A stretch of DNA of 64,000 nucleotides from Desulfosarcina widdelii. GTDB taxonomy: Bacteria > Desulfobacterota > Desulfobacteria > Desulfobacterales > Desulfosarcinaceae. The notes below the pieces were generated by a model. The model saw nothing but the letters and a program-made list of their open reading frames with translations. It was not told where the DNA came from and did not search any database. The translations under genes and the position numbers were made by a program. Below, piece by piece: positions 1 to 64,000 of the stretch (positions are counted from its first letter, which is position 1; each line of letters opens with the position of its first letter). The stretch lies in NCBI RefSeq assembly GCF_009688965.1, contig NZ_AP021875.1, forward strand, positions 4,526,001-4,590,000, given 5' to 3'.

Positions 1-63
1 AAAAAGGCCTCGTTACGCTTGATAAGGATTGTATGAATGGTTCTATAAATAAAGGAGGAGCTG

Positions 64-1365
64 ATGAAGTCTTGGAAAAAAGGGAAGGTACGGTTTGCAT
101 GGATCTTGTTTTTTTCGCTTTTGTTGTTCATGACGGTTTCGTGCGGTGATCAAGGAGCCAACAAAGATCTGGCAGAAAAGGTAAACCAGTTATCCGACAA
201 GGTTGATCAACTGTCCAAGCAGGTTGAAGTGCTGACCGAACAGATGAACGCAGTGTCCGAAAAGGCGCCAGCGCCGGTTGCAGAGAAGGAACTTAAAGCC
301 GGTTTTGTTTATGTCGGACCGGTCGGCGACTATGGATGGTCCCATGCCCACGATATCGGCAGGAAATACGCAGAAAAGCAGCTTCCCTGGTTGAGCAGCG
401 TGTACATCGAATCGGTCGCCGAGGCCGATTCCGCCCGGATCATCGATCGTTTTGTCCAGGAGGAAAAGTGTGATGTGGTTTTCACCACCAGTTTCGGTTA
501 TATGGACGACACCATCAAGGCCGGCCAGAAGTATCCGGATACGACCTTCATGCACTGTTCCGGATTCAAGCAGGCCAAAAACGTGGGGACCTATTTTGCC
601 GATCTCTACCAGATGTATTATCTCAACGGCCTGATGGCCGGCGCGTTGACCAAGAGCAACAAAATCGGCTATGTGGGGGCGTTTCCGATCCCTGAGGTGG
701 TTCGCCACATTGATGCCCTCGCCCTGGGAATCAAGGCGATCAACCCCAAAGCCGAGGTGCATGTCCGTTGGATTTACGCCTGGTATGGCCCGGACAAGGC
801 CAGAGAGGCCGCCGAATCGCTGATTGCCGAAGGCTGCGATGCTCTGGCGTTTACCGAGGATACACCGGCGGTCATCGAGGTTGGCCAGGAACATTCGGAA
901 AAAGGAAAGCAGATATACACCTTCAGCCATTATAGCCCCATGCAGCCCTATGGCAAAGACTCCGTGGTTTCCGGCCAGTTGGTGGACTGGGGTGTGATGT
1001 ATGAGCAGATTCTCAAGGACATCCATGACGGCACCTGGACAAACAAAGATTACTGGTGGCTGGCTGCCGAAAATGCGGTGGTCCTTGGCGGTTCCTTCGA
1101 AGATCCCATCAATCCCAAGTTCGTAGACACGTTGAAAGCCGTTTCCACGGAAACAAAGGATCTTGGAACGGTTTCCGTTTACGACCTGGTTTTCAAGCGC
1201 TATGACCAGATGAAACAGGGCACCGATGTCTTCGACCCGTTCATGGGTCCCATTTCCGACAACACCGGCAAACTCCAGATCGAGGCCGGCCAGCAGGCCT
1301 CCAAGGCCGATTTGTTGAGCATCATGTACTATGTGGACAATGTTGTGGGGACCATTCCCAAATAA
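64..1365 (+). CDS. BMP-family ABC transporter substrate-binding lipoprotein
   Basis: A 433-residue solute-binding protein of the BMP/Med/PnrA family, which captures nucleosides or related small ligands outside the membrane for an ABC importer. The N-terminus has a basic start, a hydrophobic stretch and a lipobox-like end with Cys27, so it should be a lipoprotein. Residues 34-66 form heptads rich in Leu/Val (LAEKVNQLSDKVDQLSKQVE), a short coiled coil between lipid anchor and binding domain, which is unusual for this family. The BMP domain fills residues about 78-430. An AAAGGAGGAGCTG ribosome site precedes the ATG. The ATPase and two permeases follow. Ligand specificity cannot be read from sequence. 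Confidence 0.9.
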   Translation: MKSWKKGKVRFAWILFFSLLLFMTVSCGDQGANKDLAEKVNQLSDKVDQLSKQVEVLTEQMNAVSEKAPAPVAEKELKAGFVYVGPVGDYGWSHAHDIGRKYAEKQLPWLSSVYIESVAEADSARIIDRFVQEEKCDVVFTTSFGYMDDTIKAGQKYPDTTFMHCSGFKQAKNVGTYFADLYQMYYLNGLMAGALTKSNKIGYVGAFPIPEVVRHIDALALGIKAINPKAEVHVRWIYAWYGPDKAREAAESLIAEGCDALAFTEDTPAVIEVGQEHSEKGKQIYTFSHYSPMQPYGKDSVVSGQLVDWGVMYEQILKDIHDGTWTNKDYWWLAAENAVVLGGSFEDPINPKFVDTLKAVSTETKDLGTVSVYDLVFKRYDQMKQGTDVFDPFMGPISDNTGKLQIEAGQQASKADLLSIMYYVDNVVGTIPK

Positions 1366-1383
1366 GTAACTTTTTCCTGTATA

Positions 1384-1413
1384 GGGGAGTCGTTGGTTAA
1401 CCACCGACTCCCC
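1384..1413 (+). terminator. Hairpin terminator/attenuator between binding protein and ATPase genes
   Basis: GGGGAGTCG (1384-1392) pairs with CGACTCCCC (1405-1413); the inner TGGTT/AACCA continues the stem after one mismatch, and ATTTGTTTGG follows. The position suggests partial termination, so that the binding protein is made in excess over the membrane parts. Confidence 0.6.
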
Positions 1414-1439
1414 ATTTGTTTGGTAAGGCGGCCATTATC

Positions 1440-2993
1440 ATGAAATCATTGGAAACGCTGGAAATGATGGACATTTCAAAGTCATTTCACGGCGTTCGGG
1501 CGAACGATGCCATCAATCTGAAAATATCTTCGGGTGAGATTCTGGGCCTTTTGGGAGAAAACGGGGCCGGCAAAACCACGTTGATGAACATTCTGTACGG
1601 TCTTTATCAGCCCGATTCCGGAGAAATCCGGATCAACGGCCGCCGCGTCACCATCGATTCTCCCAGGGCTTCCCTCGAACATGGCATCGGCATGGTACAC
1701 CAGCATTTCATGCTGGTTCAAAATCATACGGTGATCGAAAACATCGCCCTGGGCTATACCCGGGCTCCGGGCCTGTTTCCACAGAAAAAAATTCGCGGTC
1801 ATATTCTATCTTTTTCCAGAAAATTCAATTTCGATATCGATCCGGATAAAAAGATCTGGCAGTTGTCTGCCGGAGAACAGCAGCGGGTGGAGATCGTCAA
1901 AGCCTTGGTTAACGGAGCCCGCCTGCTGATTCTGGACGAACCCACCTCCGTGCTTACGCCCCAGGAAACCCGAGATTTTTTCGAAATACTAGAGCGAATG
2001 CGGGCGGAAGGCCAATTGATAATCCTCATCAGCCACAAGCTGGACGAGATTAAAAATCTGTGTGACCGGGTGACCGTTTTGCGCAAGGGCCAAGTTGTGG
2101 GCCATGCCGATACTAGCGGGCTGGACAAACGCGAGCTGGCACGCATGATGATTGGAAGGGATGTGGTGTTTTCTTTTTCAAGAGAGAAAATGCCCCGCGA
2201 AGAGAAGGTGCTGGAAGTCAGTGATGTAACGGTTGACGGCGACAAAGGGTATCCGGTCGTCAAGGGGGTTTCTTTCGATGTATACAGAAACGAAATCCTG
2301 GGCATTGCCGGTGTTTCCGGCAACGGTCAGCGCGAACTGGTGGAAGCCATCACCGGGCTGCGCCTTGCAACTTCCGGCAACATTGTCGTCAACGGCGTCG
2401 ATATCACCAATCAGTCTCCAAGAAAGATCCATAACAGCGGCGTTTCCCATGTTCCCGAAGAGCGCATCCGGTTCGGCATCGCACCCAATCTCTTTTTATA
2501 CGAAAATGCCATCCTCAAACAGCACCACCAGAAGAAGTTTTCTCGGCGGGCGTTTCTGGCCTACGGTCGGATCAAGGCCCACACCAAACAGTTGATCAAG
2601 GATTTTCAGGTAGCCACGCCCTCCATCAACGTACAGACCAAAAACCTCTCCGGCGGTAATATTCAGAAGCTGATTTTGGGCCGCGAAATTGCCGACCGGC
2701 CGGACCTTTTGGTGGCTTCCCATCCCACCTATGGGCTTGATGTGGGAGCAACGGAATACCTGCGCAACCAATTGCTCAAGCGCAGGGAGGAAGGCGGCGC
2801 GGTACTGCTGGTGTCCGAAGACTTGGACGAAATTTTCGAACTTTGCGACCGTATTGCCGTGATTTTCCAGGGACGCTTCATGGGGATTCTCGAGTCGGAC
2901 GACCCCCGGCGTACTGACATTGGATTGATGATGGCCGGAACCAAGGAACTCGAACCGAAAGACGAGGCTCATGTTGCGCGTCACTGTCACTGA
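1440..2993 (+). CDS. ABC transporter ATP-binding protein, two ABC domains
   Basis: A 517-residue ATPase with two fused ABC domains, as in sugar and nucleoside importers (NupO/YufO, RbsA type). The first domain has Walker A GENGAGKT (39-46), signature LSAGEQQRVE (about 141) and Walker B LLILDEPTS (about 161). The second has a degenerate Walker A (GVSGNGQRE, about 290), signature LSGGNIQKL (about 402) and a SHPTYGLD segment; such asymmetry is normal in this subfamily. I chose the ATG at 1440 because an upstream TTG at 1416 lies directly against the hairpin. It overlaps the first permease gene by 23 nt. Confidence 0.88.
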   Translation: MKSLETLEMMDISKSFHGVRANDAINLKISSGEILGLLGENGAGKTTLMNILYGLYQPDSGEIRINGRRVTIDSPRASLEHGIGMVHQHFMLVQNHTVIENIALGYTRAPGLFPQKKIRGHILSFSRKFNFDIDPDKKIWQLSAGEQQRVEIVKALVNGARLLILDEPTSVLTPQETRDFFEILERMRAEGQLIILISHKLDEIKNLCDRVTVLRKGQVVGHADTSGLDKRELARMMIGRDVVFSFSREKMPREEKVLEVSDVTVDGDKGYPVVKGVSFDVYRNEILGIAGVSGNGQRELVEAITGLRLATSGNIVVNGVDITNQSPRKIHNSGVSHVPEERIRFGIAPNLFLYENAILKQHHQKKFSRRAFLAYGRIKAHTKQLIKDFQVATPSINVQTKNLSGGNIQKLILGREIADRPDLLVASHPTYGLDVGATEYLRNQLLKRREEGGAVLLVSEDLDEIFELCDRIAVIFQGRFMGILESDDPRRTDIGLMMAGTKELEPKDEAHVARHCH

Positions 2994-4053
2994 TCGGGAA
3001 CAGATTTCCGCTCTGGGCACGTTCGGCACCCTGGTGCTGGCCCTGGCCGCCGGCCTCCTGGTGATCGGGGGCATCTTCCTGTTATGCGGCGTGAATCCGC
3101 TGTTTGCATTCAAAAAGATCGCCAGCGGCTCTTTCGGCAGCCTCTATGGTTTTAAGGAGACCATTACAAAAGCCATCCCTCTAATTCTCATCGGCGGCGG
3201 ACTGGCCGTGGCGTTCAAAGCCAAATTCTGGAATATCGGCGCCGAAAGCCAACTGCTCATGGGGGCCATTTTCGGCACCTGGGTCGGGCTCAATTGGGGT
3301 CCCGCGCTTCCCGGACCGGTCATTGTGCCCCTGATGTTCGCGGCCGGATTTATTGGCGGCGCCTTTTGGGGCCTGATTCCGGCCGTCCTAAAACTACGCT
3401 TTGCCATCAATGAAGTCATTTCCACCTTGATGCTCAACTACATCTGTGCGGAATTTCTCACCCTACTGATTGTCGGCCCCTGGAAAAGCCCCAAAAAATT
3501 CGGCTTTCCCTACACCGACGACCTGCCGGAGTCGGCAATGCTGTCTCTGCTTCCCGGATCGCGGATTCACACAATTACGTTGATTCTGGCACTTGTCGCC
3601 ATGGTCGTGTTGACCGTCATGCTTTTCAAAACGCGATTCGGCTACGAGGTGCGGGTGATCGGTGAAAATCCGGATGCAGCCAAGTACGCGGGAATCGACT
3701 TTACCCGAACCACGCTGCTGATCATGATTATCAGCGGAGGCATGGCCGGCATGGCCGGCGTGGGGGAGGTGGCCGGCCTTCACCATTATTTGAGCTATCC
3801 GGATACGATTTCCTCGGGCTATGGCTTCACCGCCATCATCGTGGCCTGGCTGGCCAAACTCAACCCCTGCTATGTGGTTTTTTCGGCGATTTTTTTCGCC
3901 GGCATTCTGGTTGGCGGAGATGCGATTCAGATCTCCCTGGGGCTGCCAGCGGCTACCGTGGACATCTTTAATGGAACCCTGCTGATTTTCCTGATCATGG
4001 GCGATTTTTTTACCAAGAACAGGGTTCGTCTATTATCAAAGGAAAAGGTCTGA
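2971..4053 (+). CDS. ABC transporter permease (NupP/YufP type)
   Basis: A 360-residue polytopic membrane protein of the branched-chain amino acid/nucleoside permease superfamily, with about ten hydrophobic segments. The conserved cytoplasmic region reads RVIGENPDAAKYAGI. The start overlaps the end of the ATPase gene and has a GAGG ribosome site, so translation is probably coupled. With the next gene it forms the heterodimeric channel for the BMP-bound ligand. Confidence 0.87.
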   Translation: MLRVTVTDREQISALGTFGTLVLALAAGLLVIGGIFLLCGVNPLFAFKKIASGSFGSLYGFKETITKAIPLILIGGGLAVAFKAKFWNIGAESQLLMGAIFGTWVGLNWGPALPGPVIVPLMFAAGFIGGAFWGLIPAVLKLRFAINEVISTLMLNYICAEFLTLLIVGPWKSPKKFGFPYTDDLPESAMLSLLPGSRIHTITLILALVAMVVLTVMLFKTRFGYEVRVIGENPDAAKYAGIDFTRTTLLIMIISGGMAGMAGVGEVAGLHHYLSYPDTISSGYGFTAIIVAWLAKLNPCYVVFSAIFFAGILVGGDAIQISLGLPAATVDIFNGTLLIFLIMGDFFTKNRVRLLSKEKV

Positions 4054-4056
4054 TCC

Positions 4057-4977
4057 ATGGAAGAGGTGATCATTTCTGTGGCACAGCGGACCCTGGTTGC
4101 CGGCACGCCCCTGCTTATCGGAACCGTCGGCGAGATCATCTGCGAACGCTCCGGTATTCTCAACCTTGGCGTGGAAGGCGTCATGGCCGTCGGCGCGGTA
4201 ACGGCGTTCATCGTCACCCATCATACGGGCAATCCCTGGCTGGGCCTATGCGTGGCGATCCTGGCCGGCATGCTGATCTCCATCGTACACGCCTTCGCTT
4301 CCGTGAGCCTCCAGTCCAACCAGGTGGTTTCGGGACTTGCCTTGACCATGCTTGGTTTAGGCTTGTCCGGCCTTTTGGGCAAACCCTATGTGGGCAAACC
4401 GCTGGAAGTGAAGATCAACGCCCTGGCCATCCCGTTTCTTGCGGATATCCCCTTCGTCGGTCCGATCTTTTTCAACCAAAGCCCCTTTTTTTATATGGCG
4501 GTAATTCTGGCCATCGGGGCCTGGTTCGTGCTCGAACATACCCTGCTGGGCATTCGCATCCGTTCCGCCGGTGAGAACCCCAAAGCCACGGAGACACAGG
4601 GGGTCAATGTTTCTCTGGTGCGCTATCTGTCGGTGATTGTCGGCGGAGGATTCTCGGCCATGGCCGGCGCCCACCTGTCCACCTCCTACAGCAAATCGTG
4701 GATCGAAGGCATGACCGCCGGCCGCGGGTGGATCGTTATCGCCCTGACCATCTTCGCCTTGTGGAATCCCACAAGGGCCATATTGGGCGCCTTTCTCTTC
4801 GGCGGGATTTTTGTCCTGCAATACTTGCTACAACCTTTGGGCATATCGCCCAATTTTCTCGCCATGCTGCCCTACATCACCACGCTGGTGGTGTTGCTGG
4901 TGGGTGGACTCAGGGACAGCCGCCGCCTCAACGCCCCGGCCATGCTGGGCGAACCGTATCGGCGTGGAGAACGATAG
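4057..4977 (+). CDS. ABC transporter permease (NupQ/YufQ type)
   Basis: A 306-residue second permease starting 3 nt after the first one ends. The N-terminal region has the typical GEIICERSGILNLGVEG block of this family, followed by repeated Gly-rich membrane segments and an IRSAGENPKATETQGV cytoplasmic loop. It completes the four-gene BMP importer operon (64-4977) and converges on the regulator gene at 5038. Confidence 0.87.
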   Translation: MEEVIISVAQRTLVAGTPLLIGTVGEIICERSGILNLGVEGVMAVGAVTAFIVTHHTGNPWLGLCVAILAGMLISIVHAFASVSLQSNQVVSGLALTMLGLGLSGLLGKPYVGKPLEVKINALAIPFLADIPFVGPIFFNQSPFFYMAVILAIGAWFVLEHTLLGIRIRSAGENPKATETQGVNVSLVRYLSVIVGGGFSAMAGAHLSTSYSKSWIEGMTAGRGWIVIALTIFALWNPTRAILGAFLFGGIFVLQYLLQPLGISPNFLAMLPYITTLVVLLVGGLRDSRRLNAPAMLGEPYRRGER

Positions 4978-5037
4978 AGAGACGCGGTCTGGCTCGATTA
5001 TGCGGATTATCTCACGGAAGCCGCTTCTTTGCGAGGA

Positions 5038-6411
5038 TTACTGCACCCCGTAGCCGGCCAGCTTGCGTCTCAGGGTGTTGAGCCCGATGCCTAACAGCCG
5101 CGCCGTTCTGGACTTGTTTTCACCGGTTTGTTTATAGATCTTCAAAATGTGTTTTTTTTCCACTTCGGCCAAGGGCAGCACCGACGAGTCGACGGCTTGA
5201 ATTTGCTCTTCGATGCAATCCTTTATTGCGGTCCGGAGATGCAAAGGCAGGTGGGATTCCCGGATGGCAGCGCCCCGGGCCAAATTGACCGCTGACTGCA
5301 AAATGGATTTAAGCTCCCGGATGTTTCCGGGATAGGAATAGCGCATCAAAAGATCCAGGGCCTCTTTTTCAATAAACCCATCCGTGTTCACATCGTAGTA
5401 CTTTTCCAGAAACTTGCGGCACAGCAAAAAGATATCTTCACTTCGCTCCCGCAGCGGGGGCAGGTGCAGCCAACCGCCGCGAATACGGTAGTAAAGATCC
5501 TTGCGGAAACGCTTCTGGGCCATCATCTGTTCGAGGTTTTCATTGGTGGCGGCAATGAAACGCAAGTCCACCTTCTGCCTGGAGCTGGAACCGAGTTTAG
5601 AAAATTCGCCGTCCTGAAGCACCCGCAGCAGCTTGCCCTGCAGCTCCATGGGCAGATCGCCGATTTCGTCCAGAAACAGGGAGCCTTTGTTGGTATATTC
5701 CAGATAGCCGACCCTTCCGCTTTCGGCACCGGTGAAGGCTCCTTTGGTGTGGCCGAAAAACTCGGCTTCGAACAAAGAGCCGGTCAGCGATGACATGTTG
5801 ATGGGGGTAAAGGGGTGCTGGGCCCGGGGGCTGGCCGCGTGAATGGCACGGGCCAAAAGCTCCTTGCCGGTGCCGCTTTCACCGGTAATCAATACAGGCA
5901 CAAGGCTGCCGGCATGCAGCTCAGCTTCCTTGAGGATGCGCAGCATTTTTTTGGATTGGGTGACGATGGGCTGAAAAGGCGCTTCGTTGTCCAGCTTAGG
6001 CAAATCGTCCCGCTTGTCCAGATCCAACAGATCCAGCAGCCGTTTGCGCTCCAGAGTGCGTTTGATGGCCAGGGCCAGATCTTCGGTGGCCACCGGTTTT
6101 ACCAAATAGTCATAGGCCCCTTTGTTAAGACATTCCACGGCAACGCGTGCCTCGTTGATGGCGGTGACCATGATGCACTCCGTTGATGGCGCGTGGCTTT
6201 TGATTCGTTCGAGCAGGGCCATGCCGTCCAGGTCGGGCATAGTCATGTCGATGAGTGCGAGGTCGAACGCGCAGCCGTCTTCCAACTCTTCGGCCAGCTT
6301 CACGGAACTCTCCTCCAAGCGAACTTGGCGAAAACCGATTTCGGCCAGTTTGCGACCCAAGACCTCCAGATAGTCGCGATCATCATCAACAACGACAATC
6401 GTACTGTTCAA
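5038..6411 (-). CDS. NtrC-type sigma54-dependent response regulator
   Basis: A 457-residue regulator. An N-terminal receiver domain has acidic residues at 9-11 and phospho-acceptor Asp54 (ALIDMTMPDLDG); an AAA+ domain follows with Walker A GESGTGKE (about 176) and an intact GAFTGA sigma54-contact loop (about 222); the C-terminus is a Fis-type helix-turn-helix (ENKSRTARLLGIGLNTLRRK). No histidine kinase gene is near. It is divergent from the metF-like/hdrA operon; the gap holds a 13-bp inverted repeat and a full sigma54 promoter match, so it very probably activates that operon. Confidence 0.92.
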   Translation of the reverse strand: MNSTIVVVDDDRDYLEVLGRKLAEIGFRQVRLEESSVKLAEELEDGCAFDLALIDMTMPDLDGMALLERIKSHAPSTECIMVTAINEARVAVECLNKGAYDYLVKPVATEDLALAIKRTLERKRLLDLLDLDKRDDLPKLDNEAPFQPIVTQSKKMLRILKEAELHAGSLVPVLITGESGTGKELLARAIHAASPRAQHPFTPINMSSLTGSLFEAEFFGHTKGAFTGAESGRVGYLEYTNKGSLFLDEIGDLPMELQGKLLRVLQDGEFSKLGSSSRQKVDLRFIAATNENLEQMMAQKRFRKDLYYRIRGGWLHLPPLRERSEDIFLLCRKFLEKYYDVNTDGFIEKEALDLLMRYSYPGNIRELKSILQSAVNLARGAAIRESHLPLHLRTAIKDCIEEQIQAVDSSVLPLAEVEKKHILKIYKQTGENKSRTARLLGIGLNTLRRKLAGYGVQ

Positions 6412-6447
6412 CCGTCACCTCCCCGTCGTTTCTGTTCCAAATTGGAC

Positions 6448-6522
6448 TATGCCAAAATGGATATGCGTAAGCAACCCCTTGAAAACAGCTTGTTTTAGAA
6501 GAAACTACCCCATTTTGGCATA
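6448..6522. repeat. Inverted-repeat operator/enhancer candidate
   Basis: TATGCCAAAATGG (6448-6460) recurs as its exact reverse complement CCATTTTGGCATA (6510-6522). Each arm contains a CCAWWWTGG dyad; the dyad centres are 58 bp apart. It lies about 140-210 bp upstream of the predicted start of the 6811 operon and next to the regulator gene, the usual place for an NtrC-type enhancer. Confidence 0.6.
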
Positions 6523-6632
6523 ATTGTCCAGGGATAAGTTCACCTCGCCTCACAGGTCTGTCTCCGTGTTATTTTTCATTAACCATCTGTAATAATAGTC
6601 AAATATTTTTGTCCGAAAAGGAGGCCAAGATG

Positions 6633-6648
6633 TGGCACAGCCATTGCT
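6633..6648 (+). promoter_or_regulatory. Sigma54 (-24/-12) promoter
   Basis: TGGCACAGCCATTGCT matches the consensus TGGCAC-N5-TTGCW at every fixed position. Transcription would start near 6659, about 150 nt before the ATG at 6811. The rest of the 6412-6810 gap shows no convincing gene. Confidence 0.8.
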
Positions 6649-6810
6649 CTTCCAAAAAGGAAAAGAATCGTCTCGTTTTGGACATGGTTTCCGTTAAGCA
6701 TCCTCGTTTCACAAAGGCTTCCACCGCCTTTTAAAGCAGAACCAGCGATATTTACCGTTTTCATTAACTGTTACCGCTAGCCTGGGCAGCAACCATAAGG
6801 GGATTGGCTT

Positions 6811-7677
6811 ATGCATTTAAAAAACAAATTCGATGTCGGCAAATTCACCATTCTTGCGGAGATGCAGCCGCCAAAAGGGGTGAATGTTTCCGCGATGGTC
6901 AACAGCGCAACCCGCGTAAAAAAAGCGGTGGATGCCTTTTTGGTGCCGGAAATGGGCAACGCGGTCATGCGCATGAGCGCGCTGGGCGGGGCCATGATGC
7001 TGCAGAGCAAGGGCATGGAAACCATCATACAGGTGAACACGCGGGATCGCAATCGCATCGCCCTGCAGGCAGATCTTTTGGCGGCCTATGCCTGCGGCAT
7101 CATCAACGTCATGGGTGTATCCGGAGAAGACCCCAGCCTGGGCGACCACCACCAGGCCAAGGCCGTGAACGACATCGACCTGATGACCCTGTTTAATGCC
7201 GTGGCCAAACTTCAAGACGGCAAGGATCTGGCCGGCAACGAATTGTCCGGTGCGCCCAGTTTCCTGGTGGGGGCCAATCTAAATGCCCGCGCTACCGGGG
7301 AAGAACTGGAAAAAGAGCTGGCCCGGATGGCCGAAAAACAAGCGGCGGGCGTTGAATTCTTCATCGCACCACCGGTGTTCGATGTCGAGGCCATGGCCGC
7401 CTTCATGGACAAGGTGGATCTGAAAAAAACAAGGGTGATTCCCACGGTGATGCTGCTCAAATCGGTGGGCATGGCCCGCTACCTGGACCGTCATCTGAAT
7501 CTCACCATCTCCCATGAATTGATCAAACGAATGATGCGGGCTCCGGACAAGGCTGTGGAAAGCCTGTCCATCGCCGCTGAAATCATATCCGAAGTAAAAG
7601 AAGCCGGATTTTCCGGCGTGATGATTTCCGCCATGGGCTGGGAAGACAAGCTTCAGAAACTGATGGACATGATCTGA
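6811..7677 (+). CDS. Methylene-tetrahydrofolate reductase-like protein (MetF family)
   Basis: A 288-residue TIM-barrel protein of the MetF family, which reduces 5,10-methylene-THF to methyl-THF (or the reverse in acetate oxidisers). It has the family blocks LAEMQPPKGVN near the N-terminus, NTRDRNRIALQADLL (FAD/folate region) and VMGVSGEDPSLGDH. It is more divergent than the paralogues at 13535 and 62742: the VTDNQ region is replaced by VPEMGNAVMRMS. AAGGGGA precedes the ATG. First gene of the sigma54-driven operon. It may be a structural or regulatory paralogue rather than the main catalytic copy. Confidence 0.75.
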   Translation: MHLKNKFDVGKFTILAEMQPPKGVNVSAMVNSATRVKKAVDAFLVPEMGNAVMRMSALGGAMMLQSKGMETIIQVNTRDRNRIALQADLLAAYACGIINVMGVSGEDPSLGDHHQAKAVNDIDLMTLFNAVAKLQDGKDLAGNELSGAPSFLVGANLNARATGEELEKELARMAEKQAAGVEFFIAPPVFDVEAMAAFMDKVDLKKTRVIPTVMLLKSVGMARYLDRHLNLTISHELIKRMMRAPDKAVESLSIAAEIISEVKEAGFSGVMISAMGWEDKLQKLMDMI

Positions 7678-7735
7678 TGGTCTGTCGGAGCGGAGAACGA
7701 CTCGTCTCTTATCAAATTTTCGCGAGGATTGTGTA

Positions 7736-10700
7736 ATGGCAGATAGAGAAAGCACCCAAGACAAGGATGTCGTCGGCAGCGTGCTGGTGGTGGGCGGCGG
7801 CATTGCAGGCATTCAGGCGGCCCTTGATCTGGCCGATTCGGGCTATTTCGTTCATATGACCGAGACCAAGTCGGCCATCGGCGGCGTCATGGCTCAACTG
7901 GACAAGACCTTTCCCACCAATGACTGCTCCATGTGTGTCATTTCGCCAAAATTGGTGGAGTGTGGGCGGCACCTGAACATCGACCTGATGACCCTGACCG
8001 AAATCGAAGAGGTCACCGGCGAGGTGGGCAATTTTACGGTACGCTTGCGTCAGAACGCCCGCTACATCGAAATGGACAAATGTACGGCCTGCGGGGAGTG
8101 CGCCAAGGCCTGTCCCATCGAAACGCCGAACCTGTTCGACGAGGGCCTGAGGGATCGCAAGGCGGCCTTCAAACTCTATCCCCAGGGGATGCCATCCGCC
8201 TATGCCATCGAAAAACGGGGGACGGCGCCATGCAAGGCCACCTGTCCGGCCCATGTGAGCATCCAGGGATACATCGCCCTGATCAACGACGGCCGCTACA
8301 AAGAGGCGTTGAAGCTGTTCCGGCAGGACCACCCGTTTCCGGCGGTTTGCGGTCGGGTCTGTCACCACCCCTGTGAAAGCGCCTGCACGCGCAACGATGT
8401 GGACCAGCCATTGGCCATCCGGGAATTGCATCGTTTTCTGGCCGATTACGAAAAAAAGAGCGGCGAGGTTGCCATACCGGAAATTACCGCCGAAAGGCGC
8501 GGCGAGAAGGTGGCCGTGATCGGCTCCGGTCCGGCCGGCATCACCGCAGCCTATTACCTGCTGCAGCAGGGCTACGGGGTAACCGTTTTCGAAAAGCAGC
8601 CCGAGCCGGGTGGCATGATGCGCTACGGCATCCCCGAATACCGCCTGCCCCGGGACATCCTGGCCGGCGAAATCGACGTGGTGCGGCAGATGGGCGCCGA
8701 CATCCAGTGTGGCGTGACCTTCGGAGCCGACATCACCCTGGAAAGCCTCAAGGCCGACGGTTATAGCGCCTGTTTCATGGCTATCGGCCTGCACGGCGGC
8801 CGCCGCCTGGGCGTGGAAAACGAGGACGTCGACGGCGTTCTCCAGGGCGTCGATTTTCTGCGAGACGCGGCCATGGGCAAGCAAATCGAGCTGGGTGAGG
8901 ATGTCATCGTCGTGGGCGGAGGCAACGTGGCCATCGACGTGGCCCTGACCGCCAAGCGCAAGGGGGCCAAAAACGTCACCCTGATCTGTCTGGAAAAACG
9001 GGAAGAGATGCCCGCCTGGGAGCATGAGATCGAAGAGGCCCTGGAAAGCGACATCCGGATCGTCAACAGCTTCGGCCCGAAGTCCTTTTACATCGACAAG
9101 AACAAGCGCGTTTCGGGTATCGAATTCAAGACCTGTACGGCGGTCTTCGATGAAGACGGTCGCTTCAACCCCGCCTACGACGAAGCCGAGTGCCAGCCCT
9201 TTTTCGGCGATACAATCATTATCTCCATCGGCCAGAGCACGGATCTTACGGGCATCAAGGAGCAGGGAGTCGCCATCTCCCGCCCCGGGGGGCTGGAGGC
9301 CGATCCGGTCACCCTGCAGACCCCCATAGACTGGGTCTTTGCCGGTGGCGACGCCTTTTACGGACCCAAGTCGGTGGTGGAAGCCGTGGCCTGCGGCAAG
9401 GAGGCCGCCGAAAGCATCCACCGCTTCATCAATGGCCTGGACCTGACCGAAGGCCGGGAAAAGGAGTGGGATTTCGTCAAACCCGAGGTGAGCGGCGAGG
9501 TCAACAAGCCGCGTACAACGGTTCGCTGCCTGGATCCAGAAGCCCGGGAGTGCAATTTTCTGGAAGTGTCTTTCGGTTTTAACGAAGAAGAGGCCAAAAC
9601 GGAAGCCCAGCGCTGCCTCAAATGCGGTCTCTGTTCCGAGTGTTATCAGTGCGTGGATGCCTGTCTGGCCAAAGCGGTCAACCACGACATGGTAGCCGAA
9701 GAGAAAACCATCAAAGTGGGAGCCATCATCCTGGCACCGGGGTTCACACCCTTCGATCCCACTGCCCACAAGACCTATTCTTATGCCACTCACCCCAACG
9801 TGGTCACCAGCCTGGAGATGGAGCGCATCCTGTCCGCATCCGGTCCCTTCGAGGGCCATCTGGTGCGGCCGTCGGACCACAAGGAGCCGGACAAGATCGC
9901 TTGGCTGCAGTGCGTGGGTTCCCGGGACATCAACTGCTCGGACCACAGCTACTGCTCGTCGGTGTGCTGCATGTACACAAACAAACAGACCGTCATTGCC
10001 AAGGAGCACAGCGAAAAGGAACTGGATACAGCCGTCTTTTTCATGGACATGCGGACCCACGGCAAGGAGTTCGAGAAGTACTATATGCGGACGAAAGAGG
10101 AGAAAGGCGTACGCTTCATCCGCTCCAAGGTACATACCATCGATCCGGTGGAGGATGACAACCTGAGGCTGCGCTACATCACCGAAGAAGGCGAATTGGT
10201 CGAGGAAACCTTCGACATGGTTGTGCTGGCGGTGGGTCTGGCCCCCAACAAGGAGTCGGTGAGCCTGGCGAAGACGATGGGAATCGATCTCAACAAACAC
10301 CTGCATGCCGCCACCAAAACGCTTCAACCGGTCAGTTCGTCCCGACCGGGTGTTTTTGTGTGCGGTGCTTTCCAGGAGCCAAAAGACATTCCCCAATCGG
10401 TCATGGAAGCCTCGGCCGCAGCCTCCACCGCCACGAGTCCGCTGGCCGAGGCCCGCGGGTCACTCATCCGGACCAAAGAACTGCCCCCGGAAATCGATTT
10501 CAGCGGACAGGAACCCAGGATCGGCGTCTTTGTCTGCAACTGCGGCATCAACATCGGCGGCGTTGCAGATGTGCCGGCTGTAAGAGAGTATGCCCGCACG
10601 CTTCCGTATGTGGTGCACGTGGAAGACAATCTCTTCACCTGCAGTCAGGATACCCAGGATAAGATGAAAGAGGTGATCAAGGAAAACAACATCAACCGGG

Positions 10701-12205
10701 TGATCGTGGCCTCCTGCAGCCCGCGAACCCACGAGCCTCTGTTTCAGGAGACGATCCGCGACGCGGGCCTGAACAAGTACCTGTTCGAAATGGCCAATAT
10801 CCGCGACCAGAATACCTGGGTGCACATGAACAACCCGGACCGGGCCACGGACAAGGCCAAGGACCTGGTGCGTATGGCGGTGGCCAAGGCGGCCTACATC
10901 GAGCCCTTGCATCAGGTTAGACTGGATGTGATCCAGAAGGTGCTGGTGGTCGGCGGCGGTGTGGCCGGCATGGAGGCGGCCCTGGGCGTTGCCGAGCAGG
11001 GCATCCAGGTCTTTCTGGTGGAACGCGGCAACGGACTTGGGGGCGTAGCGCATAATTTGCGGGCCACCTGGCAGGGCGAACCAGTAAAACCCTATCTTGA
11101 GAATTTGATTGAAAAGGTTCGCAACCATGAGAAGGTTCGGGTTTTCATGAAAACGGAGCCCGTAGAGACCACCGGCATCATGGGTAATTTCACCACCACG
11201 CTGATGACCTCCGGCGAAACGTTGACCGAGACGGTGGTGGAGCATGGCGCCACCATCATCGCCACCGGCGGCAAGGAATATACGCCCACCGAGTACTTGT
11301 ATGGGCAGAATCCCAACGTACTCACCCACTTTGAAATCGATGCAGCCCTGGAAAAAGATGACGCCCGGATTGCCGAGGCCGAAACCGTGGCCTTCATTCA
11401 ATGCGTGGGCTCCCGTACGACGGAGCGGCCCTATTGCAGCCGACTGTGCTGCACACATACCTTAAAGAATGCGCTGGAACTCAAAAAGAGAAAACCGGAC
11501 ATGACCATTTATGTTTTGTACCGGGATATCCGTTCCTACGGGTTCCGCGAGGAACTTTACAAAGAGGCCAGAGCGCAGGGGGTCATCTTCATACGCTACA
11601 ACTTGGAAGACAACCTGCCCGAGGTCACTGACGTCGATGGCGGTTTACGCGTGAAAGTACGCGATCATGTGCTTCAGTTGCCCATAGAGCTGAACCCGGA
11701 TCTGCTGGTGCTGGCCACGGCGGTGCTGCCCAACGAAAACAAAGACCTGTTTGAGCTGTTCAAGGTCCCGGTCACCGCGGAAGGTTTCCTGGTGGAGGCC
11801 CATGCCAAGCTGCGGCCGGTGGACTTCGGATCGGAAGGCCTTTTCATGGCCGGCCTGGCGCACTACCCCAAACCCCTGGAAGAAACCATTGCCCAGGCGA
11901 GGGCGTCGGTATCCCGGGCCATGACGATCCTTTCGAAAGAGGCCATCATGGTGGGCGGTGTGGTGGCCGAAGTGGACCCGGACAAGTGCGCTGTCTGCGT
12001 CACCTGCGTGCGCACCTGCCCTTACAATATCCCCTATATCGGCGAAGAGGGTCATGCGGTGATCGAACCGGCCGAATGCCACGGCTGCGGCTGTTGCGTG
12101 GCCGAATGCCCAGGCAAGGCGATCCAGCTCAAGCATTTTACCGACGAGCAAATCGTTGCCAAGACAGCGGCTCTGTTTCAGAAGAAAAAAGAGGCGGCCG
12201 CCTGA
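7736..12205 (+). CDS. HdrA-NfnB-HdrA fusion flavoprotein
   Basis: A 1489-residue cytoplasmic iron-sulfur flavoprotein. Residues 1-145 are an HdrA start (GGGIAGIQ at 20-27, ferredoxin motif CTACGECAKACP near 116). Residues about 160-600 are a GltD/NfnB-like NAD(P)H-dependent unit with its own N-terminal cluster (CKATCPAH, CGRVCHHPCESACTR) and GSGPAGITAAY (about 263). HdrA resumes at about 620 (RCLKCGLCSECYQC). A second HdrA module begins at about 925 (VCNCGINIGG), with a second FAD fold at about 1071 (GGGVAGMEAAL) and two C-terminal ferredoxin motifs (about 1413-1463). HdrA is the electron-bifurcating flavin subunit; fusion with an NfnB-like domain suggests NAD(P)H as electron source or sink. 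Confidence 0.88.
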   Translation: MADRESTQDKDVVGSVLVVGGGIAGIQAALDLADSGYFVHMTETKSAIGGVMAQLDKTFPTNDCSMCVISPKLVECGRHLNIDLMTLTEIEEVTGEVGNFTVRLRQNARYIEMDKCTACGECAKACPIETPNLFDEGLRDRKAAFKLYPQGMPSAYAIEKRGTAPCKATCPAHVSIQGYIALINDGRYKEALKLFRQDHPFPAVCGRVCHHPCESACTRNDVDQPLAIRELHRFLADYEKKSGEVAIPEITAERRGEKVAVIGSGPAGITAAYYLLQQGYGVTVFEKQPEPGGMMRYGIPEYRLPRDILAGEIDVVRQMGADIQCGVTFGADITLESLKADGYSACFMAIGLHGGRRLGVENEDVDGVLQGVDFLRDAAMGKQIELGEDVIVVGGGNVAIDVALTAKRKGAKNVTLICLEKREEMPAWEHEIEEALESDIRIVNSFGPKSFYIDKNKRVSGIEFKTCTAVFDEDGRFNPAYDEAECQPFFGDTIIISIGQSTDLTGIKEQGVAISRPGGLEADPVTLQTPIDWVFAGGDAFYGPKSVVEAVACGKEAAESIHRFINGLDLTEGREKEWDFVKPEVSGEVNKPRTTVRCLDPEARECNFLEVSFGFNEEEAKTEAQRCLKCGLCSECYQCVDACLAKAVNHDMVAEEKTIKVGAIILAPGFTPFDPTAHKTYSYATHPNVVTSLEMERILSASGPFEGHLVRPSDHKEPDKIAWLQCVGSRDINCSDHSYCSSVCCMYTNKQTVIAKEHSEKELDTAVFFMDMRTHGKEFEKYYMRTKEEKGVRFIRSKVHTIDPVEDDNLRLRYITEEGELVEETFDMVVLAVGLAPNKESVSLAKTMGIDLNKHLHAATKTLQPVSSSRPGVFVCGAFQEPKDIPQSVMEASAAASTATSPLAEARGSLIRTKELPPEIDFSGQEPRIGVFVCNCGINIGGVADVPAVREYARTLPYVVHVEDNLFTCSQDTQDKMKEVIKENNINRVIVASCSPRTHEPLFQETIRDAGLNKYLFEMANIRDQNTWVHMNNPDRATDKAKDLVRMAVAKAAYIEPLHQVRLDVIQKVLVVGGGVAGMEAALGVAEQGIQVFLVERGNGLGGVAHNLRATWQGEPVKPYLENLIEKVRNHEKVRVFMKTEPVETTGIMGNFTTTLMTSGETLTETVVEHGATIIATGGKEYTPTEYLYGQNPNVLTHFEIDAALEKDDARIAEAETVAFIQCVGSRTTERPYCSRLCCTHTLKNALELKKRKPDMTIYVLYRDIRSYGFREELYKEARAQGVIFIRYNLEDNLPEVTDVDGGLRVKVRDHVLQLPIELNPDLLVLATAVLPNENKDLFELFKVPVTAEGFLVEAHAKLRPVDFGSEGLFMAGLAHYPKPLEETIAQARASVSRAMTILSKEAIMVGGVVAEVDPDKCAVCVTCVRTCPYNIPYIGEEGHAVIEPAECHGCGCCVAECPGKAIQLKHFTDEQIVAKTAALFQKKKEAAA

Positions 12206-12408
12206 CAGGAAAACGATACCGTTGCCATCTGCTATGGAATATGGGCGCCACACAATCGGCAGCCTGAGAACTCCGGGCGCCCAAAAAAATAGAGAGACAG
12301 GTTGAAGCGTTGTAGACTGAAGACAAGTGCGAAACAATATGCCAAATCGGGTAACTTTTCTTCAGCGTTCAGCCGAAACAACGAAACATTTAATTCTGGA
12401 GAAAGATC

Positions 12409-12822
12409 ATGAACGAAAGCTTTGAACCTCAGATCCTGGCCTACTGCTGTAAGTACTGTGCATACGCCGCCGCCGACCTGGCCGGATCCATGCGTTTGAA
12501 TTATCCAAGCAACGTTAAGGTAATTCAGGTGCCGTGCAGCGGTCGGGTAGATATTCTCCACCTGTTGACTGCCTTTGAAAAAGGCGCCGACGGCGTATAC
12601 GTGGCCGGCTGACTGGAGGGTGAATGCCATTTCCTGGAAGGAAATCTGAAAACCCGAAGAAAAGTCGAATACGTTCAGCGAACCCTTGAAGAGCTGGGCA
12701 TAGAGCCGGAACGGGCACAGATGTATAATCTCTCTTCAGCGCAAGGCCCGCGTTTTGCCGAGATTGCAACCGAAATGACAGAGAAGATCAAAGCATTGGG
12801 ACCTACCCCGGTGAATTCTTAA
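12409..12822 (+). CDS. mvhD: MvhD-like iron-sulfur subunit, selenoprotein (Sec68)
   Basis: A 137-residue protein when TGA at 12610-12612 is read as selenocysteine. MvhD is a [2Fe-2S] protein that hands electrons to HdrA. The frame continues as a normal MvhD after the TGA: the second metal-binding motif reads AG-U-LEGECHFLEGN, where homologues have Cys at U. Earlier cysteines occur in YCCKYCAYAAAD and VPCSGRVD. A SECIS-like hairpin follows the TGA. Stopping at 12612 would give only 67 residues and lose the conserved second half. It sits between the HdrA fusion and metV. Confidence 0.88.
12629..12645 (+). promoter_or_regulatory. SECIS-like hairpin for mvhD UGA
   Basis: ATTTCCT-GGA-AGGAAAT is a perfect 7-bp stem with a GGA loop; the loop GG lies 24 nt after the TGA at 12610. 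G-rich apical loops just downstream of UGA are the mark of bacterial SECIS elements. Confidence 0.75.
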
Positions 12823-12869
12823 CCACGGTCGGGCGGCAGGTGCCGCGAAGACTCGTAAGAGGTGAAGCT

Positions 12870-13538
12870 ATGATAGTTGCGGATCGAAAATCTCTTGAAG
12901 AGATACAGGACATGATCAAGGCGTACAATAAAATCCTTCTTGTGGGCTGTAAAGGCTGCGTCACGGTTTGCAACGTGGGCGGAGCCAAGGAGGTGGGCGT
13001 GCTGGCTGCAACCCTGAAAATTGCCCGCAAAAAGGAGGGCAACCCCATCGAAATCGATGAGAAGACCCTGGAGCGCCAGTGCGATCCCGAATATGTGGAG
13101 CAGATTCGAGATGTTTACGACCAGTACGATGCCGTGCTTTCAATGGCATGCGGCGTGGGACCCCAGTTCCTTTCCGAAGCATACCCCGGCCAGACATTCT
13201 TACCAGCGGTCAACACCAAGTTCTTCGGCGGTGCGGTGACCCACGGCATCTGGGAAGAGCGGTGCGCTGGTTGCGGCACCTGCATCATCCATTACTTCGA
13301 TGGGCTCTGCCCCATCGCACGCTGCTCAAAGAGCCTCCAGCACGGTCCCTGCGGTGGCAGTGCGGACGGCAAGTGCGAAATTTCCAAAGATGTGGAGTGC
13401 ATCTGGGACACCATTGTCAAAAAGAAGATGGAACAGGGACGCCTTGAGGATTTGCGCAATATCCGGGCAGCCAAGGACTGGCAGTCGGCAAGGGACGGCG
13501 GTCCCCGGAAAAGCATAAGGGAGGAGTTGGTGCAATGA
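12870..13538 (+). CDS. metV: MetV, zinc/Fe-S partner of methylene-THF reductase
   Basis: A 222-residue MetV-type protein, the small partner that forms a complex with MetF in acetogens and related anaerobes. The N-terminal motif GCKGCVTVCNVGG has Cys27, Cys30 and Cys34; the C-terminal Cys-rich domain reads CAGCGTCIIHYFDGLCPIARC and HGPCGG. The ATG at 12870 follows AGAGGTGAAGCT. It overlaps metF by 4 nt (ATGA), implying translational coupling. Confidence 0.88.
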   Translation: MIVADRKSLEEIQDMIKAYNKILLVGCKGCVTVCNVGGAKEVGVLAATLKIARKKEGNPIEIDEKTLERQCDPEYVEQIRDVYDQYDAVLSMACGVGPQFLSEAYPGQTFLPAVNTKFFGGAVTHGIWEERCAGCGTCIIHYFDGLCPIARCSKSLQHGPCGGSADGKCEISKDVECIWDTIVKKKMEQGRLEDLRNIRAAKDWQSARDGGPRKSIREELVQ

Positions 13539-14476
13539 GCAATAATGGATATAAATCGGGAAGTAATCTGGAAAAAGTGCTCAAGGCCGGCCACTTCGCC
13601 TTTACCGGTGAGTGCGGGCCGCCCAAGGGCGCCAATGTAGAGCATCTTAAAGAGAAATTCGAACACCTGCGGGGCAAGGTGGACGCGGTCAATGTGACCG
13701 ACAACCAGACCGCCGTGGTGCGCATGTCCAGTGCGGCTGCTTCGGCCATTATGGTGGCCAACGATATCGAGCCCAACTTTCAGATGGTTTGCCGGGACAG
13801 AAACCGCCTGGCCATGATGGCGGATGTTCTGGGAGTGTATTCTCTGGGGGTGAGAAATATGCTCTGCCTTTCCGGCGACCACCAGAAGTTCGGCAACCAC
13901 CCGCAATCCAAAAACGTTTACGACATCGACTCCATGCAGCTCATCGCCATGGTCAAGAAGATGCGGGACGAAGGGAAATTTCTCAACGAAGAAGAGATCG
14001 ACGTTCCCCCCAAAATGTTTATCGGGGCGGCGGCCAACCCCTTTGCGGACCCTTATGAGTTTAGGATTTACCGGTTGGCGAACAAAATCGATGCGGGTGC
14101 CGATTTTATCCAGACCCAATGTATCTACAACATGCCGCGGTTCCGCGATTTCATGAAAAAGGCCGTGGACATGGGCCTGACGGAAAAGGCCTACATCCTC
14201 GCCGGCGTCACCCCCATGAAAAGCGCCCGAATGGCGCAGTATATGGCCAAAATGGTTCCCGGCATGGATGTTCCCGAGGAGTTGATCGAGCGATTGAAGG
14301 GCGCCGGAAAAGGCAAGCAGGCCGAAGAAGGCATCAAATTCGCCATTGAGCAGATCGAGGAGTTCAAGGAGATGGAGGGCGTGGCCGGCGTCCACCTCAT
14401 GGCCATCGAGTGGGAGCATAAAGTGCCGGAGATTGCTGAGCGGGCCAACGTGCTGCCCAGGCCTCAGGTGGATTGA
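13535..14476 (+). CDS. metF: 5,10-methylene-tetrahydrofolate reductase
   Basis: A 313-residue MetF TIM barrel. Family blocks are visible in order: FTGECGPPKGANVE, VNVTDNQTAVVRMS, QMVCRDRNRLAMMADVLG, LCLSGDHQKFG and the substrate-side GADFIQTQCIY. It catalyses methylene-THF/methyl-THF interconversion, a step of the Wood-Ljungdahl pathway, which runs backwards in acetate-oxidising sulfate reducers (established knowledge of the pathway). Coupled to metV; together with HdrA and MvhD upstream it resembles the acetogen MetVF-HdrA-MvhD type of complex. Confidence 0.9.
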   Translation: MSNNGYKSGSNLEKVLKAGHFAFTGECGPPKGANVEHLKEKFEHLRGKVDAVNVTDNQTAVVRMSSAAASAIMVANDIEPNFQMVCRDRNRLAMMADVLGVYSLGVRNMLCLSGDHQKFGNHPQSKNVYDIDSMQLIAMVKKMRDEGKFLNEEEIDVPPKMFIGAAANPFADPYEFRIYRLANKIDAGADFIQTQCIYNMPRFRDFMKKAVDMGLTEKAYILAGVTPMKSARMAQYMAKMVPGMDVPEELIERLKGAGKGKQAEEGIKFAIEQIEEFKEMEGVAGVHLMAIEWEHKVPEIAERANVLPRPQVD

Positions 14477-14600
14477 TCCGGTTTCGCGAAACCGGCCATA
14501 TCAGAGATCGCACCATAAGCCAAAACGGTTGCCTATGGCGACCCAACCAAGCTCAGGCTGCTGATTTTAACCAATCAGCTACGGATAAAGGAGAGATGTT

Positions 14601-14990
14601 ATGAACGACAAAAAAAGAATCCTGGTGGTAGACGACGAGCCCGATTTCTGTTCCATCGTTCAAGGGAACCTGGAAAAGGAAGGCTTTTTGGTGGAGGTCG
14701 CCTATGACGGCGCTCAAGGGCTGGAGAAGGTCAAAGCCAATCCGCCCGATGCCATCGTGCTGGATGTTATGATGCCGGAAATGGATGGCTATGCGGTGTG
14801 CAAAGAGCTCAAAAGCGATGAGAAGCTGGCCGACATTCCGGTTTTGATGTTAACCGCCGTGGCGTCCCACGTTTCATCCACACGCTATTCTCACTATGAC
14901 GGTATGAGCATGGAAGCCGACGACTATCTTCCCAAGCCGGCTTCGGCGGAAGAGATCACGGAAAGTCTGAAGGGTCTGTTGAACCTCTAG
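14601..14990 (+). CDS. Single-domain response regulator (receiver only)
   Basis: A 129-residue CheY-like receiver: RILVVDDEPDF with the acidic pair at the N-terminus, phospho-acceptor in IVLDVMMPEMDGY, and Lys in YLPKPAS near the end. No output domain. An AAGGAGAGATGTT ribosome site precedes it. It lies 124 nt after metF and may belong to the same transcript, ending at the terminator at 15278-15308. Its partner is not in the window. Confidence 0.88.
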   Translation: MNDKKRILVVDDEPDFCSIVQGNLEKEGFLVEVAYDGAQGLEKVKANPPDAIVLDVMMPEMDGYAVCKELKSDEKLADIPVLMLTAVASHVSSTRYSHYDGMSMEADDYLPKPASAEEITESLKGLLNL

Positions 14991-15277
14991 CGGTTGCAAT
15001 TGTACAGGATTGATGGTGCGCTGCGGCCGCCACGGCTGCGCCGCAGTCGCCGGAACATCCTTTAGGTCGTGATCCGGCCATGGCGCCTTCAAGGGGAAGA
15101 AAGCGCGGCCGGTCATCGATTGCTTCCGGATCCAGGCACCCGAGATGATGCCTCCAACCCGGCTGTGTTTTCCGCAACAAGCACGCCGGCAAAAAGTCCT
15201 AAAACGGGTGTTCTGGATTCGGAAGCAACGGTTTCATTGTCGCAGCCGCGTTTCAGTTAATCTTTCGTCCAGAAAAG

Positions 15278-15308
15278 AACCTGCTCGTGAATGCGGAGCA
15301 GGTTTTTT
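15278..15308 (+). terminator. Rho-independent terminator
   Basis: AACCTGCTC (15278-15286) pairs with GAGCAGGTT (15296-15304) around a 9-nt loop and is followed by TTTT. It probably ends the 6811-14990 transcript. The 14991-15277 stretch before it shows no gene. Confidence 0.8.
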
Positions 15309-15365
15309 ATCCGCAACAACCGTGATTCGCGTCTGCCAGGGCGTCGACCACCGAGACCCGGTCCC

Positions 15366-16223
15366 ATGAAGCGTTTTTTAGAAAACCCGGATGCCACCTA
15401 CGAGTACAAGACCAAGGTCTTCTGTATCATCAGTGACCAGCGGGTGTTTCGATCCAAATCGCCGCAAATTTTTACTCGCGTGATTGGCAGAGCCGGGCTC
15501 AAAGGGGCGTACGTCCCCTTTATGGTGGAACCCGACAACCTCGGCAAAGCCCTGGAGTGCCTGCGGGTCCTTAATATTGCGGGGGCCAACATTACCGCAC
15601 CGTTCAAAGAAGCGGTCCTGCCTTATCTGGACATTCTCTCCGAAGGGGCCAACATTATCGGTGCCGTCAACACCATTGTCTGCAAGGGTGACCAGCTCAA
15701 AGGATACAACACCAATGCCATCGGCATCATGGATGCGCTCAACGAGGTCGCGTTCGATGTGGCTGGAAAACGGGCGCTGGTCATCGGTACGGGCGGTGCC
15801 GCCCGGGCCGTGATATTCATTCTCAACTGGCTGCGGGCCGAATCGGTGACCGTGGCCGGGCGGAATGAGAAAAAGACCGGCTGTCTGGCCGAACATTTCG
15901 GTTGTCGGCCGATGTCGCTGCAGGCTTTAGTCGACGCTCCCCTCGACCAGGAGATCGTCGTCAACGCAACATCCGTTTCGGGCAGCGACGAATGCGGCGA
16001 ATTGAGCGATATTGCCGCGTGCATACATGGCGATGAATGCCGCCTGGTGTTTGACCTCAACTATGGCCGCCGGAACAATATCTGGCTGACCCTGGCGGAC
16101 CGATGGGGAGTGCGGTTCATGGACGGCCTCTCCACCCTGGCCTATCAGGCCCGCCGAACCTTTCTGCTGTGGACCGGCCAGGAGCTGCCCCAGGAGGAGT
16201 TTCTAAAAGCCCTGGAAGAGTAG
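15366..16223 (+). CDS. aroE: Shikimate dehydrogenase-like protein
   Basis: A 285-residue AroE-family protein (NADP-dependent 3-dehydroshikimate reduction). The N-terminal substrate domain has KSPQIF where the family has KSPxxHN, catalytic-type Lys in NITAPFKEAV, and GYNTNAIG where the family has GxNTDxxG; the usual catalytic Asp is therefore Asn here. The NADP-binding fold is clear (VIGTGGAARAVIF) and NATSV is present. The ATG at 15366 gives a normal family length; an upstream in-frame start would begin inside the terminator. The substituted Asp makes true shikimate dehydrogenase activity uncertain; a quinate-type or other paralogue is possible. Confidence 0.75.
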   Translation: MKRFLENPDATYEYKTKVFCIISDQRVFRSKSPQIFTRVIGRAGLKGAYVPFMVEPDNLGKALECLRVLNIAGANITAPFKEAVLPYLDILSEGANIIGAVNTIVCKGDQLKGYNTNAIGIMDALNEVAFDVAGKRALVIGTGGAARAVIFILNWLRAESVTVAGRNEKKTGCLAEHFGCRPMSLQALVDAPLDQEIVVNATSVSGSDECGELSDIAACIHGDECRLVFDLNYGRRNNIWLTLADRWGVRFMDGLSTLAYQARRTFLLWTGQELPQEEFLKALEE

Positions 16224-16236
16224 CCGTTTCATTTCT

Positions 16237-17634
16237 CTATTTGGAAGAGCGGATCTCCCGTTTCAGGTCGATTCCGTATTTTCGCATTCGGTTCCACACG
16301 GTCACCCGGTTGACGCCCAGCAGGCGCGCCGCCTGACTCTGGTTGCCGCCCGTCGCCTGAAGGGCGTTGATTAGCTCTTGCCGCTGGCTGTTTCCGGTGT
16401 CGGCAAGCCTGGGAGTGGCTACCGCAGCGACAGGCGACGGTTGGGCCAGCATTTGGGGCGGCAGGTGATCGATGTCGATGGCTTCCCGGTCAACAACGGT
16501 GAATGCATACTCAAGGGCGCTTTTCATTTCCCGGACGTTTCCCGGCCACGGGTAATTCATGAAGCAGTTCAGGGCTTCACGGGTCAACCCCCGAATGTTC
16601 TTGCCCGTGCGCAAAGCCAGCCGGCTGATGAACGTATTGACCAGAAGAGGGATGTCGTCTTTGCGCTGTCGTACCGGCGGCAGGTGAATGGGAATGACAT
16701 TGATTCTGAAGTACAGGTCTTCCCGAAAGCGTTTCTGGTCGATGAGTTCCAACAGGTTGCGGTTGGTAGCCGTGATGATGCGGACATCGGTCTCGATGGG
16801 TCGGTTTTCGCCGACCCGTTCGAACTGGCGGGTTTCCAGCACCCGCAGCAGCTTGATCTGGATGGAGAGCGGGATGTCTCCGATTTCGTCCAGAAAAAGG
16901 TCGCCCCCGTCGGCCGCTTCGAAACGACCGGCCCGGTCCCGGAACGCCCCGGTAAACGATCCTTTGACGTGGCCGAAAAGTTCGCTTTCCAGCAGGGCTT
17001 CGTTCAGGGCGGCACAATTGAGCTGCATATAAGGTCCGTCTTTGCGCTTTCCATGTTCGTGGATGGCCTTGGCCACCAGCTCCTTGCCGGTACCGCTTTC
17101 CCCGAAAATGATGATGGGCGCGTCGCTCAAAGCGGCTTTTTCGATGATGGCAAAGACGGCTTTCATCGGGTCGCTGCCGCCGACAATGCCGCCGAAACCG
17201 CTGTTTTCGTCCAGTTGGCGGGAAAGGACCTCCACCTTGCGGTCCAGGCGGTCGATTTCGCTCAAATCCGTAAGCGTCTCCACAGCCCCCATCACCGTTC
17301 CTTCCTCGTCTCGCAGCACCGAAGCATTTTTCAAGGCCGGAAAGAATGTGCCGTCTTTTTTCTTGATGGTGCATCGGCAGCGGCGCATCTCTGGCTGGCC
17401 GGGTTCGAACAGCTTGCACCAGCCATCGCCCAGGTTGTTGATTGCCATTTCGCAGGCTTCGCACGCCAGCAGGGTGCACGGCCGGCCGGCCACTTCTTTG
17501 GCCGCATAGCCGGTCATTTCTTCGAAAGAGCGGTTTACGGAGAGAATGCGGCCCTGTTGGCTGATGATGAGCATTCCCTCGCTCATGGTGTTGATCACCC
17601 GCTCCCAGTGTCGATTGATTGCCGCGAAGGGCAT
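16237..17634 (-). CDS. PAS-domain sigma54 activator, five-Cys PAS
   Basis: A 465-residue regulator: PAS domain (about 8-115), AAA+ domain with GESGTGKE and GSFTGA (a variant of GAFTGA), and a C-terminal Fis-type helix-turn-helix ([19 protein letters not shown]). The PAS has Cys53, 58, 61, 73 and 86, a C-x4-C-x2-C-x11-C-x12-C pattern shared exactly with the regulators at 34640 and 53285, plus Cys88. No receiver domain, so it senses directly. It is divergent from the TusA-like/multihaem cytochrome operon, whose upstream region has two identical palindromes and a sigma54-like promoter. Confidence 0.9.
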
Positions 17635-17652
17635 CAGAACCTCCTTTAACAG

Positions 17653-17693
17653 TGTTTAAACATGTGTTTATTTATACAGCATGTGTTTAAACA
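17653..17693. repeat. Two TGTTTAAACA palindromes, candidate enhancer
   Basis: The perfect 10-bp palindrome TGTTTAAACA occurs at 17653-17662 and 17684-17693, each preceded by G, with centres 31 bp apart (about three helical turns). They lie between the regulator gene and the cytochrome operon, 120-160 bp before the predicted start of transcription. Confidence 0.6.
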
Positions 17694-17785
17694 AAACAAC
17701 CGGTTCTTTTCTTCTACACAATCCAGCGTTTATATAAAACGAATAATTTAAATGACTTAATAACTGTCCGCGTCATGGGGTACAC

Positions 17786-17801
17786 TGGCATGGTTTTTGT
17801 T
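17786..17801 (+). promoter_or_regulatory. Sigma54-like promoter (imperfect)
   Basis: TGGCATGGTTTTTGTT fits TGGCAC-N5-TTGCW except T for C at position 6 and T for C in the -12 GC pair. The -12 mismatch makes it weaker than the one at 6633, but spacing and position upstream of 17850 are right. Confidence 0.45.
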
Positions 17802-17849
17802 AAATGCTGAACAGGGCAAAAAGCGAATCGCTTTTTACGGATAAACCAA

Positions 17850-18122
17850 ATGGGGAAAGCGGGCACCATGGGCGGTCATCACCAACTTCACCTTGAGGAT
17901 CTTCCCTGGCCCCTGAGCGTGCTCAATTTCAACCGGGCCCTGGACGCCCTGAAGCCCGGAGACGACATGCATGTAACCGTTATAGACCCGGATGTTGTCG
18001 GCAATTTGCGTCAACTGCTGGGCAGCCTGCCGGGGCTGAGCTACGACATAAAGCGGATCGGCGAAAAATTCCGTATCCTGGTGGCCAAAAAAGCCATCGA
18101 TGACAACGATGCCCGTTCATAA
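17850..18122 (+). CDS. TusA-like protein lacking the active cysteine
   Basis: A 90-residue (84 if ATG 17868 is used) protein with the beta-alpha-beta pattern of the TusA/SirA sulfur-carrier family: LHLEDLPWPLSVLNFNRALD, then LKPGDDMHVTV and a final hydrophobic strand. It contains no cysteine at all, so it cannot carry a persulfide as TusA does. It leads the ferredoxin/NrfD/cytochrome operon. A similar Cys-poor TusA-like gene (54870) leads the other regulator-linked operon. The role may be structural or regulatory; function unknown. Confidence 0.65.
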   Translation: MGKAGTMGGHHQLHLEDLPWPLSVLNFNRALDALKPGDDMHVTVIDPDVVGNLRQLLGSLPGLSYDIKRIGEKFRILVAKKAIDDNDARS

Positions 18123-18176
18123 ACGCACGTCACGGTCGTGTGCGTTTGCCATATTCAACCCGCGCAAGGAGGGCCT

Positions 18177-19100
18177 ATGGGGCTGAACAGACGTGATTTT
18201 TTCAAATATGTGACCGTTGCCGGTGCGGCGGTGGCCGGGGCCGAAGGCTCGGCCCATGCATGGCAATCCAGGGCTCCGTCCGATTCCGTCGGCTGTCTGG
18301 TGGACCTGACCCGCTGCATCGGCTGCCGCAAATGCGAACAGGCCTGCAACCGGGTTAACGGTCTACCCGAGCCGGACCGTTCTTTCGAGGATTACACGGT
18401 TCTCGATAGAGAGCGGCGGCCCGACGAAAAGGCCTACACGGTGGTCAACCGCCACACCACAGGGCAGATCGACGAGCGTGACCAGCTCATTCCGACTTTC
18501 GTGAAGCTGCAATGCATGCACTGCCAGGACCCGGCCTGTGCCTCGGCCTGCATCGTGGGCGCCCTGTCCAAAAAGGAAAACGGAACGGTCCACTACGACG
18601 TCAGCAAATGCATCGGCTGCCGCTACTGCATGGTGGCCTGCCCCTTCGAGATCCCGGCCTATGAGTACCACGATCCCATCACGCCGCGGGTGATGAAATG
18701 CACTTTCTGCTACGAACGGGTACAAAACGAGAACAAGCTGCCCGGATGCGCGGAGATCTGTCCGGTGGAGGCCATCACCTTCGGCCGGCGCAGCGATCTT
18801 TTAAAGGTGGCCCATGATCGCATCAAGAGAAATCCGGGCCGCTATATTGACCACGTCTACGGTGAAAAAGAGGTTGGCGGCACCAGTTGGATGTATCTGT
18901 CCGCCGTGCCCTTCGAGAAGCTTGGTTTCGTCACCCTGCCGGAAGAACCCATGCCCCGGCTGGCGGAAACCATCCAGCACAGCCTTTTCGCCTACATGTG
19001 GTCGCCCATCGTGCTTTTCGGCATGCTCGGCGGGGTCATGTGGGCCTCCAAGGACAAGAGCGACCGGGCTGGAAACGGCAAGGAAGGAGGTTCTTCATGA
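18177..19100 (+). CDS. Tat-exported ferredoxin subunit, HybA/HmcB type
   Basis: A 307-residue iron-sulfur protein. NRRDFFK at 4-10 is a twin-arginine export signal followed by a hydrophobic stretch. Four ferredoxin-type cysteine groups follow: [37 protein letters not shown] and CTFCYERV...CAEICP. A C-terminal hydrophobic segment (ending MLGGVMWAS) anchors it in the membrane from the periplasmic side, as in HybA. It should pass electrons between the NrfD-type quinone protein and the periplasmic cytochrome. ATGA overlap with the next gene. Confidence 0.87.
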
Positions 19101-20302
19101 CGCATCAGGCAGCACCGGTAAATGCGAAATTCTGGACGCCCGGGGTCGTCGTGCTGGCGGTGCTCATGGCCGCCGGCGCGGCAGCGATCCTGGCCCGCTT
19201 CATCGGGGGCATCGGCTATGTCTCCAACCTTACCACCGCGCGCCCATGGGGGCTGTGGATCGGTGTGGATGTGGCCTCGGGCGTGGCCCTGGCCGCCGGC
19301 GGATTCACCACCGCTTTCCTGGCCCATATCATCGGCCGTCATTATTACGAACCCGTTGTCCGTCCGGCCCTGCTGACGGCCATGCTAGGGTATACGTTTG
19401 TCGTTTTGGGCCTGTTGGTGGACATCGGCCGATCCTGGGCGATCTGGAAGCCCATGATTCACTGGAATCCAACCTCCGTTCTGTTCGAAGTGGCCATGTG
19501 CGTCATGTTCTACCTCAACGTGCTTTATCTTGAATTTTTGCCCATTGTGGTGGAACGCTTCAAGGGCCGGGTGAAGCTGCCCGGACCGCTGGCCGGCCTT
19601 AACACCCCGGTCGAAGCGATCCTTCGCCTCCTGGACGCCGTTTTGCCCAAGATCATGTGGATCTTTATCATTGCCGGAGTGGTGCTCTCTTGCATGCACC
19701 AGTCCAGCCTGGGCTCCTTGATGCTCATCGCCCCCACCAAGCTGCATCCCCTTTGGTACACGCCCATTTTGCCGCTGCTTTTTCTTACATCGGCCATCGC
19801 GGTGGGCTATCCCATGGTGGTGTTCGAGGCTACCCTGGCCACGACATCGCTGAAACTCGATTCCGAGATGAAGGTGCTCGGACCGCTGACCCGCATCACC
19901 ATTTTCCTTTTGGGGCTCTACCTGGCGCTGAAAGTGGGCGACATGGTGGTTCGCGGCACCTATATTTACCTGTTTGACTTCACGGCCCAGACCAACGCGT
20001 TTCTCGTCGAAATGAGCTTTGGAGTGATCGTACCCTGGCTGATGTTGCTTTCCCCGGCGGTGCGCCGTTCGCGTCGCTGGCTTTTCACCGCCTGCACCAT
20101 GATTGTTGGCGGCGTGCTGGTCAATCGCCTGAATGTGTTCGTGGTCGGCTATCGCCCGCCCATCAGCGAAGCCAACTATTCCCCGGCCATCGGCGAAATC
20201 CTGGTTACCGTGGGGCTCATCGCAGCCCTGATGTTTCTTTATCGATTCCTTGTGACCTATCTTCCCGTGCTCAACAAACCGGAACAGGAGGTGTCTGCAT
20301 GA
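19097..20302 (+). CDS. NrfD/HybB-type quinone-interacting membrane protein
   Basis: A 401-residue polytopic protein with about ten membrane segments, of the NrfD/PsrC/HybB family that exchanges electrons with menaquinone. The ARPWGLWIG segment near residue 52 is typical of the family. It begins after a strong AGGAAGGAGG ribosome site, overlaps the ferredoxin gene by 4 nt and ends in an ATGA overlap with the cytochrome gene, so the three proteins are very likely made as one complex. Confidence 0.88.
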
Positions 20303-22377
20303 CCAGAACAGGACCGGTGATTTTTAGCTTCATTATCGTTGCCCTGGCTGGCCTCTGCTGGTGCGGTCCGGCCCTGGCGGCTGCGGATACGGCAGCCGCG
20401 CCGCCACCGGCGGAGACGGTGGTCTGGACCGCTCCGGATCAGGAAGCGGCCAAAAAGCGGGCGGCCGAGGTGGTTCCCTTCGTGGAGGCGGTCATGGACG
20501 AGTGTCGCCTGTGCCGCCAGCAGCGGCTGCGCGACATGGGGCTGAGCGTCAAGGATCAGACGGAAAGCTATTATCTGCTGGACAGCCCCATCATCCGCAG
20601 GACCGAAGACCATTACGGGCCGGTGCGCTTCATGCATGCCAAGCACGCCACGGTCACCAAGGACTGCGCCCTGTGCCATCATTATCGTCCCGTGGACGAG
20701 AGCGCATCGGAAACCACACGGTGTTCGGCCTGTCACCAGGAGCCGTTTCAAAAAGATCATCCCGAGCGGTTGGGGCTCAAGGCCGCTTATCATCAACAGT
20801 GCATGGGCTGTCATCGGGAGATGGACAAGGGCCCCATCGACTGTGCCGGCTGCCACCGCAAGAACATCCCCGACCATAAGGACAAGATCCAACTGGCCGC
20901 TAATCCGGAACCCTCCCAGGTGACCAGCGAGTGTCTGCGCTGCCATCAGCAGGCCGGCGAGGACATGCTCAAATCGGCCCACTGGTTGTGGAAGGGACCG
21001 TCCCCCTATACCCTCAACCATCGAAAGTCGGTCGAACTCGGTAAAGCCACGGTGGCCACCAACAACTTCTGAGTGAGCATCATCAGCAACGAGGCTCGTT
21101 GCACAAGTTGTCACGCTGGATACGGTTGGAAAGACGATAGTTTCGATTTTACCGATATGACCAAGATCGACTGCCTGGTGTGTCACGACACCACCGGGAC
21201 CTACAAAAAAACCCCCACGGCGGCCGGTATGCCCGATCCCAAGGTGGATCTGGTGGCCGTTGCCAAAAGCGTCGGCGCCACCTCGCGCAAGACCTGCGGG
21301 GACTGTCATTTCAACGGCGGCGGCGGTGAGGCTGTGAAGCACGCGGACCTGTCCCGTCAGCTCCTGCACCCAGAACGCAACTGCGATGTCCACATGGGCG
21401 GCTACGATTTTCAATGCTCCGAATGCCACCGTACCCGCAACCACAAGATTGCCGGGCGCAGTTCGTCGGTGCCCGTGGCCGAAGGCGATATTTCCTGCCA
21501 GAACTGCCATTCGGCGACCCCGCACTATGGCGACCACCTGTTGGATCACCATCTTAACAAGCACAGCAGCAACATCGCCTGTACCACCTGCCATGCGCCG
21601 GTTTACGCAAAATGCAAACCCACCAAGACGTTCTGGGACTGGTCCAAGGCCGGCGATAAAAAGCGCAAGCCGGAAAAAGACAAATACGGCATGGACGATT
21701 ATTTCTGGAAGAAGGGCGAATTCATCTGGAAGGAATCGGCCAAACCGGTGTACCGTTGGTATGGCGGTTTTACCAAGCGACTGCTGCTGGGCGACCAGTT
21801 GGACCTGACCCGGTCTGAATTCAATATCACCGAACCGGTGGGTTCCATCAACGACCCCAATTCCAAGATCGCGCCGTTTAAAATCATGGCAGGGGTTCAG
21901 GCCGTGGATGCCGAGTACAAGCATTTTCTGGTGCCTCACCTGTACCCACGCGACAAGGAAGACAAAACCGCCTACTGGAAGCACCGCGACTGGCAAATGG
22001 CCTTTACCGACGGTATGAAAGCCGCGGGTATGAAATACAGCGGCAAGTACGAGTGGGTCCGCACCAACATGTACTGGGGCGTCGAACATGAAGTCATGCC
22101 GGCCGACATGGCCCTTTCCTGCGTCCAGTGCCACGAAAGCCTTAAAGGCGAGCGAACCTGCAACCGCTGCCATCAGGACAGCCGCGATGTGGATTTCAAG
22201 AAGGTTGCCCACAAGGGTACGGACTTCTCCTATATGGCGTCCAAGGGCCGCGATGTGAGCCATCTGGTGGGTACTACGGATTACATCGACTTCAAGGCCC
22301 TGGGGTACAAGGGAGATCCCATCATCTACGGCGGTCGCTTTAAAAAGCTGCCCATGGGATATAAAGCCGAAAAGTAA
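20299..22377 (+). CDS. 13-haem cytochrome c, tetrathionate-reductase family, selenoprotein (Sec258)
   Basis: A 692-residue exported cytochrome when TGA at 21070-21072 is read as selenocysteine. A signal peptide ends near ALAA (about 28). Five CXXCH haem sites precede the TGA and eight follow, 13 in all; a CRLCR near 74 lacks the His. Around the TGA the sequence is NNF-U-VSI, then RCTSCHAGYGW and DCLVCHDTTGTYKK, matching the NNFC block of octahaem tetrathionate reductase (OTR), where this Cys lies by the active-site haem (recalled from the OTR structure). A SECIS-like hairpin follows. Likely a periplasmic quinol-fed reductase of a sulfur or nitrogen compound; the substrate is unknown. Thirteen motifs exceed the eight of OTR. 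Confidence 0.85.
21086..21102 (+). promoter_or_regulatory. SECIS-like hairpin for cytochrome UGA
   Basis: GCAACGA-GGC-TCGTTGC is a perfect 7-bp stem with a GGC loop, beginning 14 nt after the TGA; the loop GG is 21 nt downstream. Same architecture as the other three hairpins in this window. Confidence 0.75.
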
Positions 22378-22421
22378 TTCGACCCAGCGATTCACAAGGT
22401 TACATATGCAGCTTCCATGGG

Positions 22422-22458
22422 ATACCGCTCCATATCCGGGATATGGGGCGGTATTTTC
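22422..22458 (+). terminator. Rho-independent terminator of the cytochrome operon
   Basis: A 14-bp stem (22422-22435 with 22441-22454, one mismatched pair) with loop CCGGG is followed by TTTCC. It ends the 17850-22377 transcript. Confidence 0.75.
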
Positions 22459-22495
22459 CTTGGCGTCACCCGATAGCGGGTGTGCATTGTAAGGT

Positions 22496-22525
22496 TTGAC
22501 ATTGGAAGGCCATTCAACCTAAAAT
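22496..22525 (+). promoter_or_regulatory. Sigma70-type promoter of the peroxiredoxin gene
   Basis: TTGACA (22496-22501), an 18-nt spacer and TAAAAT (22520-22525). The leader to the ATG at 22673 would be about 140 nt. Confidence 0.5.
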
Positions 22526-22602
22526 TTAAACCAGATTCCTGACCGACATTTTTTTGCAGAGGCTTGGTGCGGACGAATACCGAGGCTTGTTTTTACCGAT
22601 TT

Positions 22603-22626
22603 TTTGGGAAAATGATTCTCCCCAAA
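22603..22626. repeat. Inverted repeat in the peroxiredoxin leader
   Basis: TTTGGG (22603-22608) and CCCAAA (22621-22626) flank AAAATGATTCTC. Its place between promoter and gene fits an operator for a peroxide or iron regulator, or a leader hairpin; I cannot decide which. Confidence 0.35.
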
Positions 22627-22672
22627 GAATGTATCTTTAACGCCAACCCATATACAACGAAAGGAGAGATGC

Positions 22673-23392
22673 ATGGCAGAAGAAGCCGAAGTCGGGTGTG
22701 CCCGACCAACTGGAGGGCCGGTGGGAGAGCCGGTCGAAGAAAAGGCGGAGGAAAAAAGCAAACCTGTTGTAAAGGAGGAGTCAATGATTCACGTCGGAGA
22801 AAAAGTGCCGGATTTCGTGGCCCCGGGATATCAGCAAGGCAAGTTCATCAACGTCAAACTGTCCGACTATCTTGGAAAGTGGGTGCTGCTCTGTTTTTAT
22901 CCGGGTGATTTCACCTTTGTATGAGCTACCGAAATTTCTGCGGTCGCAGAAAAATATCAGGAGTTCAAGAAACTGGGCGTCGAACTGCTTTCTATGAGCA
23001 TCGACAGCATGTTTGTCCACAAAATGTGGGATGATCACGAGTTGTCCAAAATGGTTGACGGTGGGGTGCCGTTTCCCATGCTCTCCGATGCCGGCGGAAA
23101 AATCGGGCGTCTGTACGGTATTTTCAACGAAGGTGCCGGCGTGGAAAACCGCGGCCGGTTCATTATCGATCCGGATGGCGTGTGCCAGGGCTACGAGGTG
23201 CTGACGCCACCGGTAGGCCGTAATGTCATGGAGTCCCTGCGGCAGGTGCAGGCGTTCCAGCTGGTTCGCGAAACCATGGGTGGAGAGGCCACGCCTTCCG
23301 GATGGCGTCCGGGCAAAAAGACGCTGAAACCCGGACCGGACCTGGTGGGAAATGTCTGGAAGGAATGGAAAACGGAGATGGCGTTCGACTGA
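22673..23392 (+). CDS. Peroxiredoxin, selenoprotein (Sec at peroxidatic site)
   Basis: A 239-residue AhpC/Prx1-type peroxiredoxin when TGA at 22922-22924 is read as selenocysteine. The active site reads [12 protein letters not shown] where the family has FTFVCPTE, so Sec84 replaces the peroxidatic Cys. The rest is normal ([25 protein letters not shown]). A SECIS-like hairpin follows. Two in-frame starts have good ribosome sites: 22673 (AAAGGAGAG) and 22784 (AAAGGAGGAG); the longer form adds 37 Glu/Pro-rich residues. It should reduce peroxides in the cytoplasm. The neighbour downstream is a sulfide/persulfide-type enzyme. Confidence 0.9.
22935..22952 (+). promoter_or_regulatory. SECIS-like hairpin for peroxiredoxin UGA
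   Basis: TTTCTGC-GGTC-GCAGAAA is a perfect 7-bp stem with a GGTC loop; the loop GG is 18 nt after the TGA. Confidence 0.75.
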
Positions 23393-23411
23393 TGGCCGTA
23401 TCCACTATATT

Positions 23412-23440
23412 GGGGCCAGGCCGCTTGCCGGCTTGGCCCC
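23412..23440 (+). terminator. Hairpin after the peroxiredoxin gene
   Basis: GGGGCCA (23412-23418) pairs with TGGCCCC (23434-23440), continued inside by GGCCG with a wobble pair. No T-run follows, so it may be a weak terminator or a 3' stabilising hairpin. Confidence 0.4.
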
Positions 23441-23505
23441 GCAACATTAATGATTGCGCAAAAAGTAGAGCTTGGCACATTGGTGTTATCCCACGCAAGG
23501 CGAGG

Positions 23506-23532
23506 TAAGGGCGAAACATTTTTCGCCCTTAC
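23506..23532. repeat. 11-bp inverted repeat upstream of MBL-rhodanese gene
   Basis: GTAAGGGCGAA (23506-23516) pairs perfectly with TTCGCCCTTAC (23522-23532) around ACATT. It is about 90 nt before the ATG at 23625, either a leader hairpin or an operator. Confidence 0.4.
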
Positions 23533-23624
23533 GGAATCCCATGGAGTACCGCCGCGGGAAGAACATGTCCAGCGGCTTTTTGCGAGTTTTTCAACTATGG
23601 ATTGTCTATAAAAAGGAAACCGTT

Positions 23625-25010
23625 ATGTATTTCAATCAAATTTCCGTGCCTGGTATGGGTTGCCTCTCCTATGCCATCGGCTGTCCGGCAGCCAGGGCCA
23701 TGGCCGTAATCGATCCCAAACGCGACATTCAGGACTATCTGGATATCGCACGGGAGGAGGGCATGCAGATCACCCATGTGTTCAACACCCATGTGCATGC
23801 CGACCATGTATCCGGCGACCAGGAGCTTCGCTTGGCCACGGGCGCGGACATTTACGTCCACGAGAGCGCGCCTGTTGAATACAAGCACAAAACCCTGAAG
23901 GAAGGCGATGTCTTCGAACTGGGTGCGGCCAAGCTCGAGGTTCTGCATACGCCCGGCCACACACCCAACTCTGTCTCCCTTCTCGTGACGGATAAAATTC
24001 GCTCGGAAGAGCCGGAAATGCTGCTCACCGGCGATCTGCTTTTTGTCGGAGACATCGGCCGGCCGGATTTACCCGGGGCCGAGATCCTGGATGAGCAGGT
24101 AGAAAACCTGTATAAAAGCCTTTACGTCAAGCTGGCCGGCTATCCGGATCACCTGGAGGTTTTCCCGGCCCATGGCCAGGGGTCGCTTTGCGGGCGGGGC
24201 ATGAGTGCCAAGAAAAGCTCCACGTTGGGCTATGAGCGGCGGGCCAACCCCATGTTGCGGTTCGAGTCCTTCGACGCTTTCAAAAAAGATGTGATGTCGG
24301 CTTTTCCCGTAAGGCCCAAAAGCTTTTCCCACATCATCCAGACCAACCTCAAAGGCGCGGCGACTTTAGACGCCTGCCCCATGGACAAAAGTCTCACCCC
24401 CAAACAGTTCCAGGAAATGATGGGCGACGGCGCCGTCATCATCGATGCTCGCGATTCGGCGGCCTTTGGAGGCTTCCACATTCCGGGCAGCATCAATATC
24501 GGATTCGAGAAGCAGCTGGCCAACTGGGTCGGCATGGTGGTTGATCCCGATTCGGAAATCATTCTAGTGGTGGACGACCGCGAGGACTACGATCGCATGG
24601 TTACCGAATTGCACCGCATCGGCTACGATCTGATCTTCGGTTACCTTTCCGGGGGCGTCATGGCCTGGCTGATGAGCGGCAGACCCGTGGAGCAGCTGGA
24701 ACAGATCTCCCCCCAGCAGCTTGCAAGGCGTCTGGAAAAGAGCGGCCTGCGCGTCATTGATGTGCGTACTCCGGCCGAATGGGACGGAAGCCGAATCAAA
24801 TGGGCCGAACATTTTCCTCTGTCCGATATCCTCGACAGCCGGTTACCCAAGGCGGAAAAGGATGAAGAACTGGTCCTGCAATGCGGCAGCGGGTACCGGT
24901 CCAACATCGCCGCCAGCATCCTGCGGCAGGCCGGCTACAACCAGGTGAAATCCCTGGCCGGGGGGATTTTTGCCTGGTCCAACGCGGGCTTGCCTGTGGT
25001 GTCCGATTGA
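23625..25010 (+). CDS. Metallo-beta-lactamase fold plus two rhodanese domains
   Basis: A 461-residue fusion. Residues 1-230 are an MBL-fold hydrolase of the ETHE1/persulfide dioxygenase type with THVHADHVSG and LHTPGHTPNS metal motifs. Two rhodanese-like domains follow: the first (about 265-360) lacks a clear active Cys loop, the second ends in LQCGSGYRSN with Cys in the catalytic position. Such fusions act on glutathione- or other low-molecular-weight persulfides (CstB-like family knowledge). ATG 23625 follows AAAAGGAAAC; an earlier in-frame start at 23472 lacks a good ribosome site. It may detoxify sulfane sulfur; oxygen use is uncertain in an anaerobe. Confidence 0.85.
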   Translation: MYFNQISVPGMGCLSYAIGCPAARAMAVIDPKRDIQDYLDIAREEGMQITHVFNTHVHADHVSGDQELRLATGADIYVHESAPVEYKHKTLKEGDVFELGAAKLEVLHTPGHTPNSVSLLVTDKIRSEEPEMLLTGDLLFVGDIGRPDLPGAEILDEQVENLYKSLYVKLAGYPDHLEVFPAHGQGSLCGRGMSAKKSSTLGYERRANPMLRFESFDAFKKDVMSAFPVRPKSFSHIIQTNLKGAATLDACPMDKSLTPKQFQEMMGDGAVIIDARDSAAFGGFHIPGSINIGFEKQLANWVGMVVDPDSEIILVVDDREDYDRMVTELHRIGYDLIFGYLSGGVMAWLMSGRPVEQLEQISPQQLARRLEKSGLRVIDVRTPAEWDGSRIKWAEHFPLSDILDSRLPKAEKDEELVLQCGSGYRSNIAASILRQAGYNQVKSLAGGIFAWSNAGLPVVSD

Positions 25011-25371
25011 GCGCGGCACCGTGGCGACCTTGAAAAATCAGGCACTGGCGCAGCCATGTCGTCCGGGCTCCAACCGGTTCCGGAAAAAGGTGCAAGCATC
25101 GAACGAGGGCGGAGAACACGCCGCTAAAAAACCAGTCCTTGACAGTGCAGCCATAAAAAAGCGATCCTGCCGACAGCCGTCAACGTCTTAAAAAAATACG
25201 TATAAATTTGATAAGACATGTGCTATTGAAATCTTTTAGTTCCTGTAAAAGGCACACATTTTACCCATTCGTCACCGTTGGGTTGAGGGAAAAGCCCGCA
25301 GCAAATTATTTATAACGCTATGGATTTCATGAAAAAATAGCAAACCCAAATCGGAACAGGAGGTGGAGTCA
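25011..25371. other. Intergenic gap, no gene recognised
   Basis: 361 nt between the MBL-rhodanese and HdrCB genes. I found no reading frame with a ribosome site, no terminator with a T-run and no sigma54 match. The AT-rich 25190-25360 part probably holds the promoter of the HdrCB gene. Confidence 0.5.
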
Positions 25372-26691
25372 ATGAATGAGAAGCTCATTCAATTGGGCGG
25401 CAAGAAAAAAAGCACCTTTATGGACAAGGTCAAGGAGATTCTGCCGGAGGGTGGCAATCTGAATCTCTGCCTGACCTGCGGTGCGTGTTCCTCCGGCTGT
25501 CCGGCAACCGGTCTCGAAGGCATGGACCCCCGCAAATTCCTGCGTATGGCGGCCCTGGGCATGGATGAAGAGATCGCCAAGTCGGACTGGCCCTGGATGT
25601 GCACCATGTGCCAGCGCTGCATCTATGTCTGCCCCATGAAAATCGACATTCCCCAATTGGTTTACAATGCCAGGGGGTTGCGTCCCCGGGAAGAACGCCC
25701 CAAGGGCATTCTGGGTTCCTGCGACATGGCCCTGCGCAACGCCAGCACCAGCGCCATGGGAACCTCGCCCGACGACTTCGTTTTCGTGGTGGAGGATGTG
25801 CTGGAAGAGTATCAGGAAGCCCAGCCCGAATTCGCCGATATGAAGGCCCCCATCGACAAGCAAGGCGCCGAATTCTTTCTCAACCAGAATTCCCGCGAAC
25901 CGGTGACCGAACCGGACGAGCTGGTCCCGCTCTGGAAGATCCTGCACCTTGCCGGTGTGGATTGGACTTATGGAAGCGAGGGATGGGCCGGTGAGAACTA
26001 CTGCATGTTCCTGGCGGACAACGACTCCTGGGAACAGGTTACCCGAACGACCGTCAACCAGGCCAATAAATTGGGGGTTAAAACGTTTCTCAACACCGAG
26101 TGAGGGCACGTGACCTTCTCAGTCCGGGCCGGACTGAAAAAATTCAACCTCGAGCACAACTTTGAAGTTAAAAGCATTTACGAATATTACGCCAAGTGGA
26201 TCCGTGAAGGTAAACTCAAGGTCAACTCCGACTGGAACAAGGACCTGAAAATCAAATTCACGGTCCAGGATCCTTGCCAGATCGTCCGCAAGAGCTTCGG
26301 TGATCCGGTTGCCGAAGACCTTCGCTTCGTGGTCAAATCGGTGGTCGGCGAGGAAAATTTCATCGACATGCAGCCTAACCGCTCCAACAATTTCTGCTGC
26401 GGGGGCGGCGGGGGCTTTCTGCAATCCGGTTTCAAGGAGCAGCGTCTCAAATACGGCCAAATGAAAGATGGCCAGATTCAGGCGACCAAGGCGGATTACT
26501 GCATCGCCGCCTGCCACAACTGCCACGCGCAGATTCACGAACTGAGCGAGCATTACGGCGGGCATTACGGAGTTGTCCACCTGTGGACCCTGATCTGCCT
26601 TTCCCTCGGCGTTCTGGGGCCCAATGAGCGCGAGTACCTGAACGATGACCTCAAAGAGGTCAACGTGTTCCATCCGGAAACCGCCATGTAA
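25372..26691 (+). CDS. HdrC-HdrB (HdrD-type) fusion, selenoprotein (Sec244)
   Basis: A 439-residue protein when TGA at 26101-26103 is read as selenocysteine. The N-terminal HdrC part has two ferredoxin motifs, CLTCGACSSGCP (33-44) and CTMCQRCIYVCP. The HdrB part has two CCG-type domains. In the first, NTE-U-GH replaces the ECGH block of HdrD/DsrK-like proteins, so Sec sits at a cluster-ligand position. The second is normal (DPCQIV, NFCCGGGGG, CIAACHNCH). CCG domains hold the non-cubane [4Fe-4S] clusters that reduce disulfides in HdrB. No HdrA gene is adjacent; the HdrA fusion at 7736, which lacks nearby HdrBC genes, is a possible partner. AGGAGGTGGAGTCA precedes the ATG. Confidence 0.87.
26119..26137 (+). 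promoter_or_regulatory. SECIS-like hairpin for HdrCB UGA
   Basis: TCAGTCCGGGCCGGACTGA folds as an 8-bp stem with a GGC loop, starting 16 nt after the TGA; the loop GG is 24 nt downstream. Confidence 0.75.
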
Positions 26692-26696
26692 AACCA

Positions 26697-26732
26697 TGCG
26701 GGAGCCTGCCTGCGAACAGGCAGGCTCCCGCA
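26697..26732. repeat. 16-bp perfect hairpin after the HdrCB gene
   Basis: Positions 26697-26712 pair perfectly with 26717-26732 around a CGAA loop. No T-run follows (CCCACCC), so it is either a Rho-dependent/stabilising 3' hairpin or a dispersed palindromic repeat. Confidence 0.5.
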
Positions 26733-26813
26733 CCCACCCATATGCCGCCTTGTCACCGGCAGCCTGCCGGATCATCGGTTCGCCGGTGACGGCCGCTTTT
26801 CGTGGGAGGCATC

Positions 26814-27179
26814 ATGCAGCCCAATCTGACCGTCAAGGATCTCGAATCGCGCTGGGAAAAGGCCCTTGAGGAAACCCGGCGCGCAGCGGCCACGCATCCT
26901 GCCATCTACCGCAAGCTGAAAGCCCACGCTGCCGAAATCGTAGAAAATCCATTAGATATCAATGATTATTTTCCCACCGTGGAAAAATTGCTCAACCGTT
27001 TGGAAACCCTGGACCCCTGTCGCCGCGGCAGTATTTTCGATCTTTTCTGCGAGCGCATATCGCCCGGAAACATCTGGCAGGTGCGAACGCTGCGCTTGGA
27101 GTGCCGGGATCTGCTGGCCCATCTCGACGCCTTCGACCGGTGGAAACGCGAAAGAATCCACCTGCGCAGGGTAAAATAA
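26814..27179 (+). CDS. Hypothetical protein (121 aa)
   Basis: A 121-residue soluble, charged, mostly helical protein that I do not recognise. No membrane segment or signal peptide. It has isolated cysteines (in DPCRRG, LFCERI, RLECRD) but no metal motif. The ATG follows GTGGGAGGCATC and it ends just before a clear terminator, which supports it as a real gene. It lies 122 nt after the HdrCB gene, separated by a hairpin. Confidence 0.7.
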   Translation: MQPNLTVKDLESRWEKALEETRRAAATHPAIYRKLKAHAAEIVENPLDINDYFPTVEKLLNRLETLDPCRRGSIFDLFCERISPGNIWQVRTLRLECRDLLAHLDAFDRWKRERIHLRRVK

Positions 27180-27231
27180 GCGGGTAATCCTTTGTTATCT
27201 ACGAGTGCCTTTGGGTTGCCGGCATCAAATA

Positions 27232-27273
27232 AAAAACTCCATAGCCGCGTTGCAGCGGGCCTCCGGAGTTTTT
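27232..27273. terminator. Bidirectional terminator between convergent genes
   Basis: AAAAACTCC (27232-27240) pairs with GGAGTTTTT (27265-27273), with an inner CCGC/GCGG stem. T-runs exist in both directions; it serves the gene ending at 27179 and the minus-strand gene ending at 27350. Confidence 0.75.
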
Positions 27274-27349
27274 GGTTTGCATTCTTGAACCGCTGATTTT
27301 CCGGGCAATATTGGTCTTATCCCAACGGAGGGCAGAGAGCGCTGCCGCG

Positions 27350-29437
27350 TCAGTTGGGCGTCGCTACGCTGGGAAAGGCGTTCAAATCGGTATGGGGCAG
27401 GAAACAGGCCGAGGTGAATTCGTCCATGTACCGCGGGTTGCTGGAAAAGTCCACATAGGTCATGGTGTTGCAGATTTCCCGAGCTTCCTGGCGATATTGG
27501 CCGGACAGCAGCGCCATGTAAGCCCCGGCGATGGAGCTGTTGCCCATATAGTTGAATTTGGCGCGATCAATGTCGGGCAGCAGCCCAATGGCCACGGCAC
27601 GCTCGATGTTGAGATACTGGCCGAATCCGCCGGTAATGATGATGCGGTCCACCATGGAAAAATTCATGCCCGCTTCTCCCAGCAGTGTGGTGAAGCCGGC
27701 ATAGACGGCTCCCTTGCTGTAGATCAGATTTTTCAAATCCGATGCGGTAAAAACGATATCTTCCTCCATGGGCGTCTCGTCGGCAAAGGCCAGGACATAG
27801 GCCGGCTCGTCTCCCTGTTGGCGAACGCGGCGTTTGCCCGCCATGTCGACAAACCGGCCGCTACGATCGACGATACCGGTTCGCATCAGTTCGGCAATCA
27901 GGTCGATCATCCCCGATCCACAGATTCCCCGGGCGGGGGCGTCTCCCACTGTGGATAAGGTGGGTTCCAATGAATGCGGATCAATGGTGATTTTTTCGAT
28001 GGCGCCTTCCTCGGCCCGCATTCCCCAGCGGATTCCGCCGCCTTCGAACGCCGGGCCGGCGCTGCAGGCCGCGGTCATCATCCACTCCCTGTTTCCTATA
28101 ACGATTTCGCCGTTGGTGCCGATGTCGATGAACAGGGTGGTCAGGTCCTCGCGATGAAATCCGGTATACAATACCCCGGATACGATGTCGCCCCCCACAT
28201 AACTGGCCGGACCGGGCATGATGAATACGGCGCCCATGGGGTTGGCCTTCAGGCCGATTTCCCCGGCCTTGAGGATGGGAAACTCCGAGACCGTGGGAAT
28301 GTAAGGGTCCCTTCGGATATAGCGCGGTTCGATCTGCAGCAGCAGGTGGGCCATGGTGGTGTTGCCTGAAACGACGACGTTGCGGACAGCATCCGCCTTG
28401 GCGCCGGCACTGTCCAGGGCTTCGCCGATGAGGCTGTTGATGGTGGCCAGGGCCATGCGGCTGAGCTTTTTGACGCCGTTTTTTTCGGCGCAGACGATAC
28501 GGTTGATGACATCGTCACCGCAGTCTGCCTGACGGTTGTGGCCGGCGGTGGCAGCCAGCACCCTGCCGTCGGTCATGTCCACCAGATACACCACGATGGT
28601 GGTGGTGCCGATGTCGATGGCCAGCCCCAAGGATGGCTGGGCGCCGTTTCCGGGGCGAACTTCCAGGATTTCGTTGGCGCATTTGCGGCGGATTACCGAT
28701 GCGGTGATATTCCAGTTGTCCTGGCGCACGGCCTCGGCCAGTTGGCGCATCACCTTGATGCCCACATTCATGCGGTTGACGTCACAACCTTCTTTCTTCA
28801 AGCCCCGATTGAGCCGGTCCAGGTCGCTCACCGAATCCTCCAGGGTCGGCGGTGCCAGGGTCAACGGGACCTGTTTGAGCATTGGATCGATTTCCGTTAC
28901 CATGCCGCTGAGCTGTTCGGTGACCGCCTGTCCCATGCCGGCAATTTTCAATTTCTTCTGAAGCGCCTCTTCGGGGATTTGCACGGAGACATCGCCGGTG
29001 ATGCGGCTCTGGCAGGCCAGGACGTAGCCCTTTTTCTTTTCCGCGTCAGTCAGCAGCGGCGTGGGCGGACTTTCCACCGCTCCGGAGGCGACAACCAATT
29101 TGCATTTCCCGCAGGAGCCCTTGCCGTTGCAGGAAGCATTGACGTGGACATCGGCGGCTTGGGCCGCTTCCAGCAGGGTGCTGCCCGCAGGTACGGAAAC
29201 GGTCTGGCCGTCAGGCTGAAAGGTGACGGTGCAGTCAGCAGCAGCGGTCGCCGCATTTTTATCTTCGGCGTCCCAGTTTTCTTTTCGTTTGCTCATGAAC
29301 CAGATGGGACAGGCGGAGCGGTGCTTACAATAGATTTTCGGGTCTTTGCATTCCAGGCACTCCTCACACAGATAGGTTTGATGCTTCATGCAAAGATACG
29401 GGGTCTCCCGGTCCGGATGGTTGACACATTTTCCCAT
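27350..29437 (-). CDS. ASKHA/2Fe-2S protein, corrinoid-activator (RACE) type
   Basis: A 695-residue protein. Residues 1-46 are Cys/His-rich (CVNHPDRETPYLCMKHQTYLC type, B-box-like zinc finger). Residues about 66-150 are a plant-type [2Fe-2S] ferredoxin (CNGKGSCGKC, then LACQS). A linker leads to an ASKHA ATPase fold (about 267-690: LAIDIGTTTIVVYLVD, VVSGNTTMAHLLL, FIDIGTNGEIV, ITGGFGQYLNIE). Such proteins use ATP to reactivate the Co(I) state of corrinoid proteins, needed in methyl transfer of the Wood-Ljungdahl pathway. The zinc-finger head is an extra. No corrinoid protein gene lies nearby. Confidence 0.85.
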   Translation of the reverse strand: MGKCVNHPDRETPYLCMKHQTYLCEECLECKDPKIYCKHRSACPIWFMSKRKENWDAEDKNAATAAADCTVTFQPDGQTVSVPAGSTLLEAAQAADVHVNASCNGKGSCGKCKLVVASGAVESPPTPLLTDAEKKKGYVLACQSRITGDVSVQIPEEALQKKLKIAGMGQAVTEQLSGMVTEIDPMLKQVPLTLAPPTLEDSVSDLDRLNRGLKKEGCDVNRMNVGIKVMRQLAEAVRQDNWNITASVIRRKCANEILEVRPGNGAQPSLGLAIDIGTTTIVVYLVDMTDGRVLAATAGHNRQADCGDDVINRIVCAEKNGVKKLSRMALATINSLIGEALDSAGAKADAVRNVVVSGNTTMAHLLLQIEPRYIRRDPYIPTVSEFPILKAGEIGLKANPMGAVFIMPGPASYVGGDIVSGVLYTGFHREDLTTLFIDIGTNGEIVIGNREWMMTAACSAGPAFEGGGIRWGMRAEEGAIEKITIDPHSLEPTLSTVGDAPARGICGSGMIDLIAELMRTGIVDRSGRFVDMAGKRRVRQQGDEPAYVLAFADETPMEEDIVFTASDLKNLIYSKGAVYAGFTTLLGEAGMNFSMVDRIIITGGFGQYLNIERAVAIGLLPDIDRAKFNYMGNSSIAGAYMALLSGQYRQEAREICNTMTYVDFSSNPRYMDEFTSACFLPHTDLNAFPSVATPN

Positions 29438-29481
29438 GTCGGCTGTCTCCTAAAGGGGCTGAAGAAAAGATGGATTTTTGC

Positions 29482-29802
29482 TCAATCGATCAATTGTTTC
29501 AGTGCGTTGCCAAGTGTATCGCTCGTCTGAAGTCCGATAAAGCGCGTGATCTCCCGACCCTCCTTGAAAAGAATGATGGTCGGAATACTTTGAATTCCCA
29601 GATGCAAGGCAATGTCTCTGTTCTCATCAATATTGATTTTACGAATGGCCGCTTTGCCGTGGTAGCTTTTCTTTAATGCATCGATGACCGGTTTTTGCGC
29701 GCGACACGGTCCGCACCAGGGTGCGTCGAAGTCCAACAGGGTGACGCCGTGCAAAATCGACCGTTCAAACGTTTTTTGATTGAGTTTTCGTGTGGCAACC
29801 AT
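29482..29802 (-). CDS. Thioredoxin-family protein
   Basis: A 106-residue thioredoxin fold with the active site PWCGPCRAQ near residue 30 and the cis-Pro block SIPTIILF. It should reduce protein disulfides in the cytoplasm. CAGGAGACAACG precedes the ATG. It lies 44 nt upstream of the corrinoid-activator-type gene on the same strand and is probably co-transcribed. Differs clearly from the thioredoxin at 52697. Confidence 0.88.
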   Translation of the reverse strand: MVATRKLNQKTFERSILHGVTLLDFDAPWCGPCRAQKPVIDALKKSYHGKAAIRKINIDENRDIALHLGIQSIPTIILFKEGREITRFIGLQTSDTLGNALKQLID

Positions 29803-29894
29803 CGTTGTCTCCTGGTTCCCTCGTCGAAATGGGGGCAGTAATACAGATCATTACCACCCCTTGGATCTTGGACCGTCCGACATGAATGCGGCGA

Positions 29895-30218
29895 TCAACC
29901 GCCAAAATTGCCGGCGCCCAGTCCTCGCATGGCCTCTTCCGTGCTCACGCGCAGCGTGGAAAGCGAGGCGTTAAACGCATCCCGTTCCGTCTGGATATCC
30001 TCGATGCAAGTCTCCGGCTTGCAATTCTGGCGGATTTGATCGATACGGTCGTCCATTTCCGCAATGAGCATGTGCAGGTCTTCGATATTGGCGCGCAGCT
30101 TGCTTTTTTCTCCGCCGGGGAGGCCTTCCATTTTACGGCTGATGTCGTAAACGATGGCCTTCCAGCCGGTGAGTTCCATCTCCATGGTCTTGCAGCAGTT
30201 GGTTGCATTCATAATCAT
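29895..30218 (-). CDS. Hypothetical coiled-coil protein with Cys residues
   Basis: A 107-residue helical protein with predicted coiled-coil character (KSKLRANIEDLHMLIAEMDD). Cysteines occur as NCCK near the start and NCKPETC in the middle. The start at 30218 follows GGAGGAGATCATC. No family recognised. It is on the minus strand between the transporter/USP gene and the thioredoxin, so it may be part of that operon. Confidence 0.6.
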   Translation of the reverse strand: MIMNATNCCKTMEMELTGWKAIVYDISRKMEGLPGGEKSKLRANIEDLHMLIAEMDDRIDQIRQNCKPETCIEDIQTERDAFNASLSTLRVSTEEAMRGLGAGNFGG

Positions 30219-30345
30219 GATGATCTCCTCCTTGCTTGATGGTTGCTGGTGCCGAGCCTTGAGAACCCTTTGATTCTCAGTGAATAGACTATCAATTTTT
30301 ATGCCATCTGCCGTTTTGAAATCGAACACCGGCAGCGCTGCGAAA

Positions 30346-31977
30346 TTATCCGGCTTGGCTGACCGCGCCCTTGCGATGGTCGCCCTTGCTTTTCCCCGAA
30401 TGGGTCTCGAAAGCCGTTTCGGCCGGCAGGCGCACCACCATCACCGGTACACGGCTCGTCCGGATCACATCGCTGGCCGTGCTGCCGATGATACGCTCTT
30501 CCATCTTTCCGTGACCGTGAGTGCCCATGACAATCAGATCGAAATTGCCTTCCCGGGCCGTCGAAACGATCTGACGGACCGGATCGCCGACTTTGACCAG
30601 CACATTGCTTTCGTTCAACGGGCAGTGCGGGATTTCCTTGATAACGTTGCGGGACGTCTCCCTGATTCGTCGATGAATGGCTTCTTTGGCCTTTTGGATG
30701 CCGGTGGTATGAAATTCCTTCCAGACCTTTTTGTCCATGTGTTCGGCCAGGTCGACGCCGGCTTCCAGGGACAGCGCGTCCAAAACATCCGGTATCACGT
30801 GAAGCACCGTAACCCTGGCACCGAAACCGTTACCCATGCTGCATGCGTAGCGTACGGCATGGCGGGCCGTGTCGGACAGATCGGTCGCATAGAGAATGTT
30901 GCGAATGGGTGGAACCATGCTTTCTCCGATGGGTGCCAGTGGCTTCGGCAGCGGCGTTACCGTTGCGACGGTTTCGGGAACCTTTTGCAGTTTCGGTTCT
31001 TTGGCCTTCTCGCCGAAAATCTTGCCGACGAAGCGAACATACCAGGCAGCCGATTGGATCTGAACGACATAGGCCAGGGCGATCAGCAGGGCGATGGTAA
31101 GGCCCTGTTTCCCGAACGCCGTCATGGCAATGGCCAGCGCGATGGACAGATCGCGCATGACCACACCGAAAACCATTGCGATGGCATCTTCTCTTTTCAG
31201 AAAAATTCGTCCGGCAATGGAGAGCAACCCGTAGGTGACGAGATAAAAGAGCGCCAGCGGAAGCAAGATGGTAAGGATGTCCTGTGGGTTGGCGATGATG
31301 TTTTTGGCTTTGAGCGACATGGCCAGAAAGGCGATTAAAATCACGCCGAGAGCGGAAAAAGGTGGAAACTTCGGCTTGATTCGATCATTCCAGGTCTGGC
31401 GGCCGACCTTTTTAATGAACAGCGTCTGGGTCAGCAGGCCGGCAATCAACGGCACGAAGACGAACAAAGCGATTTGTTTGAACATGTGCAGCATGTCCAC
31501 ATCGATGGTGGCTCCCATGAAGACCTTGGTATACACCGGTGCGGCCAACGCACCCAGTACCAGCCCAAAGACGACCATTTTGATGGCGGCTTCCTTGTTG
31601 CCCTTGGCGAATCCCGTCCAGGAAATTGTCATGCCCGACGTGGGCAGCACCCCGATGAGAAACAGGCCCACGGCCCAAAGCCCGTATTTTTCAGGTCCGC
31701 CGGAAAAAAACAGCTTGCCGGTATAAAAGGCCAGCAGCGGGATGAGAACGAAGTTAACCAGCTGGGTAAGCAGCTGCAGTTTATAGTCCTGGCCTTTGAA
31801 TATGGTTTTCACGTTCAAGGTCACCATCATGGGGTAGACCATGACGAAGGTAACCGGAATGATGAATTGCTTGAGCGGGCCGGCATCGAAAAGGTAGCCG
31901 TAGAGCAGCCCGACGGACATGGAGATCGGGATCGACCAGACCAGATTTTTTTGTAAGAATGAAAGCACACGCAACAT
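30346..31977 (-). CDS. ACR3/BASS-type transporter fused to a universal stress domain
   Basis: A 543-residue fusion. Residues 1-330 have about ten membrane segments of the bile-acid/arsenite (BASS, ACR3-like) transporter superfamily (GVLPTSGMTISWTGFAKGN). Residues about 365-520 are a UspA domain with the ATP-binding pattern GTHGHGKMEERIIGST. A UspA tail on this transporter class could gate transport by nucleotide. The start at 31977 follows AAAGGAGACGAC. Upstream lie a sigma54-like promoter (32047-32062) and a 19-bp inverted repeat with four GTAACG units, shared with the regulator gene at 34640. Substrate unknown. Confidence 0.82.
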   Translation of the reverse strand: MLRVLSFLQKNLVWSIPISMSVGLLYGYLFDAGPLKQFIIPVTFVMVYPMMVTLNVKTIFKGQDYKLQLLTQLVNFVLIPLLAFYTGKLFFSGGPEKYGLWAVGLFLIGVLPTSGMTISWTGFAKGNKEAAIKMVVFGLVLGALAAPVYTKVFMGATIDVDMLHMFKQIALFVFVPLIAGLLTQTLFIKKVGRQTWNDRIKPKFPPFSALGVILIAFLAMSLKAKNIIANPQDILTILLPLALFYLVTYGLLSIAGRIFLKREDAIAMVFGVVMRDLSIALAIAMTAFGKQGLTIALLIALAYVVQIQSAAWYVRFVGKIFGEKAKEPKLQKVPETVATVTPLPKPLAPIGESMVPPIRNILYATDLSDTARHAVRYACSMGNGFGARVTVLHVIPDVLDALSLEAGVDLAEHMDKKVWKEFHTTGIQKAKEAIHRRIRETSRNVIKEIPHCPLNESNVLVKVGDPVRQIVSTAREGNFDLIVMGTHGHGKMEERIIGSTASDVIRTSRVPVMVVRLPAETAFETHSGKSKGDHRKGAVSQAG

Positions 31978-32046
31978 GTCGTCTCCTTTTTTGAACCGGT
32001 TAATCATAATACCGTTGCCGTTTGGTACGGCATTGAAGAAGGTAAT

Positions 32047-32062
32047 ACCAACATTCGTGCCA
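32047..32062 (-). promoter_or_regulatory. Sigma54-like promoter of the transporter-USP gene
   Basis: On the minus strand TGGCACGAATGTTGGT matches TGGCAC-N5-TTGCW except G for C in the -12 pair. Transcription would start near 32036, 60 nt before the ATG at 31977. Confidence 0.5.
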
Positions 32063-32158
32063 TCTGGTTTTTTTGGTACTAATTTCTAAAAATTACCTTT
32101 TAATACAATAGGTTTGGTGAAACGCGAAAAAATCGGAGGCTAAAAAATGAGGAGGCAC

Positions 32159-32217
32159 GACCGTTACCAATCGTTACTTTTCGGGCGTCAGTCTTAAGGT
32201 AACGATTGGTAACGGTC
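32159..32217. repeat. 19-bp inverted repeat with four GTAACG units
   Basis: Positions 32159-32177 are the exact reverse complement of 32199-32217. Each arm holds two GTAACG/CGTTAC hexamers 10 bp apart (32162, 32172; 32199, 32209). It is 120-180 bp upstream of the predicted start of the transporter-USP gene: a sigma54 enhancer by position. The same hexamer recurs at 34589-34615 and 52513-52529. Confidence 0.65.
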
Positions 32218-32245
32218 TTCGATAGGAAATCGCGGCGGCGGCGAT

Positions 32246-33589
32246 TCAGACTTTTTTTAACAGTTGGTTGGCGGCGGTAAGCAGCGGGTCCCAAACCGGA
32301 CTGAAGGGCGGGGCATAGGCCAGATCGGTCTGGGAAAAGCCTGCAGCGGTCATGCGGTTGTGAAGGGCCACGGCTACGGCATTGATCCGATGGGCCACGC
32401 CTTCAGGCCCAACCATTTGAGCGCCCAGAAGCCGTCCGCTCCTGGTGTCGCCCACCAGATTCACCCGGATGGTTTGGGCGCCGGGGTGGGCGTGGGCGCG
32501 GGAGCGGCTTTTAATGACGACCTCCACCGGTTCGAAATCCGCACGGCGCGCTTCCGCCAACGATAGCCCCGTACGGGCGACCTCCAAGTTGAAAACCTTG
32601 AAAACGGAGGTGCCGGCAACACCTTCGAGGGCCGTCGGCCGACCGCAAACATTGTCCGCGACGGCCCAACCGGCGCGGTTGGCGCGTAATGCCAGGGGAA
32701 TCCATGTTTTTTCGCCGGTGACGACATGAACGGCGTCGGCGCAGTCTCCGGCCGCGTAAATGGCCTCATCGGAGGTCTGGAGGTGACGGTTGACGCTGAT
32801 GGCATCGTTGATTCCGGTTTCTATGCCGGCATCGGCAGCCAGTTCGCTGTTGGGTCGAATGCCGATGGCCGCCAGCACCATGTCCGCCGAAAGGGACCGG
32901 TCCTCGCAGACCACATTCAGACCGTCGGCATTTTTTTCGATGCCCGTGATCGTGCATCCCGCATGCAGGCCGACCTGGTTGTCGATCAACTCTTTTTCGA
33001 CAATGGCGGCCAGATCGCGGTGCATCCAGGGCAGCAGGTCCGGTCGGGGTTTGACCATGTCGACGGCGATATTTCGCTCCCGGAGCGCTTCCGCCATTTC
33101 CAGGCCGATGTACCCCATGCCGGCAATCACCGCTTTTTTAACGGACTGATTCCGAATAAACGACTTGATCCTGCGCCCGTCTTCAAGGCTTTTCAAGGCC
33201 AGCACACCGGGCAGGTCGAAACCGGGCAGGTCGGGTATGATCGGGCGTCCTCCGGTGGCGATCAGCAGCCGGTCGTAAACGAAGCGGAAGGGTTCGCCGT
33301 TGTCCACAATGGTTCCCGTCACGGTCCGGTTGACCGGATCGATGGCTTCCGCCCGGTAGCCGGTAAACAGGTCGATGCCCTGCTTCTGACGGAAGACCTC
33401 GGCCTTCCTCACCACCAGGTCCTCCACCTCCCGGTCGGCATCGGCGATATTGTACGGCATGCCGCAGGCGCTGTAGGAAACGTCTTCGGTTTTTTCCAGA
33501 ACGATCACTTCCGTATCGGGCTGCATCCGTTTGGCCCGGCTGGCCGCGCTCATGCCGGCGGCATCGCCTCCAATGATCACGAATCTCAT
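32246..33589 (-). CDS. CoA-disulfide-reductase/NADH-oxidase-like flavoprotein
   Basis: A 447-residue FAD- and NAD(P)-binding enzyme of the single-Cys pyridine nucleotide-disulfide family. FAD fold IIGGDAAGMSAASRA (4-18), redox Cys in SYSACGMPYNI (about 42), NAD fold IAGMGYIGLEMAE (about 154), and C-terminal dimerisation domain. No C-terminal rhodanese domain. It could reduce CoA or other persulfides/disulfides, polysulfide or O2. It begins 4 nt after the OsmC gene ends, so the two are one operon. Confidence 0.85.
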   Translation of the reverse strand: MRFVIIGGDAAGMSAASRAKRMQPDTEVIVLEKTEDVSYSACGMPYNIADADREVEDLVVRKAEVFRQKQGIDLFTGYRAEAIDPVNRTVTGTIVDNGEPFRFVYDRLLIATGGRPIIPDLPGFDLPGVLALKSLEDGRRIKSFIRNQSVKKAVIAGMGYIGLEMAEALRERNIAVDMVKPRPDLLPWMHRDLAAIVEKELIDNQVGLHAGCTITGIEKNADGLNVVCEDRSLSADMVLAAIGIRPNSELAADAGIETGINDAISVNRHLQTSDEAIYAAGDCADAVHVVTGEKTWIPLALRANRAGWAVADNVCGRPTALEGVAGTSVFKVFNLEVARTGLSLAEARRADFEPVEVVIKSRSRAHAHPGAQTIRVNLVGDTRSGRLLGAQMVGPEGVAHRINAVAVALHNRMTAAGFSQTDLAYAPPFSPVWDPLLTAANQLLKKV

Positions 33590-33592
33590 AGT

Positions 33593-33994
33593 TTACTCCG
33601 AGGGTTCGGTCGTGCTGACAATGATTTCAGGCGGGTGCTGCAAAGAGCGTTTCACCGTGCACATCTGGGCTGCTCGAACTACCGCTTTGCGATATTTTTC
33701 GGGGAACCCGGGCGGTAGATGAATTTGAATGGCGATGGTTTCCACCAGATGGGATTCTTCGTTACGCTCAAACTGGAGGGTCATCGACAAGCCGTCCATG
33801 GGGATGTTGCGGCTTTCGCAAAAATAGACGATGTAGACGCCTGCACAGGTTCCCATGGAGGATAGGAACAGATCGTAGGGCTCCGGGGCCGATCCCTCTC
33901 CTCCGTCGCTGGTCGGCTGATCCGTTTCTACGGTAAAGCCCTTATAGGTTGATATGACGCGCTTTCCACCGGGAAAAAGAACTTTCATTTCCAT
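33593..33994 (-). CDS. OsmC/YhfA-family protein
   Basis: A 133-residue OsmC-like protein. Two conserved cysteines appear: in SSMGTCAGVYIVYFCESR and in AAQMCTVKRSL. OsmC-family proteins reduce organic peroxides or act on thiol adducts. First gene of a two-gene minus-strand operon with the CoA-disulfide-reductase-like enzyme, a pairing that fits thiol or persulfide handling. Confidence 0.85.
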   Translation of the reverse strand: MEMKVLFPGGKRVISTYKGFTVETDQPTSDGGEGSAPEPYDLFLSSMGTCAGVYIVYFCESRNIPMDGLSMTLQFERNEESHLVETIAIQIHLPPGFPEKYRKAVVRAAQMCTVKRSLQHPPEIIVSTTEPSE

Positions 33995-34168
33995 CGTTTT
34001 CGCTCCACGTTCAATGGGGTGTCAGGGATATGGAGATATCATCAGCAACGTCCGTTGTCGTCCGCTGGCATTTGTGAGAAGGAAACTACCGAACAATACA
34101 AATATACTGCACCGTCTCGTTTCGGGTCAAGGAGACAGTAAGGTGGAAGCTGCAGAAGTTAACGACTT

Positions 34169-34432
34169 TCAGTCGCTGTCCGGATGAAGTTCTCCGTAAG
34201 GTACCGTTTCTCCGGGCTGCCAGGTTGAAAAAGCGTTCTCGGTAACGTCCTCTCCCGGCCGAGCCGGTTCCTTGAGCCAAACGATGCGCGTGTCGCAGTC
34301 CCATACGCGTTTGCCAAGCTTGCTCATGCGCTTTTCCAGGGCCCGTTCCGCCGTTTTTCTGCTTTTGTGGACGGAGAGTACGCGTTTAAAGGGTTTGCTG
34401 AGTTCATGGGTATCATAGATCAGTGCAAACAT
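34169..34432 (-). CDS. Hypothetical protein (87 aa), sigma54-controlled
   Basis: An 87-residue basic protein (MFALIYDTHELSKPFKRVLS start) with an N-terminal strand pattern and a Lys/Arg-rich helix. No family recognised. The start at 34432 follows CCAAGGAGGTTCGCC. Its promoter matches sigma54 (34477-34492) and GTAACG repeats lie about 120 bp upstream, so it appears to be a target of the divergent regulator at 34640. Confidence 0.65.
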   Translation of the reverse strand: MFALIYDTHELSKPFKRVLSVHKSRKTAERALEKRMSKLGKRVWDCDTRIVWLKEPARPGEDVTENAFSTWQPGETVPYGELHPDSD

Positions 34433-34476
34433 GGCGAACCTCCTTGGGTTAGATGGTACCAGATGTGATATAGCAA

Positions 34477-34492
34477 TGCACAATAAATGCCA
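34477..34492 (-). promoter_or_regulatory. Sigma54-like promoter of the 87-aa gene
   Basis: On the minus strand TGGCATTTATTGTGCA fits TGGCAC-N5-TTGCW with two mismatches (T for C at position 6, G for T at 12); both GG and GC pairs are intact and correctly spaced. Start of transcription near 34466. Confidence 0.55.
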
Positions 34493-34588
34493 TGCCTTCA
34501 GCGTGGAGATCCCTTGGCCGACAAGCAGCAATATTGAAAGGGCCTTTTTCCGGTTGACCTCGGGGGAGATACTGGTTTACTAATGGGG

Positions 34589-34615
34589 GTAACGGTGGGT
34601 AACGTTATCGTAACG
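34589..34615. repeat. Three phased GTAACG repeats before the regulator gene
   Basis: GTAACG occurs at 34589, 34599 and 34610, i.e. 10 and 11 bp apart, so all on one face of the helix. They lie 25-50 nt upstream of the regulator start and about 120-150 bp upstream of the divergent sigma54 promoter. Confidence 0.65.
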
Positions 34616-34639
34616 TAAAGAGGGTCTCAGGAGGCACCT

Positions 34640-36037
34640 GTGGGCGATAAAATTCATGAAATCTGGAATGTTCGCTTTGTGAACCGGATCATCGACTCCA
34701 TGGCGGACGGGGTCTTTACCATGGACGCCGAGGGACGGATCTCTTCCTGGAACCCATCCATGGAGCGGATCAGCGGGTACTCGGCCAAAGAGGCGCTTGG
34801 CAAAACCTGCCAGTTGATTCAATGCAGCCGCTGCTTCGGCAAGCAGTGTCCGGCCAGCATCGAAAAATGCCGGATTATCGAAAAAGGAAAGTCCGAAGCC
34901 AAAGAGTGCCAGTTGCGGCATAAAAACGGCCATGACGTGTCGGTGATCAAAAATGCCAGTGTCGTCAAGAATGACGAAAACGAGGTCATCGGCATCGTCG
35001 AGACGGTGACGGACATGACCGAGCTTCTCCGGGCCCGCCAGCAGGCCGAAGAAGCCGCCCTGCGGTTGGGAGAGGTTCACCGCATGGACAACATCATCGG
35101 CAAGAGTCGGGCCATGCAGCAGGTGTTCACGGCCATCCGTGCGGCGGCGGCCAGCGAAGCCACCGTTTTGATCCAGGGGGGGAGCGGTACCGGAAAGGAG
35201 TTGGTTGCCGGTGCCATTCACTACAACAGCGACCGTCGGGAGGGTCCCCTGGTTGCGGTCAACTGCAGCGCCTTGTCCGAAAACCTGCTGGAAAGCGAGT
35301 TGTTCGGGCACGTCAAAGGCTCTTTCACCGGGGCCAACCGGGATCGTATGGGGCGGTTCGAGGAAGCCTCCGGCGGAACGATTTTTTTAGACGAAATCGG
35401 CGAGTTAAGTCCCTATATTCAGGTCAAACTGCTGCGCGTGATTCAGGAAAGAGAGGTCGAGCGGGTCGGGGATTCGCGCAAACGCAAGATCGATATTCGC
35501 ATTATCACCGCAACCCACAAGGACCTGTACGCCCGGGTACGCGAGGGGCAGTTCAGGGAGGACCTTTACTACCGCTTGAAAGTTTTCCCCATCCAACTGC
35601 CACCGTTAAGCGCGCGGCGGGAGGACATTCCTATTCTGGCCGATCATTTTATCGAACGCATCCGCCATAAAACCGGCAAACGGGTCGTCGGCCTCACGCC
35701 GGCGGCCCTGCGTGTTTTCATGGATCACCAGTGGCCGGGAAACGTACGCGAGCTGGAAAATGCCATCGAACACGCTTTCGTTCTTTGCAACAGCGGCGAG
35801 ATCGATGTTTCCGATCTGCCCATCGAAATCCGCCAACCCGCCACCATCGGCGAAAGCGTGAAGGTGTCCTATCCGCAGCGGATTCGAAAAAAAATCACCC
35901 GGGACGAGCTGCTCGACCTTCTCGATGCGTGCGACTGGAACAAAGCCGAAGTGGGCCGACGGGTGGGCCTGAGCCGCACGGCCATTTGGAAATATATGAA
36001 AAAATGGGACATTCCTCTGAATAGAGCCAACGCCTGA
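34640..36037 (+). CDS. PAS-domain sigma54 activator, five-Cys PAS
   Basis: A 465-residue regulator starting with GTG after GGAGGCACCT. PAS domain (about 12-120) with Cys57, 62, 65, 77 and 90, the same C-x4-C-x2-C-x11-C-x12-C spacing as in the regulators at 16237 and 53285. The AAA+ domain has GGSGTGKE (first Glu of the usual GESGTGKE replaced by Gly) and GSFTGA. The C-terminal helix-turn-helix reads [25 protein letters not shown] repeats directly before the gene suggest autoregulation and control of the divergent 87-aa gene, the transporter-USP gene and possibly the flavoenzyme gene at 50293. Confidence 0.9.
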
Positions 36038-36282
36038 ATAAAGTGACGATCCGTCGCATTGCCATTTTCGGAACGATCTCTGTCCGGAGCCTGCCGGCAT
36101 CCCGCGTCCAAGGACATGATTATTATCTTCGGGTTTTCCCGCCAATTTCTGCACGATTTGTGCATATACTAATAATACTTCCCGATACAAACGACCGCCC
36201 AACAAATGAAACGAGCCCAAACGATGGGTCGCTACGCTCTTTGTGGTGTTTTCCAGCAGAACCGGATTCGAAAACCGGTGGG

Positions 36283-37749
36283 ATGGCCGAATCGGTCATC
36301 GAACCGCTTTGCCGGACGGGGCCGATGAGCCAATCACGATCATTCATGGAACAAAGCTGTCATGCCATCTTCGACAGTATTGAAGAAGGTGTTTTTACAG
36401 TTGATTTGAAATGGCGGATTACCTCTTTTAATCGGGCGGCCGAAAAAATCACCGGTGTCCCGAAAATGGAGGCGCTCGGCCGGCCCTGCCTGGAAGTGTT
36501 CAGCGCCGACATCTGCCAAAACAACTGTGCCATCCGCAAAGCGCTGAAAGAAAATCGTCCGGTGTTCAACCTACCGGTTTACATGAACCGTTCCGACTCC
36601 CGACGTATTCCCATCGCGGTCAATGCCACGATTTTACGGGACGACAAAGGCCGAATGATCGGCGGCGTCGAGACCTTCAGAGACCTGTCCCATCTCAGCG
36701 AGCTTCAGCGCTCCTTTCAGGAGCCTCGGGTGTTCGAAAAGATGGTAAGTAAAAACAACAGGATGCTTGAAATTTTTTCGACCCTGAAACGTGTGGCCGA
36801 CAGCAGTTGTATCGTCCTGATCGAAGGCGCCACCGGTACGGGCAAAGAGCTTCTGGCCAGGGCCGTTCATAAACACAGTCCCCAAAAAAAAGGACCCTTC
36901 GTTCCGGTCAATTGCGGGGCCCTGCCGGACACCCTGGTCGAATCCGAACTTTTCGGATACAAGGCCGGGGCGTTTACGGATGCAAAAATGGACAAGCCCG
37001 GCCGGTTCGCACGTGCCCAGAACGGGACGATTTTTCTCGATGAAATCGGAGACATTCCCCATTCGCTCCAGGTTCGGCTGTTGCGCGTGCTGGAAGACGG
37101 CAGTTACGAACCCCTGGGTTCGGTGCGGCCCGCCAAGACCAATGCGCGGGTCGTGGTCGCTTCGCATCGCAAGCTTGATCGGCTGGTTGGCGAGGGGAAA
37201 TTCCGGGAAGATCTGTTTTTCCGCGTCAATGTGATCAAGCTCACCCTGCCTACCCTTTCCGAACGCAAAGAGGACATTCCTGTTCTGGCGGAGCATTTCA
37301 TCCAACGATTCGGGCGTAAAAAGAAAAAGCGCATTTTGGGTTTCACCCAGGAGGCCATGGCCGCCTTGATGCGCTACGATTGGCCGGGGAACGTCCGGGA
37401 GCTGGAAAATGCCATCGAACACGCGTTTGTGCTTTGCCAGGACGAAAAAATCGGTTTGCGGCATCTGCCGGATACCGTTTTGGCGGATATTCATGTTGCT
37501 ATCGGGAACGCCCCGGCCACGTTAAAGGAAATCGAAAAACAGGCCATCCTCCGGGCGCTTCAACGCAATAATTGGAAAAAACTGGTTACCGCCCGGGAGT
37601 TGGGTATTAACAAAAACACCCTCCGCCGTAAGATTGTGCGATACGGTCTTGCGGCCAAAAATCAAGGAAGGAGCCATGACAAAACCAGCCGCGAAAACCC
37701 AAAACAAGAGGCTAACCGTTCTGGGACCCCAGGACGAGTTTCCGTTTGA
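36283..37749 (+). CDS. PAS-domain sigma54-type regulator with GAFTDA loop
   Basis: A 488-residue regulator (474 if ATG 36325 is used; longer upstream starts are possible but lack ribosome sites). PAS domain with Cys69, 78 and 82, a different pattern from the other three. The AAA+ domain has EGATGTGKE and GAFTDA where sigma54 activators have GAFTGA; the GYKAGAFTDAK block is, as I recall, a variant found in deltaproteobacterial regulators. The C-terminal helix-turn-helix is Fis-like (TARELGINKNTLRRK). Its 3' end overlaps the first YkgJ gene by 74 nt in another frame, so it is probably functionally tied to the YkgJ pair. Confidence 0.83.
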   Translation: MAESVIEPLCRTGPMSQSRSFMEQSCHAIFDSIEEGVFTVDLKWRITSFNRAAEKITGVPKMEALGRPCLEVFSADICQNNCAIRKALKENRPVFNLPVYMNRSDSRRIPIAVNATILRDDKGRMIGGVETFRDLSHLSELQRSFQEPRVFEKMVSKNNRMLEIFSTLKRVADSSCIVLIEGATGTGKELLARAVHKHSPQKKGPFVPVNCGALPDTLVESELFGYKAGAFTDAKMDKPGRFARAQNGTIFLDEIGDIPHSLQVRLLRVLEDGSYEPLGSVRPAKTNARVVVASHRKLDRLVGEGKFREDLFFRVNVIKLTLPTLSERKEDIPVLAEHFIQRFGRKKKKRILGFTQEAMAALMRYDWPGNVRELENAIEHAFVLCQDEKIGLRHLPDTVLADIHVAIGNAPATLKEIEKQAILRALQRNNWKKLVTARELGINKNTLRRKIVRYGLAAKNQGRSHDKTSRENPKQEANRSGTPGRVSV

Positions 37750-38479
37750 GTGCCATGCCGGTCTGCCCTGCTTCACCCGATGCTGTCGGGATATCACCAT
37801 TTTTTTAACCCCCTATGATGTTTTGCGGATGAAAAATGCACTGCACCGCTCCTCCGGAGAATTCTTGTCTGCGTATACCGTGACGATGATCGGGGACAAC
37901 GGGCTTCCGATTGTCGTCCTGAAAATGGGAGAGGACGAGGAAAAAAGCTGTCCCTTTGTGACGAACCGGGGCTGCTCCATTTATTCGGACCGCCCCTGGG
38001 CCTGTCGCATCTATCCCCTGAAGCCCGAAACCACCAAGATCACGGAAAAAGCCGGAAAGTCCTACTACTCGGTAATGGATGTGCCGTTTTGTGGCGGGCT
38101 TCGGTCGGAAAAGGTTCACGGCCTGTCTGCGTGGATTGAACAACAGGGAATTCCCGTCTACCACGAAATGGAGGCCCTGTTTAAGAAAATCACCACCAAC
38201 GAGCGGCTGTCCCAGGAAAAAATCACGAACAAAAAGATCCAGGAGATGGTCTACATGGCCTGTTATGACCTGGATCGTTTCCGACGGTTTGTGATGGAAA
38301 GCACATTTCTGGAACGCTTTGAAGTCGAACCGGAAGCGGTTGAACGGCTGAAGACAGACGACACGGCCCTGTACCGGTTCGCCATCCAGTGGCTCGAATA
38401 CGGGCTGCTCGCCCAGCATGTGCTCAAGGTGCGTCCCTCGGTCATGGCGGCCAAAAAACAGGAACTGGGGGTTGAATGA
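37676..38479 (+). CDS. YkgJ-family cysteine cluster protein
   Basis: A 267-residue protein of the YkgJ/UPF0153 family with a zinc- or iron-binding cysteine cluster: CHAGLPCFTRCC near residue 28 and SCPFVTNRGCSIYSDRPWACRIYPL near 105. ATG 37676 follows AAGGAAGGAGCC and lies inside the end of the regulator gene. The exact role of the family is unknown. Overlaps the next paralogue by 4 nt. Confidence 0.82.
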   Translation: MTKPAAKTQNKRLTVLGPQDEFPFECHAGLPCFTRCCRDITIFLTPYDVLRMKNALHRSSGEFLSAYTVTMIGDNGLPIVVLKMGEDEEKSCPFVTNRGCSIYSDRPWACRIYPLKPETTKITEKAGKSYYSVMDVPFCGGLRSEKVHGLSAWIEQQGIPVYHEMEALFKKITTNERLSQEKITNKKIQEMVYMACYDLDRFRRFVMESTFLERFEVEPEAVERLKTDDTALYRFAIQWLEYGLLAQHVLKVRPSVMAAKKQELGVE

Positions 38480-39228
38480 CGGTGACCACAACGATACAGC
38501 GGCTGCCGGATCGAAAGTTCCGGTTCGCCTGCCACGCGGCGCTGCCCTGCTTTACCCGATGCTGCGCCAATCTCGAGTTGGTCCTCACAACCTATGATAT
38601 CATCCGTCTGAAAAACAGGCTGCGCCTGTCGTCGGGAGCATTTCTGGATCGCTACACCGTTGCCCATACGGATCGGCGGTCCGGGCTTCCGGTCGTCAAG
38701 CTCAGGATGCGAAACGATGCAGACCGGCGCTGTCCGTTCGTGGGTCCGAAAGGCTGCCGTGTCTACGAGGATCGCCCCGGTGCCTGCCGGCTTTACCCAT
38801 TGGGGCGGGCCGCTTCCAGGATTTCGAAAAGCCGGTCGGGAGAGGCCTACTTTACGGTCAAAGAATCGCACTGTCTGGGGTGGCAGGAAGAAACAGCGTG
38901 GACGGTTGAGCAATGGCTGACGGACCAGGGGTTGGACGAATACAATGCCATGAACGACGGCTTTCTGGATATCACCACCGGGCGGCCGCAGAATCGCCTG
39001 AAAGCGCTCGGCCGCCGGCAGCTTCAGATGGTGTACATGGCGTTTTACGATTTGGATGGGTTCCGCCGATTTGTATTCGAAAGTTCGTTTGTCGACCGAT
39101 TCGACATCGATGAGGCGGTTTTGGCGGGTATCCGGACGGACGACAGGGCGTTGATGGACTTTGCCTGCCGCTGGCTGAAATTTTCCCTCTTCGGCGAAAT
39201 GACGTTTCGGATCAAAGAGCATGCCTAA
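38476..39228 (+). CDS. YkgJ-family cysteine cluster protein, tandem paralogue
   Basis: A 250-residue paralogue of the preceding protein, with CHAALPCFTRCC and RCPFVGPKGCRVYEDRPGACRLYPL. Same overall plan including the C-terminal MVYMAFYDLDGFRRFVFESSFV helix. The two genes arose by tandem duplication and are translationally coupled (ATGA). They may form a heterodimer. Confidence 0.82.
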   Translation: MTVTTTIQRLPDRKFRFACHAALPCFTRCCANLELVLTTYDIIRLKNRLRLSSGAFLDRYTVAHTDRRSGLPVVKLRMRNDADRRCPFVGPKGCRVYEDRPGACRLYPLGRAASRISKSRSGEAYFTVKESHCLGWQEETAWTVEQWLTDQGLDEYNAMNDGFLDITTGRPQNRLKALGRRQLQMVYMAFYDLDGFRRFVFESSFVDRFDIDEAVLAGIRTDDRALMDFACRWLKFSLFGEMTFRIKEHA

Positions 39229-39271
39229 ATGCTACGTTCCCGATTGAGGGGGGCGGAACGGCCGTCCGGCA

Positions 39272-39541
39272 TCACGCTTCGATAATATCGTCCTTCAGGG
39301 CGTTGTCGGACCAGACCGGCAGGGGCGCGAATTTGCCGGTGTCGGGATCCAGGCGGCAACGGTAGGAAGCCCGGGTGGCCTGTTGTTCCCATAACCGCTC
39401 CCACCCCTGGACGTAATAGGGGCAGTCGTCGTTGAAGCAGACGTAAAAGAATTCATTGGGCCAGGTGGAGGCCAGGGGCACGCGCCATTTTTTCATTTTC
39501 CGGCCGCAGTGGGGGCAATTTGGTGGTTGGTTGACTGTCAT
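39272..39541 (-). CDS. Small zinc-ribbon protein (89 aa)
   Basis: An 89-residue protein with a zinc-ribbon pattern: CPHCGRKM near residue 9 and YVCFNDDCPYY near 33. It resembles Ogr/Delta-like zinc-finger proteins in the cysteine layout only. The start at 39541 follows AAAGGGTC. Divergent from the small protein at 39590. Function unknown. Confidence 0.7.
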   Translation of the reverse strand: MTVNQPPNCPHCGRKMKKWRVPLASTWPNEFFYVCFNDDCPYYVQGWERLWEQQATRASYRCRLDPDTGKFAPLPVWSDNALKDDIIEA

Positions 39542-39589
39542 AAAAGACCCTTTCTTTCGGTAACCGGTTGACTGGTCAAGGAGGAAGCC

Positions 39590-39841
39590 ATGACCCAGAT
39601 GGTAGAAAAAGGAAATGTTCCCAGCGATTACTTCGAAGCGGCCCTGGAAAACGGCGAGCTGGTGATGGCCCCCTGCTGCGCCTGCGGCAACCGCCTCGAC
39701 GACGATTATTTCTGTGAACAATGCCATCGCGCATGCCGTTGCCGTCTGGTCCTTTGCCGGGATGCCGACACCTTGGACCGGGTTCGGCAATATATCCGCA
39801 AATCCTCTCAGTTTTCGGGGCTTACGGCCAGGCTCGCCTAA
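39590..39841 (+). CDS. Small Cys-rich zinc-ribbon protein (83 aa)
   Basis: An 83-residue protein with PCCACGNRL and YFCEQCHRACRC, enough cysteines for one or two zinc sites, then a helical C-terminus. AAGGAGGAAGCC precedes the ATG. No family recognised. Its 3' end converges on the SEC-C gene. Confidence 0.7.
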   Translation: MTQMVEKGNVPSDYFEAALENGELVMAPCCACGNRLDDDYFCEQCHRACRCRLVLCRDADTLDRVRQYIRKSSQFSGLTARLA

Positions 39842-39857
39842 GCAAGCAGTCGTCGAA

Positions 39858-41195
39858 TCATTCGGGCGGTATCGCCGCACTTGCCAGGTCTTTCAGGCGT
39901 CGAATCGCCCTGTCGATCATCTTTTCTCCTCCGATTTTTTGGCTGGCGGCTTCCATTGCCGGCAGCGCATCGATGGTTTCGAATTTCCCCAGTGCATCGC
40001 CGGCCCAGTTGACCACGTGAGGGCTTTCATGGGCGAGAAGGCCCAGCAGCAGGTCATAGGCCTCCGGTGTCCGAATATTGCCGAGCACCGAAACGATGCC
40101 GGTTTTGATCGGATCGAATTTCCTGTCCATGGAAAACGCCTCCCGGATGGCCGTTATGACGGCAGCCCCCCGCTTTTCCAGATAGTGAAGGCTGGCGCCG
40201 GAGGCATAGGAAAAGCCGAACATGGAGATGTCGATCAGGGTCCGGGTGGCCATGGGGGTCGGGTAGACCGATAGAATTTCGGGGACGAAAAGACCGGACC
40301 AGGAGTATTTCCAGGCCAATGGACGTAGATGCGGGACCACGTCAGGGCCGGCGGTCTTGAGCCGTTGGATCGGTTCTGCCAGGGCCTTGCGACGCAGATC
40401 GAGGCCCCGGGTTCGATCATTCGGAAACCGGCTGGCATCGTCCGCCGTTTTCAGGGCCGAGACCCATTCGACGATGCCGGCATCTTCCTCGATCGCGCAT
40501 TGGTCGTTGTATGCTTTGGCCTTCAGCGCGATCCAGGTTTTTTGAAGCCAGGTCAGGGGCGGATAAAAATAGGACAGGGCCGGCCGGTCGATTTCGGAAT
40601 CCCGATAGCGGCCATGTTCGATAAAAAAGGACTTTTCGCTTTCGGCCACGGCCATACGCTTTTTACAGATGTCGAGCGCCTGATCGAATTGCCCGGCATG
40701 CAGCTTGGCGGTGGACAGGATATCGTGGAGCCGATCTTCGTCCGGATACCGTTCGAGCAGGGTCGCAGCGCGATCGATCGCTTCGCCATATCGGCCGGCG
40801 CGCAGTCGGTCGAAAGTTTTTTCGATCTGCGCGATGAGCTGTGTCTGTTCGGCGTTTTTGGCCGGCTGCGCTGCGGAGGTCGCCGACGGTTTGGCCTGTC
40901 CGGCCGACCCATGCCGCGGCCCATGTCGATTCAGGCAGCAGTGCTTGTATTTTTTTCCCGACCCGCACGGGCAGGGGGCGTTTCTGCCGATTTTTTCAGG
41001 CGGCGAATCGGACACCCTGGCCCGTTCCTGTTCGATGAGGGCCAGCAGGTCGTCCCGAATGCGCAGCAGGCGCGTTCGGGAAACCCCGGCCTTTCGGGCA
41101 ACCGTATCCGGATCACGGCCGCGCAGCAGTTCCAGAACGGGTTCGAGATCGGCCTCGGACATGGTGTCGAGCGTGATTTGGGGTTCGATGGTCAT
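39858..41195 (-). CDS. SEC-C motif protein with repeat domain
   Basis: A 445-residue protein. An N-terminal helical part includes a short HTH-like stretch (VARKAGVSRTRLLRIRD). The SEC-C zinc motif APCPCGSGKKYKHCC lies at about 78. Helical TPR/HEAT-like segments follow (GEAIDRAATLLERYPDEDRLHD; TPEAYDLLLGLLAHESPHV). SEC-C domains bind zinc and often attach to protein-quality or uncharacterised scaffolds. The start at 41195 is chosen because the longer frame upstream is unlike coding sequence. The tail may sense a modified substrate; function unknown. Confidence 0.78.
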   Translation of the reverse strand: MTIEPQITLDTMSEADLEPVLELLRGRDPDTVARKAGVSRTRLLRIRDDLLALIEQERARVSDSPPEKIGRNAPCPCGSGKKYKHCCLNRHGPRHGSAGQAKPSATSAAQPAKNAEQTQLIAQIEKTFDRLRAGRYGEAIDRAATLLERYPDEDRLHDILSTAKLHAGQFDQALDICKKRMAVAESEKSFFIEHGRYRDSEIDRPALSYFYPPLTWLQKTWIALKAKAYNDQCAIEEDAGIVEWVSALKTADDASRFPNDRTRGLDLRRKALAEPIQRLKTAGPDVVPHLRPLAWKYSWSGLFVPEILSVYPTPMATRTLIDISMFGFSYASGASLHYLEKRGAAVITAIREAFSMDRKFDPIKTGIVSVLGNIRTPEAYDLLLGLLAHESPHVVNWAGDALGKFETIDALPAMEAASQKIGGEKMIDRAIRRLKDLASAAIPPE

Positions 41196-41235
41196 GGTTG
41201 GCAGCCTCTTTTCATTGAAAACCAGGGAGAGTGGT

Positions 41236-41490
41236 TCAGATGGTGTCGAAAAATTCCTTGCACGCCCGGGCAAAGCCGGCTTCGTAGGCCTGAAAATTAA
41301 AACTGGCGTCCCCCAGGTGTCGGTTGAGCGTCTCGGCTCGATAAAGATCCCAGCCGACCGGGATGGATCCGGCACGGGCCACCGCGGCCAATTCGTCATA
41401 ATCCGCTTCGTGCCTGGCGAAGACCTCTCCTTTTCGGTAGCCCCGCTGGAACCAGGTTTCCGCATTCGCCTTGTTTTTTTGTTCTTTCAT
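41236..41490 (-). CDS. Hypothetical protein (84 aa)
   Basis: An 84-residue acidic, soluble protein (MKEQKNKANAETWFQRGYRKGE start) that I do not recognise. GAAGAAGGCATC precedes the start at 41490. It lies 40 nt upstream of the SEC-C gene on the same strand and is probably co-transcribed. Confidence 0.6.
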   Translation of the reverse strand: MKEQKNKANAETWFQRGYRKGEVFARHEADYDELAAVARAGSIPVGWDLYRAETLNRHLGDASFNFQAYEAGFARACKEFFDTI

Positions 41491-41522
41491 GATGCCTTCT
41501 TCCGGTAAACCCCAACGTTGCA

Positions 41523-41811
41523 AAAGCCGGAGCGATTCAGAGCCAAGGCGCCAAGGGAGCCGCCGTAGTCATCTACTGCAAGCCCTTGGCAACGCCGGAT
41601 CTGGATGGCTCCGGCTTTCCCGCAAGGGTAAAAACATGAGAAAATCATTGGTTTTTCAAAAAATCCCATTGGGTGCATTCCTGATATGCATCGCTGTTGT
41701 TCTGATTTGTTCATGTTTTCAAACAGGACCAATGATTTTCCCATGTTTTTATGCAACTATGGGGTAAAAGGGACAGCAGCCGCAATAGGCGCCCAACCCT
41801 TGCGGCTGCTG
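41523..41811. repeat. Cluster of inverted repeats in a gene-free gap
   Basis: Within the 375-nt gap 41491-41865 there are three inverted repeats: 41523-41533 with 41608-41618 (11 bp), 41631-41652 with 41728-41749 (22 bp, one mismatch), and 41774-41785 with 41800-41811 (12 bp, perfect). I see no convincing gene. This may be a decayed palindromic mobile repeat or a structured RNA/terminator region. Confidence 0.5.
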
Positions 41812-41865
41812 CAGGAGGATTCCTGTATGGCATTTTACAGGCATCCAAAGAAGGGGGCGCCACAA

Positions 41866-42213
41866 TCAGCACTGGCCCCATTGGACGCGCGCGTACGATT
41901 GTGCGAATGTCCGGTAGTGATCGGGGCTCAGGATGTGGATCCCGTCCTTGTCGAATTTCAACAACCGATACGAATCGATTTCGGTTTGTTCGCTCACGAT
42001 TTCGTCACAAAGTTGGACCAGGTCCTGCACTGCCTCCGCATGGGTTTCCACGGTCGCCCGAACCAGCGTTGAATTCGGAACAGTTGCATTTTTCTGATAT
42101 CCGGCCAAGATGACCTCCGCGATCCGGTCTTCATTGACCGGGACGGGGAAAACGGCCACATAGATCTCCGTTACCCGTTCAACGGTTTTTTCGTGCCTGC
42201 CTGGACCCGACAT
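41866..42213 (-). CDS. Hypothetical protein (115 aa)
   Basis: A 115-residue protein of mixed alpha/beta composition with an N-terminal strand (TEIYVAVFPVPVNEDRIAEVI). AAGAGGAGTACGAT precedes the start at 42213. It lies 96 nt downstream of aprA on the same strand and may be co-transcribed with aprBA. Not recognised; the position where many sulfate reducers carry qmoA is occupied by this gene instead. Confidence 0.65.
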   Translation of the reverse strand: MSGPGRHEKTVERVTEIYVAVFPVPVNEDRIAEVILAGYQKNATVPNSTLVRATVETHAEAVQDLVQLCDEIVSEQTEIDSYRLLKFDKDGIHILSPDHYRTFAQSYARVQWGQC

Positions 42214-42309
42214 ATCGTACTCCTCTTTATGGGGTCAAAAGACACGACATCGCCCCGGGGTACGGTCCCTGCCCGGGTGCCGGCTGGCATCCGGGCAGCA
42301 CCCACAGGG

Positions 42310-44262
42310 CTACATGCCGACCACCTCCTTGATTTCCACAAGGTGGTGCAGTGGCCGGGTGAGCATGGTGAACTCATCTTTTTCCGCATCGTAGACCGAG
42401 TTGACAAATACCTTGCCCCACTTCTCTTCGTCCATTTTTCTGAAATCGGAACGGTAATAATATCCCGGCCAGCGGGTTTCCTCGCGGAACAGCTTGTGCC
42501 GGGTGTGGGCTTCGGCAATCTGGACACGATGGACATTTTCCCAGCAGCGCATCAGTTCGTGGAGGTTGCGGGCGGCGAGCTTGTTCAGGTCCTCCTTGAG
42601 CAGTTTGATCAGGTCCAGTGCGATGTTCAAGGTGATCGCGCTGCAGTTATACTGGGATCCCCAGCCGGCGACATATTCGTCCATGATCTTGTTGAGCCGG
42701 AAAATGGCCATTTTGGGCGTAATGTAATTGGGGTTGACCTCTTCCACCGGCAGGTCGTATTTCTTGTCGGTCGAGCCCAAGGTCGTGTAGTTTTTATGGT
42801 CTTCATAGTGTTTGAGGGGCAGGACGATCCGCTCTTTGAGTTTGTCCACCTCGGCCGAATCGACTTCAGGCAGTTCCGGGTTGTCCACACAGTATTTTAC
42901 CGCGGCCTTGGCGGCGATGCGCCCTTCGGTAAAGGACCCGGAAGAGAACTTGTGGCTGGACACACCCACCCCGTCTCCGGCGGCAAACAGCCCTTTGACC
43001 GTGGTCATACGGTTGTAGCCCCAGAAATAATCGCTTTTCGATTCGCCGGTCTGAATGTCTTCGGGACCGCTGGTCCACGCGCCGGAAGCACCGGAATGGG
43101 AACCGATGAAGTACGGTTCGGAAGGCATGATTTCCGAGGGGCCTTCCTCGGGGAAGACATCCTTGGCCGCCCACAGGACCGCCTGGCTGATGGTCATATC
43201 GAGGAAATCCTCCCAGGCCTCGGCCTCCAGTTTCTTGAGTTCTTTTTTGTAGGCCTTTTCGTCCGGGGCCTGTTCGGCCAGTTTGGCGATGGCCTTGTCC
43301 GTGTGAATAAAAATGGGACCGTCGCCCTTGTGATACATCTCGATCATCATCAGGTGGTTGCGCAGACAGGTGGGAATGGGTTTGACCTCGCCGTAGGGCG
43401 GCCAGTTGTGCAACTCACCGCCTTCGGCCAGCCCTTCGGCCATGTAATTATATCCGGTTGCCGACGTGGCAGCGGCCTTGAACAGAAGGAACCACGCCCC
43501 GACCGGACCGTAGCCGTCCTTGAAACGCCCCGGAATGAAAACCACTTCCTGGGATGTCATCTCGGCACCGGCCGTGGTGGTCAGGTAGGAACTCGATCCG
43601 GCGTTCCAGGGTGGATACCAGGCCCTTCCCAATCCTTCTCCGGTAGATCGCGGTCTGAAAACGTGAACGGCGCCGCCGGCGCTGACGATGCAGGCCTTGA
43701 ACTTGAACACGTAAATTTCAGGGTCCCGTACGCTGAAGCCGATGGCTCCCGCTACTTTGTTTTTGTCGTTTTTATCCAGCAGCAGGCGGACGACGAACAC
43801 CCGCTCGATAATGTTGTCCATGCCGACGGCGTTCTTGCCGGCTTCGGCAACGATGGCCTTGTAGCTTTCCCCGTTGATCATCAGCTGCCAGCGGCCTTCG
43901 TGGACGTAGTTGCCGTCCGGGTCCGTCCAGATGGGCAATCCGTAGCCCTCGAACATGTGCACCGATCCGTTTACATGCCGGGAGATGTCCATCACCAGGT
44001 CGTCCCGGCAAAGGCCCATGAGGTCCTGGCGGACGTAGCTGAGATAATCGACCGGGCTGTTTTCGCCCTGATATTGGTTGATGGCCGAAAGCCCCATGCC
44101 CACGGCACCGCTGCGCTCCATAGCCGCTTTGTCCACCACGGTAATCTTGACGCCGTTTTCCTTGGCCCAGTGGGCGCCTTCCACGCAGGCGCCGGATCCC
44201 GCCATCCCGGGGCCGATGATCAAAAGATCGGTTGTTACCTCGACAGTTTTAAATTCCTCCAT
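42310..44262 (-). CDS. aprA: Adenylylsulfate reductase, alpha subunit
   Basis: A 650-residue flavoprotein that reduces APS to sulfite and AMP in the cytoplasm, the second activation step of sulfate respiration. FAD-binding start DLLIIGPGMAGSGACVEGAHWA (12-33); conserved AprA blocks include GAVGMGLSAINQYQG, SHSGASGAWTSGPED and the C-terminal RWPGYYYRSDF. Full family length. It follows aprB by 13 nt. Electrons normally arrive from menaquinol through QmoABC via AprB. Confidence 0.96.
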   Translation of the reverse strand: MEEFKTVEVTTDLLIIGPGMAGSGACVEGAHWAKENGVKITVVDKAAMERSGAVGMGLSAINQYQGENSPVDYLSYVRQDLMGLCRDDLVMDISRHVNGSVHMFEGYGLPIWTDPDGNYVHEGRWQLMINGESYKAIVAEAGKNAVGMDNIIERVFVVRLLLDKNDKNKVAGAIGFSVRDPEIYVFKFKACIVSAGGAVHVFRPRSTGEGLGRAWYPPWNAGSSSYLTTTAGAEMTSQEVVFIPGRFKDGYGPVGAWFLLFKAAATSATGYNYMAEGLAEGGELHNWPPYGEVKPIPTCLRNHLMMIEMYHKGDGPIFIHTDKAIAKLAEQAPDEKAYKKELKKLEAEAWEDFLDMTISQAVLWAAKDVFPEEGPSEIMPSEPYFIGSHSGASGAWTSGPEDIQTGESKSDYFWGYNRMTTVKGLFAAGDGVGVSSHKFSSGSFTEGRIAAKAAVKYCVDNPELPEVDSAEVDKLKERIVLPLKHYEDHKNYTTLGSTDKKYDLPVEEVNPNYITPKMAIFRLNKIMDEYVAGWGSQYNCSAITLNIALDLIKLLKEDLNKLAARNLHELMRCWENVHRVQIAEAHTRHKLFREETRWPGYYYRSDFRKMDEEKWGKVFVNSVYDAEKDEFTMLTRPLHHLVEIKEVVGM

Positions 44263-44275
44263 CTTGATCCCTCCC

Positions 44276-44719
44276 CTAATCTCCCAGAGTCCAAAGTTGA
44301 TTGGCTTTCAGCGAGGCCGGTTCCGTGAACAGGAGCTGGTCATCCAATTTGCCCGGTCCGATTCCGAAGCCACCATCCGGTTTGGCCTCTCCTTCGGGCG
44401 TGGTCCGGATGGGGAATTTGAATCGTTTGATCGTTCCTCCCCTGAACTTGACCGTCCACATGATGTCTTCTGACCCGCGCATGGGTACAACGCTGGCGCC
44501 CAAAGGGGTAAAGTCAGCGTAGCCCCGGACTTCGATGGCCTGGGTGGGACATATCTTGACACAGTTGTAGCACTCCCAGCACATATCCGGTTCGGCGTTA
44601 TACGCTTTCATCCGGTCCACATCCAAAACCATGAGATCGTTGGGGCAGATGTACATGCATGCAGTTTTGTCCCCGCCCTTGCAGCCGTCGCACTTTTCAT
44701 CGATGACAAAACTCGGCAT
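44276..44719 (-). CDS. aprB: Adenylylsulfate reductase, beta subunit
   Basis: A 147-residue ferredoxin-type subunit with two [4Fe-4S] sites: CDGCKGGDKTACMYICP near residue 10 and CWECYNCVKICP near 47, followed by the AprB-specific tail that wraps around AprA. It passes electrons to the AprA flavin. AAAGGAGGGAAAA precedes the start. aprB-aprA is the usual gene order. Confidence 0.96.
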   Translation of the reverse strand: MPSFVIDEKCDGCKGGDKTACMYICPNDLMVLDVDRMKAYNAEPDMCWECYNCVKICPTQAIEVRGYADFTPLGASVVPMRGSEDIMWTVKFRGGTIKRFKFPIRTTPEGEAKPDGGFGIGPGKLDDQLLFTEPASLKANQLWTLGD

Positions 44720-44862
44720 TTTTCCCTCCTTTGCAGTTAGTGATTGATGCCCGTTGCCGTTTTAAAGCCAAATAAATGTGTTGAATCACCTCCTTGAATC
44801 AATGGGGTTGGCCGGCACGTACCTAAATTCTACGCGAGGGGACCGGCGATAACCCAGTGTTG

Positions 44863-44878
44863 AGCAAAAGAGCTGCCA
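44863..44878 (-). promoter_or_regulatory. Sigma54-like promoter upstream of aprBA
   Basis: On the minus strand TGGCAGCTCTTTTGCT matches TGGCAC-N5-TTGCW except G for C at position 6. Transcription would start near 44852, about 130 nt before aprB. A palindrome ATTGTAACAAT lies upstream at 44903-44913. No other gene is apparent in the 44720-45108 gap. The match may be chance; aprBA is normally considered constitutive. Confidence 0.4.
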
Positions 44879-45108
44879 AGACGTAAACAGGTATCGGAAA
44901 ACATTGTAACAATACGTAAATAAAGGTTTTTTTGTTTAGTGGGTGGAGATTCGAGTGTGTGAGGATGGTGTCCGAAGAGTACAAATTGAGGATTTTTAAG
45001 GGGAAGGAGGCTTCATTTTGAATCCTTTTCGGCGGATCGACATAATGAAGGGCGGATCGACAGTCTCGGCCCATCCAGCCCGCAATGTGGTGAACCCGCT
45101 GGAAACGT

Positions 45109-45840
45109 TCATGTTTTTGACAAAATGATTGCCAGGGCCACCAGCATACCGGCAGCTAAGGCGAGAAAGCTGTACTTTTTATTCTCTGCCTCGGCCTGGG
45201 GCAAAAGGTGCGTGGCGCCGACGTAGACCAGTGCGCCGGCGGAGAGCGCCAACAGTGCGCCGAGAAACGATTGGTCGATTTTGCTGATATTGGGATACGA
45301 CGCCAGCATGCCGAGGGGCGTTGTCAGGGCTGCCGCCAGAAAAGCGAGCAAGAGCGACATCTTTTCACTGAACCCCCCGCGCACAAGTAGGAGATAGGTG
45401 ATGATGCCTTCTGGAAATTCGTGCAACACCATGCCCGTGGTTGCCAGTACTCCGGTGAAGATGCTGACCGTGAATGTGATGGAATAGATGGCTCCGTCGA
45501 TAAAGGAATGGAAGCCGATGCCTAGCATGGGCACCAGGCCGAGTGCGTATTGTTCATCGCCGGTTTTGTCACACACGAATGCGTTGACGAAGCGGTTGAA
45601 CAGATGCAGGAGAATATATCCGGCAAACAGATAGGCCGGAGCTTTCGGATTCATCGAAAAGGCTTTCGGGATGATGTGGAGAAATGAGACCGAGATCAGG
45701 ACTCCCGCGGCAAAACATATGAAATAGGAGATGTTATCCCGTCCCCATCGCTCGAAACGCCGGATCACAAAAATCCCTATGGTGGTGACCAGCGCCGCCA
45801 GGGAACTGGCCACCAATGCTGTCCAGAACGAATTTTCCAT
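45109..45840 (-). CDS. ZIP-family metal transporter
   Basis: A 243-residue membrane protein with about eight hydrophobic segments. The metal-binding helices read GIGFHSFIDGAIYS and VLHEFPEGIITY, the HxxxD and HExPEG signatures of GufA/ZupT-type ZIP transporters that import zinc or iron. It lies 53 nt downstream of a UspA gene on the same strand and is probably its operon partner. Confidence 0.9.
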   Translation of the reverse strand: MENSFWTALVASSLAALVTTIGIFVIRRFERWGRDNISYFICFAAGVLISVSFLHIIPKAFSMNPKAPAYLFAGYILLHLFNRFVNAFVCDKTGDEQYALGLVPMLGIGFHSFIDGAIYSITFTVSIFTGVLATTGMVLHEFPEGIITYLLLVRGGFSEKMSLLLAFLAAALTTPLGMLASYPNISKIDQSFLGALLALSAGALVYVGATHLLPQAEAENKKYSFLALAAGMLVALAIILSKT

Positions 45841-45893
45841 ACATTTTCCAGCATATTCCCTATGGTTGGATGGAGCGTATCAACGAAGATGGA

Positions 45894-46376
45894 TCACTTG
45901 AGCTTGTGAGGATTGATCGACAGCACGGGAACGGGTGCGTTCTTGACGACGGTCTCCGCTACACTCCCGAAGATCACGTGCTCCAGGCCTTTACGGCCAT
46001 GGGTTCCCATGATCACAAGGTCGATTCCCTCGGCCGCGATGACTTTCAGAATCTCTTGAGCGGCATCTCCGGAAACAACGATGATCTTAAAATCGCGACA
46101 GCGTTGCAACTGCTCCTCGCAAAGGGTTTGCAGGGCGCTTTTGGCAGCCTCGATGGCTTCTTTTTGAAAGTTGTCCATCGAGGGATGCGGTACATAGAGT
46201 TTGCCCCATTTGTTGAGATCCTGCACCACATGCAGCAGATAGACGCTGCTGTTGTATTTCTTGGAAAGCGAAAATACATAGGGCAGGAGCTTTGAAGCGT
46301 TTTCCGTTAAATCGATCGGAAACAGAATTTTCTTGATGTCTATCGTGGGTTCAACCCTCTCGTTTTCTTTTTCCAT
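45894..46376 (-). CDS. Universal stress protein (UspA family)
   Basis: A 160-residue UspA-fold protein with the ATP-binding pattern GTHGRKGLEHVIFGSVAE near residue 126. The start at 46376 follows AAAGGAGGAGACCG. Second gene of the probable 46928-45109 operon (UspA, UspA, ZIP). Confidence 0.88.
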   Translation of the reverse strand: MEKENERVEPTIDIKKILFPIDLTENASKLLPYVFSLSKKYNSSVYLLHVVQDLNKWGKLYVPHPSMDNFQKEAIEAAKSALQTLCEEQLQRCRDFKIIVVSGDAAQEILKVIAAEGIDLVIMGTHGRKGLEHVIFGSVAETVVKNAPVPVLSINPHKLK

Positions 46377-46457
46377 CGGTCTCCTCCTTTCTTTTATTCG
46401 TTGAATCCAATTTTTTCCCATCCCCTCGGGCGGCTTGCCGAGAAAGCGTATTCGGCG

Positions 46458-46928
46458 CTATTCCACCACCCATACCGTGCAATCGCGCGCGTGATTGACG
46501 ATTTTGCTGGAAACGCTGCCGAAGAGAAAGGCTTCGCTGCGGGACAGCCCCTGCCTGCCGACCACAATGGTATGATATTGCGTCTGTTGAAGTTCGAACA
46601 GGATACACTCCGCAAGGGAAGGGCAGTGGCGGAGCATGGACCGGACCGATACGGCTGCCGGTGCAAAGCCATTGTCGATCAGAATCTTGCGATAGTCGTC
46701 GAGCATGGCATCGACTTTCAGCTGGTAGTCGTCGAGCCATTTGTCTCTTTCCGAGAGGTTGGGAAAGTAATCTTCTTCAGGCTGGCGAATGATGTGCAGG
46801 ATCAGGACCTTGAATCCTTTGATCCCCCCAAGAAGTTTGCCCACATAAATTACCGCTCGTCGGGCGTTTTCCGACTCGTCCACCGCAATCAGGATATTTT
46901 TGTTGAACCGTTTTTTACCGAATGGCAT
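46458..46928 (-). CDS. Universal stress protein (UspA family)
   Basis: A 156-residue UspA-like protein (ILIAVDESENARRAVIYVGKLLG; VVGRQGLSRSEAFLFGSVSSKI). The GxxGxxxxxxxxxGS nucleotide loop is kept as GRQGLSRSEAFLFGS. AAGGAGCGACCC precedes the start at 46928. First gene of the operon; a sigma54-like promoter lies at 47051-47066. Confidence 0.87.
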   Translation of the reverse strand: MPFGKKRFNKNILIAVDESENARRAVIYVGKLLGGIKGFKVLILHIIRQPEEDYFPNLSERDKWLDDYQLKVDAMLDDYRKILIDNGFAPAAVSVRSMLRHCPSLAECILFELQQTQYHTIVVGRQGLSRSEAFLFGSVSSKIVNHARDCTVWVVE

Positions 46929-47050
46929 GGGTCGCTCCTTGATCGCATGTTGTTTTAACACCATGACGCATCAGGTCCCCGCCTCAGCGGCATCTCGGTT
47001 GTTTACCACTTCCCTGACGCGAATGGCGCAGGTTGGCATAAAAAATATAC

Positions 47051-47066
47051 AGCAAAATCAGCGCCA
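47051..47066 (-). promoter_or_regulatory. Sigma54-like promoter of the UspA/ZIP operon
   Basis: On the minus strand TGGCGCTGATTTTGCT matches TGGCAC-N5-TTGCW except G for A at position 5. Transcription would start near 47040, 112 nt before the ATG at 46928. Confidence 0.5.
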
Positions 47067-47196
47067 ACTTTTTCTATGAAACCACCGGTTGCGAAGTAAA
47101 AATAAAAATTGGACTTCCCGCCGATGAGGCGAATCTTGAGAAAAATGTTGGGAACGGACCCGGTATGATGCCGTAAAACGATTATCGGCGGTGTAT

Positions 47197-47832
47197 TTAA
47201 ATCTCTATCACCCTGCCGGCTCCGGCGGCCAGCGTTTTTTCCGGATAGCGGTGTTTGATTTCGTCGATGTGTTGGGTGCAATGGGCCGGGCAAACGGTTT
47301 TCAGCGGATCGAGCAGAGAAAAGTCGTTGAATCCGTGCAGGCCGCCGATCAGGGTCGTGACCGTGCCGAACCGGGATGCGGCTTTGAGGATGGTGCCGAC
47401 ACCGGGATGCGAACAGCCGGCGACGACCACGGCATGATCGTGCTGGCGGATGACCAGGGATTGCTCGATCCCTGCGAGTTGTCCGGTTGAATAGCCGTTT
47501 TCGAACAATTCCACGAGGCGGTTTACGGAAACGATGTGCGCGGCATTATCGGGGGGCGGGCAGGCAGGGGGCAGGAAAACCGTCGTGGCGTGGATCCGCA
47601 ACAGGTCGTCCAGGCCGCCGGTATGGTCCCAGTGGCTGTGGGAAATGAAGACCGCGTCGATGACGGCCGGGTCGATGTTGAGTTTTTCCATGTTGCCGAG
47701 GAGGATCGTCCCTTTGGCGCCGGTGTCGAACAGAAGGGTATGCCCTTCGGTTTCCACCAGACAGGCAAATCCCCAGTCGGCCGCCAGGTTCGGCATACTG
47801 ACCTCATTGTCATAAACAATGGTAATTTTCAT
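47197..47832 (-). CDS. Metallo-beta-lactamase-fold hydrolase
   Basis: A 211-residue MBL-fold protein with SHSHWDHTGGL near residue 64 and downstream metal ligands in AGCSHPGVG and a C-terminal CPAHC. It resembles the dihydropterin-linked phosphate synthase-like hydrolases of methanogens and other anaerobes. Substrate unknown. Single gene, with a DUF5320 gene upstream on the same strand. Confidence 0.82.
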   Translation of the reverse strand: MKITIVYDNEVSMPNLAADWGFACLVETEGHTLLFDTGAKGTILLGNMEKLNIDPAVIDAVFISHSHWDHTGGLDDLLRIHATTVFLPPACPPPDNAAHIVSVNRLVELFENGYSTGQLAGIEQSLVIRQHDHAVVVAGCSHPGVGTILKAASRFGTVTTLIGGLHGFNDFSLLDPLKTVCPAHCTQHIDEIKHRYPEKTLAAGAGRVIEI

Positions 47833-47933
47833 CGCTATCTTGTCCTGGCCATGTCAGGTAGACCACCTGGGGGTACCGGGGTGGCGTTCTGCCGAGAGGC
47901 AGATTCCGTCAGGCCGGTACCCCGGATCGGGTA

Positions 47934-48287
47934 TTATTCGGAGCCTTCCTTTTCCAGCTCGGCAATTTTCTGCTGGATGGCTTCCAGAGAGTTTTTCATG
48001 GCCTCGGCGTTGGACCGGAGCATTTCGATTTCATCGGTTTTGCTTGCCGGGTAGCCATATCCGGTTGCAGGCGGGGTCTCGTATCCGCCAAAGGCCGGGC
48101 CATAGCCTCGACCCATCCTCCGGCCGAATCCGCGTCTGAATCCCATTCCCCGGCCGTAGCCGTAGCCATAACCCCTGCCACCATATGCGGGCAGGTTGCC
48201 GGCGCCTGCCGGCCGTCCACACATTCCTCTGCCCCAGCCGGTCATGGGACCGGCGCCCATGGGGCCACTTCCGTTAAATCCTGGCAT
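47934..48287 (-). CDS. Gly/Tyr/Arg-rich DUF5320-type protein
   Basis: A 117-residue protein of very biased composition. The N-terminus MPGFNGSGPMGAGPMTGWGR is the DUF5320-type start; a middle part of Gly-Tyr-Gly repeats (GYGYGYGRGMGFRRGFGRR) follows, and the C-terminal 35 residues form a helix (SNAEAMKNSLEAIQQKIAELE) suited to coiled-coil pairing. Function of the family is unknown. It neighbours a DUF134 gene whose tail has a similar motif. Confidence 0.75.
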   Translation of the reverse strand: MPGFNGSGPMGAGPMTGWGRGMCGRPAGAGNLPAYGGRGYGYGYGRGMGFRRGFGRRMGRGYGPAFGGYETPPATGYGYPASKTDEIEMLRSNAEAMKNSLEAIQQKIAELEKEGSE

Positions 48288-48312
48288 GGTGATGTCCTCC
48301 TAAATTTAAGTG

Positions 48313-48912
48313 TCAACGGTTTTGACCGCGTCCACGGCCCATTCCTCCCTGGCCCTGCCCGCGACCACCGCCCCGGCCTTGCCCCTGACCGCTTCCGCGG
48401 CCGCCGCGGCGGCCACCTTTTTCCTGGGGGCAGGGCGGTTGTTGGCCCTGTCCGCAGGGGCCTTGGCCTCTGCCTGTCTGTCGGCCCTGTCCGTCCGGGC
48501 CGGTTTTATCTCCTTTGGGCATTTGCGTCACCTCCCTTCCTGTTTGTGTCTCGTCTGCCGGCGTGCCGGCTTCCATTGCATATCCTCCCATGCGCCCCCG
48601 TCGCCCGTGACGCCGCCTGCCCCCTCCGCGCATGGCATAATTACCCCCGTTAATCTGGAGGGCCTTGCCCGTGACCAGGGCTTCGCCGACGATGCTCCGG
48701 GCGGAAAACAGAATTCTGCCGTAGGTCTGCCGGGAGACTTGCATGAGTTTGGCTGCCGATTCCTGGTCCAGATGTTCGAAATCGCTCAACCGGATCGCCT
48801 CCAGCTCTTCCACGGAGAGCATCACCTCTCCGGTGATCGGTATGCCCTGGGGAACGAAGGCGGCGATGGTCGGATAAGCGGATACGAATCTGGGTTTCTT
48901 AGGTCTCGGCAT
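48313..48912 (-). CDS. DUF134 HTH protein with Arg-Gly-rich tail
   Basis: A 199-residue protein. Residues 1-100 are a DUF134 domain with a sigma-like helix-turn-helix (LDQESAAKLMQVSRQTYGRIL). Residues 100-199 are Gly/Arg/Gln repeats (RGGG, GQGQ) including MPKGDKTGPDGQG, which resembles the DUF5320 start. The tail may bind nucleic acid or metal. It lies 25 nt upstream of the DUF5320 gene on the same strand; the HTH may act on the TGACTAAAA repeats upstream of its own gene. Confidence 0.78.
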   Translation of the reverse strand: MPRPKKPRFVSAYPTIAAFVPQGIPITGEVMLSVEELEAIRLSDFEHLDQESAAKLMQVSRQTYGRILFSARSIVGEALVTGKALQINGGNYAMRGGGRRRHGRRGRMGGYAMEAGTPADETQTGREVTQMPKGDKTGPDGQGRQTGRGQGPCGQGQQPPCPQEKGGRRGGRGSGQGQGRGGGRGQGQGGMGRGRGQNR

Positions 48913-48958
48913 AGTTAGTGGCTTTCCACTTTCTGGATGAACACTCATTATGGTCGTT

Positions 48959-49021
48959 TGACTAAAACAATAAGATTGCATAATTGGAAAGTCAACACAA
49001 ATATTGATCAAATGACTAAAA
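48959..49021. repeat. Direct TGACTAAAA repeats before the DUF134 gene
   Basis: TGACTAAAA occurs at 48959-48967 and 49013-49021 (54 bp apart), in an AT-rich patch just upstream of the minus-strand DUF134 gene. Possible operator for that HTH protein. The rest of the 48913-49157 gap shows nothing else. Confidence 0.4.
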
Positions 49022-49157
49022 TGTTTTGTTTGGCAAGCAACAGGCAACCGCGCAGAAGTTTCCCCGTGATTACCTGTCGAAGCGGCGGCGTGAAGGGTCA
49101 GGAGGTTGCACGGATCGCTCACACCGTTGATCCGAAAAAACTCAGGGGATTTTCTTT

Positions 49158-49487
49158 TTACAGCGTTTTTGCATATGTCGGCATAATGCCGCCGACGAGG
49201 GGCTCATAGATGCGATATTCGGTGGTCTCGCCGGTGATGGCATCGATCTCTTTCTGTATGGCCGTGCGCGTCTCGCTGTGAAGCCAGGTGTGCCAATCCT
49301 CGACGGACCGCCAGGTGCTGCGCACCAGGTATTCCTCTTCACCGGCGGGGTCGATGCATTTGAGGGTTTCTCCTGAAATGTAGCCTGGCTCGGCCAGGGC
49401 GAGGGACCGCAAGCGAACGACCAGCGGAGCCAGCGCCGCTTCCTTCTCTTTGACAAACCGTCTTCTGATCAACACTTCGATGGCCAT
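49158..49487 (-). CDS. Antibiotic-biosynthesis-monooxygenase (ABM) domain protein
   Basis: A 109-residue ferredoxin-like-fold protein of the ABM family (IEVLIRRRFVKEKEAALAPLV; WRSVEDWHTWLHSETRT). Such small dimers act as quinone or haem monooxygenases or bind hydrophobic ligands. AAAGGAGCAAGAGCC precedes the start at 49487. Last gene of a probable three-gene minus-strand operon with DUF1638 and the flavoenzyme. Confidence 0.8.
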   Translation of the reverse strand: MAIEVLIRRRFVKEKEAALAPLVVRLRSLALAEPGYISGETLKCIDPAGEEEYLVRSTWRSVEDWHTWLHSETRTAIQKEIDAITGETTEYRIYEPLVGGIMPTYAKTL

Positions 49488-49626
49488 GGCTCTTGCTCCT
49501 TTCCCCGATGGGTCAATCGGTCCTGAAGAAAACGCCAATGTTCCATTTACTGATCTTTTAGCGGGTCTGCATCGCATCTTTCTCGGGCGAAGTCTTTTTT
49601 CGGCTGTCGCAATTTCCCCTACTTGT

Positions 49627-50280
49627 TTAATTGTGCAGCTTGTCCGCCTGCTCCGCAAGCAAAATTTTAAATCGATCCAGGCTGACCGGATAAGGGATGA
49701 TGGGGATGCCCATCCAGTCCGAGTATTCCAAAAAATCTTCCGGATGCTCGGCCATGTAAGTATCCATGTAGCCGATGCCGTCCAGGACCACGGCGCCGCC
49801 GCTATGGCGGGGAAAATTTTCGTTGGCCAGGCCCTTGTCCCAGCCCTTGAACACCTTGTGGCGAAACTTGATCCAGCCGGGCGTCATCCACCAGACTTTT
49901 TCGCCGCCGGCGACGTCGGCGGCAATGCCTTCCCGCTCGGCCTCGCTGGCGATCATGTCCATGCAGTGGGTGGCATCGATCCGGGCTACATTTTCCCCCT
50001 GCTCCGCGATGATCTGCTGCATGGTGCGGGTGGGCTCGTCGGCGTTGACGTAGCAGAACTTGCCGCCGTAAACGACCAGCACCTTGCCGGCCTTTTCTTT
50101 TGCCCGGGCGATCCGGTCGAGCAGTTGGTTCTCCAGTTCATGAATGTCCTCGTGAAGTCCGGGGGTCGTGAAAAACAGGTGTTCCGTGTCGAGGAAGCCC
50201 TCGGCCCGAAGATGGTTCAGTTCCAGGGACAAGGTGCCACAGGAAACGATGGCGATATCGGAAAATGAGGTCTGAGCCAT
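49627..50280 (-). CDS. DUF1638-family protein
   Basis: A 217-residue protein of the DUF1638 type, with cysteines in VSCGTLSLEL and YGGKFCYVN and a conserved-looking KVWWMTPGWIKFRHKVFKGW block. The family is frequent near methyltransferase and corrinoid genes in anaerobes, but its activity is not established. It starts 12 nt after the flavoenzyme gene ends. Confidence 0.8.
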   Translation of the reverse strand: MAQTSFSDIAIVSCGTLSLELNHLRAEGFLDTEHLFFTTPGLHEDIHELENQLLDRIARAKEKAGKVLVVYGGKFCYVNADEPTRTMQQIIAEQGENVARIDATHCMDMIASEAEREGIAADVAGGEKVWWMTPGWIKFRHKVFKGWDKGLANENFPRHSGGAVVLDGIGYMDTYMAEHPEDFLEYSDWMGIPIIPYPVSLDRFKILLAEQADKLHN

Positions 50281-50292
50281 GAAATTCTCCTT

Positions 50293-52203
50293 TTAATATT
50301 TTGCAGCCAGGGCGTACCCGGCATGGACGGCCGAATAAATGTCCATCACGTTCTCGGCATCGCCGATGACTTCGACGGCGGATACGGTTTGTGCGATGCT
50401 CGGATCGGGGGCGGGCGCGGAAAGCATGCCCGAGGCCAGGATGACCGTGTCGAACGGCGCCAGTTCTATCGTTTCCCCGTCTTTTTCCACCGTTGCCTTG
50501 CCGGTTTCCAAACGTTTAACCGTCGTGTGGGGCATCAGGGTGACATTGCTCATCTGGTCGATATGCATGAGGGACAGCTTTTTGGTGATCATTTCCATCA
50601 TGCTGCCGATGGGGTCGGTTCGCTTGGTGGCCGTTACCTCCAGCCCCTGGGCGCCGAGTTTTTCCGCGATTTCCAGCCCGGTCCGGCCGGCACCGATCAC
50701 CAGAACCCGCGTCCCTTTGACCGGTTTGGCCGCCCCGAAGTATTCCAGGGATGTCATGGTGTACTGGCTGTCGAGCCCTTCGATATCGGGAATCCGCTGC
50801 CGGGCGCCGGTGGCCCAGACGAGCAGATCCGGTTTGGTTTCGGCGACCATGTCCGCATCCACGGTCCTTTCGGTCAACACCGTTTCGGCGCCGGTTTTTA
50901 CCTGCGCGGCCAGATTTTCCAGGCCGTCCTTCATTTTTTCTTTGCCCGGCGCCTGCCATGCCAGGTTGAATTGACCGCCCAACCGATCACCTTTTTCCGC
51001 GAGTGTGACCCGATGGCCGCGTTTGGAAAGGTAGACGGCGGCGCTCATACCGGCGGGTCCGCCGCCGGCCACCAGGACGGTCAACGGACGATCCGTTTTT
51101 TCCAGCACCGGTTCGCCGATTTCCGGATTCAGGTTGCATCCGATGGGCTGGCCGTTCTTCACCCGGTGCAGGCAGCCCTGGAGGCAGTATCCGCAGCTTT
51201 GCACCCCTTCGAGGTTCCCTGCTTTCCATTTTTGGATCAGGGCGGGATCGGCGATCAGGGGGCGGCCCAGCGCCACCAGGTCGGCGAGGTTGTCATCGAG
51301 CACTTTGGCGACCCGATCCGGGCGGCCCATGCGGCCGGCCACGATCAGCGGCAGATCGGTTTGGAAGCGGACCCAGGCCAATGCGTCCATCTGGGGCTTT
51401 TCCGGCAGTCGGCCATGGTGGAAATACCATGGCGGGCTGGCGCATGACGAGCCCATGCCTACGTGTACGGCATGAATTCCGGATTCCTTGGCCGCTTTTA
51501 CCAATGGCGCCAGATCCTCCGGTGCAATGCCGAGTTCCGGCGACATTTCGTTGCCCGATACCCGCAGAATGCGCGTGAGATCGGGAGCACCGGCCTTGAC
51601 TGCCGCCAGCACCTCACTTGCGAACAGCAGCCGATCCTGGCCGTAGCGGTCCGTTCTCCGGTTGATTTTTCCGTTGAGAAACTGGGACACCAGGTAGCCA
51701 TGCCCTCCTTGGATTTCAATGGCATCGAAGCCGGCCTGCACGGCCTTCTGGGCGGCGGCCCTGTAACCATCCACAATCGCGCCGATTTCCGCTTCGGTCA
51801 ACACTTCGGCGGTAACCCCGATGGTCGGGCAGGTCATCTCGGATGGCGCTTTAGGGTTCTGGCCGGACGCTTTGGGTTTGGCCGCGGCGCCGCCATGGTT
51901 GAGATGCAGGCATGCCAGCCGGTTTTGGGCGTGAATCACGTCGGCGATTTTCTTCAGCTCGGCGGTACTTTCGGACAAGTGAACGCACAACTGTTTGGGG
52001 TGTTCTTTGCCCTCTGCCGTGACCGCTACGGGCTCGATGATCACAAGCCCCGGCCCCTGATCGGCAATTTGCCGGTAAAAGGTCAGATGTCGATCGGTTA
52101 CGTTGCCGTTGGGGGTGCCGTTGGCGGTTTTGATGGGTGGAAAGACGAACCGGTTGGCCAGGGTCAGGTTTCCCAGGGTCATGGGTTCAAACAGTCGTTG
52201 CAT
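50293..52203 (-). CDS. Old-yellow-enzyme/2,4-dienoyl-CoA reductase-like flavoenzyme
   Basis: A 636-residue iron-sulfur flavoprotein. Residues 1-335 form an FMN TIM barrel (LFEPMTLGNLTLANRFVFPP; IQGGHGYLVSQFL); a [4Fe-4S] site follows (CGYCLQGCLHRV near 339, C at 354); the C-terminal half has FAD (VAGGGPAGMSAAVYLSKRG) and NAD(P) folds. This matches FadH/trimethylamine dehydrogenase-type enzymes that reduce enoyl or related substrates. A weak sigma54-like promoter and GTAACG repeats lie upstream. Confidence 0.87.
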   Translation of the reverse strand: MQRLFEPMTLGNLTLANRFVFPPIKTANGTPNGNVTDRHLTFYRQIADQGPGLVIIEPVAVTAEGKEHPKQLCVHLSESTAELKKIADVIHAQNRLACLHLNHGGAAAKPKASGQNPKAPSEMTCPTIGVTAEVLTEAEIGAIVDGYRAAAQKAVQAGFDAIEIQGGHGYLVSQFLNGKINRRTDRYGQDRLLFASEVLAAVKAGAPDLTRILRVSGNEMSPELGIAPEDLAPLVKAAKESGIHAVHVGMGSSCASPPWYFHHGRLPEKPQMDALAWVRFQTDLPLIVAGRMGRPDRVAKVLDDNLADLVALGRPLIADPALIQKWKAGNLEGVQSCGYCLQGCLHRVKNGQPIGCNLNPEIGEPVLEKTDRPLTVLVAGGGPAGMSAAVYLSKRGHRVTLAEKGDRLGGQFNLAWQAPGKEKMKDGLENLAAQVKTGAETVLTERTVDADMVAETKPDLLVWATGARQRIPDIEGLDSQYTMTSLEYFGAAKPVKGTRVLVIGAGRTGLEIAEKLGAQGLEVTATKRTDPIGSMMEMITKKLSLMHIDQMSNVTLMPHTTVKRLETGKATVEKDGETIELAPFDTVILASGMLSAPAPDPSIAQTVSAVEVIGDAENVMDIYSAVHAGYALAAKY

Positions 52204-52295
52204 GGGCGCTCTCCTTGGATGATAGGGTTTTCGTCGAAAAGGCCGGATAATCGGCGGATCAGGCGCCGCGAAATCGTCGCTCTTCTGAGTATTAA

Positions 52296-52311
52296 CTCAA
52301 TTTTTATGCCA
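52296..52311 (-). promoter_or_regulatory. Weak sigma54-like promoter of the flavoenzyme operon
   Basis: On the minus strand TGGCATAAAAATTGAG fits TGGCAC-N5-TTGCW with mismatches at position 6, in the -12 pair and at position 16. It is listed because GTAACG sites lie 200-245 bp upstream of its predicted start (about 52285). Confidence 0.3.
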
Positions 52312-52512
52312 ATCGCAGCGCTTGGGTTCGGGGTGGGTTCTCTGTTTTGCCGGGTTGGGCAATAAAGCCGATGAGAATGCCCGTCGTTGTGATTCGGCGG
52401 GCCATAATGCGTCTGGCCGGGGAAAAAATGAAAATCAATTGGTGGCCGAGATCCTAAAGAAAATCCGGGAAAGGAGCACAGGTGGCGTTATGTTAACACA
52501 TTTGAAAATGAG

Positions 52513-52529
52513 GTAACGTTACTGTAACG
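52513..52529. repeat. GTAACGTTAC palindrome plus a third GTAACG
   Basis: GTAACG occurs at 52513 (within the palindrome GTAACGTTAC) and at 52524, 11 bp apart, in the same phasing as the sites at 34589-34615 and 32159-32217. Candidate enhancer for the regulator encoded at 34640. Confidence 0.5.
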
Positions 52530-52621
52530 CTTTGTGGGGAGCGGAAAAATCGCATCGAAACCGGGAATCGACCATGGTTCGGCTGAAGCGGTTGGGCGTC
52601 TGCCCTGAGCAGCGCTCGGCC

Positions 52622-52674
52622 CAACGCAAATAGAGGCCTTTCGGCATGCAGCCGAAAGGCCTCTATTTGCGTTG
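52622..52674. terminator. 24-bp perfect inverted repeat
   Basis: Positions 52622-52645 pair perfectly with 52651-52674 around ATGCA. It lies 3' of the minus-strand thioredoxin gene and probably ends its transcript, although no long T-run follows in that direction. Apart from this and the sites listed, the 52204-52696 gap shows no gene. Confidence 0.55.
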
Positions 52675-52696
52675 TTGCAGCCACATTTGTTGCGGT

Positions 52697-53059
52697 TCAA
52701 TTAACAATAAAAGGTGCCGGTGTGGATTCGCCGGCCAGGGCTTTTTGAATGGTGTCCTCGAGAACGGATTGGGAAACCATACCGGTCACGGAATGGATCG
52801 GCTGGCCCTCCTGAAAAATCATCAGGGTGGGAATGGATTGGATGCCGTAACGCTGGGCAACGGAGGCATGATCGTCCACGTTGCATTTTGCAAATTTCAT
52901 TTGATTTCCATAGGTTTCCGCCAGGCTGGCAAATGCCGGTGCCATGGCTTTGCAGGGACCGCACCACGGTGCCCAAAAATCGACGATGACGGGTTGGGAC
53001 TGCTCCAGGACTTGTTGGTCGAAAGCGTCTTTCTGGATCTCGGCAACGGATTCGGACAT
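52697..53059 (-). CDS. trxA: Thioredoxin
   Basis: A 120-residue thioredoxin with PWCGPCKAM at the active site (near residue 31) and SIPTLMIFQ with the cis-Pro. Normal length plus a short Ala/Pro tail. AAGGAGGAAAACCCC precedes the start at 53059. Single gene with hairpins on both sides. Confidence 0.92.
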   Translation of the reverse strand: MSESVAEIQKDAFDQQVLEQSQPVIVDFWAPWCGPCKAMAPAFASLAETYGNQMKFAKCNVDDHASVAQRYGIQSIPTLMIFQEGQPIHSVTGMVSQSVLEDTIQKALAGESTPAPFIVN

Positions 53060-53142
53060 GGGGTTTTCCTCCTTGTAGTGGATGTTTCAGGCTGTATTTG
53101 ATTTTCTTTTGCCGTTCTTACAACTCCTGTGCCAATAAGAAG

Positions 53143-53185
53143 GGCCCCGGCACGATGGGTATGGCTGCTTTCGTGCCGGGGCCCT
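53143..53185. terminator. 14-bp perfect hairpin 3' of the PAS regulator gene
   Basis: Positions 53143-53156 pair perfectly with 53172-53185. It lies 100 nt downstream of the minus-strand regulator (ending at 53285) and is probably its terminator. Confidence 0.55.
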
Positions 53186-53284
53186 GAGGAGGTGAGAGTA
53201 AGGCTGAGTGAATCAAATGGAGGTACTGATTGGCTTACTCTGACAAACGAGCAACGCAAATCCAGTGCCAACGGTTCGATTTCT

Positions 53285-54658
53285 TTACGACCCCAATTCG
53301 ATGCCGTATTTCTTAATTTGCTTCCAGACACTGGTGCGGGAGATGCCCAGCAGGCGGGCGGCCTGGGAACGATTGCCGTTGGCACGGGTCAACGCATCGA
53401 TCAGCCGGTTGCGCTTCACATCGTCGAGATTGGTTTCCAATGCACAGGAAACCTCGCCGCCTTTGGGGATCGCATTGCTGATTTGCGGCGGCAGGTGATC
53501 GGGACCGATCATGCCCTTGGGGCAACTGACAAAGGCATACTCGAAGGCGCTTTTCAATTCGCGGGCGTTTCCGGGCCAGGGATAGGCGATGAGGCGGTCC
53601 ATGGCCGTTTTGGAGATCCCGTCCAGGGTTTTGTCGCTTTTCAGCAGGATGCGGTTGAAAAAGGAGCGTGCCAGAAGGGGGATGTCCTCGACGCGCTCGC
53701 GCAGCGGCGGGATGTGAACGGGGATGACATTGATGCGGTAATAGAAGTCTTCACGGAACGATCCGCCTGCAATGAGTTCCGGCAGGTTGCGGTTGGTGGC
53801 GGAGATGATGCGCACGTTTACGGAGATGGGACGGCTGTCGCCCACCCGTTCCACCACCTTTTCTTCGATTACCCGCAGCAGTTTGACCTGGGTGGAGAGG
53901 GGCAGGTCGCCGATTTCGTCCAAAAAGATGTCGCCGCCATTGGCCGCTTCAAACCGTCCTTCCCGGTTCCTGTGGGCGCCGGTGTAGGCGCCTTTCACAT
54001 GGCCGAACAATTCGCTCTCCAATAAGGATTCGTTGAGGGCGGCACAGTTGACTTTCACATAGGGTTGACCGCTCCGGCCACCCGCTTCGTGGATGGCGCG
54101 GGCGACCATTTCCTTTCCCGTGCCGCTTTCGCCGTATACGATGACCGGAGCATCGGACCGCGCGGCGTTGGCAATCAACTCGAACACCCGCTGCATGGAA
54201 GCGCTGGCGCCGATCATGCCGTAAAATCGATCCTCGGCGTCCAGTTCCCGTTTGAAGCTTTCGATTTGGGTTTCCTTGGCAACCAGATCGGTGATGTCGG
54301 TCATGGTTTCCACGGCCCCGGTGACCGTGCCGGAGTCGTCTCTGAGGACCGATGCGTTTTTCAGGATATGCACCTGTCGGCCGTCTTTGCGGGTTATGCT
54401 GCAGCGCTGCTTTTTCAGATGCCCCCGTTTGAACATCAGGCACCAGTGGCATCCATCCTTCTGCCGGGCAAACTCGCAGGAGGTGCAGTTGAGCGTCGAG
54501 CAGCGGTTGCCCACGATTTCGTTTCTCCGATATCCGGTAATCTCCTCAAAGGCGCGATTGACGGAGATGACGACCCCCTCCGGACTGACCACCATGACCC
54601 CGTCCTGAATGGTGTCCACCACGGATTTCCAGTAGTAGTTCAAGTCTACATCGCTCAT
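53285..54658 (-). CDS. PAS-domain sigma54 activator, five-Cys PAS
   Basis: A 457-residue regulator closely parallel to the one at 16237. PAS domain with Cys53, 58, 61, 73 and 86 (same spacing; extra Cys70). The AAA+ domain has GESGTGKE and GAYTGA (Tyr for Phe). C-terminal helix-turn-helix [19 protein letters not shown]. Divergent from the TusA/Hdr/MetVF operon, whose promoter region has TGAACA-type repeats and a strong sigma54 match, so it very likely activates that operon in response to the PAS signal. Confidence 0.92.
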   Translation of the reverse strand: MSDVDLNYYWKSVVDTIQDGVMVVSPEGVVISVNRAFEEITGYRRNEIVGNRCSTLNCTSCEFARQKDGCHWCLMFKRGHLKKQRCSITRKDGRQVHILKNASVLRDDSGTVTGAVETMTDITDLVAKETQIESFKRELDAEDRFYGMIGASASMQRVFELIANAARSDAPVIVYGESGTGKEMVARAIHEAGGRSGQPYVKVNCAALNESLLESELFGHVKGAYTGAHRNREGRFEAANGGDIFLDEIGDLPLSTQVKLLRVIEEKVVERVGDSRPISVNVRIISATNRNLPELIAGGSFREDFYYRINVIPVHIPPLRERVEDIPLLARSFFNRILLKSDKTLDGISKTAMDRLIAYPWPGNARELKSAFEYAFVSCPKGMIGPDHLPPQISNAIPKGGEVSCALETNLDDVKRNRLIDALTRANGNRSQAARLLGISRTSVWKQIKKYGIELGS

Positions 54659-54680
54659 GGATTGGCCCCCTGTTTACTAA

Positions 54681-54719
54681 GTGAACAAAGTATGTGTTCA
54701 TCAAGTTAACACATGAACA
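54681..54719. repeat. TGAACA-type repeats, candidate enhancer
   Basis: GTGAACA (54681-54687), TGTTCAT (54695-54701) and ATGAACA (54713-54719); also ATGTGTT (54692-54698) paired with AACACAT (54708-54714). They lie 150-190 bp upstream of the predicted start of transcription and next to the regulator gene, and resemble the TGTTTAAACA sites of the paralogous regulator at 16237. Confidence 0.55.
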
Positions 54720-54842
54720 GTCGGTTGCCAACCCTCTATGCGCTGAACGACGTTTTTTGTCGACGCGTTTCGACGCACTATAAAATATAACTATCTGGAA
54801 TCATATTGTAATAAATTTTACGAAAGATGGGTTCGATGAACT

Positions 54843-54858
54843 TGGCATCGCCATTGCT
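54843..54858 (+). promoter_or_regulatory. Sigma54 promoter of the TusA/Hdr/MetVF operon
   Basis: TGGCATCGCCATTGCT matches TGGCAC-N5-TTGCW except T for C at position 6. Transcription would start near 54869, which collides with the ATG at 54870 and its ribosome site. Confidence 0.65.
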
Positions 54859-54869
54859 CAAGGAGTGAC

Positions 54870-55175
54870 ATGTCGTCCCCCGGCAGCGCGTCACTTACCG
54901 AAAAGACGGACAGTGTGATGATAAGGTTCGATCTCCGTGAAAAACTGATTCCTTTCTCGTTGCTGCAGATTTCCAACAACTTCCGGGAAATGCAGCCCGG
55001 CGACGAAATGGAGATTCTGGCCGGCGATTGTCCCATTCAGGCTGCGATTTTCAAGGACGTGATGCGGATCCTGCCAAAAAGCGACTACGAACTGCTCTCT
55101 CAGAACGATTTTACGGGAGACGAGCCGGTGAAACGGCTAAGGCTGAAAAAGAAAGAACCAAAGGCAAACATCTAA
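54870..55175 (+). CDS. TusA-like protein without the CPxP motif
   Basis: A 101-residue protein (85 if ATG 54918 is used). From 54918 the sequence follows the TusA/SirA pattern (FDLREKLIPFSLLQISNNFREM, QPGDEMEIL), but the CPxP site is replaced by IPFS; one Cys remains in AGDCPIQA. ATG 54870 has AAGGAG, yet the sigma54 promoter at 54843 predicts transcription starting at that ATG, so 54918 is a serious alternative. It parallels the Cys-less TusA-like gene at 17850. First gene of the operon. Function unknown. Confidence 0.65.
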   Translation: MSSPGSASLTEKTDSVMIRFDLREKLIPFSLLQISNNFREMQPGDEMEILAGDCPIQAAIFKDVMRILPKSDYELLSQNDFTGDEPVKRLRLKKKEPKANI

Positions 55176-55191
55176 ACAAAGGAGAGTCATC

Positions 55192-55446
55192 ATGTCAGCA
55201 GCCGAATTGAATTCCATGGAAGCGGCAAGCACGGTAGACGCCAGAGGCAGCGCCTGTCCGGGACCCCTGCTGGAGGCAAAAAAAGGGATCGGCAAGGTCA
55301 AGGTCGGCGAAGTCCTCGAAATCTATTCCAACGATGCCGGCACCCGCACGGATATCCCGGCCTGGGCCAAAAAAGTGGGCCATGAGTACCTGGGCGTGGT
55401 CGAGGCCGACGGCTACGACAAGCACTTCATCTGCCGGAAGAAATAG
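55192..55446 (+). CDS. TusA-family sulfur carrier
   Basis: An 84-residue TusA/SirA protein with the full active site GSACPGPLLEAKKGI (Cys near residue 22), which carries sulfur as a persulfide between enzymes in the cytoplasm. The rest is typical (GEVLEIYSNDAGTRTDIPAWAKKVGHEYLG). AAAGGAGAGTCATC precedes the ATG. It follows the TusA-like gene by 16 nt and precedes the MvhD-like gene by 10 nt. Its place in an Hdr operon recalls the TusA of sulfur-oxidising sHdr clusters. Confidence 0.9.
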   Translation: MSAAELNSMEAASTVDARGSACPGPLLEAKKGIGKVKVGEVLEIYSNDAGTRTDIPAWAKKVGHEYLGVVEADGYDKHFICRKK

Positions 55447-55456
55447 CGGGGCCGCG

Positions 55457-55879
55457 ATGACACCCAAGGCCCAGAACCCAGGCAAAATCCTGATCCTGGC
55501 CACCGAGAGCTGCGCCTATCCGGGCGCCAACTCGGTGGGCCAGGCCCACGCCAGTTATCCGGCCAACACCTATATTCTCCGGGTCCGCGCCCCGGTGCTG
55601 TTTCCCGAACAGTTCTACATGGATTGTTTCAAAAAGGGTATCAGCGGCATCCTCATCATGTCCTGCGGTGAAGAGTGTCCCTACGAGGGGGCCTATCACG
55701 CCCTGGCCAAGCGGCTCGACCGGGTCTACCAGCTCATGAAGACCGCGGATATCGACATCCGCCGCTTGCGGCTGACGGCGATCTGTACGGTCTGTAACCG
55801 GTCGTTTTTAAAGGAAGTCAACGACATGAACGCCCTGGTGCAGGAACTGGGTCCGCCCACATTTGAATCGGCAGTTTAG
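55457..55879 (+). CDS. Divergent MvhD-like iron-sulfur protein
   Basis: A 140-residue protein on the MvhD plan (ILATESCAYPGANSVGQAHASYPANT; GISGILIMSCGEECPYEGAYHALAKRL). Compared with the selenoprotein MvhD at 12409 it lacks the Cys of the VPCSGR block (here VRAPVLF), keeps two Cys in SCGEEC, and has an additional CTVC near residue 116. It probably links a donor to the HdrA proteins encoded next. Cluster type may differ from true MvhD. Confidence 0.72.
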   Translation: MTPKAQNPGKILILATESCAYPGANSVGQAHASYPANTYILRVRAPVLFPEQFYMDCFKKGISGILIMSCGEECPYEGAYHALAKRLDRVYQLMKTADIDIRRLRLTAICTVCNRSFLKEVNDMNALVQELGPPTFESAV

Positions 55880-55892
55880 AAAGGAAAGTCCC

Positions 55893-57197
55893 ATGCTGGA
55901 ATCCGACACTGTCAAGCGTTTCGATGCACTGGTCGTGGGCGGCGGCATCGCCGGTCTCCAAACCGCCCTGGACCTGGCCGACCAGGGATTCACCGTGGCC
56001 GTTGTCGAAAAAGACGCTTCCATCGGCGGCAAAATGATTCGCCTGTCCAAGGTGTTTCCCACCCTGGACTGCGCCAGCTGCATCACGACCCCCAAAATGG
56101 CGGCAGCAGCGCATCATGCGAACATCACCCTGCTGACCTACTGCGACCTGAAATCGCTGGACCGCAATGGTACCGGTTTCCAGGCGACCGTCGTTCAGCA
56201 GCCCCGGTATGTGGATGCGGACAAGTGCATCGGATGCCGCCAGTGCGAATACAACTGCCCGGTGCTGGTTTCCGATCCGGAACAGGGCGGTTTTTGCGGG
56301 ACCAAGGCCGTCGCCATTCCCTTTTCCAACGCCATTCCCCAGATCGCCGTGCTCGATCCCGACCAGTGTATGCTGTGCGGCAAATGTGCATCGGTCTGTC
56401 CCACCGAGGCCATCGACTACTTCCAGAAGCCGACGACCTTCACCATCGAGGCGAACACGGCCGTGCTCACCACCGGGTTCGAACTGACGCCGGTGACCGA
56501 CAAGCCCCAATACGGCCGGGGTGCGATTCCCAACGTCATCGATTCCCTGCAGATGGAGCGTCTTCTCGCCCCTCACGGCCCGTACAACCGGGTGCTGCGA
56601 CCGTCCGACGGCATGGAACCGGACAACATCGCCTACGTGCAATGTGCCGGTTCACGGGACAAAAGCATGGGGGTGCCTTACTGCTCGCGGGTCTGCTGCA
56701 TGTACGCCATCAAACAGGCCATGCTGCTTTCCGGAGCCCTGCCCCTGGCCGACATCACCATTTATTACATGGACATCCGGGCCTTTGGCAAAGGATACGA
56801 GCAGTTCTACCAGAATGCCCAGGCCATGGGGATCAATTTCGTCAAAGCCAAGGTGGCCTATATCGAACCCGGCGAGAACGGCAATGCGATCCTGCACTAC
56901 GAAGACCAGGTCGGCGGCGGGATAACGACGGCCGAGCACGACCTGACGGTGCTCTCCATGGGGATGGTTCCATCGTGGAATCCGGCCGGCATCTGCCCGG
57001 TAGCAAGGGGTGATGACCGTTTCATCCACACCATTCGGCCCAAGCTTGCCCCCACGCTGACCGACATGGAGGGCGTCTTCACCGCCGGTGCCGGCGCCGG
57101 CCCCAAGGATATCGTGGACACCATCACCGAAGCGGGCAGCGCCGCCACGGAAGCGGCCAATTATCTCAGCGCGCGGTCCAGAATCAACGCCGCCTGA
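55893..57197 (+). CDS. HdrA-like flavoprotein, N-terminal type (QmoA-like)
   Basis: A 434-residue HdrA-family protein: FAD fold ALVVGGGIAGLQTALDLAD (12-30), DCASCITTPKMA, two ferredoxin motifs CIGCRQCEYNCP and CMLCGKCASVCP, and YCSRVCCMYAIK. It is shorter than full HdrA and resembles QmoA. AAAGGAAAGTCCC precedes the ATG. With the following gene it forms a split HdrA pair; flavin-based electron transfer or bifurcation is expected (family knowledge). Confidence 0.85.
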   Translation: MLESDTVKRFDALVVGGGIAGLQTALDLADQGFTVAVVEKDASIGGKMIRLSKVFPTLDCASCITTPKMAAAAHHANITLLTYCDLKSLDRNGTGFQATVVQQPRYVDADKCIGCRQCEYNCPVLVSDPEQGGFCGTKAVAIPFSNAIPQIAVLDPDQCMLCGKCASVCPTEAIDYFQKPTTFTIEANTAVLTTGFELTPVTDKPQYGRGAIPNVIDSLQMERLLAPHGPYNRVLRPSDGMEPDNIAYVQCAGSRDKSMGVPYCSRVCCMYAIKQAMLLSGALPLADITIYYMDIRAFGKGYEQFYQNAQAMGINFVKAKVAYIEPGENGNAILHYEDQVGGGITTAEHDLTVLSMGMVPSWNPAGICPVARGDDRFIHTIRPKLAPTLTDMEGVFTAGAGAGPKDIVDTITEAGSAATEAANYLSARSRINAA

Positions 57198-57244
57198 CCG
57201 GTATCGGTCTGCGGCAACGCAACAACCCATTGGGAGGCACCCAG

Positions 57245-59170
57245 ATGACGGACGAAAAACAACCCTGTGCCGCGGATGCGGGAAAAAAGGTCGGCATCTA
57301 CATCTGCTATTGTGGAGGCAACATTTCCGACCACGTCGATGTGGAAGCGGTTCGCGACCAGGTGGAAAACCTTCCCAACGTCACCGTGGCCCGCACCAAT
57401 ATGTTCATGTGCTCGGATCCGGGCCAGGATCTGATCATGGAGGACCTGAAAAGCGGGAAGGTGGACCGGGTGGTGGTCGCCTCCTGTGCACCCAGCCTTC
57501 ACGAAGCCACCTTCCGCAGCGCCATCGAACGCGCCGGTGTCAATCCGTTTATCTACGAACACGCCAACATCCGCGAACAGGTAAGCTGGGTCCACCATGG
57601 GGATGCGGCCACGGAGAAGGCCACCCGACTGGTGTCCGCAGCCGCCGCGAAGGCGGAGCAGCTCAAACCTCTGGAACCGATCCGTGTGGATGCCACCCGG
57701 CACGCCACGGTCATCGGCGGCGGCATTGCCGGTCTGCGTGCGGCCAAGGATATTGCCGATCGGGGGTTTGCGGTGAGCCTCATCGAACGATCCCCGTTTC
57801 TCGGCGGCCAGGTCTCCCGGCTGGACCGTATCGCCCCTACCGGCGAAAAGGCCACCGACCTGATCGACACGCTGGCCGGCGAGGTTGTTTCCCATCCGGC
57901 CATCACGGTGCTCACCTGCGCACAGGTGGAGGGCTTCGGAGGCTACATCGGCAATTTTACGCTTTCGGTGCGACAGGAGCCGCCGGAGGATCCCGAAACC
58001 GTCGAGCACCTGAAGCAAATCCAGGTACAAAAGCCGGAACCGGGACGCGCGATTCCTTTTGCCGGCCTGCTGCCGGCACCGCCGCCGACCGAATCCACGA
58101 CGGTCACCGTGGAAACCGGGGTGGTGGTCCTGGCTACTGGATTCAAATCCTACGTCCCGCGGCAGGGGGAATACGGATATGGGGAGACGCCATATGTGAT
58201 CACCCTGCCCCAGTTGATCGAGAAGATGGCCGGCCTGACGGCGAAAGGAAGCCGCCTTGAAATCGACGGCCGCGCCATCGGCAGCATGGTCATGATCCAT
58301 TGCGTCGGCAGCCGCCAGATTCCGGGAATCCACCCGGAGGACGAATCCGGCCACCTGAACGAATACTGCTCAAGGACCTGCTGCACGGCCACCCTGGCCG
58401 CGGCCAACCGGATTCGCGAGACCTGTCCCGAAACCCGGGTCTATGACATGTACCGGGATATCCGCACCTACGGGCGCGGCCAGGAATCGGTGTATGAAGA
58501 GGCCTCGCGCAACGGAGTCGTTTTCGCCCGTTTCGAGGCGGACAATGCGCCCGAAGTTGCCAGAAACGAGGGGGATAGCGGCCATCCGCTGCAAGTCACC
58601 GTCACCGATGGGCTGACCTTCGACGAAACCATCGCCGTGCCGGCGGACCTGGTCGTACTGGCGACCGGCATGGAGCCCAACGACGTATCGGATCTGGTCG
58701 AGATGATGAAGCTGCCGGTGGGCGCCGACCGTTTTCTGCTGGAGGTTCACCCCAAGCTGCGCCCGGTGGAACTGCCCGTGGGCGGCGTTCTGCTGGCCGG
58801 CACCTGTCAGGCGCCTTTCGACATCGGCGAATCCGTCAGCGCGGCCGGTGCTGCGGCGGCCAAGGCGGCGGCCCTGCTGGCCCGCGGCCATGTCGAACTG
58901 GATCCCTTCGTGGCGGAAGTCGATCTTTCCCGCTGCACCGGCCGCGGCGCCTGTGTCGAGGCCTGTCTCAACGCCGGCGCCCTGACCCTGGTGGATGTCG
59001 AGGAGAACGGCGAAACGGTGCAGCGGGCCCGGGTGACGCCGGCGCTCTGCCTGGGATGCGGCGCCTGCGCGGCCGTGTGCCCGGAAAACGCCATCAATGT
59101 CAACGGCATGACCCTGAAACAATATGAAGCCATGGTCGACAGGATCGTTTCCGAAACGGAAGCGGCCTGA
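57245..59170 (+). CDS. HdrA-like flavoprotein, C-terminal type (QmoB/HdrA-like)
   Basis: A 641-residue HdrA-family protein: IYICYCGGNISDHVDV start, FAD fold VIGGGIAGLRAAKDIAD (about 157), YCSRTCCTATLAA (about 378), then a C-terminal ferredoxin pair. The first C-terminal cluster is unusual (CTGRGACVEAC, spacing C-x5-C-x3-C), the second normal (CLGCGACAAVCP). GGGAGGCACCCAG precedes the ATG at 57245. It pairs with the preceding HdrA-like protein and with HdrC/HdrB downstream. Confidence 0.85.
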   Translation: MTDEKQPCAADAGKKVGIYICYCGGNISDHVDVEAVRDQVENLPNVTVARTNMFMCSDPGQDLIMEDLKSGKVDRVVVASCAPSLHEATFRSAIERAGVNPFIYEHANIREQVSWVHHGDAATEKATRLVSAAAAKAEQLKPLEPIRVDATRHATVIGGGIAGLRAAKDIADRGFAVSLIERSPFLGGQVSRLDRIAPTGEKATDLIDTLAGEVVSHPAITVLTCAQVEGFGGYIGNFTLSVRQEPPEDPETVEHLKQIQVQKPEPGRAIPFAGLLPAPPPTESTTVTVETGVVVLATGFKSYVPRQGEYGYGETPYVITLPQLIEKMAGLTAKGSRLEIDGRAIGSMVMIHCVGSRQIPGIHPEDESGHLNEYCSRTCCTATLAAANRIRETCPETRVYDMYRDIRTYGRGQESVYEEASRNGVVFARFEADNAPEVARNEGDSGHPLQVTVTDGLTFDETIAVPADLVVLATGMEPNDVSDLVEMMKLPVGADRFLLEVHPKLRPVELPVGGVLLAGTCQAPFDIGESVSAAGAAAAKAAALLARGHVELDPFVAEVDLSRCTGRGACVEACLNAGALTLVDVEENGETVQRARVTPALCLGCGACAAVCPENAINVNGMTLKQYEAMVDRIVSETEAA

Positions 59171-59210
59171 GGAATCGCCCTGCTCAACGAAATTAACCGG
59201 GAGAATTGGC

Positions 59211-59528
59211 ATGCAATCCGAACCCGATAAAAAAATAGCCCTGAAACAGCTTCGCCAGGAGCGCCGGCAATCGATCAAGAAAGCAACGGCGGCCATGAAA
59301 GCGCAGCGAAAAACGATCAAAGCCATCGAAGCGAGCCTGTCCAACGGCGCGGCGACCGTTCCCGAGATCGCCGTACGAGCCGGCATCCCCACCGACGAGG
59401 CGCTCTGGTTCATCGCCACGATGAAAAAATACGGCCAGGTCGTCGAGGAGGGCAAGGATGGCGGCTATTACCGCTATACCTCCATCCACGCGGAAGCCGA
59501 AGACAAGAAAACAGGAGACCGCCCATGA
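59211..59528 (+). CDS. Small winged-helix protein in the Hdr operon
   Basis: A 105-residue basic protein. The N-terminal half is a charged helix (KQLRQERRQSIKKATAAMKA); the C-terminal half looks like a winged helix (TVPEIAVRAGIPTDEALWFIATMKKYGQVVEE, then YYRYT). It could be a small regulator or, given its place between HdrA and HdrC genes, a complex-assembly part. Overlaps the HdrC gene by 4 nt. Confidence 0.7.
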   Translation: MQSEPDKKIALKQLRQERRQSIKKATAAMKAQRKTIKAIEASLSNGAATVPEIAVRAGIPTDEALWFIATMKKYGQVVEEGKDGGYYRYTSIHAEAEDKKTGDRP

Positions 59529-59827
59529 TCACCCTCAGTCCGGATTTTGCCCAGGAGATGCAGAAATATGGCGAAGACACGGCTCTGGCCTGTTTCAACT
59601 GCGGCACCTGCGCCGCCATCTGCCCGCTGCTCCACGAGCACTTCCCGCGCAAGATGATCCGCTACATCCAGATCGGCGCCCGGGATCGGATCATGGAGCA
59701 TGCCGACGAACTCTGGAAATGCCTCCACTGCGGCCTGTGCACCCAGACCTGCCCGCGGGAGGCCAACCCCGGGGAGATCATCCTCTCCCTGAAACGAATG
59801 GTGGTCGATCACTGGAGGGAGTCCTGA
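59525..59827 (+). CDS. HdrC-like ferredoxin subunit
   Basis: A 100-residue protein with two [4Fe-4S] motifs, CFNCGTCAAICPLLHEHFP and CLHCGLCTQTCPREANP, in the layout of HdrC. It conveys electrons between HdrA and HdrB. ATGA overlap with the preceding gene and 1-nt spacing to the HdrB gene show tight coupling. Confidence 0.9.
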   Translation: MITLSPDFAQEMQKYGEDTALACFNCGTCAAICPLLHEHFPRKMIRYIQIGARDRIMEHADELWKCLHCGLCTQTCPREANPGEIILSLKRMVVDHWRES

Positions 59828-59828
59828 C

Positions 59829-60758
59829 ATGTACCGTCCTAAAGACATTATCGAAACCATCGCCGCGAACCTCAGGCAGACCCGCAACCCTTTCGGCATT
59901 CCCAACGCCCTGGTCAACCGCTGGTGGGTCGACAGCGATCTGCCGTACACGGGAGACACCCTTTTGTTCACCGGCATGATGTATCAGTTCATCCCTTACA
60001 TCGAAGCCTCCACCCGGGTTCTGGAACAATACGAAGACACGCCCTGGGCCGACTATCTGCAGTATGCCCGCTACGTTCCCGGCATCGTTTCGGGCTTGGG
60101 CCTGGCCCTGGTGACACCGGGCAGGGAAAAGCGCAAGTTCAACCGGATCCTGCACGACATCGTGCGCATCCTCAAGGCCTCGAAGGTGGACTTTTTCTAT
60201 CACCCCCAACTGGACCAGTACAGCGGGGTGCTGCCCTACGATCTCGGGGATCAGAAAACGTTTGTGCGCCACGCCCGCTGGGTGGCCAAACGCCTGCAGT
60301 CCGCAGGCATCAAACGGTTGATCACGGTGGATCCCCACACCACCTACGCCCTGAAAGAACTCTACCCCAAATATACCGGCATCCGGTTCGAGGTATCTCC
60401 CTACTTCGAGAAGATCGACCTGCCCGAGGCCGATAGCACCCGGACCGTCACCCTCCACGATCCTTGTTTTTACGGCCGCTACCTGGGGCTGTCCGACGTT
60501 CCGGAAGAAAAACTGGCCCGGCTCGGGGTCACCTGTCGACCCGTTCCCCAATCCGGTTCTTTTACCCATTGCTGCGGCGGCCCGGCCGAATCGATTTCAC
60601 CAAAACTGGCCGGCGAAATCGGCGGCCGGCGAATGGCGCAGCTTGAAACCACCGGCGCTCCACTGGTCGCCATGTGCCCGATCTGTCTGGGCAACCTGCG
60701 CAAAACCGGTGCCGAGGTGGCCGACCTCTCGTCGGTGATCGCAGATGCCATGGCCTGA
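59829..60758 (+). CDS. HdrB-like CCG-domain protein (one intact CCG motif)
   Basis: A 309-residue protein of the HdrB/GlcF-type iron-sulfur oxidoreductase family. Only the C-terminal CCG motif is complete (DPCFYGRYLG, THCCGGPAES, MCPICLGNL); in the first domain the cysteines are replaced (ITVDPHTTYALKELYP). True HdrB has two such motifs, so this one should bind a single special cluster. It probably carries the disulfide- or persulfide-reducing site of this Hdr complex. Confidence 0.82.
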   Translation: MYRPKDIIETIAANLRQTRNPFGIPNALVNRWWVDSDLPYTGDTLLFTGMMYQFIPYIEASTRVLEQYEDTPWADYLQYARYVPGIVSGLGLALVTPGREKRKFNRILHDIVRILKASKVDFFYHPQLDQYSGVLPYDLGDQKTFVRHARWVAKRLQSAGIKRLITVDPHTTYALKELYPKYTGIRFEVSPYFEKIDLPEADSTRTVTLHDPCFYGRYLGLSDVPEEKLARLGVTCRPVPQSGSFTHCCGGPAESISPKLAGEIGGRRMAQLETTGAPLVAMCPICLGNLRKTGAEVADLSSVIADAMA

Positions 60759-60806
60759 TATCTGACTTTTTAGAACAATCCCATTTTCAGAAAGGAAACC
60801 CAAACC

Positions 60807-61181
60807 ATGTCGGAAAAAGAAGAAAAAATACTCTATGTCAGCACCCACGGTGATGAAAATTTGGACAAGGCCACTGTCCCCTTCGTTCTGGCCAATGCCG
60901 CCCTGGCCATGGATACCCAGGCCACTGTCGTTCTCCAGACCAACGCCGTGGTATTCGCCAAAAAAGGCTTTGCCGACACCGTGCCGGCCAGCGGCGGTTT
61001 TCCCCCCATGAAGAAATTGCTCGCGGATTTCATCGAGCAGGGCGGCACCATCTGGGTTTGCGGTCCCTGCATCAAGGCGCGGGGCATCTCTCCGGATGAC
61101 CTGATCGAAGAGGCCACGATAATGGCCGGCGCTCAGCTCAACATCGCCGCGATCGAGGCGGATGCGGTATTTGTCTATTAG
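60807..61181 (+). CDS. DsrE-family protein
   Basis: A 124-residue DsrE/F-like protein (YVSTHGDENLDKATVPFVLANAALAM start; FIEQGGTIWVCGPCIKARGI near residue 85). The CGPC pair sits where DsrE-type proteins carry the sulfur-binding Cys. DsrE-type proteins relay sulfur with TusA. TTCAGAAAGGAAACCCAAACC precedes the ATG. Its presence with TusA in one Hdr operon suggests sulfur delivery. Confidence 0.85.
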   Translation: MSEKEEKILYVSTHGDENLDKATVPFVLANAALAMDTQATVVLQTNAVVFAKKGFADTVPASGGFPPMKKLLADFIEQGGTIWVCGPCIKARGISPDDLIEEATIMAGAQLNIAAIEADAVFVY

Positions 61182-61220
61182 ACCCTTATTCCAGGAACCC
61201 GAACCCTACGAGGCATTCCC

Positions 61221-61922
61221 ATGACTGGCACCCAGCCTACCCGTCCACCGCTGCGGATCACCGACTTGATCTCGCGGCACAATGCGGGGTCGACCGTCGT
61301 CTGCAACACCGCGTTCGATATTCTGCCGGTTGACTTCGAACATCGGTCCAACCCGTTCAAGGCGTTTATTTTTCTGTGTCAGTACAGCGGGACCGTCGAC
61401 GGGGTCGATTATACGTTTCGAAAGTGTTATGCGCGCGGATGCCCGCACAATCTCTGTCCCCATGTCTCCCAGGCGGTGCTGGTCGCCAACCGCTACCTGC
61501 AGCGGGACTATCATCGCCTGGAAACAGCCGGCATCCCAATCGAAAAAAAGCTGTTCTCTCTTGAGGAGATGGTGCTCAAGTTCGACCAGCAGCAGGATGC
61601 GGACGATCCGGCCATGGCGCTTTATGATTATGTCCAACTGGCCGGAGAAGGCCGGGAGGTTGCCATCCGGCCGACCCTGGAGTTCGTTACTGCGGTGGAG
61701 CATTTTGATCGTTTCGAGAACAAGACGGTCTTTCTGATGGCCGATTTTGCCGTTACCTGCCAGGGAAGGACGGTTCACCTCGAACGCTGCCTGGCCTGTT
61801 ATCCCGTCGACAATGAAGCCGAGGAGCGACAGACCAAAATCGAACTGGCCAACGCCCGCCTCGAGCTGCTGTACCGAGATCTGGAATCGGCGGGCGGGAA
61901 GGCGGACAAAGCCTTTTATTAA
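61221..61922 (+). CDS. Cys-rich protein of unknown function (233 aa)
   Basis: A 233-residue protein that I cannot assign. The centre of the N-terminal half has CYARGCPHNLCPHVSQAV (about 68), a C-x4-C-x4-C arrangement with His, likely a metal or cluster site; FLCQYSG precedes it and ERCLACYPVD lies near 192. The C-terminal 40 residues are a charged helix. Not exported. Set between DsrE and MetV in the same operon, so probably part of that system. Confidence 0.7.
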   Translation: MTGTQPTRPPLRITDLISRHNAGSTVVCNTAFDILPVDFEHRSNPFKAFIFLCQYSGTVDGVDYTFRKCYARGCPHNLCPHVSQAVLVANRYLQRDYHRLETAGIPIEKKLFSLEEMVLKFDQQQDADDPAMALYDYVQLAGEGREVAIRPTLEFVTAVEHFDRFENKTVFLMADFAVTCQGRTVHLERCLACYPVDNEAEERQTKIELANARLELLYRDLESAGGKADKAFY

Positions 61923-61994
61923 GCCGTTTGGTACCTGTTCACGGGTTGAAACGCCCAAGCAATTCCAATTTCATCCAAACAAGGAGGGGGCTCT

Positions 61995-62714
61995 ATGCAC
62001 GCCACCATTCAGAAACCCATCGAAGAGATCGTCAGTTATATCCGGCCCGGGGAGAAAGTGTTCGTTGTCGGATGCAACAACTGCGCCTGGAAGTGTCACT
62101 CCGGCGGGGAAGGCGAAACCGAAAAAATGGCCGAGCGGTTGACCCGGCGCGGCGTAGAGGTTGTCGGCTATACGGTGCCCGGTCCCCAGGGCATGTCGCT
62201 TTGCAAGCTGGACCATACCCGCAAGGTGCTCCAGGAAGACTACGCCGACCAGATCGCCAACGCCGACAGCTTCCTGGTCCTGGGTTGCGGCCAGGGTGTT
62301 CACACCGTCATCGACGCCACCGACGGCGGCATGGTGCATCCGGGCTGCGATACGATTTTCGGCGGCGAAACCGTATCGGCTGAAGACATTGAGGAATACT
62401 GTTCCCTGTGCGGCGAGTGCGTCATTGAATTCACCGGCGGCCTGTGCCCCATGACCCTGTGTTCCAAGCAGCTGCTCAACGGACCCTGCGGCGGCGCCGA
62501 AAACGGCATGTGCGAGGTGGACAAGGAGCGCCCCTGCGGCTGGGTGATGATCTACGAACGGCTGAAAAAACTGGGTCGGCTGGAACTGCTCGATCCCTAC
62601 CAGAAGCCCAAGAATCACGCCAAGTGGAGCCGCCCCCGGACGCTGAAGGTCAGCGAAACCGAAGCCACCTTCTGTTCCCAGGCCGGTAAAGTCACCGTCA
62701 GCAATCAGGACTGA
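61995..62714 (+). CDS. metV: MetV, zinc/Fe-S partner of methylene-THF reductase
   Basis: A 239-residue paralogue of the protein at 12870: VVGCNNCAWKCHSGGEGE (Cys27, 30, 34) and the C-terminal CSLCGECVIEFTGGLCP, CSKQLLNGPCGG. AACAAGGAGGGGGCTCT precedes the ATG. It partners the MetF encoded 27 nt downstream and would connect the upstream HdrABC part to folate chemistry. Confidence 0.88.
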   Translation: MHATIQKPIEEIVSYIRPGEKVFVVGCNNCAWKCHSGGEGETEKMAERLTRRGVEVVGYTVPGPQGMSLCKLDHTRKVLQEDYADQIANADSFLVLGCGQGVHTVIDATDGGMVHPGCDTIFGGETVSAEDIEEYCSLCGECVIEFTGGLCPMTLCSKQLLNGPCGGAENGMCEVDKERPCGWVMIYERLKKLGRLELLDPYQKPKNHAKWSRPRTLKVSETEATFCSQAGKVTVSNQD

Positions 62715-62741
62715 ATAGACGAAACGCAAAGGAGTCGTGTC

Positions 62742-63638
62742 ATGAAACTGACCACCCTGTTCGATAAAGGCGAATTTGTCGTCACCGGTGAAGTGGGTCC
62801 CATCAAGGGCGCCGTCAACCGGGACAAATCCATCGATCCCACGTGCACCCAGGAGGCCAAATACCTGCAGGGATGGGTTCATGCGGTCAACGTCACCGAC
62901 AACCAGAGCGCCGTGATGCGGCTGGGATCTCTGGCTGCCAGCGTGGGACTGAAGCAAAAAGGGATCGAGCCGGTCTACCAGCTCACCTGCCGGGACCGCA
63001 ACCGCATCGCCCTGCAGAGCGATCTGCTCACCGCCTATTCGCTGGGAATCGACAACGTTTTACTGATTACCGGCGATCATATCCAGTTGGGAGACCACAA
63101 AGAGGCCAAGCCGGTGTTCGATCTCGATTCGGTGCAGCTCATCGACATGGCCATGGGCCTGCGCAACGGCCATGACATTACCGGCAATGAAATCGAAAAT
63201 CCGCCGGACATGGCCTATGGCGCCGTGGTCAATCCCAACTTCGAGCCGCTGGACCTTCAGTTGATGAAAATGAAAAAGAAGGTCGATGCCGGCGCCGAGT
63301 TTTTCCAGACCCAGGCGGTGTACGACCGCAAGGTGTTCGAAACCTTCATGAACAAGGCATCCAAACTGAATGTTCCCATCCAGGTGGGGCTGGTGGTGCT
63401 AAAATCCCCCCAGATGGGCAAGTTCATGAATAATAACGTATCCGGTATCGAGGTGCCCCAGTCCTGGATCGACGAGATCGGGAGCGTGGAAAAAGAAGAC
63501 CGCAAAATGAAAGCGGCCGAAATGATGGGCCGCTTCCTCGCGGAGATCAAAGATATGGTCCAGGGCGTTCATCTGATGCCCCTGGGATGGGCCGACATCG
63601 TTCCCAAGATTTTGCAGACCGCCCGTATCGCCGTATAG
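62742..63638 (+). CDS. metF: 5,10-methylene-tetrahydrofolate reductase
   Basis: A 298-residue MetF TIM barrel with VVTGEVGPIKGAVNR, VNVTDNQSAVMRLG, QLTCRDRNRIALQSDLL, LLITGDHIQLGDH and GAEFFQTQAVYD. Third MetF paralogue in the window. Last gene of the 54870-63638 operon. Placed with MetV downstream of Hdr genes, it suggests that methyl-THF oxidation or methylene-THF reduction is coupled to the Hdr complex. Confidence 0.9.
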   Translation: MKLTTLFDKGEFVVTGEVGPIKGAVNRDKSIDPTCTQEAKYLQGWVHAVNVTDNQSAVMRLGSLAASVGLKQKGIEPVYQLTCRDRNRIALQSDLLTAYSLGIDNVLLITGDHIQLGDHKEAKPVFDLDSVQLIDMAMGLRNGHDITGNEIENPPDMAYGAVVNPNFEPLDLQLMKMKKKVDAGAEFFQTQAVYDRKVFETFMNKASKLNVPIQVGLVVLKSPQMGKFMNNNVSGIEVPQSWIDEIGSVEKEDRKMKAAEMMGRFLAEIKDMVQGVHLMPLGWADIVPKILQTARIAV

Positions 63639-63694
63639 CACCTGACCCACGGCAAAAGGCGATCGCAACATATCGGAATTGTTTTCGTGTGTTA

Positions 63695-64000
63695 CTATTC
63701 CTTGATCAACTGCCGGATAAAAGGCAGCAGCCGCTCGCGAATATCCGGCCGGTCAAGGGAAAAGGCCAGGTTGGCCATCTGGAAGCCGGCTTTGTCGCCG
63801 CAGTCGAAGCGGGTGCCTTCGTAACGGTAGCCGTAAATGTCCTGGGTCTTGAGCAGCCGGGCCATGGCATCGGTAATCTGGATTTCGCCGCCGGCGCCCA
63901 CCTCCTTGTTTTCCAGGATTTCGAAGATCTCCGGAGTGAGGATGTAGCGGCCGATGATGGCCAGGTTGGAAGGCGCCTTTTCCGGTGCGGGTTTTTCCAC
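63695..64000 (-). CDS. galU: UTP-glucose-1-phosphate uridylyltransferase, partial
   Basis: The C-terminal 101 residues of GalU, cut by the window edge; the 5' part lies beyond 64000. Conserved blocks: AIIGRYILTPEIFEIL, GAGGEIQITDAMARLL and RFDCGDKAGFQMANL. GalU makes UDP-glucose for cell-surface polysaccharide. Converges on the metF gene and is unrelated to the neighbouring redox operon. Confidence 0.9.
   Translation of the reverse strand: MEKPAPEKAPSNLAIIGRYILTPEIFEILENKEVGAGGEIQITDAMARLLKTQDIYGYRYEGTRFDCGDKAGFQMANLAFSLDRPDIRERLLPFIRQLIKE

Follow-up and report, generated by a model that had tools for sequence, protein, structure and literature searches.

Octahaem tetrathionate reductases (OTRs) carry, within the motif NNFC, a cysteine that adjoins the lysine-ligated haem of the active site. 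Haem II has been named the catalytic haem of OTR and the enzyme is described as reducing nitrite, hydroxylamine and tetrathionate (PMC4484225), the lysine ligand of its active-site haem coming from outside the haem-binding motif (PMC12285233). A multihaem cytochrome combined with an Fe-S subunit and an NrfD-type membrane subunit is the common theme of MccACD, NrfABCD, NhcABCD and Hmc; MccACD and NrfABCD are described as quinol-linked complexes running from quinol to substrate, and NhcABCD of sulfate reducers as a c3:quinone oxidoreductase (PMC8076601). Selenocysteine (Sec) has been placed in a multihaem c-type cytochrome before, in the older prediction for ExtKL of Geobacter (GSU2937-2936; NF040886; PMC1914089, PMC5877670), and a table in a review of May 2026 names the OTR family itself, TIGR04315, as a selenoprotein ("GenBank annotated", WP_331457571.1, motif not available; PMC13188914). 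A sequence-only reading of the DNA analysed here, which took Sec in a multihaem cytochrome to be undescribed, is thus corrected by both precedents. Unlike the protein reported below, ExtKL has five haems, and its Sec lies in a C-terminal region for which no relatives are known (PMC1914089); the review's entry is a single table row without a motif, which we liken to our protein by family name. No further account of Sec in an OTR was found in the literature searched, a collection with few subscription papers and no preprints.

The window, that is the whole stretch of 64,000 nucleotides from Desulfosarcina widdelii (NZ_AP021875.1, positions 4,526,001 to 4,590,000), contains on its plus strand a single continuous frame of 692 residues (20299-22377) that passes through one TGA at 21070-21072. 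As the sequence-only reading had it, 5 of the 13 CXXCH motifs precede this codon and 8 follow it; the residue in question, U258, sits in NNF-U-VSI with RCTSCHAGYGW directly after. A signal-like leader is followed by a c3-like tetrahaem part (residues 105-188; 20611-20862, plus strand; Pfam Cytochrom_CIII), which resembles the end of HmcA (HmcA positions 465-540), and then by the OTR part (residues 193-613; 20875-22137, plus strand), delimited by alignment to the Shewanella oneidensis OTR structure 1sp3. A CXXCR sequence near the N terminus (CRLCR, residues 69-73; 20503-20517), which the usual rule for haem motifs excludes, has counterparts in homologues L029, L150 and L151; L065 has no such sequence. 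A 712-aa ORF on the antisense strand (20257-22395) was left aside as probably reflecting the codon use of the conserved plus-strand gene.

The assignment to the tetrathionate-reductase type, likewise proposed from the sequence alone, is upheld by profile and alignment. The protein scores 497.3 bits against TIGR04315 (curated cut-off 375) and matches 1sp3 with an E-value of 2.6e-121; eight of its CXXCH motifs align with those of OTR, and the likeness extends over the whole OTR part. The partner of U258 in 1sp3 is Cys64, the cysteine of NNFC, ten residues ahead of the first cysteine of the haem-2 motif CTSCH (21100-21114, plus strand), and Lys347 (21337-21339, plus strand) falls, in the alignment, on residue 153, being invariant in 58 of 58 rows and present in 168 of 169 rows of a larger set. 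We take Lys153 of 1sp3 to be the axial ligand of haem 2, and Cys64 to lie in the active-site pocket. An AlphaFold2 model built on 58 sequences, in which haem is absent, superimposes on 1sp3 with Z 39.7 and, for 418 residues within its range 190-681, an rmsd of 1.8; the c3-like part is poorly modelled, with pLDDT mostly under 50. By sequence and model, then, the protein is a member of the OTR family with the predicted OTR fold, and Sec258 very probably occupies the active-site position. It departs from the Shewanella enzyme in having Sec258 for Cys64, in its added c3-like tetrahaem part and in a further CXXCH, the thirteenth, towards the end of the chain. The same genome encodes a second OTR, with eight haems and cysteine at the column (L002, G000:C1:6101994-6103241).

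Homologues were collected by a family search (30 genomes), a scan of genome contigs (80 of 145 relatives), a search of the order (389 genomes) and from 60 fetched stretches. The column of residue 258 is covered by 196 entries, 172 of which are distinct; the 24 that were dropped duplicate others across about 390 nt. Among the carriers of TGA is Desulfosarcina alkanivorans (L053), whose gene stretch recurs in G012, a genome assigned to the same genus as the host. Where the sequence-only reading had aligned Sec with the OTR NNFC cysteine, the distinct homologues have TGA in 73 cases and a cysteine codon in 98 (54 TGC, 44 TGT), with a single CTC; since what the order search listed were its best matches, 73 of 172 describes the sample and not the order-wide fraction of Sec forms. 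The homologue with CTC, hence leucine (L175), is alone in lacking both Sec and Cys here; it otherwise has 13 haem motifs. The same reading had named three observations that would speak against it, namely a conserved stop at this place, independent start signals for the second half, and absence of selA, selB and selD, and none of them was made. TAA or TAG occurs at the column in none of the 172 homologues. Thirty-two other cysteine columns, with 3,878 codons in all, contain no TGA (3,536 Cys, 342 other, no stop), and in the rest of the alignment one stop was found in 84,873 codons (L216). Six comparisons gave dN/dS values of 0.06-0.14 before the TGA and 0.03-0.08 after it, such low values indicating purifying selection, so that both sides evolve as protein. 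On the census and the selection on both sides, sequencing error and pseudogene were rejected.

The GTG immediately after the TGA (21073) could suggest that the first protein terminates at the UGA and a second restarts there. Against such a restart, codon 259 is something other than ATG, GTG or TTG in 38 of the 73 TGA genes (ATC, ATT, ATA or GTC instead), a Shine-Dalgarno-like AGGA, GGAG or GAGG lies within the 18 nt before it in 0 of 73, the second half begins with no signal-like stretch, and the Cys homologues are one chain, all of which leaves this reading with a vanishingly small probability. Some bacteria have tRNAs that read UGA as cysteine or tryptophan, and decoding of this kind would also give a full-length protein. 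It is very improbable here, if slightly less so than a restart: the tRNA-Sec search of the genome returned nine matches at eight loci, among them a single UCA tRNA, of Sec type, the other cysteine columns are free of TGA, and a SECIS footprint is present. The genome search recovered selA (614 bits), selB (366), selD (384) and tRNA-Sec (75), all over their cut-offs. From the ensemble of these data we infer that UGA 21070 is almost certainly read as Sec. The selD match of the genome (L132, G000:C1:4839442-4840368) itself contains a single TGA in frame, which fits a SelD that has Sec of its own. Across genomes, a tRNA-Sec of at least 70 bits was found in 41 of 52 with a Sec-OTR and in 35 of 40 of the same order with a Cys-OTR, and its presence was rejected as a separator of the two; 11 Sec-OTR assemblies have no match at 70 bits, and the misses in the two groups include some assemblies rated nearly complete.

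The hairpin with a GGC loop that had been noticed downstream of the TGA has the properties of a bacterial SECIS element. It reads GCAACGA-GGC-TCGTTGC (21086-21102, plus strand), with seven base pairs, a spacing of 20 nt after the TGA and an energy of -7.5 kcal/mol when folded alone. The printed bSECIS rules (PMC13188914) ask for a loop of 3-9 nt, a stem of 4-16 bp, a G in the first two loop positions, a spacing of 16-37 nt and an energy of at most -7.5 kcal/mol; the window hairpin lies within every one of these, its energy just at the limit. All rules including energy hold for 69 of the 73 TGA genes (the energy is missed by L182, L188, L192 and L200) versus 3 of the 99 others (L034, L039 and L077). 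Without the energy rule they are loose, because 68 of the 99 genes lacking TGA then have a stem of at least 4. Single-sequence folding of a 56-nt stretch was no better than that of shuffled sequences (z -0.30), and Rfam gave no SECIS match on the window or on the TGA stretch.

Two designs of the element can be recognized. Class I, in 54 of the 73 TGA genes, has the hairpin of the window at the same place, with its seven pairs, GGC loop and 20-nt spacing, one letter differing in L182; 53 of the 54 conform to all the rules. Class II comprises the other 19, of which 16 conform, with TGC at codon 266 and a loop of AGGU, AGUU or GGGU that starts 24 nt after the UGA. Selection on the RNA is visible in the six codons 263-268, whose synonymous entropy is zero in 43 thirteen-haem class I genes; none of 268 other conserved degenerate columns in the same genes is at zero (mean 1.23 bits), and in 20 thirteen-haem genes without TGA the three of the six columns conserved enough to score average 1.29 bits. 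Here and throughout, "thirteen-haem" is applied to proteins with at least three CXXCH ahead of the column; a few of them, L177, L178, L180 and L109 included, have 12 in total. All 19 class II Sec-OTRs (for example L185, L033 and L110) have both Cys266 and Cys309, and neither residue is found in the other rows of the 169-row set; the pair could possibly form a disulfide or a relay near Sec.

Codon 266 (GCT, Ala; 21094-21096, plus strand) lies in the SECIS loop. The 73 Sec forms have either alanine (54) or cysteine (19) at this residue, and proline prevails among homologues without TGA (51 of 99; 50 of the 98 Cys forms). Column 266 is the one most coupled to the Sec/Cys state, overall and also within the thirteen-haem and eight-haem groups. 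The coupling scores and a quick tree (LG+G4, SH-aLRT only, columns 258-268 left out) were computed on 169 of the 172 rows, three being too short or cut; the leucine row L175 was treated as Cys for the tree and omitted from the coupling. At least 11 Sec/Cys changes are required on this tree, 8 of them forced by supported branches; L110 and L113 lie far from the other class II rows and their placement is unsure. In pairs drawn on separate supported branches, Sec goes with loss of Pro266 at a median p of 0.031 (range 0.008-0.125) and with a stem of 6 or more at a median p of 0.016 (0.008-0.22), a pair in the opposite direction appearing in 2 of 200 pairings. The tree itself gives no direction; Cys rows that are nested among or paired with Sec rows and have Pro266 (L157, L163, L166-L168, L214, L218 and L219) are read as Sec losses. 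L034, a Cys form with TGT, retains the entire class I hairpin together with Ala266, and therefore likely represents a recent change from Sec to Cys. The RNA signal thus appears, as far as aligned sequences can tell, to cost the protein a residue, Pro266 giving way to Ala or Cys.

This exchange bears on the role of the selenium. Sec might be real and yet non-catalytic, tuning haem 2, guarding against over-oxidation or persisting as a structural remnant, with cysteine its equivalent, and the at least 8 exchanges on supported branches within the same operon type speak for such a role. On the other hand, the column holds Sec or Cys in 171 of 172 homologues and is near in sequence to the haem named catalytic, and the retention of Sec accompanies the loss of Pro266; we regard a non-catalytic Sec as rather unlikely.

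The cytochrome gene is the last of an operon that also encodes a ferredoxin-type Fe-S subunit (18177-19100, plus strand) and an NrfD-type membrane subunit (19097-20302, plus strand; Pfam NrfD), both starts being read from the sequence; the NrfD gene overlaps each of its neighbours by ATGA. The Fe-S subunit is HmcB/HybA-like and begins with an RRDFF leader, presumably a Tat-like motif. Scored with NCBIfam models on longer frames, it passes HybA (273.8 bits, cut-off 263) and misses HmcB (360.6, cut-off 420; frame 18138-19100), and the HmcC/HybB-like membrane subunit stays below both the HybB type (PRK10881; 334.9 bits, cut-off 450) and HmcC (273, cut-off 550; frame 18887-20302), so that neither Hmc equivalog cut-off is reached. 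Divergent from the operon is a PAS/sigma-54 activator (16237-17634, minus strand; Pfam Sigma54_activat, PAS), a relative of which is found at the equivalent place in many thirteen-haem loci with long flanks. Every one of the 30 thirteen-haem loci whose upstream flank reaches 1,200 nt has an NrfD gene there (19 Sec, 11 not), and all 16 whose flank reaches 2,200 nt have both the Fe-S and NrfD genes (11 Sec, 5 not); among 38 eight-haem loci flanked by 2,500 nt in both directions, one has either gene (L093, Cys). In four loci, all Cys, NrfD and a cytochrome with 12 CXXCH are fused in one frame (L177, 447-3824, minus strand, checked with Pfam; L178, L180 and L109). As non-Sec forms occupy the same operon, Sec is not essential to the system.

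Further putative selenoprotein genes are found downstream. A Sec peroxiredoxin (22673-23392, plus strand; TGA 22922-22924), whose part after the TGA scores 245.8 bits against NF040737 PrxU (cut-off 270), is followed by a metallo-beta-lactamase/rhodanese gene; relatives of the former were seen in 5 loci and of the latter in 8, and many loci end too early to show whether they have them. An HmcF/TmcB-like Fe-S protein with a CCG domain (25372-26691, plus strand), which has an in-frame TGA at 26101-26103 (NTE-U-GH), is probably another selenoprotein.

The composition of the operon resembles that of MccACD, NrfABCD, NhcABCD and Hmc, from all of which it differs in the cytochrome, and it sets the protein apart from the Shewanella OTR, which is described instead as interacting with STC, fed by CymA (PMC4484225). 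That the complex is a quinol-linked reductase is, by analogy, the moderately favoured interpretation, because OTR reduces its substrates at haem II and MccACD and NrfABCD draw on quinol. The complex could also run in reverse and deliver electrons into the quinone pool, in the manner of Nhc or hydrogenase-2: NhcABCD is such an oxidoreductase by description, the c3-like part could dock periplasmic c3, and the Fe-S subunit passes the model for HybA of hydrogenase-2. Set against the reductive activities recorded for OTR (PMC4484225) and the direction of MccACD and NrfABCD (PMC8076601), this reversal seems to us distinctly the less probable course.

For the reductase, the following sequence of events can be proposed. 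The ribosome, SelB and tRNA-Sec would insert Sec at UGA 21070, directed by the hairpin 14-30 nt downstream, and the polypeptide would be exported and fitted with its 13 haems. Sec258 would stand in for the cysteine preceding the lysine-ligated OTR haem. Electrons would pass from menaquinol via NrfD, the Fe-S subunit and the c3-like tetrahaem part to the OTR haems, and at the Sec/haem site a small oxo-compound of sulfur, nitrogen or selenium would finally be reduced. At haem 2, Sec258 may act either as a nucleophile or as a proton/electron relay; candidate substrates are tetrathionate, hydroxylamine, selenite and S-S bonds of the polysulfide-like kind. The catalytic role, the direction of electron flow and the type of substrate are what we infer from these comparisons. 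Taken as a whole, the best explanation, in which we place considerable confidence, is a genuine selenoprotein of the OTR type, with Sec inserted by SelB and tRNA-Sec, that most likely belongs to a quinol-linked reductase. The fullest version, with Sec258 as a catalytic selenol beside the lysine-ligated haem, fed from quinone in many Desulfobacterales, and with a SECIS element that forced the loss of a conserved proline regained upon loss of Sec, has about an even chance of being correct.

Within the literature searched, as far as the sources go, the position of Sec, the two SECIS designs, the behaviour of residue 266, the repeated Sec/Cys exchange and the thirteen-haem, quinone-linked form of OTR are apparently undescribed. 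Annotation programs that end a reading frame at TGA would break the protein in two or shorten it, and quinol-linked OTRs of sulfate reducers are therefore probably under-counted. The alternation of Sec and Cys at a single site in a respiratory haem enzyme makes the advantage of selenium testable by a single-residue swap, and the thirteen-haem cytochrome does the same for the passage of Sec through export and haem attachment. The hairpin within the coding sequence, with its two designs and the replacement of Pro266 by Ala or Cys, suggests that Sec insertion may carry a measurable price in protein.
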